Origin: Anas platyrhynchos
Lineage: Eukaryota; Chordata; Aves; Anseriformes; Anatidae
Direction: 5' to 3'
Length of the DNA stretch: 64,000 nucleotides
Assembly: GCF_047663525.1 (NCBI RefSeq)
Contig: NC_092589.1
Span: 25,665,001 to 25,729,000 of the forward strand
Below, in pieces: positions 1 to 64,000 of this stretch (position 1 is its first letter; each line of letters begins with the position of its first letter). The notes beneath the pieces were generated by a model that saw nothing but the letters and a program-made list of their open reading frames with translations, had not been told where the DNA came from and made no database searches. Made by a program: the position numbers and the translations under genes.

Positions 1-6629
<6,629 letters not shown>

Positions 6630-9020
6630 CTCTGTACTGAACAAGGTTTTTAGACAGCAATCTTTCAAACTCCCGGTTAACCCTTTTTTAGCTCCACCAT
6701 TTTTCTCTGTTCCAGCTCTCCCTTCCCATCCGTCTCTCCCAGAAGCTGTGACCATAGCAACTGCTGCTGACGCCCGTGGTGTGACAATTTCTGACTAAAC
6801 ACGCTGGCCTTTCCTTTAATTTAGTAGCACTCGGTAACCTTACGGGCAAGGCTCACTTACTGTCTCCTTTTTATTTCTGCTTCCTTGTGGAAAATGAATT
6901 AGTTCTGTGCTGTCTCTGCTCCCTCTCCCCACAGCCTGGATGTGGTTCCCTACTGGAGCTGTTGCCCTGAGCTGGTCAGCACTGCGGGCTGGAGCTGTCC
7001 TGCTGAAGGCAGGGAGGCTGCTTGCACGAGTAAGGCTTGCAAGATTTTGGGTTTGGGAGAGTAGAACTGAACTTCCTTTCCAGCTAAGAACTCTTCTGAG
7101 TGCTGCAGCAGACTTCACAGGTAAAGCCCAGCACTGCTCCTGATCAGCTTTTTGCTGACAATTAGCAATGCAGCCCAAGCAGAAAAAGAGCCAGGCTTTT
7201 TGAGAAGGGAGACCAGCTTTATCCACAGCAACTGGTCTGTGCGTGCTCAGGTTCCTTGGCTGTTTGCTCCCTTGTGCAGGCAGAACCCCTGAACCTTGCC
7301 CCTGCAGAGCGGACAGAAGCAGAGCACGAGGGGTACCTCGGTGCTGCATCACAAGCTGTCCTTGCCCCTTGGTGTGCCCTGCCCTGCCCCCCAGTAACAA
7401 GCCACGGGGCTGAGATTAATGGTTATGGCTAAATCTGAAAGTACTGATATCACCCAGGGGTGAAGGGAATCAGCTCTCATGCAGGGCCCTCCTAGCACAG
7501 CTCAGATCACTTCAATACGCTGCTGCTGTGAGCAACTGAAGGGCTGTTCCCTCGGTCTTCTCCTGAGCACTCAGCTGAGAGCTTTCCTGTGTCACAGAGT
7601 GAGGTGGTACCGTGACAGAAGCAGCTTTAATGCAAACCCAGTAGCCTGTAGGCCAGCACAGTTCTCCTGAGGCCTTGTGTAAACAAGAAAATGCCTCTGA
7701 GGAGAGAGCTTCTGGGGTCCTAGTTCAGCATCCGCAGGGAAAACTCACCAGGAAAGGAAAGAGTGTCACAGAGTGACCTTCGTGGGTCCTGTAGAGAAGC
7801 CAAGGACTAGGAGGATGCTTTGTGGTGGCCAACAGGAGATGGGGAAGGAAGGAAGAGAGGAATCTCCCTGCGTGACTGGCTTCTGGGGAGTCATCCCAGT
7901 GGGATCCAGCCTCCTGGAGGGCCCTCTAGCTTTGTTGTTCTTTTGCCTGCTTCCAGCTCCTTTCCCCGGGGATCTTTGCGTCAGCACGTGGCTACTACAG
8001 CCAAGATAAAATCCTTTGAAGCCATGCCAACTCTAGGAAGAATTCCAGCACATGAAATTTATCCTAGAGTAGAAATGTGCAGTTTCTTTCAGAGATGGGG
8101 GAGGGCACCATAAAACAAATCAAGATGAGACCCTTCACAGCTCTCTGAAAGTCTGTGGGATTCTGGCTCCTTCTCTTGGCTACCCAAGACTGAGCACGAG
8201 GCTTCCTACTAGCACCAGGCTGTAGCTTCTAGCCCCTTGGTGAATGCTGCCACCAGCACCCCTCCTAGGGCCAGAGCAGAGACTTATTTCTAATCAAAAA
8301 CTCAGGGCTTCCAAATAGAGTTTGGGATGGGCTATTCCACCTCCAGGTCACTGAGGGAGATTTAAAGCCTTGTGACAATCAATCAGCTTGGTGTTGTTCA
8401 GCTCTCTGTCCCTGTGAAGTCCTGGGATTGTGTATGTGAAGTAAAACAAAGGCTTGACACGCTTGGCACAGCCTTAGCTGCCTAAAAGCTGTGTGATTTC
8501 TGCCAAGGGATCACGATTTGCAGAAAAAAAATGTTTTGAAAAAAAGTTAGGTCTTGAAAATACATTTGCAAGCTGCGGATGGTACTAAAGGCTGAGATGA
8601 GGTCATGAATTTCATGCTACAGCTCTGCAGTCAATTTTTTTTTTTTTAAACTCACCTATTTTGACACCTCCAGTATTGAGTGCATTGATGGACTGCTGGG
8701 AGAGAAAGGCCATTCTGATCCATCACCTCACCCTGTTACCGTACAGCGTCTGTGATGTGTGCACTCTTTCCTAGGGAAAATCAGGAGTACCTAACTTCCC
8801 TACACCCAGGAAAGCCCCTGAAGGCTGTTCACACACAGCGCAGCAGCCTGTGATGGCGCTGTGTCCCTCATTACCAACCTCAGCCAGCAGATAGCAGCTT
8901 TACAGTCAGCACAGGGAGACAACTCTGACCTTTGGTCCAAGCCACGCATGCATGGAGGCCAGGCTGGCAGTGCCTGTGAGAGCTGCCATGCCCCCACTCA
9001 CCTCTCATCTCTATTTCCAC

Positions 9021-9026
9021 AATAAA
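9021..9026 (+). terminator. RD3: Candidate RD3 polyadenylation signal
   Basis: This is the first canonical AATAAA on the plus strand after the RD3 stop codon, about 2.4 kb into the putative 3' UTR. Downstream sequence is CT-rich rather than clearly GT-rich, so the call is weak. The ATTAAA at 10003 is an alternative. Confidence 0.3.
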
Positions 9027-12000
9027 ATGTCACCACCCAAGCTTTCAGACAGTTTCACTTTCTCCTTGTACCTCTTCTGCAAGCTGCACGGGGCACACAG
9101 GATAAAGGAATGCTCAGGCACCAAGCGCTGAGGTTTATAATCTCACTACAGGCCCCTGAGTACCCCAGAGGTGTCAAACAAGCGCTGTGCTCACCCGTAG
9201 CCAGCTGGTACCGGAGCAGAGCTGGGGAGGGGGCTAGGACGCGCTGCTGCACTGTGCTTGTAAAGCTTGTTTGTCTTAGCAATGCTGTAGACTGACCTAT
9301 AAGTGATCCATTGGTCGCAGCAACAAATAACTGCTCATTTTGCCTTGTCCTAATTCCCTGTTTTACGTGGCTAGATGAGAATTTTACTTTAAGTCAGCAG
9401 CATGCAACTCCTGGTTGTCTCCCCTGCAGCACGGTGGTGCACAGCCCGGAGTGGGAGCCCTGCAGCGCTTTTGGAAGCTCCCCCAGTCAGGCTGCAGCTG
9501 CCTGCCCACCCAGCTGGGCTAACGCCTGGCTGAAACAACCCCCCTGCAGCTTGCAGTGTGAGCGCCGCGTCCTTACCAGCACCCGCACTACGCTGCCTGC
9601 TGCTGTAGGCATGCTCCTGCCCGGCTCTGAGGGACTGCGCTGTGCTGTGCCTCTCCTGGCAGCCCAGGGTCTTCACTCCTACAAAGAGCAGAAAGCGAAA
9701 TAGCAGCACAGCACCATCAGCAACCCCCTGAGTGAACCAAGAATCTCTCCAAATCCTCAATCAGTCTCAAAACTGTTTGAGATTTTGGTGTCAGCCCAGA
9801 GTATCTGACCTGAAGGGGCTGGTGTTCCTGTCACTGCTCCCCGCTGCAGCCTGCGAGGAGGTGCAGGAGGAGAGCGGTTCCTCGGCGCTACCAGCACACG
9901 GTCAGGCAGCTGGCTCGCCCTGGGGAACGGAGCGCACGTCACAAGAAATACCTGTCTGCCGAGAGCGCCCTGTTTGTACCTTTCCCCGGGGAACCTTAGA
10001 GAATTAAAGCAAAGCTGTGAGATGTAAAACAAATTCTCGTGTTTGTTGTCTTTAATGGAAGAAGCAGCACCTGCCCACGCGCAGCCAGGCACCAGAGTGG
10101 TGCGAGTTCCCTGCTGCATGCTGTGTGTGTACCAAAGCAGGGAGGCAGGCCTGAGAAGGGCACCAAACTTAAACAAAACCCCATCCTCTCTCTACAAGGT
10201 ACAAAAGCAGCCACCTACTTTCTACCTTGCTGCCTCTACAAAGAGCTCCCAAGACTTGAGGTGATAAATAACTAATACTAACCAACTGCAGAGGCCTGAA
10301 GTTCTCTGATGCCCAGTGGTTTGCAGATACAGCCTTGACTTGAAGCCTTCATCAGCGTGCTTCCAAGCACGTCCCACGTTAATTAGTATTTTCACAAAAC
10401 GCAAAGATAAAAGCAACAAGAGGGATGTTTTGTCACCAGATCCCTCTGAGTCAAGTCACTCCTATCAGGCTTGTACCCGACCCCAGAGACCAACCCTGCA
10501 GCATCAGCAGGTGGCTTGGGGCTCCGTGTGCTGAGCACTGCAGATACACACACCCGTGTGTTAAACAGGAGGAAGCAATGGCTGGCCCTTGCTTTGGCCC
10601 TAAATCCCTCCAGACGCAGGGGGCTGCAGGGTCAGCGTGTTTTTGTGAGAGGAGGGGCTGCCAAGCCTTGCTCGGTCGCACCCACCCGTGCCAGGCAGAG
10701 CCATGAGGTGAGGGCGCCTGCCTCCCCCGGCCCTGCCCTCTGCGTGGCCGGCTCACAAGGGGCCTCTTGTTCCCCCAGTGCCCGTGTGAGCCGTGCCAGT
10801 GTCCGGCTGGCACCGTGCCGGCCCCGAGCCCACGTCTCCCAGCCACCGCCTGCTCTCTGTGCTCGCAGACAGGGACACCGGTCGCAGGATGAGACCCTAA
10901 GGAACAGGGCAGGAAGGCGAGGAGAGGAGCTGCTCCCCCAACCTCACTCACAGCAGCACCGGCTTGTCCAAAGCAACAGATTGCACCCGATTTACTCTGA
11001 AGTCAGGTTAAATACCCAGCTGGGGCAGCAAACCATGGCAGTGCCATACTCCTCTTTCTGTTGTTTTTTTATTCTGGCACTGAAGCCTGATGTTATTTCA
11101 CGGATGGAGAAGAGCAGAGTGCAGGTGCTGAAGAACTCGGCCCTCCCAGCTCCCGGCAGCTTGCTCCCGCTGCAGTCAGTACTCGGGAGCAGGACAGGCC
11201 GTGCTCTGTTCAAAGCACAGCAGAGAGGGGGAAATGTACAAAGACTGCACTAAATTCATCGGACAGCACTATAAACAACACATAATTAGCTCTTTGCAGG
11301 CCAATTAGAGGGTTTGGGAACACGAAAGTGCAAAGCCAATGTCCAAAGGGGAAAAAAGAGGCGGTTTGTGGCAGTCCGGCTGGGCGGCGATGCCACCTGC
11401 CGGCAGGCTCCGAGCAGAGCCTAACGGGGAACCGGGCAGCAGCTTCCCTGCGTGCCCCCCTTCCCGCAGAGCGGGGCACCCGACCGAAGGGCAGAACAGA
11501 ACGCACGCAGAGTGCCCAAACGAGAGCCAAACTCCCGGACTTATGAGCCAAGGAGGAATTTTGGAAACCTGTTTCCAAATCAGCACAGCAAAGCCCGGGA
11601 GGCCCATGTCTGCCAGCTCCGTGAGGCAGAGCTCCATCCGGCGGTCAGGGCCCTGCCTGCACCTCGCCAGGTTCAGCCAGCCTTCGGGGTGACCGCGGGA
11701 CGAGTTACCTCAGCCTCTCTGACCCTTGGTTTTCTCCTGCACGTAGGGCTCGCTCCGTTTTTCCCACTGCAGAGGGAGATGTTTCAGGATGACCGGGAAA
11801 CTCGAACGTTCCTGCAGCAGGACTTTTTCATCCACGCACACGCCAACAGCGCAGCTTGCCCGAGTTGAACCATTCCCAGCACCAAAGAGGTGCAACTGCA
11901 GGCCCTACCCCGCTGCAGGATGCTGCATCCTGGCTCGACGGAGGCAAGCGCTTTCAAGACAAACTGGCATTTATCAGCATTTTGCCATTTTCACCTCTTA

Positions 12001-13826
12001 ATGCATTTGCACAGGCAAAGGAGTCAAGGTGGGGCAAATCACGAAGTCAACACAAGTAACAAGGGACTGCATTGCCCATGAGAACCAGCTGCATCACTTA
12101 GTTACTTGCATCCATCATCCTTTCATGTTTGGGTTTTTGCCTGTTTTCCCTAAGAAGAGAAACATGAAACTGAGCTCTCCCCTCTCCTGATAACTGCTGA
12201 GTCTAGTTCCAACCGAAAGCCCCAGTTCTCTTTAGGAATACCAGGGTCCTTTCCTGTTTCCTCCCCTTTGCTCACTACATCCAGGAGCTCCAAATGAGCC
12301 CCCACCACAGGACAGACGAGAGCCACCCAGGCAGCACACTCCTGTGCCTGCAGCACACAACCAGGAGGTTTAAAAGCAAGGGGCACAAGACCCAAGGCAC
12401 CAAGCCTCACCAGTGGTGCTGCTCGTGGCACAGCTTCTTGTAAATGGGATAGAATACCTGAACTGGACAGAGCCAAGGAGGAAGGGCACGGCAGCAGCAC
12501 TTCAGAGAAGCGATCTCCCCCCACCCTGTCCCCAGCAGTGACTCAGTTTGTGGAATTTCTGGTAAAAATAAATAAATCAGTCAAGGTCTGCATGACTCCC
12601 AGAATGGAAAATGGTGCAGGGACACGGAGAGTGAGAAGACTGTCACACACATAAAATGTAGGCTTCACAGCTGAAAGACTTCTATTATTTAAAATTTTAG
12701 CTATAATCTCACCTTGTCCAGCCCGGTAAGCCTCAGTACCCCCCTCCTTACCACCCTGGCTCCCCTCCACGACTTCTGACAGCCGCAGCCTCCCTCCAGC
12801 CCCATCTCATTCCTGTCCCAGTGTTCCAGCCCTTCCCACAACGAGCACTGCTCTGAGGCCCGCTGGCAGGGCTGTCTGCCTGCCACTTGCACATCAGGTC
12901 AGCATCCCACGCCGCTGCGCAGCTCCCTCATGCAGATTTCTAGATCTGTATCTCACCAGATTCCTCCGCAGCTGTTTCTTTGCTGCCGTAACCTTCACGG
13001 CTGGCTCAGCTGCCACAGCGGGAATCTCAAGCGCTACTAAGAAGTTACACGAAAAGCAGATTATTTCAAATAAGTCCCAGGCCTCCAGTCAGTGCAGTTC
13101 TTTACCAAGTGAGATCTCAGCATTTCCTCTTTCTCACTATCTTCCAAATCTCTACATTCTTTTCTCCTAAATTCTCAGAAAACGGAACTGTCTTTACATA
13201 TAATACAACCTATGGAATGACGAGGATGTTAGAGTATTTTTTGGAATTAACCTCATTAGGAGAGGTCAGGAGATAAGAGCTGCTTATCTTGGTTTGATGC
13301 GTTGGCATCTCTAGAAAATAGTAAAGTAGCATAAATCAAAGCACAGTCCCCATGAAGCTAAGGTGGAGTTGGATTCTTTTGTCTTTCCCTACAGACATTT
13401 CAGAACATTGCTTACAAAAATATTTCCATCACTAGGTTGAAAGTCAAGGAAACTCCAGTTCTTACCTATGCGTTTTCATGTTTTATTTTCAGAAGGATAA
13501 AAGGACTCACTCTGCTGATTCAGGGCTTTAGTCTCTACAGAGTTACCTCTCTGAAACAACTGCTAAATGTTCCACAACAAAAAAATCTACGGGAAAGACA
13601 AGATTCCAGCATCTGCAGAAGGTTTCACTACTCAAATTAAAAAGTTAAAACTTGAGCAACGGCACAAATCTTCAGATTTCCTCAGAACACCACGCTAGAC
13701 ACAGGCTCAGTGAGCTTTCTACTTGTTTCCTTTGTAGCGAGCTCCCCTCACTCTGACCACCACACGCCCCATACTCGTGTCAAACCCCCCAGCCCCGACT
13801 CCTTTTTCTAAGCACACCCGAACCGC

Positions 13827-13860
13827 GGCTCCTGAGGAGTGTAGGCTCCTGAGGAGTGTA
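13827..13860. repeat. 17-bp perfect tandem duplication
   Basis: The unit GGCTCCTGAGGAGTGTA occurs twice back to back and is followed by a partial third copy (GGCT). Each unit contains the palindrome CTCCTGAGGAG. It looks like a slippage duplication with no coding role. Confidence 0.9.
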
Positions 13861-14959
13861 GGCTACATAGGCGATTCCTGTGGAGTTCCCACAGGCGGGT
13901 TATGTGCACGGGGCCTGCTGCCAGGGCTCTGGAGGGAAGTGAGCACTGAGACTACCCAGACTAACACAAATGTGCACTCAGATTATGGATTGTGCTCCTG
14001 CTGCACACCCAGACCTGGCTCACTCTCACCATGAGCAGCAGCACACCTGGACGGTCACCATCACTGCCTGCCTCAGCACCGTTCCTGCAGCTCTTTCTCT
14101 GTCCCTTAAATTAAGGCACGTGGCGTATGCCCGGTGGCTCTTCACACAGAGGAAGACTTGATACCGGATCAGAAAGGCAGTCGAGATTTTCAGGCTGTTT
14201 AGCTCTAGGAACTGCAACTCTAGATACAGGAATACTTTACCTACTGGGAGTGCGTGCTGCCTTTGAACAGCTGATCTGGATAAACGGAACCAAAAACCTT
14301 TCCTGCTTCAATTTTGGGGTAAAAATTATTCAGCTACCATTACTGCTCCAGAATATTTTACTGTTGACTCTTTCTAGTGACAAAGAGTAATAGAACTGTC
14401 CATATCTCACACTGAAAGAATATATTAATGAATGAGCTGTCAAAAAATCATTTATGTAAAAGGATGTTCTATTTACAAAGGTCAACCTGCTCTTCAGGAC
14501 AAGTAAAACCACTACTGGAAAAAATATACATATAGAAATGTCTGATCTTTCAAATAGACATTTACAAATACTCTGCTTTCTTTAAGCGGCTAGAAACATT
14601 AAGACATTTGAAATTAAAAGTGTGTTCTGCATGCAGTTATGATAGAAATTACATTATTGGACCTCAGCGTGCCACTTCTCATCATCGTCAGTGACACGCT
14701 CTTAGGCTCTTCTAAACCACCACAGCCTGGCTATTACCTTAGGATCTCAAAAGGAGGACACGGCTCTTCAGTAAGAGGTTACCAGTCACTCTTCGTGTTG
14801 CTGTTAAAAAAGGACATCCTGATTGTCTGTACAGCAGGAGAGTCTGTCTGGTCTTGTCGAGCTCGGCGTCCTTTTCCCTGAGTTTCCCGCTAGTGTTTTG
14901 CTAGGCATGACGATCGCTGGCTTGGTGTATGTACAAGTCCTCGGGCCGCACTCTTCCCC

Positions 14960-15010
14960 TTACAAGGCAGAGTTCAGAAATTCAAGCAGCTCTGCGCGGT
15001 TCCGATCTCT
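14960..15010 (-). CDS. Basic-protein gene, coding exon 6 (C-terminal cap)
   Basis: The acceptor is CTTTTCTGCCCTGCAG, with AG at 15012-15011. Only 51 nt are coding: RDRNRAELLEFLNSAL and the TAA stop at 14962-14960. The sudden non-repetitive, amphipathic composition after a long lysine tract, with the frame kept, argues for real coding sequence. Confidence 0.86.
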   Translation of the reverse strand, partial: RDRNRAELLEFLNSAL

Positions 15011-18000
15011 CTGCAGGGCAGAAAAGCAGAGGCAGCAGATCAACAGCCCTGTACTCAACTGGCCAAGGCTGCACAACCCTGTTTTCTGCAGGGCCTTGAC
15101 ATGCTGGCACCCTGCACAGCAAACGCTACCACATCCAAACACCAGGGTTTTACCATCTCCCAGATCGCTGTGAGTGCCTGGAGGAAGCGCAAGGCAATGG
15201 GTAACTCAGGAGAGAGACTTGAGGAGCCAAACTGTCACCGCTGCTATCTCATGATGTATTTTCTAGAGTGGCTCCCTGTGGAGGCTCCACTGGGTTGCCA
15301 TCACATAGCTCACAGCCCGCTCAGGAGGGAACTCGCAAGCAGAACAGATGCAATTTCTGCTGTCTGAAGCAACTTTCGCTGCACACACAGCAAGCCTTGT
15401 GTTCTGGGAAGTATCGTTTTCTCTGTGCATACGCAGCAGCTTGTAGCACAATAGAAAAGGAACCAGGAACTTCGTTTCTTGCTTTACATGAGAGACAGCC
15501 TAAACTGAACACTTAGTTTCCAGTGTTTTTAAAATCACAGTTTATGAAACATTCATTGATTCTTAAAATATTGTGAATAACGGGTATTGTTCAATTCTGC
15601 ATGTTCATGACTAGGGCCACTAAACAAAAAAAGACCAGTGCCAAATATTTGACAGCAAACACTGAAGCAAGCAGGTTACTGGGAGAAGGCTAGTAAGCAT
15701 TCAGCATAATTCAAGGTAAACCTTACTGCCACAAAAAGGAGATACTGTACTTTTGATCAAATCCAACTTGGAATGCTCAGGCCTGCCTTGGTAACTATAG
15801 AATAAACAGTTATGGCTAAGTCAGAACCCACTGAACGGGACACCTCAGCAAAGTATCACTTTTTAAACTTTTTAACTAAGTCAATGTATTGACTCATATA
15901 GAAGCCCTCTGCAGATAACTCTAAGGTATGGACATTGCTGAAAAGAGTGGCAATGTTTAAATGCTGAGTTTAAACACCCACAGCAATAGCAGCAAATACA
16001 ACCAATTCATGGTATCTAGTGCCTTGGGCATCTCAGCAGAAACACCTGACTGCTCTGAGAGAATGCATGAGCACTTGGTTCGGATACTACCATCTTTTTT
16101 TCTTCCTCTCTAAATAAGGGCTAGTCTCACACTCATTAAAAAGAACAGAGTAAAGCAGGAATTGCCACGTTTGATCACAGGAGACTGGAAAAAGCAGAGT
16201 ATGATCAAAAACAGCAGAAGCTAAATCAACAGGGAAAGGTGCGAATAAGCTAAATCTTATGGACTAAAATTCTGAGAACCTGCATGAGCATCCTTGGGTT
16301 TATCTACTCATGCCTGAGTAGTCCAAGACCACACATTTAACAAAACTTGCCAAAAGAATGCATTTACCTTTCTCAGGTGGCATCACAGCCACATTAAATG
16401 CTATAACCAATTTATAACCTGTAAAACCTACTCCTCTACTAAAGAGTACTGTTAGAAAAATATGAAAAGAGATTATATTTTCCATTAGGGATACGCAGAC
16501 TGTTTTAAGTATTACCTCTTTATCCTTCTTAGTTTTCTTTATTTTCATCTTAATTTTCTTTCCAGTTATCATGCTGTAGTTTTCATTCTTCTTTTTGTTT
16601 TTGAAGAACTAAAATGAGATCACACATGAGGAAAAAAAGCTTTATCTTGTCATGTTACAAATCTTAAAGAAAATTAGACAATAATCTTCTATACTTCCTA
16701 AATGTCTAAAAAACAGGGATACATTTCTGTTTGTTTATGACAAAATCGGTGCTGTTAAAAACATTTTTCTGACATGACATTGTTTAAATGAGAGACACAA
16801 TGGGAATTTTGACAAACAAGCATACCTTAGAAAGCTGGACAGGTCCTGTCTTCTCTCTCTTTTTCTTCTTTTCTTTCTTTTTTTTCATTTTATTCTCTTT
16901 TTTCCTTTTCTGTAAGTATAAGACACATACCATAGTGCTTACAGATTCGCTAGTGCAGAAAAAGGAAACCCACAGAGCCTTTTCATGCCCTGGATAGTCT
17001 AAACAGCCCCTACTGCTTACCCTCATCACTGCTGAATAGGTCCTATGTGAAGTACACAGAACATAATGCAGAGAAGTTGGCAACCCTTTGAAACAGAAAC
17101 AGTATGATCCCTGATTCTCTCTTTTTTTTTTTTTTTTTTTTAAATATATACCATCCAATAAATAAAATCACTGAGAAGGTCAGATAAAAATGAGAAGAGA
17201 AAAATTACAACACCCAGAAACTGTTATTCTCTGATTATAAACAGTTTCTTCTGACAGAAATTCTATGAAGTTATCAAGATCCCCACTTCTGCTCTTCAGA
17301 GACTACTCTAAATTCTAGGACCAGCAATGATTGTTAAAAGGCACCATAAATTATTTCTTCTTTGGTAAACTGTCAAGTGTACATCAGCTTAATCAGTTCA
17401 CCTGCTGTTAACACTAAAAGTGTGCTTGAAATTTACACAGCCACAGAAAAAAACAGTAAGCATTACATGATATTTAGAGTTACCAAAACACAAAGAACTA
17501 ATTTCTATTTGTTACCTACTCATTACTACTTGTTTGTTAATTACTCCTTACTGTTAGCAAAACTTTACCTTTTTATTGTGCTTTTCTTTTTTCCTTTTCT
17601 TCGATTTAGACTTAGGAGAATCTGGAAAAAAAACAACCATCTAGGGTTAGTATTCTGTAAAAAGCATTTGGTTTTGCATATAAATGTAGATGTAGATACA
17701 TAAAACATAAGAAGAAAATGCTTAAATTCAGCTGAATATATCAATACTGGTTGAAATTAATCCTGAGAAAAGCAACACATCAACTTACTGCCACTTACTG
17801 GTCTAACATGGAAACTGAAAATCACCTGAAAACATTATCACAGTACAAGGTAAATGAAAAACTTTTCCTACTTGCTCAGCTCCTTTTTCAAGTGTTTCTG
17901 TAAAGCTGAAACTCACGCATTCTATAAGCTGATCACAAATGCAAAGATTACACTATGACTGCGACGTAAGGATTTTGAGGCACCAGCTCTGACTATGGGA

Positions 18001-18866
18001 CTGTAAACCTAGAAAGACAGTGAAACAACCCACTAGTCTTCCAACAAAGCCTCACCTCTGTGCTCCGGAAGATCATGGAACAGATCTTCCAGGAGGTTAT
18101 ATGAAGGAAGGCATATGAAAAATAAGTAATTTGAGACTCCCAGCAGGACTTCTCCAGGGCCAAATCAGATTGGCCTGACCAAGCTGGTGGCCTTTGATGA
18201 TGGAGCGACTGCAGCAGTGGATAAGGGATGATGGTCTAATGTCATCTACCTGCTGAACATAGACCTAACCAATTTTATCACTTTACCCATATCTCTTCCA
18301 GCCTTGTTGTCACTTTGTGATGGTGTAGCCATATTTAAAATAAGCTTTAAATGTTTCCAGGGGTGCTGTCAAAACTGGTAAACATCAGGTGTACACAGTG
18401 GTAGCTTACCTCTGCTACTTGAAGAAGACGACCTTGACGATGAGCGTGATGAGGAGGAAGAAGAAGAGGATGCAGTACTAGAAGACGATGTGGATGAAAC
18501 GGATGATGATCTGCTTCTACTACGTTTTCGCTTCCTTTTTTCTTTACCTTAGGAAGACAGGAGGCAGCAGTGATGTGCCTGCTAGTAAGTATGGTCTACA
18601 AAGATGACTCTTACAGAAATTTAACACAGTAAACCGATATTTTGATAAGGTTTTTTCCCCCCCTTCCAATGTGCCACAGGGTATTGTCACTAGCTGGTGA
18701 TTATGGTACGCGTTACAGCCAAACACGGTAGCAGACACAAAGGATAACACGTAACACACACATCACCACTGCACCGGAGCTGATAACAGCACCTACCTCG
18801 GCCTTTCAGCTCTTCCTGTGAGGTGGCACAGAGCGTCCTGCTTTTCTCATCCTTCTGGCTATCCAT
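14960..18866 (-). CDS. Unnamed RS/lysine-rich basic protein, 162 aa, at the LINC00467 position
   Basis: Six coding exons on the minus strand join to 489 nt (18866-18797, 18547-18410, 17621-17569, 16909-16826, 16608-16516, 15010-14960), 162 codons plus TAA. All five joins keep frame and use GT-AG sites. Residues 1-23 begin MDSQKDEKSRTLCATSQEEL. Residues 25-69 are an Arg/Ser tract with about 30 serines. Residues 70-115 are Lys-rich (KKRKKEK, MKKKKEKKKKREK). Residues 109-162 are less repetitive: GPVQLSK, then YSMITGKKIKMKIKKTKKDK, ending RDRNRAELLEFLNSAL. Composition suggests a nuclear RNA- or chromatin-associated protein, but that is inference. I do not recognise the family with certainty. It shares orientation with TRAF5 and has its own CpG-island promoter. 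In human the same slot holds the lncRNA LINC00467. Confidence 0.85.
15011..16515 (-). other. Basic-protein gene, intron between coding exons 5 and 6
   Basis: This 1.5-kb intron has donor AAAGAG|GTAATA and acceptor CCCTGCAG. Nothing else was recognised in it. Confidence 0.8.
16516..16608 (-). CDS. Basic-protein gene, coding exon 5
   Basis: Acceptor CTCATTTTAG (AG at 16610-16609) and donor AAAGAG|GTAATA. It is 93 nt and phase 0 on both sides, coding residues 116-146: FFKNKKKNENYSMITGKKI and then a KMKIKKTKKDKE tail. This is the most informative, least repetitive segment of the protein. Confidence 0.86.
16826..16909 (-). CDS. Basic-protein gene, coding exon 4 (lysine-rich)
   Basis: Acceptor CTTATACTTACAG and donor TCTAAG|GTATGC. 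It is 84 nt, phase 0 on both sides, residues 88-115. It is almost entirely Lys/Glu until the last eight residues, TGPVQLSK. The plus strand over this exon is a long pyrimidine tract, a low-complexity stretch that automated predictors may mask. Confidence 0.83.
17122..17141 (+). repeat. T20 homopolymer
   Basis: A run of 20 T in an intron of the basic-protein gene (A-tract in the transcript strand). It is simple repeat, with no flanking retroposed sequence seen. Confidence 0.9.
17569..17621 (-). CDS. Basic-protein gene, coding exon 3
   Basis: Acceptor GTTTTTTTTCCAG (AG at 17623-17622) and donor AAAAAG|GTAAAG. It is 53 nt: it completes a split Asp codon and codes SPKSKSKKRKKEKHNKK (residues 70-87). 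It contains bipartite NLS-like basic clusters. Confidence 0.85.
18047..18265 (+). mobile_element. CR1 LINE remnant (reverse-transcriptase region)
   Basis: A decayed plus-strand frame reads LTSV..KIMEQI, then LVAF-DG-T-AVDKG and VIYL, the order seen in the CR1 ORF2 reverse-transcriptase core. In-frame stops and shifts break it. It lies in the intron between coding exons 2 and 3 of the basic-protein gene, antisense to it. Boundaries are approximate. Confidence 0.75.
18410..18547 (-). CDS. Basic-protein gene, coding exon 2 (RS domain)
   Basis: Acceptor CCTGTCTTCCTAAG (AG at 18549-18548) and donor AGCAGAG|GTAAGC. It is 138 nt, residues 24-69: KEKRKRKRSRSRSSS followed by serine-rich repeats broken by single Arg residues, an SR-protein-like tract. 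Serine codons are mixed (TCA, TCC, TCG, TCT, AGT, AGC), so this is not a simple trinucleotide expansion, which supports selection on the protein. Confidence 0.86.
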
Positions 18867-18868
18867 AT
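18797..18868 (-). CDS. Basic-protein gene, coding exon 1 (start codon)
   Basis: Acceptor GTCTCGTGCTAG (AG at 18870-18869); two bases later comes the ATG at 18866-18864. The donor is CCGAG|GTAGGT. It codes MDSQKDEKSRTLCATSQEEL plus KGR and one base of a split Gly. I chose this ATG because it is the first in the spliced message after the CpG-island exon and the frame runs through all six exons. Confidence 0.84.
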
Positions 18869-18984
18869 CTAGCACGAGACAAAAGCGCGTTCAGTAACAT
18901 CACCTGCAAAAGCCTTTGCGGAAAAAGGGCATGCCTCACCCTCCCATGAGGCAAAAATTAAGGCAAGCATCCTCCTACAGCAGG

Positions 18985-19400
18985 CACCGGCCGCCCGAGC
19001 CCTGCTTCGACCGACATGAGGCGATTTTTAATCATTTTTTCACGCCAGGGCAGCCACCGCGAAGGCGGCCGGCGCCTGACGGGGCCGCGGACGAGGCTGA
19101 GGCGCGCGGGCGCCGCCATTTCGTGGTGCCCGCCCGCCGCCGCCTCACGGAGCCCGCCCCGGCCCCGCACTTACCGGGGGCGGCCGCAGCGCTGCCCCGG
19201 GCCCCTCGGCACCTCGGCTGCCGACCCGGAAGGGTTACAGCGGCGACCCGGAGGTAGGAGGCGGTGGCTCCCAGCCCTTCCCGGCCCTCCCCGGCCCGGC
19301 ACCGCCTCCCGGCCCGGCGCTGAGCCACGCCATGCCCGGCCCGGTCCCGCCGGCGGGCTGCATGCAGCGCACCCGGCTCGGAAAAGCCCTAGGGCGTAGA
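18985..19400 (-). promoter_or_regulatory. CpG-island promoter of the basic-protein gene
   Basis: A dense CpG block contrasts with AT-rich flanks. It has two CCGGA cores, including an ETS-type CCGGAAG at 19226-19232, and a YY1-like GCCGCCATTT at 19112-19121. A strong minus-strand donor, CCCCCG|GTAAGTGC, ends at 19175 and pairs with the acceptor at 18869, so a noncoding first exon probably covers about 19175-19260. TSS position is inferred. A divergent plus-strand transcript is possible but not supported. Confidence 0.75.
19175..19260 (-). other. Probable noncoding exon 1 of the basic-protein gene
   Basis: The 3' end is fixed by the donor G|GTAAGTGC at 19175/19174. The 5' end is a guess from the position of the ETS-type motif near 19226. 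The intron to coding exon 1 is about 306 nt. Confidence 0.55.
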
Positions 19401-19564
19401 AAAAAGACACTCAAATAGTTACAAACGGTCAATAAATACATTAAAACATACCGTGTGTCCACGTAGAAATATCATACGCTCTTCCGTTACTTACTCCGCA
19501 CAGTATTATTGAAAAGGTTTTTGTCTTTTTTTCCACACAACATCAAAAATTCTTCCCGAACACT

Positions 19565-22318
19565 CACACACCATTGTTTCTTTTCTTTATTGGGAATGGA
19601 ATGAAATTTAAAATCCAGTGTACAAGTAGTAAAAATCGCTGAAAATCTTAAAACGTACAACTCTCAGCCACTGTAACAAAACGATCCGGTTTAAATAAGG
19701 TCGTCTTTAAAAAAATCGATTTTCTCAACTAATTCGTTATAAAACAGGCAGTATTTCAAAAGGGGTGCTTACATCACCCAGGATGAATTGTTTGTGCTTC
19801 AGAATTTTAACAGGAATATTCATGACAAACAACAAAACCTACTGTAAGTAGAGAGATTGCAGTATGAACTTTCTACGACCAAACATGCTCTCAAGCTGTG
19901 TCCAGCAACACACCAAACACGTATCCACATCACTACACCATCACCAATTCTAACAGCTAGGAATGGAGTTTTAATAATACTTAGCTCTTCTCATGCTCAA
20001 AATTCTTCACAAACATTTAAACGGTCCTAACACTGCTGCAAGTATTATTATCCCCATTTTACGCTCGGGGTGGTGGAGGCAGAGGGGACTGGTAACTCGC
20101 CCAGACACAGACCGCATCCCTTCCCTCTTGCTCCAGTTCTCCATGTTGTCATTTCTTTAATTTTACACTTCATGTACTGGAGAGTCCTAGGATATGCAGC
20201 TGGCACGGTTCCATCTGTGGTTATTAGGCAAGCTGTACCACTTTGGAAGTTACATGACAAATATGAAAGTAACAATCAATGTGAAGTCCACATCAGAGGC
20301 TCAGGATTGATGTCCTAGAATGCCACAACATCTTAAAAACAAGCTTACTCATTCTGTAACAAAGTGTTAAGGACATAAGGACTAGTTCTCTCTGCTGTAT
20401 GGACAAAAAGGACTGTAAAAGTCAGTCATGGTGGTAAAAAAAATAATAAAATTTGGTCTTCGTCATCTGTCTGGGAACATTGAAAACCCCAACAGTGGCC
20501 CAGCATGTACTGACATTGTACAACAGAAAGAGCATCTAAATGAAAACAAAGTTTCCAGATGCGCTACCTTACTAGGACATACAAATAACTAAGGTTTTTC
20601 CTCCCCTACCCTTCAAATTTGAAAATTCATGAGTCTGAATTACGTCTTAGAAACTGTGTGGAAAAGTAAATGCCTAGCAATGAGCTTCCAGGTATAAAAT
20701 ATGGTATTTTGCCTTCATCTTACTGACAATCCCCAATCGCATTATTTCAGTCGATATTAACATTCTGCACAGAAAAGGCATTTCTGATTTTGCCACATTT
20801 GCCCTCTTGAATTTTCTACCTTATACCTTGCAGTCTGTGCCCCATTTTGATTTTTATCCTGCCTAGTTTAGTCTTACTCTAAACACAGCGTGATTTCATA
20901 TTATCCCTTTCAAAAGCTTCAGCTTTGCTCTGCCACTGGACTGCAGGAGCAATGGATAACATTTCAATGCTTTATTACCTGATCTGTAAGAGATGAGGGA
21001 CACAAAATTCTGTCACTTCTAACAGCAAAATGACCGAGTGTGCAAAATGACATCCCTCTTACAAGCACCTAAAAGGCTACAAAAAGGCACATAAATACTT
21101 CATTATTTATTGTTTCGTGCCTGATCTTGGCATTTTTAGTGTGTCTCCAATAAATGACATACAATGCACACGCTCCCTTGCAATATGGCAGGAACTTGGG
21201 ATAAAAATGAAGATCTTCAGAAGTGCTTCACAGCTAGCAGTTATTGCTCAGCAGCTCTCTCTCCTTTCAACAAATGCTAGGGGTGCACTACCACCTGTGA
21301 GAACCGTGTTCCTACAGCAACCTCACTCCCAAGCCTCATTCCCTAATCCATTTCCCCCTTCATTCCCAAACATCTAAATTTCTAGAAGAGGGGAACGATG
21401 CATGTTATGTGGGCTTTTTCCCTAACAGATATTCAAAGCTATTCCTGCCTTCTGTAGAGCTGGTAGGCCAGAAAGCATCTCTTTTGCACAGCTGAAGAAG
21501 CAAAAAAGAGAAATTTGTTCTCCCTTGGCAGTACAGCCAAAAGGTGGCAGGCTGGCTGAGTACCTCACTTATGGCCATGTCCTGAGAGGTGAGAAGCACA
21601 TACGGCTTCTTTTGACTTCAGGTGGGGACTGTGGATGTTGATCACCAATGGAAATCAGTCCCAAGGCACTAGGCAGGAATGGAAAAGACATTAACAAAGC
21701 TGTTGTGACCTCCTATATAGCTGAAATATCAGGCTAGAAAAGTAAGAGGCATTGGCATCTTCCTTTGGGCTTCCTTGAAGGAAAATGGCAACAAAAAAGG
21801 AATGCAAGATCCCTGACAAATGTCTGGCTGAAGCCATTTCTCACTGCTTCAAAAATCCAGGAGATTAAGGGATCATGATACATTGATTCAAATGAGCTAA
21901 TGTCAAAATGTTTCCATTTCAGACAAGTGCAATGCACTTGCACATTGTGTGAGAGTGACAGGAGCCCACAGGCCTGCTTGGGCTCCGCAGAGTTTACAGG
22001 ATGATTTTCGTCTCAGAACACCGGTTTTGTGATGTGAGCCAAGCATTCACACCCAGCCGGCACTAAGACAGGTCAAAGCACCGGACTGAATGCATGTTCA
22101 CATCACACTGGATTTACAGCTGCCTTGAAACTGCAGCCCTGAAAAAAGGTTAAAAAAGGGAAGGCTGACGCTTTGGCAATTCATTATCTGTTACATAGTC
22201 CAAAAGCCTCAAAACATATCAGTAGCTCGACTAGTGGCAATTCACTATTGCATGACTGGTAGTCACAAAGAAAGCATTTCTTAATAATTAAAGCAGTCAT
22301 ATTGATTGGGTGCTTTTT
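19565..22318 (-). other. TRAF5: TRAF5 3' untranslated region (inferred)
   Basis: This is about 2.7 kb of AT-rich sequence after the TRAF5 TGA. No other gene is visible. A minus-strand AATAAA at 19591-19586 is followed by TGTGTGAGTGTTCGGG, a good downstream GU-rich element, so the transcript probably ends near 19.57 kb. Earlier cleavage is possible, for example at the AATAAA near 21.1 kb. Confidence 0.55.
19586..19591 (-). terminator. TRAF5: TRAF5 polyadenylation signal (probable)
   Basis: Minus-strand AATAAA with a GT-rich stretch (TGTGTGAGTGTT) some 25-40 nt downstream. It is placed just before the CpG-island promoter of the next co-directional gene. Confidence 0.6.
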
Positions 22319-22896
22319 TCACAATTCCTCCAGATCAGTTAAATCCACAACTACTTTTAAGAACAGCGTGTCATCTTTAACATAGGTATTCTTTGTGTTC
22401 TCCAGAACCGTGTGCGGCACAAAGCGCGGGCATCCAGAGGCAATATTCATTTCTCCATCCGGCCTTTTGAAGCTGCTGCTGTTGGGGTCAGCTCTAAAGT
22501 TTTCCACAATGTGATTTTTTTTCCCACTTTGGTCCAACAGCATAAGCGTAACTTTTTGCTTGAAAGGCCAAGGCAACAATGAGTCAAACTCGCCTCTCAT
22601 GACTACAAAGTAAAGCGAGACGTGGGTTCCCTTGCCTGAGCCATCCCCATTCAGATATGCTCTCGCACATAACCTGTACCCACAGCGGCTGGTGTAAAAA
22701 GGCTGGCTGAATATAGAGAGCACACGGCCTTCCACTGCTTCTTTTTTCTTCATCTTATAGTCTGTGATTTTCCAAATTAATTTCCCACTGTAGCACGTGC
22801 CTTCCAAAAGCTTAAATCGTTCTTCATTTTTATTGAGCTGTGCTTTGTGAATATTGATTTGGAGATCATGTTTGCTGGATTGGCCTTCCAAAACAA
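22319..22896 (-). CDS. TRAF5: TRAF5 coding exon 10 (MATH domain)
   Basis: Acceptor TCTTTTTTTTCCAG. It encodes residues 362-553: the end of the coiled coil (INIHKAQLNKNEERFKLLEG) and the complete TRAF-C/MATH domain, stop TGA at 22321-22319. The single large 3' exon is usual for TRAF genes. Confidence 0.97.
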
Positions 22897-25800
22897 CTGG
22901 AAAAAAAAGAAATATTCAGTAAAATAAGACAGTCGGAACACTGGATACAAAGAGTGACCAGACTGGAGCTGACAGTATGTAAGAACAATACTGAGCAGAG
23001 ACTGTTAACTAATGCTAGCAGCACTGTGTCTGTTGACTTTTTAAAATTATTTTTATTATTGTAATTGCAGCAGGTAATTGAACAAGGTAAAACACGACTG
23101 CAAGCCAGATTTAATGTCTGACAACAGACACTACCACTGCTCACATCACAGTGCCTCAGGAATTCAGGAGCTGGGCCCTGCGGTGACACCGTGGAGTAGG
23201 GGAAGGTGGGAGGATGGAGCACACACTACCACGGGTTGGTCTTAGAAAGCAAGAATAAGCAAGTTATTTCTGGCTAAGAGCCACAGCTGACTGTCTGCAG
23301 TACCAGAGCCTTTACTTAGCCACCACAACATCAGCAAAAATCCCAAACCCACACAGAAAAGAGACAGAAGTCCCAACATACCTAAGCGCTGATCGTATGA
23401 CTCCATAAGGGCAATCTTCTGTTTTACATTTTCAATTGTGTCAAACAGGGGTCGCAAGTCTAGTTTACTTTGCTGCTGGTTTGCCATCTGTATTAGCTGT
23501 TTCACCTGCGATTCCAGACGTGCAGATTTATCCAGGTGACTGGCAAGAGCCTTCCCAGTTAATGCCATTGGAAGAGGGTGGGAAGTAGAGACAAGAGACG
23601 TGCATAAAATCAGCCATTCCATTTGAAACAGAGAAATCTTTAACATGTCAGCAATACCAGCTACAATGTGCAATCAATAGTCTGCTGCCTTAGGAACGTA
23701 TCCAAATGTTCCCTCTCTCAGCGTTTGCTGACTGAGAAACCATCCCTCATTCAGATCCATTCTCACTACAGTACTTCATTCAACTCCTTATTCGAATTTA
23801 CACCTTCCTATTTCCTATGATCTAGCCATGGGGATTTATTCAGTGTTTTTGCCGAGATAGATATTCAGACTTCTTTATTGGTTAAAAGGAGAAGACAATA
23901 CTGTACTGTAAAAAACAACAGCAACGGCAACAAACCAAGAAGGGCTTGTGAAATGTCTGGGAAGCAGCATTTGTTACTGTCTTGCTATTAATGACAACGG
24001 GATAAACGTATTTCAGGATGCAAGAAAGCAATCAGCCAAAAAGGTAAAATCACTGTCTCACCTGCGTGCTTACCATCAAGTTGCTATTTTTACCAAACAG
24101 TTGTGTAAACTGTCTGAATTCTTTCTCACACTTTTTAACAGCCTCTGCTAGCTGCTGGATTTTAATCTCTTTAGATTCCAGGCTCTTGTACAGGTCAGAT
24201 ATCTACAAACAGAAAAATACAGAGTAAAAACTCCAGGCACAACAAAACACCCAATGATTGCATTAAAACACATGTGATATACAGGAAAAAAGAAGAAAGG
24301 TTTATAATGCAAGGTCTCTAGCTGAGCTAGATAATTCAAATTTATGGATGAGTTCTGGCAAGTACGGAACATCCCTGCATCTTAAACCTGCCCAGCTGCT
24401 GCCCAGCTTACAAAGCAAGATTTTTAAGCCACTGTGTTAATGTGGATTGAGGCAGGAGGCCCTGCACTGCTCTGTACTTCCTCTACAGAAGGGACAGCTT
24501 GAGCGTCTAAGGGCTCCTGTTCAAAGCAATTTGACTGGTCTCTGAAACCTTAAAATGCTCTATCTGCAAACCTTGAGGCAACTGTAAGAAGAGGCTGAAA
24601 GCAAATGAGGTGAGCAATGGCAATGAGCCTCCCATTGTGCCTGCCAGAGAATACACGTGCCTGAGCACAAAGAGGTTTCCATCTAATTGCCTGACTTCAC
24701 TAGAAGAGCTTATTCTGACTTCTGAGGTGTGCAAAGACAATAAAAACAGTCTTTTAAAGTATACTTGAACTAAAACAGGCAACAAATGCAAAATCTCGTA
24801 TCGTCCTCCAAGCAGCCAAGGACTGTTGAAGAATGCTCATTAAATAAGAGTTACCTGTTCTTCCAATCTAGAGTTCTTGTCCAAAATCTGCAGCATGTGT
24901 TCCCTCAGGGCACCATTTTCATGTTCAGCAAGTTTCCCTCTTTTAACCTTAGTGAGGCAGAGGGAGAAGTGAAAGAATAAAATAATCAGATGCACAGATT
25001 TGTGAAGCTGGTGGGTAAAAATATATTGATGCAAGCACTTAAAACATCCCCTCTGTGACTTCGGAAGTCAGGGAATGGCAGTACTGGTTCTATGTGGTAG
25101 CATCTTAGGCAGTACTAGAAACGATTGTGAAAGAACAAAAAATGGTTATTTTGATTAATTATTCTGATTGGTTTGGGAGACAAATTCCAGTCCCAATACA
25201 AGCAAAATTTACAGAACAGTACCTTTATAAGACAGCCATACTGCTTATACGGGCAGTCTACTTCAGTCTCGGGACACACAGTGTGATGCTTTTCAATCTG
25301 CACATAATAACAAAAAGACTCGTAATAAAATAAATATTAAATTACTTATTGCACTGATAAAATCTGAATACTTGCATAAAGGGTGAGTAAAGGCCAATAT
25401 CATGACTGATCACGTAAAGAGGAAAATGAATATTCAGACAATAAGCAAGCTTGGTACTCTCCCATACTGCTAAATACCAGAGCTTTGCCATGACCAAATT
25501 CCTCATTTGTCAGGTGGGCCACATATCACTTACAGGACCAAACAAAGAAAATACTTGGAGTGATGAAGATTTATTGGTGCAAGCCAATGCTTGCGTCTCT
25601 GATGCAAGTTTCAGTTTTCATGGTAGTGTGCAATTTGCTGAATCACAGTATGTGGAAGAACTACCAGTACCTCCTTTTTCAGAATGATTTGTGAGCAGTT
25701 TTGGACACAAGGCACGGGATAATCAGGACAGTCATCTTTCTCATGATTCTAGGGAAAAAGAAAAGCAACACAACAGTTTGCATTTTTGTAAAGTAGTATA

Positions 25801-28800
25801 CATAAGGGAAGCTATTAATTTGACATGCAAAAAGTAATCATAAACATGCATGTACAAGCCCCATATCACATTGCTGTTCCTAAGAGAGCAACAATAATTG
25901 GTATCATTTAAAGAAGATTTATTATGCTTTCTCCTTCAGCTACTCAGCCAAATTTTGCTTCACGAGTTGTAAAACCCCACTGCAGTGCTAGAAACTTTTT
26001 ACACAGAGCTATTAGGAGGTAAAACATTTGCTATGGAGTCCAGGGAATGTTTTATAACCTTACCTTTATGTTAATTAACATCACATATTTATTACAGTAC
26101 TGACACATTTCTTCTCGAAATTTACAGTGCTGACTCAAGTGATCTTTCAGATCTTTCCGAAGGATTTGATCACAACATCCATCGTTGGTGCACTGCAGGC
26201 TTTCAAACAAACACTGCTGAAGATGCTCCTATGACACATAACAACAAATTAAAGCCCAGCGTATTTCACTGTATCTCCAGTTGTCCAGCAGACACATAGA
26301 AATATTTGGCAGTCTGGCAACAAATAAAAGTCCATGCACTCCTTCCCAGTGTGAACTTAAAACTAAAGTGAAATTTAGTCCTGTATTTGATTTCTACTTT
26401 TCATTCAAAAAGATCAAAGTGGCCAGTACATCTTGGGAAGTTTTTCTGAATCAACTATCACACTGTGCCTAAGTGTGCAGAAATTATGTATAGACACTGT
26501 GGATATACTAAAGCTATCTCAGAGCTCACTCCTCAGATAGCTGGAGCTGCGAGGCTTACTGTCATGGCTCTGGGATTGCCCTGGCCTCAGGCCCTGCTCA
26601 GCAGCATGGCAGAGGGGGTACGCTGAGCATCAATCCGCTAATCTCTTTTGTGTCACTCTTCCTGATGCTGCATCACACTGCACAGACATTCTGATGTGAG
26701 TTATCCTTGCTATTTTTATCATATTTAAATTCCCACATTATTAGTTTCTCACTATTGCATAGAATTTGACTCACGGTGATCCTCCTGAACTTGCAAAATG
26801 ATAGATGCATTCACAGCAACATAAAGCAAATGGTTCTTATTAAACCAACCAGGCAAAACTGGAATAAGCTTACAGCCATAACATTTTAAGCGTAGCTATA
26901 CACTGTGAGTAACAAATATCAAGTGATAGTCTATGCACTTAAACCACATTTCTATAAAAACTCTGAAATCTGAAGACAATCACTGCAATTTATCTTATAA
27001 TACACAAAATTTGCATGAAAATCAAAGGCTTCAAAATTTGATGGAGCAAACTCACCTGATATCGCCCCAGGATTATTTTTGAATTGCAGTCAGGAAAGTT
27101 TTTGCAGAACACATGCAAGTTCAGAACTTCTCTTTTACAACAGTTGTCTCTGAATACCTGTAAAGGAGTTAAACCAGTCTTCATATATAGTTATATGGGA
27201 TGTTATAAAAATATAAAAAGCAAATCTTGGTAACAGATAAAAGTCCATGTCAAAAAAAACAACTGTAACAAAGCTTTTAAGTGCCCAAGTGTAGACTCCA
27301 TAATTGTGAGTATGGATCTTGACAATTCTTATTAAAAATACTATAAAAACACAAACTAAAACTTATACTGTGAATTTTCTAGCAGACATAGCATTTTTTC
27401 CCCATGCATTTATTCCACAGGTGCTAATCCACCTCTCAGCCTGCAGCATTAGTAGCTCAGGAGCTACAAAACCAGTGCCTGAATGCCGAAGTGGGCAGAA
27501 CTACATGCCCCGAAGACCAAGTCAGCTGTGTGTACTGCAGAGCACCTTTGGGATAGCAATGATGTTCAGACACCCCACGTATAGGCTCTGAGAAACAGCA
27601 CTGTTCCCAGTTGTGTAAGCAGAAGCAAAGTAAGCTCCCAGAGCAAACTTCCAGTCTTGATTAGAGATAAATCTACCTATACGGAGCATTATACAGCTGC
27701 TCTGACTTCTGCTAATGTCATTAAGATTTCCACAGGGTAGAAGATAGCAAGTGAAAAGCAACTATCATATGGACAGTCACAATTTCGTCTGAGGAGTAAG
27801 AGAGAGAGAGAGGGGAAGGAAACATTTGATTTCACTGGGAAATTCATTTTGTCAGGATCAAGCATGTAGCATACTTTCAAGCTTTGGCAAATAAATAAGA
27901 ACAAATGCATCCACTACAAATATTCAGTTGGTTGCAAAATAAGTAATATGAACTTGTCTTTTCTTCCAAGAAGTTATCAAAACGCAAATTAAGTCTGTTG
28001 GGTTAATTAGATATTACAGAAATAATCAAGGCAGCAAATTAGAACCAAGTCAAAAATCAAAGGCAATTAAATAAACAAGATTCCCAAGCAAGTTTGGGGA
28101 TAAAAAAAGTAAGTCAATAAACTCTCACTATAAAATATAAAACTCCACTATAAAAAACATCCAAAGACTAGAGAAGATTTAAACGCTGTGAACCTATTTG
28201 ACAGTTTACTGGAATACAGAGGACAGAAGTGAAATAAGTTCAAAACACAAGGTGTAAAATGAAGCTTTAGCTGTACATCCCGATTTCCTTTCTGAGAGAA
28301 AAGTGGAGTCACCATCCCTGGAAGTCTTCAAAAGACGTTTAGATGTAGAGCTTAGGGATATGGTTTAGTGGGGACTGTTAGTGTTAGGTTAGAGGTTGGA
28401 CTCGATGATCTTGAGGTCTCTTCCAACCTAGAAATTCTGTGATTCTGTGTGATTCTGTGAGAACATCAGTGAACATACAATTGCACTCAGCACTGTTTCA
28501 TATGACAAAAACTACTCTTCCCCTAAGGATTAAAAGACTCAGATCCATCTCGTTCTCGTCTGTCTTGCTTTTCCATGCAGATGGTCACTGCTGAAGCAAC
28601 TGCAACTACAGCCACTTACCTCGTGCATTTTTATTGTTTCTTTGTCGACAGGACAGGTGGGTACTGCATTCAATTCTCTAGATTACAAGAAAAGTTACAT
28701 TAAGCCACAGAAAATTTCATTTATTTTACAAAATGAGGCTATACCACAATCTGCCTGGCAGAAGTCAATACTAGATATGTAAGTGGCAAGGCAGAATATT

Positions 28801-30648
28801 CTCAGAATGTGAATGGCTGAATTTCGATACGGCAAAGGGTGAAAGGGAGGATTTCCCTCCATTTTTATGACGCCTTTTAAATGGTCAGCCATACCTTGAA
28901 GTGTGAATTTAAGTATCTCTTATTGCAAGGTTTCATTCCGTCTATTGACACATTTCTTACAAAGCATCACAAAAGATGCTTTATACCAAAGCAATACTTA
29001 GTTTGTGAAATCACTAATGTTCTAGTTTGTTAAACTATCCAAAAAATACACAACCAGTCCTGCTAATTTACTAGCTGCAGAGCAGAATGCTAAACCAGGC
29101 ATACCTTCAATGTTCAAAAAAGCATTTGGGCTTTTGCACAAGTGCCAGGTAGTACAGAATACAAGAGAAAACAGTCTTGCTACATGGATTGGTACTAGAA
29201 GAAGGTGGTCACCTAACAAGTAAGGATGAGGAAAAGGCAGAAGCGTTTAACATCTTTTTTGCCTCATAATATAATAGCAATGAGAGATCTTGGGCAGCTT
29301 GGACTTTAGAGTTGGAGGATCATGACTGGGGGATCAGTGACTTTCCATCTGTGGTCACAAAACTGTAAGGCAAGAGCTGTATCATAACTCCCTGGGGCCT
29401 GACAGGATTTGCTTCCGAGAGCTGCAGGAATTAGTGGACGCTACAGCTGGAGCCCCCTCAACAATTTACCAAAGGTGGGGGCAGCCTGGGGAGGTCCCTG
29501 CTGACTGGCAGCCAGCACTACACCTGTCTGCAAACTGGGCATGAGAGAAGGCCCAGGAAACCACAGAGCTGCCAGTGCAGGCCACAGGCTGTCAGGTCTG
29601 GGGAAGAGGAAGCTGAGGGGCGGCCTCGCTGCTCTCTGCAGTTTCCCGAGGTGGGGAAGCACAGAGGGAGGTGTTGGGCTCTGCTCCTGGGAATCGATGG
29701 CAGGATGCATGGGAATGGCATGGAGCTGGGCAAAGGCAGGCCAGACTGGGCAAGAGGAAACATTTATTTACCCTCAGGGCGGTCAGACACTGGGACAAGC
29801 TTCCTAGAGAGGTGGTTGATGCCCCACGCCTGCCAGTGCTCAAGAGACAGCGAGGCAATGCCCTCAGTAACATGCTTTAATTTTTGGGCAGCCCTGAGGT
29901 GGCCAGGCACTTGGACTTGGTGGTCTTTGAAGGTCCCTTCCAACTGAACTATTCTACTCTATTCTAAAAATCAATGCAAGAAATACAAAATCCAATCTAG
30001 CTTGCCCCAGTTCTCTTTAAAGAAGTGATATGGAAGCAAATGAAAGCAATATTAATCTAACCACCAGTACCAACCAATAATGTGCAATAATGCAAAAAAA
30101 AAAATCACCTGAATAGTACGATAATAGAAAGGCAGACCTAGATGTTGTCTCTCTCAATAATGTTTAAGTTTACATCAAAAGCTTCCTTATGCTGACTTTC
30201 ATGTAGTTACCAAAGCAATCCTATATTCCTTACCAGCACCATGTAAGGTCATTAGAGATAGCTTTAAAAAGCTGAGTGTGCAGTCATTAAATTCAACAGT
30301 TTCCACTGACTCCTACATATTATCAGATGATTACTATAATTATGGCTTTTACTGTTGATTTATGAAAGGTGCTGACTTCTGTTCAGAACAGGAGGATGGG
30401 GAGCATGTAGATACAGAAGGAGTCTGTACTAACCGCAGGGTAAGAATGCACTGCTGGCAAAATCGGTGACCACATCCTGTCTGGTGGGGATTGTGAAGGA
30501 CTAGGTGGCAGTAGGCACACTTGTACCGGTCCTCTAAGGTTTCCACAAATTTGTAGTCAGCATCAGGTTCGAAGTCCAGAGAAACAGCACTGGCAGAGTT
30601 CTGGCGTGTGAAGATGCCTGAGAGACCAGCGAATTCGTCACAGGCCAT
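22319..30648 (-). CDS. TRAF5: TRAF5, TNF receptor-associated factor 5 (ten coding exons, complete)
   Basis: TRAF5 is a cytoplasmic adaptor for TNF-receptor family members such as CD40, CD27, OX40 and LTBR, and feeds NF-kB and JNK signalling (established). The joined CDS is 1,662 nt, 553 residues against 557 in human. The RING spans about 44-83 with ligands C44, C47, C59, H61, C64, C67, C80 and D83, the Asp-terminated form typical of TRAFs. Cys/His-rich TRAF zinc fingers cover about 92-250, a coiled coil about 250-395, and the MATH/TRAF-C domain about 399-545, including SRCGYRLCARAYLNGDG and FKRPDGEMNIASGCPRF. The end DLTDLEEL is TRAF5-like and differs from TRAF3. All nine introns are GT-AG and in frame. 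The start MACDEFAGLSG is the first ATG after the acceptor at 30654. The 5' noncoding exon and promoter probably lie far upstream, perhaps at the CpG island near 42.5 kb. Confidence 0.97.
23382..23550 (-). CDS. TRAF5: TRAF5 coding exon 9 (coiled coil)
   Basis: Donor CGCTTAG|GTATGT. It encodes ALASHLDKSARLESQVKQL and the stretch up to MESYDQRL. I placed the acceptor at GGGAAG|GCTCTTGCC (AG at 23552-23551) because it keeps phase 0 with exon 8; GCCAG|TCACC at 23540 breaks the frame. The chosen site has its pyrimidine-rich stretch somewhat upstream. Confidence 0.85.
24074..24202 (-). CDS. TRAF5: TRAF5 coding exon 8 (coiled coil)
   Basis: Acceptor near CAAACGTTTGTAG-type end (TTTGTAG|ATATCTG) and donor TTGATG|GTAAGC. 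It is 129 nt, residues 263-305, ISDLYKSLESKEIKIQQLAE followed by a heptad-rich stretch to FTQLFGKNSNLM. Phase 0 on both sides. Confidence 0.92.
24855..24947 (-). CDS. TRAF5: TRAF5 coding exon 7
   Basis: Acceptor CCCTCTGCCTCACTAAG and donor GAACAG|GTAACT. It is 93 nt, residues 232-262, with LREHMLQILDKNSRLEEQ, the start of the coiled coil after the zinc fingers. Phase 0 on both sides. Confidence 0.94.
25223..25297 (-). CDS. TRAF5: TRAF5 coding exon 6 (zinc finger)
   Basis: Acceptor TTATGTGCAG and donor ATAAAG|GTACTG. It is 75 nt, residues 207-231. It has the TRAF zinc-finger spacing H-H-T-V-C-P..V-D-C-P-Y-K-Q-Y-G-C. Confidence 0.94.
25671..25748 (-). CDS. TRAF5: TRAF5 coding exon 5 (zinc finger)
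   Basis: Acceptor CTTTTTCCCTAG and donor AAGGAG|GTACTG. It is 78 nt, residues 181-206, with NHEKDDCPDYPVPCVQNC, a TRAF-type finger. Confidence 0.94.
26064..26228 (-). CDS. TRAF5: TRAF5 coding exon 4 (zinc fingers)
   Basis: Acceptor ATGTGTCATAG and donor CATAAAG|GTAAGG. It is 165 nt, residues 126-180, with EHLQQCLFESLQC, LRKDLKDHLSQHC and CQYCNKYV, typical of the TRAF zinc-finger array. Confidence 0.95.
27056..27157 (-). CDS. TRAF5: TRAF5 coding exon 3
   Basis: Acceptor CTCCTTTACAG and donor TATCAG|GTGAGT. It is 102 nt, residues 92-125: VFRDNCCKREVLNLHVFC, then CNSKIILGRYQ. It follows the RING and opens the zinc-finger array. Confidence 0.95.
27158..28619 (-). other. TRAF5: TRAF5 intron between coding exons 2 and 3
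   Basis: A 1.46-kb intron holding a CR1 3' end at about 28.30-28.46 kb. No other gene was seen. Confidence 0.85.
28298..28462 (+). mobile_element. CR1 LINE 3' end with ATTCTGTG tail
   Basis: The segment reads GTGGAGTCACCATCCCTGG, TTCAAAAGACGTTTAGATG, TTAGAGGTTGGACTCGATGA and TCTTCCAACCTAGAAATTCT and ends in repeated ATTCTGTG, the defining CR1 3' signature of bird genomes. It lies in a TRAF5 intron, antisense to the gene, and is 5'-truncated as most CR1 copies are. Confidence 0.95.
28620..28677 (-). CDS. TRAF5: TRAF5 coding exon 2 (end of RING)
   Basis: Acceptor TGTAATCTAG and donor CACGAG|GTAAGT. It is 58 nt: it completes the split Arg codon and codes ELNAVPTCPVDKETIKMHE, which contains the last two RING zinc ligands (C80 and D83). 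Confidence 0.95.
28678..30433 (-). other. TRAF5: TRAF5 intron between coding exons 1 and 2
   Basis: A 1.76-kb intron with donor CTGCG|GTTAGT. Nearly half of it (about 29.18-29.97 kb) is CR1 sequence. No other gene was seen. Confidence 0.85.
29180..29965 (+). mobile_element. CR1 LINE copy with ORF2 remnants, internally deleted
   Basis: The 5' part still reads GGHLTSKDEEKAEAFNIFFAS on the plus strand, the linker before the CR1 reverse transcriptase. It then passes to 3'-end sequence (GACACTGGGACAAGCTTCC, GGTCTTTGAAGGTCCCTTCC) and an ATTCTACTCTATTCT tail. Most of the RT-coding sequence is missing between the two ends, so the copy is dead. It lies antisense in a TRAF5 intron. The left boundary is approximate. 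Confidence 0.85.
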
Positions 30649-30653
30649 GGAAG
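30434..30653 (-). CDS. TRAF5: TRAF5 coding exon 1 (start codon, most of RING)
   Basis: Acceptor GGTTTTTCTGTGCAG (AG at 30655-30654), then CTTCC and the ATG at 30648-30646 in a good context (CTTCCATGGCC). It codes residues 1-71 and two bases of codon 72, including FTRQNSASAVSLDFEP and the RING core YKCAYCHLVLHNPHQTGCGH. Donor CTGCG|GTTAGT. Confidence 0.95.
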
Positions 30654-31146
30654 CTGCACAGAAAAACCACACACAGGAAGAATCCTGTCAAATGCTCACA
30701 GTTGGTCACATCACCTCAGCTACAGCTTACAGCGGACTGCAACCCGTCTGCAGGTTTCCATTTGCAGAAAGGTCCAACAGATTTCAGAGGGGAATGGGGC
30801 ATCGACTACAGAAGAACAGCATAAAGCTCAGAGGACCACAAGATAACATTTACATGACAAGCACTAAAACACATTTTATAAGAAGCTTCACAATCTGAAA
30901 ACTATTCCCCAGAACAAAGTCAAAATAATCCTTAATTCCTTAATCTTTTTGCAGCAGCTGATAGTCTCAAAAAATTAAACAGTCAGAGCTGCAGTCGGGG
31001 AAAGCAGAGGCCAAGTCGTGACCTTAAGGTTTGCCAGGAAAGTCTACACTTAACCACTTAACATAAAGCCCTCCCACATGGTATTCCGAATTCACTGCAC
31101 TGGTGCAAGCAGAAGACAGCTTTGTGATTCGTGGCAAGGAACATAC

Positions 31147-31168
31147 AAAAAAAAAAAAAAAAAAAAAA
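31147..31168 (+). repeat. A22 homopolymer
   Basis: Run of 22 A. No retroposed body was recognised upstream, so it is called as a simple repeat. Confidence 0.9.
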
Positions 31169-32873
31169 GGGAGCAAGTAGATTTTACCTTCAGTTTAGGT
31201 GTTACAGCAGTCAAAGCCTCTTAACTTGACATCTTTCTTTTTCCAGTTGATCACTCATAGCAGTAGACTATACTCTTATTTTTTCAAAAATTTACTTAAT
31301 TATGTGCAAGTTCTTGGCTATTTTAATCCTGCCTGCAAGATGTGATGGAAAAAAAAAAAGTAAGATTGCAATCAGAAATGTGACAGAAGTTTTTCACTCA
31401 ATTTATAAAAGCTCATGGCAGATGAATGCTATGTTAGTTTTCTAAAGGAAAAACCAGCAACATTTGTTTCCAGTCCTAATAGTCACAAACCTTAATGCTT
31501 GCCCTGGTCCTTCAATCTCGCAGTACTTTTTTGCAAGCAGCCCGAGACCTAGAGCTGCTCAGGTCTTCATTTCTTGCAGCTCTGCATTCAGAAGACATTT
31601 ATACTCACAGGATGTGTACAAACACGCAGTGCCTGCCACAACCACCTCCTCTTAAGTAAAAAACGTAACTCAAGAGTTTGCTCTTCGGCTCGTGTTTCTG
31701 TACCTCATTCCTGACAGCACAAAACTCACTCTGAACAGGCGTTATGATGAGGCAATTAAAACACTTACGGTCCATCTAAAGCACTGCCTGTAGGGTTATA
31801 GCGATGCAGAAGCTTTTTATTTGTGTGAACTCTGAGGCACCCTGCGACAGAGCTTTGGCTCTCAGGACGCTTCATGGGGAGGTGCTCGATTTTGTGGCCG
31901 CACTTCAGCAGGCTGCTTCCCTGCGGGCACATCACCCTCCCTGTCAGTCACCCGAGTCACTTTTACTGGCAGCAGCACCTCCCCGAGAGGTCTGACTCAG
32001 CTCCTGCAAGGTCACAGAGGGTGCATGCTGCTTTAGCGGGGAAGCAGAGCTGGCACATCACCATCAGCAACCCCACAGCTGGCATGAGGCAGCACACCAA
32101 GCGCTGATGCACTGGCACGCCACGTTCGGCTGTGGGCTGCTGGCCTTAGAAAGCAGCGATGAGTGCAGTGCAGCATGGAGCTCAAACATCTCCTGGGGCT
32201 CAGAAAGCAATGTGCATTTTCTTTGCTGCTTCGAAATACCACTCTGGGAAGGAGATCCTGCAGGCAGAGAGCCGTGTCTCCTCGTAGGCTCCGTGGGGTG
32301 CCCACCCACCAGCCTGCAGGACAGGAGGTCAGGGTTGTCAGTCAGCACTGATCATGTTGCCTGACCCTTCCTCATCTTGAAAACAGGGTTTCCATTCCTC
32401 TGGTGCTTAATAAGGAGCGATTTGATTTTCCTCATGCCCAGCAGGGACCTGAAGGAGCAGCATAAAGGGCTTACCAGCCTCACGCCTCAGCCCAGTGACA
32501 GGGGCCTCCATGGCAGGTGAGCAATGGCCGCAGTGACCTGTGCAGCATGAGCCATCTGCAGGCAAATCTGCTATGAACCCACTGCTCAGAGGGACCCCGA
32601 AAACATATTTCCCTCCTCTTGACTACAAATGCCCCTTCCTGTTCAAGGAACACCCAATTTCTCCAGTCCTATCACACTCCAGGCCTTGCATTGTCCAGTG
32701 TTATGGACTTAGCAAGTTGATGCTGCACTGTGTAAAAAGCATACCAAAAAAAACCACGCCACAATTATCAACTTTTGCCTTTAAGGGTCTGCCCCAAGAC
32801 CCATCCACACCCTGACAACTCAGGACATTTACCGTCACCGCCAGCTGTTTTATGACTGCTGTAGGGTTGGTGG

Positions 32874-32993
32874 CCATTTTTGTGAGGAAAGAGGCCACAG
32901 GACATATTTTTGTGAGGAAACAGGCCACATGGGACATTTTTGTGAGGAAACAGGCCATGCAGGGCACTTTTGTGTGAAAATGGGCCATACGAC
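32874..32993. repeat. 30-bp tandem repeat, four copies
   Basis: The core TTTTTGTGAGGAAA followed by AGGCCA recurs with exact 30-bp spacing (TGTGAGGAAA starts at 32881, 32911 and 32941, and a diverged TGTGTGAAAA at 32971). Because 30 is a multiple of three, each frame carries a ten-residue repeat, which creates open frames on the minus strand. Confidence 0.93.
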
Positions 32994-33853
32994 ATGCATT
33001 GGCTCCACTAAGGACCCCAGGGCAGCCTCAGCCCCTTGATGGCCCAGCATCTTCCTGCCATTTCCTAGCACAATCCTTCAGCCCTGGGTCAGCTCTTCCA
33101 CAGGGCTGGGACTGAGCAATGTTGGGCATACCTCAGAAAAGGGGCACCTTTTGCCATATACCAAAGCCAGGCCCACTGGACTAGGTGAGCCCTGAGGAAG
33201 GCTGAGGTGACGCCTGGGTGACAGACCCGCCACCAGCCAACGCTCAGTGTGAGGTGTCCCCACCGCCACCACAGCGGCTCCGGGCTGTCTGTAGAAGCCC
33301 TTCTTCCCCTCCCAGCCCGCGCCTGTTCTCTTTGAGATGAAACCAGTGGGAAACCATCGGGGGAAAAAGCACATTTTGCGCGTGTGCGCCCGCCGCTGGT
33401 TGACTGAATCAGCTTCCTGCTTGCGCCAGTGCCCGGCCCACGCTGGAGCTGAGGTGTGCTTTCACTTCTGCCTGCTCACAGCCGCGAACAAAGCAAAAGC
33501 ATTGCTTCTTTGCATATGTGGCGAGTTTTTCTAGTGTGTGTGTGAAGTGCAGTATCGTTTGAAAATACACGGCGCTGGCAGGCCCGTGCTACGTGGCGAT
33601 GCTCTTGCAGCAGCCACGCACCACAAAGCTGCAGAGAGATTTTCATTGCGACCCCAGTGCAAAAGCACCCCCAGAAATTAAACAATCTATAGGCACTGAA
33701 AACCTACATGTCAAAGTTGGATCTCTATACGACAAAATGATCAGAATTAGCTTTGACCCCATGTTAGAGAAGCGGTTTGAATCACTTAGGCCCAAGTCCT
33801 GTGAAGAGGTACCAAAGGGTGGGAGCTGAATGGCAGCACAGCACAAAGCTGAT

Positions 33854-33880
33854 GAACAATTCACAAACAGATCAATTCAC
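33854..33880 (+). repeat. Copy 1 of a 27-bp dispersed direct repeat
   Basis: GAACAATTCACAAACAGATC followed by AATTCAC. It matches 35012-35038 with two mismatches. Each copy itself contains two CAATTCAC units. Confidence 0.85.
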
Positions 33881-35011
33881 AAATGCCCCCATGTCATTTC
33901 AGCACCCCAGCCCTACCTACACCAACAGCACAATACGTAAAACGCTTCTGGAACAACTTTTATGTGTAACTGTGTTGCACATGGATGCTTTAATCTCAGT
34001 GGAAATAATCCAAGATGGAGAAATTTCATAACACAAATGCAAGTTCTTAACTGGGGGCTATCCAGTTTTAACTACCACCACACCAGATGAAGGCCAAACA
34101 TTTCTGGAAAAATGGTCCACACTTGGCATATCTTGCTGTTCAGAAATGGAGTAAGACATGCAGAACAAAGGAAGAAAAATCAACATGGGCATGACTTCCT
34201 ATCATATGGTCATTATATTAACATTTCTAAACCCACATTAAAGCAGTTCCCCTCAGCAGTGATGCTGCCTGTCCACGTCACCAGCAGTCAGAAAGGAGAA
34301 GACACAGCATGCAGTACTGATATTGAACTGTCACTGAGAGATTAACATTTTTTTAGCCAGGTACCTACTGCACACAGAGAAAAACGCCCCTATAATGCGG
34401 TAGTTCTTTTTTAAGAAAGTATGTTTTTCCTGTTTTCTCTCACGTGAGAGTAAGTTCCCAAGAGAGGTTATCGCATTGCCACTCGAGCTACGTGCACATC
34501 AGCCCCTGCAGCTAGCTGTTGTACTGAAACATCCAGACTTGTAGACCCAAGGCACAGGCACCAAGTGCTACCAGGCCTTGTAGACAGAGAAGGGCAAGTA
34601 TGTGAATTGTTATCACAGGTTTGGTCATCAAGCTTGGACAAGAAAACAGGATGCTTGGTCCTGCTGCCTAGCAAGTAAGAGGTGCTACCAGCTGAGAGCA
34701 CAGTCTCAGCTGGGTTCACTGTTTGAGGGAGGATAATGCTCAGCTCTGCTCCAGGGTTGGGGCATTGCTTAGTAAAAAACACCGCGATCGCTTCCTTACC
34801 TAACACGCTTCCATGAAATACATGTAATAGGGCATGAAAAAATGTTATACACCTGTATTCCTACACTCCAGCTCTGGTTTGGCTCTATTCCTTTGCCCCA
34901 AGATGCTTGCTAGGGACAGGTCTTAGAGGATGCCCTGTCCCTCCCTCTGAAGATTATCCACCAAGTTTCGTAAAAATCAATACACGTTAGAGTTCATCAA
35001 TTCACTTACAT

Positions 35012-35038
35012 GGACAATTCACAAATAGATCAATTCAC
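35012..35038 (+). repeat. Copy 2 of a 27-bp dispersed direct repeat
   Basis: GGACAATTCACAAATAGATC followed by AATTCAC, 1,158 bp from copy 1. A further CATCAATTCAC lies just upstream at about 34995. Flanks do not match, so it is not part of a longer duplication that I can see. Confidence 0.85.
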
Positions 35039-35936
35039 TTCACTGGGAGCTGACAAAGAAATGATAGAGGGGAACGTACCTTGCATTAACATGACACTCT
35101 CCAAGCTGCCTTATAAACTAGCTAGATTAGCTGCCTCCTGAACTTTTGAATTAAAATACACCAACTTATATAATTTACTAGTAATAGAAGGCTTCTCCAC
35201 AAAAAACAATCCATTTTGGGGACAACAAAGATATGCCCCGACTCTTGACATACACATCTGAACAGGTAGCAGTCTGCTAAAGGACTACCATTAATGTCCA
35301 CTCACATTTAGAATACTTACTGGTTGAAGGCACAGCAGATTATATTGAACCACAGAAAGAAAAGCAGATGATGCCGCCTGACATCACTGCTGGATCATCC
35401 TTGTCCCTCCTAGCCCAGGAAGAGTTACAGTGTCTTGACCGCTGACAACAAAACCCGCTTGCAGAGTCCCTGCAGGGAGAAGGAGCCTGGCTGCACCACT
35501 TGTGGCCTCAGCCCCGAGGTCATGGAGGAAAAGGATCCAGCACAGACTCACCACCGATAAGCAGGGCTCACTCCTTCACCTGGCAGCCAATCAACCCCAA
35601 AAGCTATCCTGCTATTGTCCTAATTGCTGAAAAATCACAGTGCAGTGACCAACTGGTATCCACAAAAGAGTACTTCCAACAGCAATCATTTCCTATCGGA
35701 TACGTGCCTGTGGCCCCACAGAGCACGTTGCTGCAGAGGGCAGCAGAATCAAATTTGATTTCATTTGTATATAGGCAATATTATCCCATTCAAATCCCAG
35801 TATTACCTTATTCTAAAAGTACAATAAAAGTTTACTAAGCAAGCATCAATTTGCTAATCTCCAAAGGCACACTTTCACCAAGTGGAGTAAGGCAGTACAG
35901 TTTCCTTAAGCATTACAGTAAATCCCAAAGCATTAC

Positions 35937-35960
35937 AAAAAAAAAAAAAAAAAAAAAAAA
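35937..35960 (+). repeat. A24 homopolymer followed by (GA)n
   Basis: Twenty-four A, then GAGAGAGAGAG. It is a simple repeat. Confidence 0.9.
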
Positions 35961-36827
35961 GAGAGAGAGAAACGTGACTTCATTATTTTTAAGCCATAGA
36001 TTACAACAGAGATAACACTTTAAAAATTAAAAATACACTCATACAACTAACAAACCGTATCGGGTGCTGAGGTAGCTTTGATTTTACAGCCAGCTTGCTT
36101 ATTTGCTACATCTGCTATTTTCCCTGGACTTCCTAATCACTCATTAATTTTATATCACCAATAAATCTCTCTACATCTAACCAGCACAGTATTATGTTAC
36201 AGTAATATGGACTTTTGTCTTAAAATAATCGCATTCACAGCTGGAAATTCATTTTCTTCCTAACACTGCTGGAGGTCGCATTCAGGAGTCATTAAAAAGA
36301 AGAAGAAATCAATGAAACTACCCTATAACCTAGATATTAAAGCTAAAAAGAACACAACACACTTTTTTCCCCCCCCCCAGTGGCTGCATTTCAAGCCAGT
36401 AAACCCTGATGGTCCTCAAGAAAATACTGTACAGGTTGTTCTCCATCAGACCACTGTGCCCCAGAACTGAGCAATTCCTTCATTCGACACTCACTTCTGC
36501 ATCAACACATGGATGTTTTACCGTCCTCCCGAGCACCAGCAGAAATTCATGCAGGAAGGCAGGCAGCGAGCCTCACCGCTCTTACAGCCCGGCACTCGGC
36601 GCGGCAGTGCCGGTGTGGCGCCGTTCCTGAGATCTTTCAGACTCTGAAGCCTTCTCCTAAGGCACCCACGCAGCACCCACACATCCCCCTGCAACAGCTA
36701 GTACCCGAGGAGCCACTTAAGGACGACAAAAGGTTATAACTGTACTAAATTCCTGCCCTCATTAACAAGAAGAGGTTTGGTAGGACTGTACCTGGTAACT
36801 GTAGCTGATCCTCAATGGGGAGAAAAT

Positions 36828-36852
36828 GAGAGAGAGAGAGACAGAGAGAGAG
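36828..36852 (+). repeat. (AG)n microsatellite
   Basis: An AG run interrupted once by AC, leading into a short GCGCGC. Confidence 0.9.
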
Positions 36853-39437
36853 CGCGCACGAGTCTGAGCTTTGTGGTTAGAAGAACAGTACGAGCATTTT
36901 AAAACAGCAAGGGAGTGGAAATCCCCTGGTGTAGCTTTGAAAAGATCACGGCTAAAACTGTTTCAGAGGTGCTAGGACAGAAGCAAGCCATTGAAAAGTA
37001 TTTTCCCTTGCAGCATCGATGTAGCGACTGCAGAATTCACTATCTGGAGAAGCATAAGGTTACCAAGAACTTTTCTCAGTTTTTGTCCGAGATACAGAGG
37101 AGTCTTCACAATGATAGCATCACTTTCATAAAAGCAGTGAGTGATGTGACAAAAGGAAAAACAAATAGTCAGCAGGAAGCACTTCAGGATGCAAGGACCA
37201 GCCCTGCAAATCCCTACACAGGCAGCCCTTGTGGGCACAGGTGGATCCGCTTGCTGCAGGAAGCTGAGGAAACTGCACCGCCTCGAACACGGCGCTATTC
37301 ACAGGAACTTACACTCAAGGCTGCATGGACATTTTACATTTAAACTCAATTTTCCAACTGAGATAAAACCTATTTTATGAAAATAAATGTTTATATTTGG
37401 ATTTGCAATAACTAAAGCAGCCATGCATCCTAGTTATTTCATAGCCTGAAGTGCCTCCACAGACTGTGTACGTCACCCTCCTTTCCCCCGACCAAGCCAC
37501 ACTTCCCCTCCCGTAGGTTCCACCTCCAGCCCCTCCGCCGGCTTTCTGGTCTCTTCTTTTAATTTATTTGGTATGTTAACAAAGGAAGCCATCAGCTTGA
37601 GTACTGGGCCTTGGCTTGGTCAGTTAGATAAGCCCCTAACTAAGCAAAGTAATAACAGTTACTTGCCCCGCGAAGTACCTTATTTTCTCTAAAAGCAAAA
37701 CATTTGAGCTCTCCTGCTGTTTAAAATACGGGTATTCCAAAGAAAGCTTCCTTTCTGTCTCATAGCAAATGCCACACATACTCTCTTTACCCTTTTCCCT
37801 TTAGTTAAGCTTGCTCCCAGAGTGTTTCTAACCTGGTTCAATCACTATCTCCCCTCCCAGGCAGCATTTCAGCTTACCACATCTTCCTGAACCTTCCCTG
37901 AAGCCCTGGAACAGCTGCGTCATCGCTGAGGTCAATACAACGCTGGCAAAGTGAAAGGCATCTACTTGAACGCATGCTGCTTCTTCATGTGATCGATTAA
38001 ACTGCTCCGAGACGCATTTCGAGGCATAGCCTGAGCCCACTTCTGTGTTTAAGCTCTATAAAGCAGAAGGTGCTTTATGCAAGGATCATTTCATCCTTGC
38101 AACGTCCTTAGGATGTGCCTTGGTCAAGCTGCTGGCCCGGCACAGCCTCTGCAGGCTGAGACCAGGAGAGGGAAATGGCTCTCACGGGGATTGTCCTTGA
38201 AGCAGGCAGCTCTGGAGGAAGCACCTGTCCCGCCGGGGCCGTCGGGAGGCAGCGCTGGAGGGAGCCTAACGCAGTGAGCGCAGCTCCAGGAAGCGCCATC
38301 TGCTTCTGGGAAGCTTTGGGGAAAGCCCCAAATGGAGAAGTTGAGTAGGAGCAGGATCTTCATTTTAAACAACCTCACTCTGCAGATGAGTAGCAGGCGA
38401 TGGGCCAGGCTTGTTCATGGGCACCCCTCGATTTCCTCTAGCTAAGTGCAGTGCTGAGGACTGACCAAGGCAGGGGGAACCAGCAAGGAGCATCAGCACG
38501 GGATGACAGTAAGTGAAAAGACAGAAGGGAAGAGCACTTAGGAATGAGGGGAAAGAAACAAAGATGTGGGAACAACATAAACAAGCAAAAAGTACTGAAA
38601 TGAGGTAACATTTAAGGGATGGAGAGCAAGACAATGAGCTTTTTGTTTTTTTCTTAAAGTGCATCAAAACCAAAGCAAAATCCTCACTTTTCCTAACAAA
38701 TAGTAGGCTGCCACATGTTTTGCATGACTAGGCCCAAGAAGCTTTTAACGTTAGCTCTCCTTCCCCGCCACCAGGCACACACCGCTCAGCCGCAGCAGCC
38801 ATCAGTGCCTATTCAAGGCACAGGAGGCTTGTTTTAATTCTCCGAGCACACAAGCATCTGACTTGGTCTTGACGAGTGACTTAATCAGCACGTACACAGA
38901 AATCTGAATAAACTCATGTGGTGGTTTAGCTACCCAAATTACTAGGACAAAATCAAATTCTGCTAAGTTCTCCAGGACACAGGAGATTTTGGCAGGCCAC
39001 CCACTTCTTAAATGCTCACTAGTTCCGGGGGTTAAAGACTTCTTTCACCCCAGCTGCAGGAGTTCACAAACCCAGTGGATTTTGCTCAAATACATGCATG
39101 CATCTGATGACATACAGATATACATTTCTTAGCCACAGTCCTCACTGATAGGGAAATCACGAACGTCAGACACCGAATGGCAGCAGTGACCCCGTGAACT
39201 TGCTCTTGGGGAAGTGATGACAGTGGAGATTGCCACTGTTGTCTTTTCTTAAAAACAAAAAAGGGGAAAGGACACGTTCTTAAGAAGTCCTGATAAGATC
39301 AAACATGACACGCCAGAGGTTTGCACAGGTGGAGATGGGGAGATGCTCTCGCACAGCCCGTTATCAGGTGAGCTGCCATGTCAGGATGCTAACATGCTCA
39401 GGGTGGCACCCAGCCCTGTTCTTGCTGTTGGCACCAC

Positions 39438-39525
39438 TTTTAGCTTTATTATATACATCATATAATTATAATATATATATATATGTTTTAGCTTTATTAT
39501 ATATATTATATATTTAGCTTTATTT
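39438..39525. repeat. AT-rich repeat with a 48-bp period
   Basis: TTTTAGCTTTATTATATA occurs at 39438 and again at 39486, with a third partial TTTAGCTTTATT at about 39513, separated by TA-rich spacer. It combines a duplication with (TA)n slippage. Confidence 0.85.
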
Positions 39526-40939
39526 TGCTGAACAGCATCGCTGCGTTTTTAGTGACCTTAAGGCGTGCCTCATGCATTGCCAAGGTCAACGTTGGTAATT
39601 CCTCAGGGAACAACTGCCCTGACACAAGGTTTAACGTCAATGACAAAGAAACAGACAAGTTTTCTACACAGATAGTGCCCAGTAGCCTTGCATAATGTCT
39701 GCCACTGAATATGTGATCCGGTGACCACTGATACCTGCTGCCTCTAGGACAACGCTGAGAAATGAAACCTGTGATTTTGCTTTCACATTTAGTAAGGACC
39801 ACGTTCCAGTTTCAAGTGCATGGATTCACTGTTGGCTTAGGGCAGAAACTGTGTGTCAGAAACTGATAACACAGCCTCTGAGCAGATGAGGCTGAAAACT
39901 GTACGGGCTCACCGACGATAAGACCTCAGAGCAACTATTTTGGGCAAAACTACTTTGCGGATTGCTCCTCTCCTTGAGGCTTGTTTCGTCACTAGGTGGC
40001 TTTGCGTAATAACAATAAATAGCTTTTGCATTTCAGTATTACCTTCCTCAAAATATGGACACAGCAGCATAGAGAACATGGTATGCAGATGTCAATACAC
40101 TACAAACATAAGCTTGCTTTCAGAGTTCCCCCCACAAAGACAAATATGCTTATCTATAAAGCACTCTGGGCAGTCCCATATCAAAACCACTGTGGTTTAG
40201 GGTGCAGACAGTTTCTCACACACTTATTTATTTGTCGCAAGACTGAGCTGTGGAGACTATGGAAATTTTTGCTACGTTTTTATTAACAATATTCATGACT
40301 CAAGTTTCCTTACACTCATGAGCAGTGCGGTGCACCAGGCTGAAGAGGTTAGCCTCTTTCCTGGGCTGAGGGAAGAAGGTGGAACAACTGCATGTACAAC
40401 CCAAACCAATGCAGATAAGAGTAGGATGACTAACGGTGCGAACATTAACTCTTCATGGTCACGAGCCACGAAACTTGGAAGGAAAGGGCCAGAAAGTAAA
40501 GCGAAGTTCTGACACCATCACTGCAGAGCAGGGCACAGACCCCGGGGGCATGGGGTGTGTTGGCGTGCTGCTCCTGGCAGGCCACTCAGCACTGCAGAGA
40601 ATGGGATGCCTACACGGTGAAAGGAAATACCTCTATCACTGCATGTATCGTGAAGATTAAGAGCCCAACAAATTCATACAGACTCCCTGGAGTGCCAGAG
40701 AGAGAAATGCTCTCTCCATAGCCAACCATTTATTGAAGATAAATCACCTCTATCTCTTCATAATCAAAGGCTCTGAAAAAAAGAACTGACAAAGATAAAG
40801 GCCTGGGGTTAGCTTAAAGAAAGGACACAAATAAAGCCAGGGAGATCGAGCACCCAACACGTCTCTAGCTGCAGACTGAAGCAATTTTGCAGTTATCCAA
40901 ACAGTATTGAGCACAAAACGAACAGTTCCTGCCCTGTCT

Positions 40940-41098
40940 GGAGCTGTGGATGCCTCATATCTGGAGGTGCTCAAGGCCAGGCTGGATGGGGCTTTGGGCA
41001 GCCTGGGCTGGTGGGAGGTGTCCCTGCCCACGGCAGGGGGTTGGAGCTGGGTGGGCTTTAAGGTCCCTTCCACCCAAACCACTCTGTGATTCTGTGAC
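40940..41098 (+). mobile_element. CR1 LINE 3' end
   Basis: GGCCAGGCTGGATGGGGCTT, GCAGCCTGGGCTGGTGGGAG and AAGGTCCCTTCCACCCAAAC, ending CTCTGTGATTCTGTGA. This is a 5'-truncated CR1 copy, apparently of a different subfamily from the one at 28.3 kb (different 3' text). Confidence 0.93.
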
Positions 41099-42099
41099 AT
41101 GTCCTGGAGCTCCTGACCTGGACTGCAGCTCTCTGCGTTTGATGGCTACGCAAAAATTATGCTCCTGTCTTCAGGAGACTGTTTAGCAAGCACGTGGGTG
41201 AAATAATGAGCTGTCTGGCTTCTGTTCTTTGAACTTATTTGAAATTCCTTTTGTCAGTGTCTCCAACAACAGCTTCCTAGCCTTAAAATCCTGTTCTCTC
41301 CTGGATGTCATTTCTCATGCTCCCTAAACTCCGTAATTACTACTTCGGTGTATCTTCCCACGACCTACGCGGCGTCAGCGAGTGCCACAAGCTCTGCTTT
41401 CTTCCTTCCTGACTTGCCTTCTCTCCAGGCAGTTAACACCTCTTTAGCCAAAGCTTCCTGCCAGCTGCTCGCAGGCTCACCGTGCCGCTGCAGACCGCTG
41501 ACCGTCTTCCTGCAGAAGCTCAACTCTGGGCCTCTCCTCCCGCATCTGTGCTGGGCACAATGGCCAGCTCGGACACAACCCACTGCCTTCCCCACAGGGC
41601 CCCTGCTGCCCAGTCCCTCGGTACCTGTGTTTGGCACAACCAGCCAGGATTACTCGTGGGTTCATAACCTTCTTCTGTCTACTTACACACATAAAAGCCC
41701 TGTCCATGCTCTCATCCTCCTCCTGCTTTCCAAATACCCGGTTCTCCTGTAGCGTGAACTGTACGTCTTATTTATCCATCCTGCATGACTCAGGGATCAT
41801 TCTTCTAAGCCACAGCTACAACCACATCACCTCACACTTCTCCAGCGCACCAAAACCCCAGCTTTCAAAGCCTGTTCTCCTCTCCAGGCTCTCAAAGCCC
41901 GGCCTCCCTCCGCTTGCTCCATCACCACCTCTGGCTGGATGCTGCTTACTGTCGTATACCTGAGCCAGTGCGTAGAGGCAGGGGGTATATTTCGGAGGGA
42001 TGCCAGCCATCTGCTCTCCCTCACATCTCCACCAAGCAGCCGCACACAGCAGCCTTCTGCTGAGCTGTGCAGAGCTGGAGGGCCCCGATGCGAGCTGCA

Positions 42100-42780
42100 G
42101 GCCCCCTGTGCTCACACACTGTGCTCCTGGCCCTGATGAGCGCTTCTCCCCGTGACAGCAGCGCACGATACGATAAAGCTGGCAGCGAAGGCAGCTCCTC
42201 CAGCAGCACCAGGCGCTGCGACTCGGGCGAGGGTAAAAGGCACCCACCAAGGCAGCGCAGCCGGCGGGGCTGACGCGAGGCGTGATGCGGGGCCAGGTGA
42301 GCACCAGGAGCTGTGCTCAGCACGGGAGCCGTGCCAGCTCGGCTGGGGCTGCCCTAAAACACCCGCTGCCAGCCCCCAGCAGGCCTGACCCCACACGCCC
42401 CGCTTATTTCCAGCATGCAGCCGGCCACCCCGCAATCCCCAGACACCCGCTACGAGGGCACCTGCCCCCAAATCCCCCCAAACCCCCCCCAAATCGCCCC
42501 CAAACCTCCCGGCCCCGCCGCACCTGCCCCGGAGCTCGCTGCCCGCCGGCCCCTCCCGTGGCTGTCGGTGCCGGTGCCGCCTCCGGGAGCCGCTTTCGCT
42601 TTCGGGGCGGCCGCGCCCCCAGCGCCCGATGGCGGGGGGACGGGGGGGGCTGCCAGGGCCTGAGCCCGGCCTGAGGCGGCGGCTGCTCGCCCGCCGAGAC
42701 CCCCCCCCCGAGGCCGCCGCCAACGCCTCAGCTCGCTCCGGGCCCCCCCGGCAGGCTGGATGCTGGAAAAATACCATCCC
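42100..42780 (-). promoter_or_regulatory. CpG island, candidate TRAF5 promoter
   Basis: The most GC- and CpG-rich block of the window (densest 42.4-42.75 kb). A CCAAT box (CCAATCA at 42814-42820) lies just beyond the high-coordinate edge, which would be upstream for minus-strand transcription. The island sits between RCOR3's 3' end and TRAF5, and no other gene starts nearby, so a noncoding TRAF5 first exon is the simplest explanation. I found no decisive minus-strand donor. A plus-strand donor-like CCAG|GTGAGC at 42294 leaves a divergent transcript possible. Confidence 0.55.
42465..42501 (-). other. Strong G-quadruplex-forming sequence on the minus strand
   Basis: Four G-runs of 5, 8, 6 and 5 bases separated by loops of 6, 3 and 4 bases, with a further G-run beside them. 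It meets the usual G4 pattern and lies inside the CpG island. Confidence 0.8.
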
Positions 42781-43126
42781 AGCACGGGAACAAAAAAGCA
42801 TAATGGATGGAAACCAATCAGGCTCCGTTGTCTCAAGTGTCTGAAGAGCATGCTCTAAATAATGGTAATAAAACATAGCTGCAGGAGGATTCTTCTAATG
42901 CTGTGAATGAGAGGGCTGGGGCTCCCCACTCACGTATGTCTGCCCATTGCTTTTATTTCCTGACTTCTGCAAAGGTACAGAGACCAGCGCTGCAACTGAA
43001 AACTTACCAAGAACTCCACCTTGCAAAACAGGAATTTTTCTTTTATGAATATCCTGATGAGTCTGGGCTCTTCCTCCCCGGGAAGTTCACTGAGACATCA
43101 GTCAGAACAACAGGCATTATATTTCT

Positions 43127-43172
43127 GCCATATATATATTATATAAATATATATTTATAAATATATATAAAG
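43127..43172. repeat. TA-rich microsatellite
   Basis: Imperfect (TA)n/(TATAAA)n tract. A second short (TA)n lies at about 43756-43769. Confidence 0.85.
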
Positions 43173-45329
43173 GTAAAGGAGTAGCTTCTTTGGAGGTGGG
43201 ATCTTGTTCCCAAGACAGACATTTTCTATGCTCACAATCCTCAGCCTACTGCAAAATGTTTCAACTCCCCCAGAATGTAGCTTCGTGGTGACAGAGGGTC
43301 TGTGAAAAGGACCATCAGGTATCAGTGTACAGACCCTACTTCTGATTTACAGCTCTTGATACACAGTGAGCACAACACAAGACTTCTTTTCTATTAGGAT
43401 ACAGTCACGTTCCTGGAGCAGATTGTGATCCCTGAATCTCTGAGGCTACTTTTGTGATAGTCCTAAGGGAACCTCCCATGTCAGTAACATCAATGAGGAT
43501 TTATTTTGCTATCATTATTTTCATGTGCAAAACTACACAAATAGATTTATTGTAAAGTTCTACTTCACTATCACTTTTAGGATATCCATTATATAAGCAG
43601 GCTAGTTGCTTATCAAATAGTCCAGATACTGTTGTTTGTATACTTTGTCTCCTCCCTACTGGAGTAGAGCTTTTTTCATCCTTAATTCACCAGTAACAGG
43701 CTACAAACGGTATTAAAAAATTTAATTTTTCTTTTCTGTATTTCACTATTTTCAATATATATATATATAATTTCTTCTGTATTCAGCTTCCTATGATCTT
43801 AGAGCAGATCTCTTATCATGCCGGTGCCTGCTTTTAACTCACTCCGAGAAAGGTAAACTCTGAGGTTTAGCTATTTCAACCTCAGGAAGAGCTGGAGGTT
43901 CACCACATTTATTAAAACTACTGAGTTGTATTCAGCACATTTTACAGCTACATTGCAAAATGGTGCACTCTAACAGCTGATAACTTCTCTATGGTTTCCT
44001 TTCCATTTTGAAATGCAAATTGACACAAACACTTTCAAGAAGTTTCTCTTTGCCCTGGCTTTGCTTTCATCTCTGACTACCACATTTCTGCCTAGCGCCA
44101 GTTCTCACTTCAGCCTATTCTCTTCCTTTGCTGGCAAGAGGCTCAACACTGGCCTAGTAACCTTCATCCTAAACTCATACTTTAACTTCGTAATTCTTGT
44201 CAATTCATACTCAACTTTGTGGTTTCCAGAGTAAGAGGTGTATGACTTAAGAAAAAACAACAGAGATGAAAACCAAAACCTAATGACACAGGTCATTATA
44301 ATTCCTTGTGCTCGTGATCGGCTGTAAAAACAAATTAAACTGCTTTACTATGATGTGCAATGTTTAGTGATTGTTTTTATTAATGCAGAAATACCTGCTT
44401 AACTTCATACCCATTCTGATTTAAAGTGCAACAATTAAATCTGATATTTTTGTACATCCATATTTTGCAAGTGTTGTTCCTAAGAAGACATGTAGTTCAA
44501 ATTATGCCTCGCATTTGTAAAACCTATCATTTTTAGTACCGTTTTGCTTTATTAACTAAAATAAACTGTACAAAAAGCTGTAGAGTTACATTAGCATTGA
44601 ACAATGTAGGATACACGTTCTCTGCCAAACTTTAGTGTGCAAACATTTTACATTTTTTAAAGTGACAAAATTAAGCCAACCTTGAAGTCAGAGTTCATTA
44701 CTACATTACAAAAACAGGAGACCAGATATGGCAAAAGAAATTCCCCACTGAAATCAACACCATTGTATAATTTTATTTCTAATTCTTAAAAAAATATAAA
44801 TGAATTTAGAAGAGAATCACAGTATAAGGGCCCTAACATATTAGACCATTACAAGGTACATAAAAATAGAAGACACAGATTTCTTTGAAACTTTAATCCT
44901 TTGATTAAGCAGCAAGCATATCACTCTCCAGGCAAACACTGCTTAAAACAAACCCTACCCCCAAAAACAGGACGTGCAAACTGTATGCACATACTCTGCA
45001 AAGCACACAATAAAGACATTTTGCTATGTACATACTTATTTAGTACTACAAATGCTAGGAGATCCCTACTGTGTGCTACAGTGTTTGTAAATTAAAAAAT
45101 ACTACCTATCTCTGACCCTCCCTCCCCCCTTCAAATACAGCACCTTCGCCCAGTTATAGAATATTTAAACAAGATTAAACTGAATTACAATGTACTGAAC
45201 AGTTTTATAGCAGTTGGCAGTGGCCAACTCTACTGCAACACCCAACATTCTGCATACTGAAGTCTATCGACAAGAGACAAGACAAAAATTAGCAAAGGTA
45301 CAATACGCACACCTGGGAGACTCAATGCT

Positions 45330-45382
45330 AAAAGAAAAAAAAAAAGAAAAAAAGAAAAAAAAAAAAGAAAAGAAAAGAGAGC
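45330..45382 (+). repeat. A/G-rich low-complexity tract
   Basis: Poly-A interrupted by single G, ending AGAAAAGAAAAGAGAG. It lies in the presumed RCOR3 3' UTR, antisense. Confidence 0.85.
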
Positions 45383-47470
45383 AAGAAATACTGATGATTT
45401 ATCCTATCACTATTAACAATTAAACTGAGATACTTAGGCTGTCAAGAAGGTTTTCGTATCAGTTTGGAATTCTGGACAGCAGCCAGATCAGACCTGTGTG
45501 TAGCTGTTGAGGGGCCACTCAGGACTTCCAGAACAAAAGTTTAAGTGATCACAAATTCCTCGGTGCTTGTTCTATGATGCTGTTTCTCTTAGAAGAGAGG
45601 TCAACTGGTGCTCACATAGTGGCTAAGAACCTACTCTGATGCAGAAGAATATTCCTAAGAAGGACCCTTTTTTGTATGAGACCTCAGCACACTAGTGATG
45701 GCTGTTCAGAAAGAAAAATCAAGTTTGATCTGGAAATATATTTGAGCGAAGAACTAAACTATGAAGGTCAGCACCTTAATTTCAATTCAGGTCACAAATA
45801 TCAAACTCTAATACAAGATTTAAAAAGGAAACACGATCTGATGCTGTAAGAACTTCCCTTTGCAGAAATGAAAAACCTTAGCCAACTGCTGAACTGAACG
45901 TTAGACGATTCAATTTATCTGTGAAAAAGCCTAGGGAGAGCACATTCCATTTTCTAATAGTCTCATCTTAGTCAAGGGCAAATCTAGTTAATAACAAAAT
46001 GGATTTAAAAGGACTTGCAAACACCACTTCAGTTATAAACAAAAATAATTTTATAGAACAGTATGGCAGTCAACACAAATGTTTCTACACAGTCAAGAAC
46101 GCAATGTTTTTCAATAGCTTGATTCAGATCATAGTTTCAAACACTGCTACTCAAATTGAAGCCTGATTTCCTTGGAAGGTAGAAGCATCTAGTAAAAAAA
46201 ATACAAAAAAAAAAAATCACTGCTGGGTATGAATCAAGGTTTTAAGACAACAAGAAAAACTTAACAAACGCATAGGAAAATAATAACCTTATAATCTCCT
46301 AAAATTTGGGAGCTGTAATTAATATCCAAATGCAGGTTTTAGGTAGTGAACAAAACAAAAGAAAAAAGCCACAATAGCCTCAACCCAGCTAGTCAACTCT
46401 GCCAGCAACAGCAGATATCAGAAATACTCCTTTACCACTCAGACTGGGCTGGCAGCAGACAGCCCTATTGCCTACAGTATGCTACCACCACCAGCCTCTG
46501 TGCTTTCACAATGAATTTTTAGATGAGATCAATGAGCTAATGCATACGAACTGCTAACAGACATTCTCAGAGGAATGAAATTCTACTGTACTTAAGTTAG
46601 AAGAATCTGTGGAATAACATTAAATGAATAGCTCTTGCTAAACAGTTCCTCTCCTGTAATCCCCCTGGGTGCTGGAAGTTGCTGCCTTTCTCTCCACCCC
46701 AGCCTAGAGTGATATTGCAGTAGGACACCTGTTTTCAGATAACTTCTATTAGAACACATGTGAAATTTATTATGTTTGGTACAATAGCTCATTGAGTTTT
46801 TAGAACACTCTTTTAGAGAACTATTTAATAAGACCGTACCTTTTCTTTCTTTCTTTTTTTTTTTTTTTTTAAACAAGAAAAGTGTTCTGGGAAAAACATG
46901 GAGAAGAAACACCCACATTTTACAATTGCTTGAAATGCTACTACCGTTACCTAAACAGGGCCAAAAATTCTGAACCTAAGGCCATTAGTTTTTTTTTTTC
47001 ATCCACTAAAATGTACAAAAAATAAAAAACAAAAATCACACACACAAAAATAACGCTACATTTAAGTCTCCTACAATATTACTTATTCCTAGATTTGCCA
47101 GACTACTTTTCTGTAATTAGATGTTTGACTACAAAGAACTGTAATAAAATAAATAGAGTAAAAATCAGTTAAACCAAATCTTGGTGTGTTGAACATTTAT
47201 TCATGTAAGAAGTTAGCTTCCTTCAACAGTTATTCATGTAGAGGAGGGCTGTATTGTAGGCATGATTCTGCTGTACAAGTCTTCTACAAAAAATATTTTT
47301 ATACAGGTGGTCGTTCACGTGGTTCCATTTCTGGTTATTTTCTCGCTCCTCTGTAAAACTGGTCTGATACCTGTGAAGGCTTGCTGTTTTCTCCCCTTCA
47401 TTATTTGGAAAAAAAAAAAAAAAAGTACATCGATACTGTTTTTCAGCTGTAGGAGTTAACATAATTCTGC

Positions 47471-47476
47471 TTTATT
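47471..47476 (-). terminator. RCOR3: AATAAA immediately after the RCOR3 stop
   Basis: Minus-strand AATAAA begins four bases after the TGA, and a T17 run follows about 55 nt further on. It could give a very short 3' UTR isoform, or be chance in AT-rich sequence. Confidence 0.35.
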
Positions 47477-47479
47477 TCT

Positions 47480-47824
47480 TCAGTGCAGGGTGGACTGAGA
47501 TTCTGTCTGAATTCCAATAAGCGAGGGTGGCTGCTGGCCGCTAACTGTGGTTAACACCGGCCTTGGGTTTAGACGAGGAGGCATGGAATTAGCTGGGCGG
47601 ATGAGCGGCGGGGGAGGCTGATTTAGAGTTGGCCTTGGCTGAATAAATCGCGCCTGTTGTTGAAGTGGCGGAGGCTGGCGATGGAGCGCAGGAGCAGCAG
47701 GAAGCGCTGGTCGAAGTAACGGGGGTGGCTGATTTAAAGTTGCCATGGGAGCGGTAGGTGCTGGAGCAGATGCCTGTGCTGGAGGTGAAGGGCCTAAACA
47801 CTGAGTGGTCGGAGTGCTTTGTGC
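47480..47824 (-). CDS. RCOR3: RCOR3 last coding exon (Pro-rich C-terminus)
   Basis: Acceptor TTGTCCTTTGTGCAG (AG at 47826-47825). It codes [17 protein letters not shown], repeats of [22 protein letters not shown] and the terminal [15 protein letters not shown] stop at 47482-47480. The proline-rich tail is characteristic of RCOR3 and distinguishes it from RCOR1 and RCOR2. Confidence 0.95.
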
Positions 47825-50800
47825 CTGCACAAAGGACAAAGACAAGATTGCATGAACAGCCGTCCCAGCCGGAATGCCGTGCCGTTGGGTTGCCACTGTC
47901 CACTATACAGGAAACAGCATTTATCAAACAAAACCGAAAAACTCAGAAGTTACTGAAAAGAAATCGCCAACCAAAATATTATAGACAGCAGAACTAAAAA
48001 TATTTATGAAGCAAGAGTCTTCTTTCTAGAACAAGATCTGCATTTTAACAATAAAACAGTAACGTGATCGTCACTATGCAAGGTGCCGTCCTGTTCCCAG
48101 CGGGTTAACGACATTGGCTGAAGTTCTATGCAAGCTTATCATCATTCTTTAGAATGTGGTTTGCCACTCCACACCAGTTAACCTTACATTACATCACTAA
48201 ATAAAATGCTGTTCCTCAACCCATGCTTACTTATATCTGGTACACAAAACACACCTCATCTTCTTCATCAGTGCTCTTTCCTGATGGCACATTAGAAGTA
48301 TTTTTTGTGTCCTCCCCTAAAGCAGAAGCATCACCATTAGAAGCCAGGGTTCCTTGTTCCGCTTCCCATTCCTGCAATACCTCCTCTAAGTTAAACCGAC
48401 GCCTGTAGTTTACAAAGAAGTTCTTCACTTGGCCAACAGTCTTGTTGCCAATTACATCTGCAATAGCTTGAAAATCTTTACCATATTTGCGGACACCTGG
48501 AAGGCAAAGTAAATAACATAGCTGTGAAGGATCAGTCAGACACAGCTACGTGTGATGTATTTATAGAGAGAACCTACGGGACCTGCAAACCAACGACTCA
48601 CTAACTAGGCGGACTTCTCAATTAGGAGAAGGCCTCAATTTCTATTAAAACAACAAAAAAAATTAATTGCATAGCTATAAACACATAAATGAAGAACTTT
48701 AATAAAAGGTCATTACCCACTCTTCTTAAAGATCCTGGCTTACTCACCAAACCAAGCCTCCCAACCTAAAACCACAGAGATCTGGCCTCTGACAAATGCA
48801 GTAAATCTTTCAGTATGCTTGGACTGAAGGCAGAAGCCCAAGCTAAGTTCAAGGTGGGAGAGGGAGGGTGACTGAACAAATGTGTACAGCTGTAACAAGA
48901 CATGCCAAGGAACAAACATTGACAGCTTCGATAGGGCAGCCTCCATGCCAGCTGCCCACCACCTGTGCGAGAGCTGGCCAGCAGCAGCACTGAGGGCAGC
49001 AGGCGCGGGACCACGCACAGGGGCAGAGTTCTGGGAGTCCCAACACACGGCTCATCCCTCCATGTGTAGAACGCTCTACTGAGGCTACCGAGGGTAACCA
49101 GCCAGCATTCCCTGGACAAAGCCTTTTTAAAGCTTTAATTCACCATTCAAGCTGGGTAAACAACTCTGGAGTTTTGGGACAACCACCTAGGGGAAAGTAA
49201 ATAAATATAAGCTATTGGGGTCTGTTTCTAAGAAGCCCAGCACAAGCCTGCAGGATCAAATTCTCCGGCAAGAAGCAGCATGACAGAAGATCTTTGCATT
49301 GTTCATTTCACTCATTTTCACATCAATATCAGTAGGTTACAAGTACTCCAAAAGAAAACACTGTTGAACCTTTCCAAAAATACCAACATGGGCTTTTTAA
49401 AGTTCTAAAATGGCATTTGCATATAACAACAACTACAGGTCTACAGACTTTTGTAATTTTAAACCTAAAATTGGAATTATAATCTGAACTTTATTGGTTC
49501 TCTGTTTTAATTAGGGTACATGTCTAGTTACTCCTCTCTATTGCTTAAGAAGAAAATCCCGAAGCTCTCCAGCATCCTTGAACACAGCTGTACAATCTAT
49601 TTTTAATCATAGAGTGGCCAGAGGTCTAGAGCCTAGAGAAATTAAACATTACATGGTTGTACTCTATGGTACTGTAAGGCACACTCCAGGCTCAATAAAC
49701 AGAAGCCTCTTTTTTGCTCCCAGCTATGCATGAGTGAATTACAATTTGACTCCTGATGTGCAGCTCCTGATAGCTGAACTCATTCAGAATATACTGCAGT
49801 GTTTAGAGGACAGGCATCCTGTCTCATGCCTCATTTCATGTCTTGCTTCAGAAAGTGGAACGGAAGATTCAGAAGGTGAGAGTTGTTTCCAATCCGAAAG
49901 CTATGCTTCTTTTCAACTTAACTGTTAACAGTATGATCTTCATCTTGTTCTGCTATTTTCTACTCGCTTCACTAATAGGCCTTTCTGACGTGGCACGTAC
50001 ACTCTCTAACATTTAAGAGAAAATTTCAGCTCTAGGAGAGTAACAATTACTGTAGCTGAAGCTGATGCTACAACTGTCAAGAGCCTGGCTACATTATTTA
50101 AGATCTTTTCTTGGGCATACAAAAGAATCCAACCTCTCTGACTGCCAGAACCTTGGAAAGAAAACAAAAGGACCTAGCAGAGCCTTGTGGGAGAGAGCAT
50201 ATCTAGGCAAGGCAAATACAGGGATTTGGCTTTTCATTCTCAGGTGTTCAAGGTACTAGCTAAAGGGGTACTAACCCCTTAACAGCTGCACATGCCCACA
50301 GAGCACTCCCACCAGTGTTTTAATATTGATTGCCCTGTCATTATGACCCTTGCTAATTTATGATGGCCGTTAAACGTCTACAGCAACGTATCTAACATCC
50401 TGCAGAAAGTGTCCAGCAGAACAAAGCACATTTTTGCTTGAAAACTGTTTCAGACCTTGAGTGATTTCAGGATTTTCTGTTATTATGCTCTCCATATTTC
50501 TTCCTTCCCCTTAACCTGCAAAACAGCTGAACCTGTTAGCTAACTTGAAGCTGGCAGATGCAAGGTCTTAAAGCCTATTTCCAAGCAGAAAGTTGGAAAA
50601 CTGCATCGCGCCTTCCCTGAGAGCCCAACGATGAGAAACATCTAAAGAAAAACAAGCTTAATCAGTTTATCTGCACACAGCACTTATCATTTTGGACTCT
50701 TTTCAGTGTTATTTTGTACTGCTATAGCATCACCACAACGGCTTATACACAACGCCGTAGTAAAGCATTTTTAAGCTGCATCAGAAACAGAGGGAGTTCA

Positions 50801-53800
50801 ATCCTTGTTTATGAGAGTTTTACATGTGTTGGCACATCTGTAAGAGCTGATGCCAACTCATCATCCCTTTCAAATTGGCGGGCTTTACATACACGTCCTT
50901 ATAAACATCACCCAAGCTACTTCTCAAGTGTTTAATATGTTATTAATTAATTTTATTAGGCTGCTGCCAGTGCAATTCAAAATACAGCTGCACAGCCTCA
51001 CTTCACAGGCACCCTTTCCCTGGCTCAGATGGAACTAGTCCTGTCGATGGGAACCCTTCAAGCTCCTCAAAACTTTACCCAGGTAAGAGCTGCACTTAAC
51101 CTTGCTCAATACTACTGTGTTTCATTTTAGATGTGCAACTCTGGGAAACTCGTAAGCCTGAGTTTTACACTTCCTATTGCTGTGTGATGCTGTGCAGCAC
51201 AGCACACACTGACAGGCGCACAAAAACATCAGCCTGAGCCCAAAGCAATATAATACAGCACCACAACGAGGCAGAAACAGTTAACCACAACCTCCAGGTT
51301 ATGACAGCTGCAGTTCCACTGGGGTGTGATTATAGCGCTCCTGGCAACTAGCTTATGTAGAGTTGTTTTTTTTCCAACTGTTTTCCACTGCGATCCTCTG
51401 AAAATCATGCCTGCTTTTTGATTCAAATCGTGTTGTTTAGAACATGCCTTAAAACATTTTTGCAAATACAATTTTCAAATGGCTGAAATCTTAGTTTGAA
51501 AAGATGGCTGTGCTCACAGGTTCCTATACACAAATAAACTTTGCAAGTTAAGAACACCTCATATGATGAACTGACAAAGTTGAACAGTAACCTGATTAAC
51601 TATACTGCAAAAGACTGGCTCAGAGATCATAAGCCTGAGTTCACAACCCCACTGCAGGCAGCCACGCTACTTTTAAAATTACACACTCAGCAATACCTTA
51701 AGGTCTTTTTTTCATTACCTCTCTTCTTTAGTTGCTGCCAATCTCTCTAGACTAGCCCACAGACTACAAGAGTTATGTCATGTTTAGAAAAAACAGTACC
51801 AAAACTGTGTTACTGCAGGTGATTTTTCTGATTCTGTAGTAGGATTTAACATCTAAATTACAGTGAAAAAATTCCAGAAACACCACCTACCTGAATAATG
51901 CTTATGATTTCTGTAAAATTATTAAAATCACATGCCAAAATAAATCAGCATTTGATGAACTAAATCTTTTTTAAGCATACAAACTAAATGTCCCCATGCT
52001 CCAGTCAACTGGCAAGTTCAAGCCTAACGCACAGTACTGTGGCTTTCAGTACAGCAACCATGGCTGCTTCTTTTAAAAGCAGAGTCAGAGCTAAAGATAG
52101 CATGGCCCTTTCATATATTAGGCTACTAATTCAAATAATTATTTTGAAACAAAGGATGGGACTTTAATACCTACAACACTCACGCCAGGAGGGAGAATTT
52201 ACCACCAGACAAAAGGTAAGGGTGGGATAAGAATATTTTGTCCCTCATGCTAAGGTGTTCTTCCATCCCCATTTTATACAGTGGCCGAGGAAGGGGACTA
52301 AAATGGACACAATATAGATGAGAAGCTCATGGAAGTTCAGTGAAAACAGCTTCTTCCAGCAGGCATGCTTTCTCTTCCCACCCATAAGTATTGAGGCTGA
52401 CTACCTTTATAAAACATGGAATGTTCCTTCAGGCAGAGGCCAGAAGACTAGAACTCCTCTCCAGGCAATTGCCAATCCTCTTTCTCTTTTCTGCATGCTC
52501 CAGTTTTCTCTTTTCTGTCGTTGATTACACAGTGCCATAGCTTAACAAAAGCTCAGCGCATTCTTATCACTTCCCAAACTGTTCCTTGGTTAGAGCTCTG
52601 ATAATTAAACTCTGAAAATGCAAGATGATTTGAGTTCTTTCATCCTAAGGCGGGAACAATGAACCTGGATTATCCCCAATTCTGCAGCAAGCATGCTACC
52701 TACTAGACAATCATATTAAAGATAGGCACCTCCTTCTGTTGCATTCAGAAAACTAAAAAGTGAGCTAGTTACTAATACTGAGAAAAAGAACTTGGGACAG
52801 AAAACAGTTTGGAGATGCAAATCCCAGTTTCAGAGGCATGTAAATTGAAAGGCATGACTTCAGAAACACTATTCTCTTCAGTATTTCTATTCACGTTTCA
52901 AAATAAGCCTAACTTCAGGATCTGTCTTCTGGTAAATGACTACCAGGTATGGCATGCCTGACAACTTTAAACTCTTATCCTGATCCAACTGAAGGTTTGG
53001 TACTAAAATTTAGTCTTTTGTTTAAAAGCTTGTGAAGAATACAGGGATATACTGTAGATATGTTTAACTAAGCTAATGTATATTATCTTAGAAAAGACGA
53101 TCCACAGAAGTCAGTCAACATATGATGACTTCAAAACAGTAACAGGCTCTCCAGAAATGTCCTTTGCATGTTCTTTGATTAGACAGTGCACATAGAAGCA
53201 GGACAAGAGTCCATTTTCTTTCATATAAACAAAATAACATCAAATTAGCCATATTAGTAGCCTGCTAGAAAATCATCATTTTTTTTTTTTTTCCTCCAAT
53301 AAGACAGTTAGTTCAGTATCCATTCAGACTCTTAAAGGCCGGCTAGATATCTGCTCTTTTACTCCCTCTTGAACAGAGAAAAGAAAAAAAAACAACACTT
53401 ATTTCCTGTAAAGCAATCTTATTTCTGCCTTTTTGCTACTGTAAGGATATGGAAAGATGTCTTAACAATTTTTGCTTCAAATTTTATTACTTCAACCACT
53501 ATCTCAGTCTTCCATTTCGGAGAAATTCATGTAAGGTTATTTAAAAAACTATTGGAGGGACTTTTCAGTACCAATACAGCTGTTAAACCCATCTTAGCTT
53601 TTCTATTTGAGATTTAATATAGGTGACCAAAAGACCAGTGTCATGTTGCTTGAATAAATATGCTAAATATTCTCACTAGTTTTGTTGTTTTCTCAATGAC
53701 TTCCTTATAAGACCAGATAAAAGTTCATCTTTCATTAGAAGGAAACATAAACATACGCCTGAACACCTCTTAAAATCCTTCGCATCAGATTGTTACTTCA

Positions 53801-56800
53801 AGTTGCTACTACTATGAACATACCTTGTACTGCAAGAAGCTGCTCTTCTGTGGTCCAACGGGCATTGATTTTCTGATTAGACTATTAAAATTAGAAAAAT
53901 GGCACAAAGATCATTAAAATGTTTCAACAGCTGTAAAATATCTGAGCATTAGAATGTGTTTTAGTCACATGACAGACTGTATTACATAAGTAAAAATCTC
54001 TTGATTGTAAGCCATAAAGCTTTACTTTCATGAACAGGACATAGCATTTAAGGATTTGAGCTTAGATCTACAGCAACAGTTTTTCCTCTGCTTTATTACA
54101 GTTCTTCACCTACAACATAACTAAAGCACAAGCTAACGATCTTTATGCAGGCAGAATTTGAATTTAACTGTAAAATTTATCTAAACTATTAGAACTTGCT
54201 GGTGAGAGTGTTTTGCATTCGTGTTACGTTTCATTTGCAAGCCCTTAAAACAAGCAAGAAGAGAACCTCTGTAGTAATATCACACACTTCAAATGCCCAA
54301 ATTTATATATACTGATGTTTTCACAAAGAACATAGAATTTACTGCTAGCAATCCAAATAAACTACTTTTAACCAGAAAAACAATATATCAGGACTCAATT
54401 TCAGCTCCGTATTGTCATGAACGGATACAACATTTCAGTTTCTTCTGCTTCTTTATTCAGCCAGTTGCCATAAAAAAGCCTACTACTAATTTCTTGTAAA
54501 AAGACCAGACGGACTCACCAAAGCATGTTATTCAATGGATCTTGTTTAAGCTGCTGCTGAAATGCAAACATTTTGCTGCAGCAAATCATATTTCTGTAGC
54601 TTCCCACTAATGTAAGTGCAAGGCCACAAGTTCTGATACTTATTCTGATTTACCTCAGGAGGTTTGAATTCTTCAATCCCGCCTTCCATTTTCTGTTTAA
54701 GTGCACTGTTTACTTGCTTAGCATTTTGAACCTTGGTCAAAAACAACAAAGTTAATCAGCTCCACAAAGAAAGTTGGTCACTTTACACATATATCTTCAC
54801 TAGGATTGCCACAAGTGTACCTCCTAAGTTAGAAAGAGAAATATTATGGTTTAAGGCTTCACTACTTTTAACCATTAAAGAAAAAAATAATAAAAGATGC
54901 AGCACAGTTCCCTATGGAGAGAAAAATATTTAAGCCAGTCTTTCAAAAGAACAGTCTGAAGAAATATTAAAAGAAGGACATAAAATGCAAGTTTTGATAA
55001 TGATACATATGTTCTTGAAGAAGAATGCAGAATATATGGTTCTTAGGTTTCTAAGTGAAATGTACTGTGTACGTAAATTTCTTCCTTCTCCAAAAAGAAC
55101 TTTGAAAAAAAAATGGAAAAGTATGAGGTGTTTCCAGTTAGTTGCTTCTGACAGACTGCTTTTTATTGATCTAAGACCATCATAACGAGGAAATTACTTA
55201 AAATATGTAAATAAAATACCTTGGTCTACAAAGAGAACTTCTAAACTGTACATATACATATCTGTTAACCATTTAAACCTGACAGTGATGCACATAAGGT
55301 AACACATTGAGAACATAGTTTTGCAAACTACGGTGCAAAGCTATTACAAGAGTTCTTTAAGTATGGACACAAAAACAGACAACGCAGTGGAGGATTCCAA
55401 AGGCTGCGTCCATGAGATCACTGCAAGAAAAGAAGAGAAAGACAACCTCAAGGATGTAACTCACCTACACTCAGGCTAAACAGTGAAACCCACCTATGCT
55501 ATTTAGTCCCAAAGTCCTGCTGTGATAGAAAGAAGCATATTTCTCCTGCAAAAGAATACAAGGGAGCAAGAAGCCCACAAAACCCTTTGTTCACTCCATG
55601 ACTTTGCAACATGGCAGCTCTTAGTAGTCTATAAGGAGGCAGAAATTCCAGGAGATAAGCCTTCAATTTGTAGCCACATCCCTCCTAGAAAGCAAGCATG
55701 CACATACTGCTGTACCCTTAAAAGCTTGAATAGATTCTCTGTTTCCACTTTAAGTGCCACAAGTTAAATTCTTCATGCAAAGGCAGGCAAGCAATAGTCC
55801 TCTTAAAAGTGAAGATTACAAAGCAGTTGTTTTAAATTTAACAAGAAGTAGAAAGCTCACCAATTCAAACAGAGAAATAACAAGATTTTTTCCCCTTGAT
55901 TTTTCCCCCTTATACTTTCATGTGATGTGGGGTAAGACATCCAAGAAAACAGCTACAATTTTAAGCATAACAAATACAACTTCCACTGCTTCATTGGTCT
56001 TATTCTCACTTGTCACATAAATGCTTTTTAACAAGGTTAAGACAAAAATGTGACTTTGTTTTTTCTCCTCTTCCCAAATCAATAACATTGTTTTCATGCC
56101 ATACTCCCCTCCTCCCCTTTTTAAGGGGTCATCTTGTTTCACGTTCTCCACAAAACACGTGAACAAAAAATAAAACTGAAGAACAGCTAGTGTCCAGCTT
56201 TTCTGGTGATAACTGTGGAACAAATTTGGAAGGCTTGCATTAAAGAAGGTTCACAATCTTCACAAATAATCTTATAATCTATAAAATCATTACAAGAACA
56301 ATTTGAGATGAAAACAAAACAAGACCAATAACCCATGGTACCTGTCGCTTTAATGAGATTAGTTCCATATCCAGCTGTCTAAGAATTGTGTTGGCTGCAT
56401 TGGGACTACAGGAAACAGCTATCACATCTTCCTGGGTCAGGTACATGCCTTTTGGTGGACGGCATTTGGAACGCTGAGAATGGTGGCGATGCTGCAAGCT
56501 CTGATACTCTCTTCTACCCAGCCCTATTTTGCTGGTCTGAACAGGCTGCTCATTATTGCCCTTTAATTTACAAGAAATAAATCATTAAAGAATAACAGTA
56601 ACTTACATTCAATTTCTCTAAAGAATAATGTATTGCATAGCATTGTAATGTCATGTTTATGACCCAGAAAACCTAACCTAACATCCTTCTCTGCATGCAG
56701 TATCCAAACTAAGTCTCACAGATGCAGCAATATAGCATACTAGCCATTTGCTGGATAAGCCTGCATTAGTCAGGCTTAGAAAGGTCAAATTTTCAATCTT

Positions 56801-59800
56801 TTTTTTTTTTTTTCCCCTCTTGTACAGAGATGAAATACAGTAAACTGTAAAGAATCACAGTAACAATACTGGAAAAGAGGACTGGAATCACAAACCTCTT
56901 AGGTAAGCAGAAAATAAAGAATATATACACTGTATCTTTAAACCAAGTAATGAGGGGATTTATATACATTTCATTCTGGTTAGCTACAGAGATATCAGGT
57001 GAAAGCTGAAAGGTGAAGAATCAGAGAAAGTCAACCAGGACTGGCAAGAATGCATGATGGCACTTTTTCCTGCTGCAAGTACTCCAACTTGGAAAGCAAT
57101 AGTACTGTTTGTTTTGAGAGGGGATTTGAGATTTGGAAGAGAAAATTAATTTACCTTTGCAGTCTTTATAAAAGTCCAAGCAATTTAGCAAAGTTAAGCC
57201 TTTATTTTTCATTTTTTTTAAGTGGAAAGGGACGACAAAGAGGAGATAAAGTCATTATAACTGCTCTTTTGATATGTTTGGATGCCTAGGAGACCTTTGC
57301 TAAAAGTTTCAGCTTTGTCTTCAATAGGCGTTGTTGCACAACAAGCTAGTCTGCACCTGTGTGACTCTTGTAGAGCAACTGGGTAGGTTACCTACAGACC
57401 AGGAACGGAAAAGCAAAACTGACTGTCCCTGTAAGGATTTTTCAGTTCAGAACAACACTGACTACCAAAACAAAGATGCGATTCTGGCTTTTTTTGCTAC
57501 CTCAAACAGCTCCTCACTGCTCCTTCCTGCTGACATCCACGCAGGACTTACAGAGGCTAACTTAAAAGCACTTAGGATATTTGTTCCACCTTCAAAGTTG
57601 ATATAAAACCTTACACCTTAGACATCTACAAATTTCAAGGTTAAGCATACTTCTGGCCCATTTATACCATTTGTCTTCTGGTTCAACATTGCTCTTTCAG
57701 TGTGAAATTGCAGTTCTTAGCTGTTTAATCTAGATTTAAAGAGAAAACATTCCTTCAAGTTTCTGTCCTGCCAGGCTAGAGGGTTTGGCTTGTTTTAGCT
57801 TTCTCTGGCAAGAGAAATTAAAATTGCCCTGTGCATTTAAGTAGCCCATTCACTTTATGTTTTACTTAGGAAGTGAAAGTATGCAAATCTCACCAGAAAT
57901 ATTAGTTCATGTAATTATCTATTGCGGATGAAATAGCTGTTCAGAAACTGCAAAACTCATTGTCCCGTTCCTAGAAGTCTATGAACATGCTACTTTCATG
58001 CTGGAACATGTGTCGTGATTCTAACAATAACTAAGTAAATAGCCATTAGCAACAAGCAGCTTAGGCGGCAACTCAAACCAACAGATGGTAAGAACATTGT
58101 TATAATGGCAGAGTAAAAATGTTCATTATCAGAGCTTGTGCCATTTCAAGTTCTAAACAACATATACAAGCATGTAAAAAAAATAAATAATCTCAAACTC
58201 TTATACAGAAAGGTGTCTTTGTAATTGTCCTTTTTTCCTACCTAAGGTAGTTACAGAGAAAAAGTGGTACACTGAAGGTCGTGGAAAACAGAATGGAATC
58301 TAATACCGCCAGTCTCTTACTCAGCATCATTTTTGGTAGAACCACAATGTTTTATTAATAATCCTAGACGCTACTTTATGAAGATACTATTTCAAGATGG
58401 GATATTGAAATTCTGCGCTGTCCTTTCCTCTCATTCTCAAGGAGCACAAACACTCAAATTTTAGGAAAATCACGAATACATAGAAGTTGATCAAGAAAAC
58501 AAATGTTTACATGTGTAACTGAGCTCTTCTAGTCTTGCTCATAAATAACATTTATGAAAATAAAAATAATAACCTGAACATACCCCATACACAGCACTTA
58601 TTCGTAAAACTAGGAGCAAGTGCTCATTTAATGAGACAAAAATATTTTTCTGTACATCTACTTGTAGGAAGCATCTCAATAAAGCCACAGATCAGTTGAA
58701 ATGCATAACCTCACTGTGGCTTTGAAAGAACAACAAAAAAGTTATTCTTAGAAAAAATGTCATTTACTTTTACAATAAAAACATTTAGTTTCCGATAATT
58801 CACAACCAATACAACTGAAAACACACAGTAACAAGACAGAAGTAGGGGGCATGTTGTTTTGCCAGGTAGTGATAGCACGTCTCTTGTAAAACTAAGATCA
58901 TTCAGGAGATAGCAAAGGTTTGAGACATACATTAAGCCCCAGAATAGAAAAAAAAAATATAAAGTTTAGTTTCGTTGGAAAGTAAAAAGTAAAGTTTAGT
59001 TGGAAGCCATAAAGATCTCAATAAACTAAAGACCCCATGATTTCATCAGGCTGCAAACAGGTAGATGTTAAATTGTTACACGTCTCTACTGCAAATTATG
59101 CTGTTCACAGTAACACAGAAAACAAACAAACGGACATTCACCATTAAGTTATCTGTTACCTCCTTTTTGGCTTCTTTTTTGGGGTCATAATCGCTATCAT
59201 TTCCATCCATTGGATGAGCTTCTTCTACATCATCATCACTGTGGACAGATAAGAAGCTAGTCACGTTATCAAATTTTTAATCCCAAACGGTATGACAGAA
59301 TTATCTACTCTAAAATATCTATTCTAAGTAGTCAAGCTTTATACATTATATGACATCTCAAAGGTATTTGTAGTTTTCAAAACAGAGCTTCTGCAAGCAT
59401 GTTTCTTTTAATAAATTCTGATAATTTCTACGATAAACAAGCAACCCTGAACTGTAGTTTCAAAACCACTTGTAAGACAGTTTAACTGGCACCACTGCCA
59501 AAAAATTTGATGTCACCTTTCTTCAATTCAACCACTTACGCCAGCGTGAACACTTAGATGGTCAACTATATCAAGGCTAGAAATAACCTTTCATTTGTCA
59601 TGTTAGTTTTAACAGAGCAGTTTTCTAATCACTGCACCAGATGTACGAATAAACCCTTGTTTAGGTCTGTGGGGAGCAGAAGAGGACAATATAAGATGGG
59701 AAAATACAGGACTATTTTTCGACCAGTTAAAAGTGCTCAAGAGCTAAAAGCTTAGGAGGGGAAGGAGAAACGTGCAATCTGCTGTATTTATTCAAAGACA

Positions 59801-62536
59801 AAAGATTGAAAAGAGAACGGATTTTCCTAGTCCAATCCAGCCATTTACATAATACCATGTCTGACTAACCTGAATGTAAAAAACAAACAAACAAACAAAC
59901 AACATTCTATTTACCACAAAACCCCAAAATGCTGTATTAGAAGCAAACTGATTGTCTTCCATGATTTTTCAGCTATCCGGCCATAAAGTAAGCATATGAA
60001 TTTTTAAATTTCAGGAGGTTTTTCTTTTCATGAGCATAATTAATTACACTCTTTTACTCTGGTTTGTCAGTGTTTCATACATGAAAAGTCATGCCTTCTG
60101 ATAAACATGATTATGGTACTTACACAATGAAATTATTAAACCACTTTAAAAAAGGTGAGGGATAATACAAAAGTATACTTAGCGCAATGTAATTTTAATT
60201 TCATAATAACTAGGTAAAATGTCATTCCCCTTTAACCAAGGCAATTTAACACTGTTTTGAGCTTTGATTCTCTTTGACTCATAATAGTTCTATGTCTCCT
60301 GAAAATAAGATTTATACAAAAATGTTTTAAAGTTTTGCTATAAAATATTACTTAGGCATTCTAACTGCTACAGACCTTTGCAGCAGTTGAGCTTTTAGTT
60401 ATAGTTCCATCCTAGTTTAAAAAACAAAACCAACCACACAAAAAAAGCCTTGCACCCACACACTCTCCTCCCAATAAAATAAAAGATAGGGTTACATTTC
60501 CCGAATGAAGTGGCATTTCTAAACCACATTCCCAAACTTTGTGTTCTTTAAACCCATTTTTACAGCTATCAACTAAGTATTCAGGTGTGTTATAACAACT
60601 GATACTGACCGGAGTAATACAGTTCTTAAAGCACAGGTATCACACCCCTTGCTAAAAGCAGAGATACCACAGATGCTCAAACATAAAAGTACAGTTCATG
60701 CTTAAGCACAGTGTCTGGAAATTACTAAAAAATCTTTACCAGAAAGACTTCAAGTCTCTAGTCAGCTACTTAAGAGTACAAAACTTACCTGTCACCTTGA
60801 TTATTTCTATTAGCTAGCTTTCGAGCCTGACGATCCATCAGACTTGTCCTAGAGCGAGTTTTTTTCCAAGAATAGTAGTATTTTACAAGGCTCGCAATAG
60901 TCTTGTCTGGAAGCTAGAAGAATTTGTTAACATATTAATATAATTTTTCATTAACATTCCACCGAAGTTTATAATTCTGTTCTGTTTACAACCACCTTTA
61001 CCCAAATACCTTAAACACATGGATGAGATTGAAACAAGGGATATATTTTGTGTGAATTTTTAAAAAGCTGGGGGGGGAGACAAGGAGGAACTTTTTTATT
61101 AGAGAGGAAAAGCTATAGCTTCAGGAGACACGAAGAAATGAACTTAAATCTTACATTCTAAGTTGTGCCTGAAGCTTCTGTGCAGAAATCAAGATGAAAT
61201 TTTAGCCCAATGGGAGCCCTTGTTCCAAATGCATCTGAACTGTTTAATGCTACTGATCAAAATTTTACTTTACCATTTGCTGGATCCTGTGAAAGCTCTT
61301 TCCATGGAAGCTAAATGCTTGTTCAAATAAGACTTTATCTTCAACTGTCCATTCATCAGGGAAAGGAGTGAAGTTAGGGAGATCCGCAAGGGACTTCTCA
61401 ATATTGTGTTTATGCCAGAACAACATGCCGAGAGCCTTTGAAGAGAAATAGTCCCTTTTTGGATTTAGTCAATTTTCTAAAACGTCAAGACAAGTTACAT
61501 TAAAGAGGCAAGCATTTATTTTACATAAAAATCACTATCAGAACCCATTCTCAAAATGTATTTACAATTTATTGGCTATGTACTTATAGGTTACAAAAAT
61601 TCTCTTTGGAGATGGTGTGAAGAGTGGGCACATCTGTACTTTATTAAAGCTATGACAGCTAGATAATTTAAGGTCGGCATGGCAGCAGTACTTCTCAAAT
61701 AGTATAAACAAGATTGACAGGCTCAAATCTGACCTGCTTTCTTCCTTCACAAGTATGTGTCACCTACATAGTTCCGTATAGGCATTCAGGCCTTTATTAC
61801 CAGCCTACTCAAAAAAAAAAAAAAAAGAAAATAAAAATACTTTTCAGCAGCCAGAGGATCATCCAAAATGCAAGTCTGACAGTTCAAAGTGAGAGTGGTC
61901 TTTCTACAACTCTCCAATCCACACATAACAGCACGACTGCTCCCATGTCACATGCACCTAATAAGGAATGGAAATTTAAATGTATTTTTTTATATATATA
62001 TGGCTCATTTCTTCATATTCTTAAAGAATTTTAGACTAATTAGACTTACTGCCAGAGAATCAATGACAGACTTGGCATCAAGTCTGGCAAGGGAATTGGG
62101 AAACGCAATCCACTCAGTTTCAACCATACAGTGCAGACATGATCGCCAGTTGCTCATCAGCTCTCCAGACCCCCTGACAACACATCTTCTAATAACCTGG
62201 ACATAACAAACCTCTTCTCATGTTAAAATGGCAACCAGCAAGCATCTCTTGCAAAGAGAATTTCTATTCCACTGTGAACAACCTACAAAATACTTTGTAC
62301 TATACGTAGCTTTGAAAATTAGTCCTTTTGTAGACTTATTCTGAGATCCCTCTGTTCCCTTTCCCCTAACAGAAGCCAAGCCATAAATAAACATTGCCAA
62401 ACTGCAGTGCTCTCGGCACCATAACAGTGGCAGCATCTTCTTCGGCTAACAATTGACGGACAACTAGTAAGTCTTTGCTACCACGAGGTTTCATCCTCCA
62501 AAAGTTGATCATACACCATGTTCCTATTTGTATATC

Positions 62537-62575
<39 letters not shown>

Positions 62576-63256
62576 CTCAGTTTTACATAAATTAGTTAAT
62601 GTACAAAGAAAACTGCAACAGAACTATGTGCAGACCAGCAAAGTTTTAACCTGTACTTTTTATGGGACGGTGACGAAAAGTTACTAAAAAATATTAAAAT
62701 GATCTTATTTGTTACTCTCAAACACAGAATTTGATTCTGTTTTCCTGCATCTAGGAGAAAAAAAAAAACTCTTAAAGTTGTTTTGCTTTTTTAAAAATAT
62801 GCACGAGACCTTACCACTTCTATCCCTATCCCAATTAATGGTTTATAATTGTATCATATTTGCATTCTAGTATTAAACACTGATTTTGTTAGCTACTTCC
62901 CTAAGAAACTCTTTAGCTAAATATACACACACAATTGCATGACATGCCCAGTGTATCAAGAAACATACCAAACCTTTCAAAAGTGCACATTACAAGCTGA
63001 GCATGTCATGAAAACAAAGAGCTCAATCTTTTGCAGAGAATCCAGAGCACAACTGTATGCAGATCCATTTAACTGCAGTGTTTGCTGCCGTGCCTGAAGA
63101 GAAACAGCGTTAATTAATGGTAACCAAGGGGAAAAAAAGAGTCGTGTTATACATTTATATTAACAAATCCTTTAAATTAGCACTCTCATTTCATGGCACT
63201 TACCTGTTCCACATTGTATCCATGTTTTTCCTTTGCTATTGCTATATATTCATCCA
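47480..63256 (-). CDS. RCOR3: RCOR3, REST corepressor 3 (CoREST family), 5' end outside window
   Basis: RCOR3 is a nuclear CoREST-family corepressor that binds the histone demethylase KDM1A and HDAC1/2 and modulates LSD1 activity (established). Nine coding exons (1,361 nt) give the last 452 residues; human RCOR3 of about 495 residues suggests roughly 42 residues, with the start codon and first part of ELM2, lie to the right of the window. Visible in order: the ELM2 end ([20 protein letters not shown]); SANT1 ([15 protein letters not shown] to [17 protein letters not shown]); an acidic linker ([20 protein letters not shown]); a coiled-coil, LSD1-binding linker; SANT2 ([14 protein letters not shown] to [19 protein letters not shown]); and a Pro-rich C-terminus. 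All joins are GT-AG and in frame, with no breaks. Confidence 0.97.
48255..48496 (-). CDS. RCOR3: RCOR3 exon with most of SANT2
   Basis: Acceptor TTTGCCTTCCAG and donor GATGAG|GTGTGT, which is weak. It codes [37 protein letters not shown] and an acidic Ser-rich tail ([10 protein letters not shown]). The phase fits the exons on both sides. Confidence 0.95.
48497..53823 (-). other. RCOR3: RCOR3 intron, 5.3 kb
   Basis: AT-rich intron between the two halves of SANT2. Short open frames of 60-120 codons are present on both strands, without splice support or recognisable homology. No RNA gene or mobile element was recognised. Confidence 0.75.
53824..53881 (-). CDS. RCOR3: RCOR3 exon opening SANT2
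   Basis: Acceptor TTTTAATAG and donor TACAAG|GTATGT. It is 58 nt coding [19 protein letters not shown], the first helix of SANT2, and ends one base into a Gly codon. Confidence 0.94.
54654..54731 (-). CDS. RCOR3: RCOR3 exon, LSD1-binding linker
   Basis: Acceptor TTTTTGACCAAG and donor CCTGAG|GTAAAT. It is 78 nt, coding [18 protein letters not shown] and then IEEFKPPE, part of the helical linker that in RCOR1 packs on the LSD1 tower domain. Confidence 0.95.
56342..56560 (-). CDS. RCOR3: RCOR3 exon, central linker
   Basis: Acceptor TTGTAAATTAAAG and donor CGACAG|GTACCA. It is 219 nt, phase 0 on both sides. It codes [19 protein letters not shown], the conserved [17 protein letters not shown] and [18 protein letters not shown]. 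Confidence 0.95.
56561..59159 (-). other. RCOR3: RCOR3 intron, 2.6 kb
   Basis: AT-rich intron with no recognised feature. Confidence 0.8.
59160..59238 (-). CDS. RCOR3: RCOR3 exon, acidic linker
   Basis: Acceptor TTATCTGTCCACAG and donor AAGGAG|GTAACA. It is 79 nt, completing a split Ser and coding [19 protein letters not shown] and KKEAKKE. Confidence 0.95.
59879..59903 (+). repeat. (AAAC)n microsatellite
   Basis: About six AAAC units in an RCOR3 intron. Confidence 0.9.
60789..60913 (-). CDS. RCOR3: RCOR3 exon, end of SANT1
   Basis: Acceptor AAATTCTTCTAG and donor GTGACAG|GTAAGT. It is 125 nt coding [20 protein letters not shown], then [17 protein letters not shown] and two bases of the next Ser. 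Confidence 0.95.
61274..61435 (-). CDS. RCOR3: RCOR3 exon, end of ELM2 and start of SANT1
   Basis: Acceptor ATTTCTCTTCAAAG and donor CAAATG|GTAAAG. It is 162 nt, phase 0 on both sides: [37 protein letters not shown] and [11 protein letters not shown]. Confidence 0.96.
61436..63203 (-). other. RCOR3: RCOR3 intron, 1.8 kb
   Basis: AT-rich intron with a (TA)n microsatellite. Short open frames near 61.9-62.2 kb have no splice or family support. Confidence 0.8.
62541..62570. repeat. (TA)n microsatellite
   Basis: About 15 perfect TA units in an RCOR3 intron; likely length-polymorphic. Confidence 0.93.
63204..63256 (-). CDS. RCOR3: RCOR3 exon, part of ELM2 (first coding exon inside the window)
   Basis: Acceptor TTTGTTACAG and donor GAACAG|GTAAGT. 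It is 53 nt, starting in phase and coding [17 protein letters not shown] after a split Leu. The upstream exon must end one base into that Leu codon and lies beyond the window. Confidence 0.94.
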
Positions 63257-64000
63257 CTGTAACAAAGCAATGTCAAAGTTATTCTTCAATACTTAGAGTT
63301 CTGCTATAAGGTCACACAGCATTAGCCATCTAGAAAGGGAAGACAGGCTTCCCATGCCTTAATACACTACATAGGCCCTGGACTCCCTAAACAATAAATG
63401 TATTTGTAGCTTTATTCAAAGTAAAGAAGCTCACTGTCTTTAATACATTTAATTTTGTATTGAAGTTTATACACTAATCAGAGACTGGCTGTTTAGAGAA
63501 AGTCTGTCTTCTTGGAATCCACTCCTCTCCTAAGAGCACAGACACAATGGGGGTGCCCAGACAAATGTTAAAAAAATAATGTAAATAGATTCTAGATCAA
63601 TAACTATGCACATCCTTGATGCTAACATAATTTTCACTGACCAACATCAATTTTAACCGCCACATGAAGTCAGCTTTCAATAGAGAACACGAACATTCAA
63701 TGAAGTCACTAACTTCACCAATATTTTTTTAAATCATATTTTTGTATATTAGACCCAGCTTTGAGTTGAACATTTTCCACTATTGGGCAATTAAGTCTGA
63801 TGGAAGTCCTGCTAGTTTTGATCTTCAACAGGTACTCTATTTCTGAAGAAACGAACTCATCCCATTCACCCATTGCAGTTCACAATTAAGTGACAACTAA
63901 ATTAAGTTAAAAGGGAGCATAATTGAGAAAAGGAAATAATTATATCTTCATTACTCAAACGAAACAGAGATGTCCTTGCCATGAACTGCTGCAGCAAAGA
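63257..64000 (-). other. RCOR3: RCOR3 intron running off the window
   Basis: No exon matching the RCOR3 N-terminus (expected to end in a YHSIPDAK-like block) is visible, so the gene continues to the right. Confidence 0.75.

Follow-up and report, generated by a model that had tools for sequence, protein, structure and literature searches.

Does the interval that holds the lncRNA LINC00467 in human harbor a protein-coding gene in birds, and could the human RNA be what is left of it? We addressed this question in a stretch of 64,000 nucleotides of the Anas platyrhynchos genome (hereafter, the window), in which a preliminary description had joined six minus-strand exons into a gene for an RS- and lysine-rich protein. 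The six exons lay exactly where they had been placed (Table 1), and splicing them gave a coding sequence of 489 nucleotides, including the TAA stop codon, for a protein of 162 residues. All five introns are of the GT-AG type, and the exons are entered in phases 0, 1, 1, 0, 0, and 0. Judged from the sequence, the gene is probably genuine, codes for a protein, is present in a single copy, and corresponds in position to human LINC00467.

TABLE 1 Positions in the window of the proposed gene, its presumed control elements, and its neighbors
Feature	Position	Strand	Remarks
TRAF MATH-domain neighbor exon	22319..22915	minus	Pfam E 2.4e-48; "TRAF5" rather than TRAF2/3 by position
CpG island with presumed promoter and noncoding first exon	18900..19450	minus	GC up to 0.81
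GTAAGT consensus donor, presumed noncoding first exon	19169..19174	minus	top 0.2% of control GT sites
Coding exon 1	18866-18797	minus	residues 1-24, beginning with ATG; acceptor two bases before ATG
Coding exon 2	18547-18410	minus	residues 24-70, polyserine/RS tract; both ends in phase 1
Coding exon 3	17621-17569	minus	residues 70-87; lysine-rich tract begins here
Coding exon 4	16909-16826	minus	residues 88-115; lysine-rich; contains an imperfect 9-nt repeat
Coding exon 5	16608-16516	minus	residues 116-146; weakest splice sites of the model
Coding exon 6	15010-14960	minus	residues 147-162, then stop; predicted C-terminal helix
Candidate poly(A) signal AATAAA	13482..13487	minus	1.5 kb past the stop
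RD3 neighbor exon	419..883	plus	faces the gene; Pfam RD3 E 2.9e-40

The gene and the TRAF MATH exon are on the same strand, in line with the proposal that the gene runs in the direction of TRAF5 and towards RD3; human LINC00467 presumably also lies on the strand of TRAF5. The assignment of the duck gene to the TRAF5-LINC00467-RD3 interval was borne out by the neighboring Pfam domains, since RD3, TRAF MATH, TRAF2/3/5 RING, and Myb/SANT domains were found in the expected order and the gene list of a human 1q32 deletion reads RCOR3, TRAF5, LINC00467/C1orf97, and RD3 (PMC3751720). RD3 has been stated to sit immediately downstream of human LINC00467, for which a Sp1-rich promoter and first intron have also been described. 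In the duck, the CpG observed/expected ratio was 0.8 to 1.3 in most 200-nt windows of the CpG island, and four of the nine GGGCGG copies in the whole stretch cluster at 18991-19183. We count this cluster, together with the Sp1-rich first intron of the human gene, as support for a coding gene that is the positional counterpart of LINC00467. Within the assumed first exon, two in-frame upstream ATGs (19363 and 19333) open a short upstream frame, an observation that counts against the same reading.

The splice sites were ranked against all GT and AG dinucleotides on both strands of 200 kb of control sequence taken from this genome, with a general, unfitted splice matrix. The five donors, in order, fell in the top 0.5, 0.2, 1.5, 0.8, and 3.8% of control GT sites. 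Among control AG sites, the acceptors of the same introns ranked in the top 3.2, 1.6, 3.0, 17.7, and 0.5%, the last value being that of exon 6, and the acceptor preceding the ATG was in the top 8.1%. The earlier statement that all phases are correct holds as arithmetic but is little proof alone, because 10 of 40 control strands contained a six-exon chain whose splice sum was at least as high; for the same reason, we rejected dynamic programming on splice sums as proof of a gene. This result favors the possibility that the exons are a chance chain inside a noncoding bird transcript, as does the behavior of exons 4 and 5, in which a frame-specific entropy of the kind seen in exon 2 was looked for and was absent.

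Several other results, however, speak against a chance chain. The amino-acid entropy of exon 2 was 1.75 in the used frame versus 2.59 to 3.59 in the five other frames, a value matched or undercut by none of 19,740 overlapping control windows. Its polyserine occurs in one frame only and is written in mixed codons, with all six serine codons present, and a repeat search reported no tandem array in this exon. Under per-exon dinucleotide shuffles, the openness of the used frame had a product over the exons of 6.8e-5 (exon 5 alone was open in 2.7% of shuffles). A chain search that scored K/R/S richness, an objective chosen after the protein had been seen, recovered exons 1 to 5 to the base with a score of 74.2, whereas the maximum was 21.2 in 40 control strands and 23.2 in 18 tiles of the window from 22000 to 64000. 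We therefore regard a chance chain as very improbable. For the last exon, the same search picked 13848-13780 and not exon 6 (14960-15010), which is the least certain exon of the model.

Transcription from the CpG island and translation would lead to an 18.7-kDa, strongly basic, and mostly disordered protein. It is predicted to have a polyserine tract with some RS dipeptides at residues 24-69, followed by lysine-rich residues 70-107, and to form a helix at its C terminus. A likely mechanism, going by composition alone, is that the basic tracts mediate nuclear entry, that phosphorylation of the serine tract by SR-protein kinases allows the protein to enter speckle or RNP condensates, and that the helix docks a partner. 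SR proteins contain at least one RRM and an RS region of at least 50 residues with more than 40% RS/SR. In the duck protein, a Pfam search up to E 10 gave no RRM and a best match at chance level (E 0.11), with no match for the C-terminal piece, and the best 50-residue window held 10 RS/SR dipeptides over 14 residues, or 28% by hand count. Against the SR-25/ARL6IP4 family (PF10500), it scored 9.4 bits (E 0.95), below the curated cutoff of 40 bits, and matches over this cutoff were located elsewhere in the genome, on C16. Like SR-related and polyserine nuclear proteins such as PNISR, SRRM2, and ARL6IP4, the duck protein has a polyserine/RS tract beside basic tracts, but it is without an RRM or other domain and its RS dipeptides are sparse.

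Searches of the same genome with N-terminal and C-terminal queries found no paralogues. The C-terminal query returned its own two longer exon pieces and five weak low-complexity matches (E 0.12 to 8.4), and the N-terminal query returned three pieces of its own exons, an RS-rich open frame on C3, and two chance matches. We rejected this open frame (C3:78.04 Mb, E 0.0028) as a paralogue, its likeness being one of composition only. Searched against PDB sequences, the last 55 residues gave just two matches (E 1 and 2), AlphaFold2 on the single sequence gave a pTM of 0.27, and Rfam at the gathering threshold had no match in the window. Being of low complexity and easily masked, the gene may be absent from annotations.

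To relate the gene to the human RNA, we compared its exons with published LINC00467 oligonucleotides. Two of the eight matched exon 2, in the sense direction, collinearly, and in the serine frame, while the remaining six and all 12 control oligonucleotides did not match. In the serine frame, the first matching primer agreed with exon 2 at 15 of 16 bases; the second matched the end of the exon. The first encodes five serines with four different codons, an arrangement present in control DNA approximately 0.009 times per 3.5 kb; serine runs of at least five with four codon kinds occurred once in 400,000 control nucleotides. In the joined human oligonucleotides, the serine frame stays open over seven codons. 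A likeness of siRNA-2/sh2 to exon 1 (9 of 10 bases) was dropped, with a P value of 0.30; this oligonucleotide overlaps the 3′-end cloning primer.

The two matches in the serine frame suggest that the human RNA probably retains exon 2, in a test weakened by low complexity, and they lend tentative support to homology of the duck gene to LINC00467. They could also be convergent, TC-rich low complexity, with the duck gene coding but unrelated to LINC00467 and sharing only its interval. The matches are short and TC-rich, with dinucleotide-shuffle P values of 0.011 and 0.056, and after correction for eight oligonucleotides just the first held up, and this with the simple shuffle only. The joined 36-mer scored no higher than the first oligonucleotide alone and was equalled by 10 of 1,560 control windows, and the six unmatched oligonucleotides point the same way. 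However, both matches fall in one exon, in order and in frame, serine runs of this kind are rare in control DNA, and the genomic position agrees, so that we consider an unrelated gene unlikely. If the gene is instead the counterpart of LINC00467, the transcript and at least the polyserine exon would survive in mammals as that RNA.

The preliminary description had called LINC00467 noncoding, which is true of its annotation as an lncRNA but incomplete, because reviews report that it encodes ASAP, a 94-residue mitochondrial peptide (PMC8649637, PMC11499885). Its association with polysomes and detected peptides have also been reported (PMC9634437). Together with the seven-codon serine frame, these reports favor a misannotated coding gene, from which mammals would still produce most of the protein rather than carry a fossil. 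However, 94 residues are fewer than 162, and several primary papers treat LINC00467 as noncoding (e.g., PMC3929584, PMC7171408), and we find this explanation rather doubtful. Of the two courses originally proposed for mammals, the keeping of a remnant is better supported than decay to an lncRNA. ASAP may be what remains of the protein, and we tentatively suggest, as one possibility, that LINC00467 is the remnant of an amniote gene for a polyserine/lysine-rich nuclear protein and not a mammalian-born noncoding RNA, with ASAP as its truncated or frame-shifted descendant. The two loci share the TRAF5-RD3 interval, and two LINC00467 oligonucleotides match exon 2, whereas their products differ, the duck protein being predicted as longer and basic.

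The polarity could also be the reverse, with an ancestral noncoding transcript having become coding in the bird or sauropsid line, and the simple composition of the protein would fit this. It is, however, the least probable of the readings considered here: the serine frame is also present in the human oligonucleotides, and de novo genes seldom reach such a length or have six exons.

Among the literature matches listed, no paper concerned the origin of LINC00467 by its title or the start of its abstract, and the RNA is not named in the main text of Hezroni et al. 2017 (PMC5577775), which describes XIST, JPX, and FTX as lncRNAs from lost coding genes. By sequence, the duck locus resembles these cases in that a non-mammal has a coding gene where mammals have an lncRNA, but LINC00467 has a reported peptide. 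If it descends from a gene still coding in birds, LINC00467, much studied as an oncogenic lncRNA, would join XIST, JPX, and FTX as an lncRNA whose coding ancestor is known. Should the remnant reading be true, the effects in cancer that are ascribed to the RNA, and the role of ASAP in ATP synthase, would have to be reconsidered in the light of an ancestral protein related to splicing or RNPs. The duck gene would then also serve as an evolutionary yardstick for ASAP, showing which residues survived and whether its claimed role in mitochondria goes back to the ancestor, arose later, or is questionable.

The six minus-strand exons proposed in the preliminary description, running from 18866 to 14960 and encoding an RS/lysine-rich protein of 162 residues, were present as described, with GT-AG introns, exon phases of 0/1/1/0/0/0, and a spliced frame ending in TAA. 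Splice sites were scored with a generic, unfitted matrix and ranked among the GT and AG sites of a 200-kb control sample of this genome. The donors of the five introns fell within the top 0.5, 0.2, 1.5, 0.8, and 3.8%, and their acceptors within the top 3.2, 1.6, 3.0, 17.7, and 0.5%; an acceptor two bases 5′ of the ATG was in the top 8.1%. The correct phases, which had been taken as evidence for a gene, were confirmed but do not carry that argument by themselves, because six-exon chains with a splice sum of at least 43.5, the bird model's own value, also turned up in 10 of 40 control strands (10 kb each). With 138 nt and phase 1 at both ends, exon 2 is a symmetric cassette; skipping it would shorten the product to 116 residues without a frameshift. 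An unused exon-5 donor would leave 102 codons open from the exon 5 start (16608-16300, minus strand), giving a different, hydrophobic C-terminus.

Features of the bird gene, its predicted protein, and its neighbours (window positions unless residues are stated)
Feature	Position	Strand	Remark
Exon 1	18866-18797	-	
Exon 2	18547-18410	-	polyserine/RS
Exon 3	17621-17569	-	
Exon 4	16909-16826	-	
Exon 5	16608-16516	-	
Exon 6	15010-14960	-	
Serine-rich region	residues 24-69		10 RS/SR dipeptides
Lysine-rich region	residues 70-107		
Basic C-terminal region	residues 108-162		ends RDRNRAELLEFLNSAL
Myb/SANT domain	48231-48545	-	RCOR3 by position
TRAF2/3/5 RING	30349-30687	-	
TRAF MATH domain	22319-22915	-	
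RD3	419-883	+	

Three results were stronger than the phases alone. With the splice thresholds unchanged, chains were ranked by their richness in K, R, and S, an objective picked after the protein was known. This search recovered exons 1 to 5 base for base with a score of 74.2, the maxima being 21.2 in 40 control strands, 23.2 in 18 tiles of window positions 22000-64000, and 4.4 on the plus strand of the gene's own 10 kb. The best chain ended in a different last exon (13848-13780), so exon 6 depends on its acceptor and the predicted C-terminal helix. The amino-acid entropy of exon 2 was 1.75 in the used frame versus 2.59 to 3.59 in the other five, a value reached or undercut in none of 19,740 overlapping control windows. 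Finally, in dinucleotide shuffles of the exons, the used frames stayed open with a product of 6.8e-5. The used frames of exons 4 and 5 were not distinctive in entropy, and exon 4 contains an imperfect 9-nt repeat (Tandem Repeats Finder). The same program reported no tandem array in exon 2, which uses all six serine codons with AGY mixed among TCN, making protein-level constraint likelier than a DNA repeat. Judged from the sequence, a real, protein-coding bird gene is the likeliest reading.

The predicted protein (18.7 kDa, pI 10.9, net charge about +42 at pH 7) matched no Pfam family, and no paralogue was found in its own genome. Single-sequence AlphaFold2 gave no overall fold (pTM 0.27), with helices of high local confidence at residues 74-107 and 142-161; the hydrophobic moment of the latter was ordinary, being equalled or exceeded in 0.40 of shuffles. 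Its composition would suit a nuclear speckle or RNP role. SR proteins combine an RRM with an RS/SR-rich region; lacking an RRM and with RS/SR covering 14 of 50 residues, the protein falls outside that definition. Matches to the SR-25/ARL6IP4 family above the cut-off sit on another contig (C16). Among the matches found, the polyserine tract was nearest in composition to an RS-rich open frame of 379 codons, presumably PNISR-like, on contig C3 (L031, G000:C3:78038840-78039079).

On the minus strand, the Myb/SANT domain is followed by the TRAF2/3/5 RING, the TRAF MATH domain, and then the bird gene, with RD3 on the plus strand. The preliminary description put the bird gene at the place of the human lncRNA LINC00467 (C1orf97), which we take to lie on TRAF5's strand. 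The human order is RCOR3, TRAF5, LINC00467/C1orf97, and RD3 (PMC3751720), with RD3 directly downstream of linc00467 (PMC3929584). At an E threshold of 0.001, the window matched just the opening part of the RD3 profile (positions 1-97); the part from the second exon was matched only by an RD3-like gene on contig C5. A motif of roughly 10 residues (FPHKN/FLTKM-like) recurs in overlapping frames at 32701-33077, probably a short tandem repeat within a TRAF5 intron.

Homology to LINC00467 was addressed with published oligos, 8 for LINC00467 and 12 controls for other genes. The qPCR primer CCTTCTTCCTCATCATCGTC (PMC7171408) matched exon 2 at 15 of 16 bases (18463-18448) in sense orientation with the serine codons in register (p 0.001 by shuffles, 0.011 by dinucleotide shuffles). 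A second oligo, TCGTCTTCAGGAAGCCAGAC, combined with an overlapping siRNA (PMC10494854), aligned with the exon 2 end at 18428-18411, one gap being needed (p 0.016 by shuffles, 0.056 by dinucleotide shuffles). For the remaining six LINC00467 oligos p was at least 0.30, and for the controls at least 0.07; after correction for eight oligos, only CCTTCTTCCTCATCATCGTC stayed below 0.05, and only with the simple shuffle. TCGTC ends CCTTCTTCCTCATCATCGTC and begins TCGTCTTCAGGAAGCCAGAC, suggesting that the two may be joined, to read P-SSSSSSS-GSQT; the joined 36-mer scored no higher than CCTTCTTCCTCATCATCGTC alone and was equalled in 10 of 1,560 control windows. In 400,000 control nt there were five runs of at least five serine codons, one of them using at least four codon kinds, and no run of seven. 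For the 3,508 nt of LINC00467 (PMC9541002; 2,028 in PMC10494854), 0.044 and 0.009 such runs, respectively, would be expected, bird control DNA being only a rough guide to human sequence. Among the transcripts listed in PMC3726457 is one of four exons from horse that resembles C1orf97. LINC00467 probably shares its origin with the bird gene, retaining at least the polyserine exon.

According to reviews, LINC00467 encodes ASAP, a 94-aa mitochondrial peptide (PMC8649637, PMC11499885), and polysome association and detected peptides are reported (PMC9634437). Decay to an lncRNA is therefore one of two possible outcomes for mammals, the other being partial or full coding retention. Descent of lncRNAs from coding genes has precedents: PMC5577775 counts 241 lncRNAs in human that are syntenic with a lost gene, and its main text does not name LINC00467. 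Given that count, the LINC00467 case may already be in print.

Within a CpG island of GC up to 0.81, position 19174 carries a GTAAGT donor (top 0.2%) that would allow a noncoding first exon; joined to the acceptor before the ATG, it gives the start context CCCCGATATGG. Two in-frame upstream ATGs (19363 and 19333, minus strand) open a short frame within the assumed 5′ exon, a possible upstream ORF provided transcription starts 5′ of them. Four of the window's nine GGGCGG copies lie at 18991-19183; human linc00467 has Sp1 sites at -176 to -14 and, in intron 1, at +7 to +426 (PMC3929584). One AATAAA lies 1.5 kb 3′ of the stop. Adjoining the island, 19400-19750 is AT-rich (GC 0.33-0.42) with CpG observed/expected near or above 1, as if an unmethylated region extended past the GC-rich island towards TRAF5.
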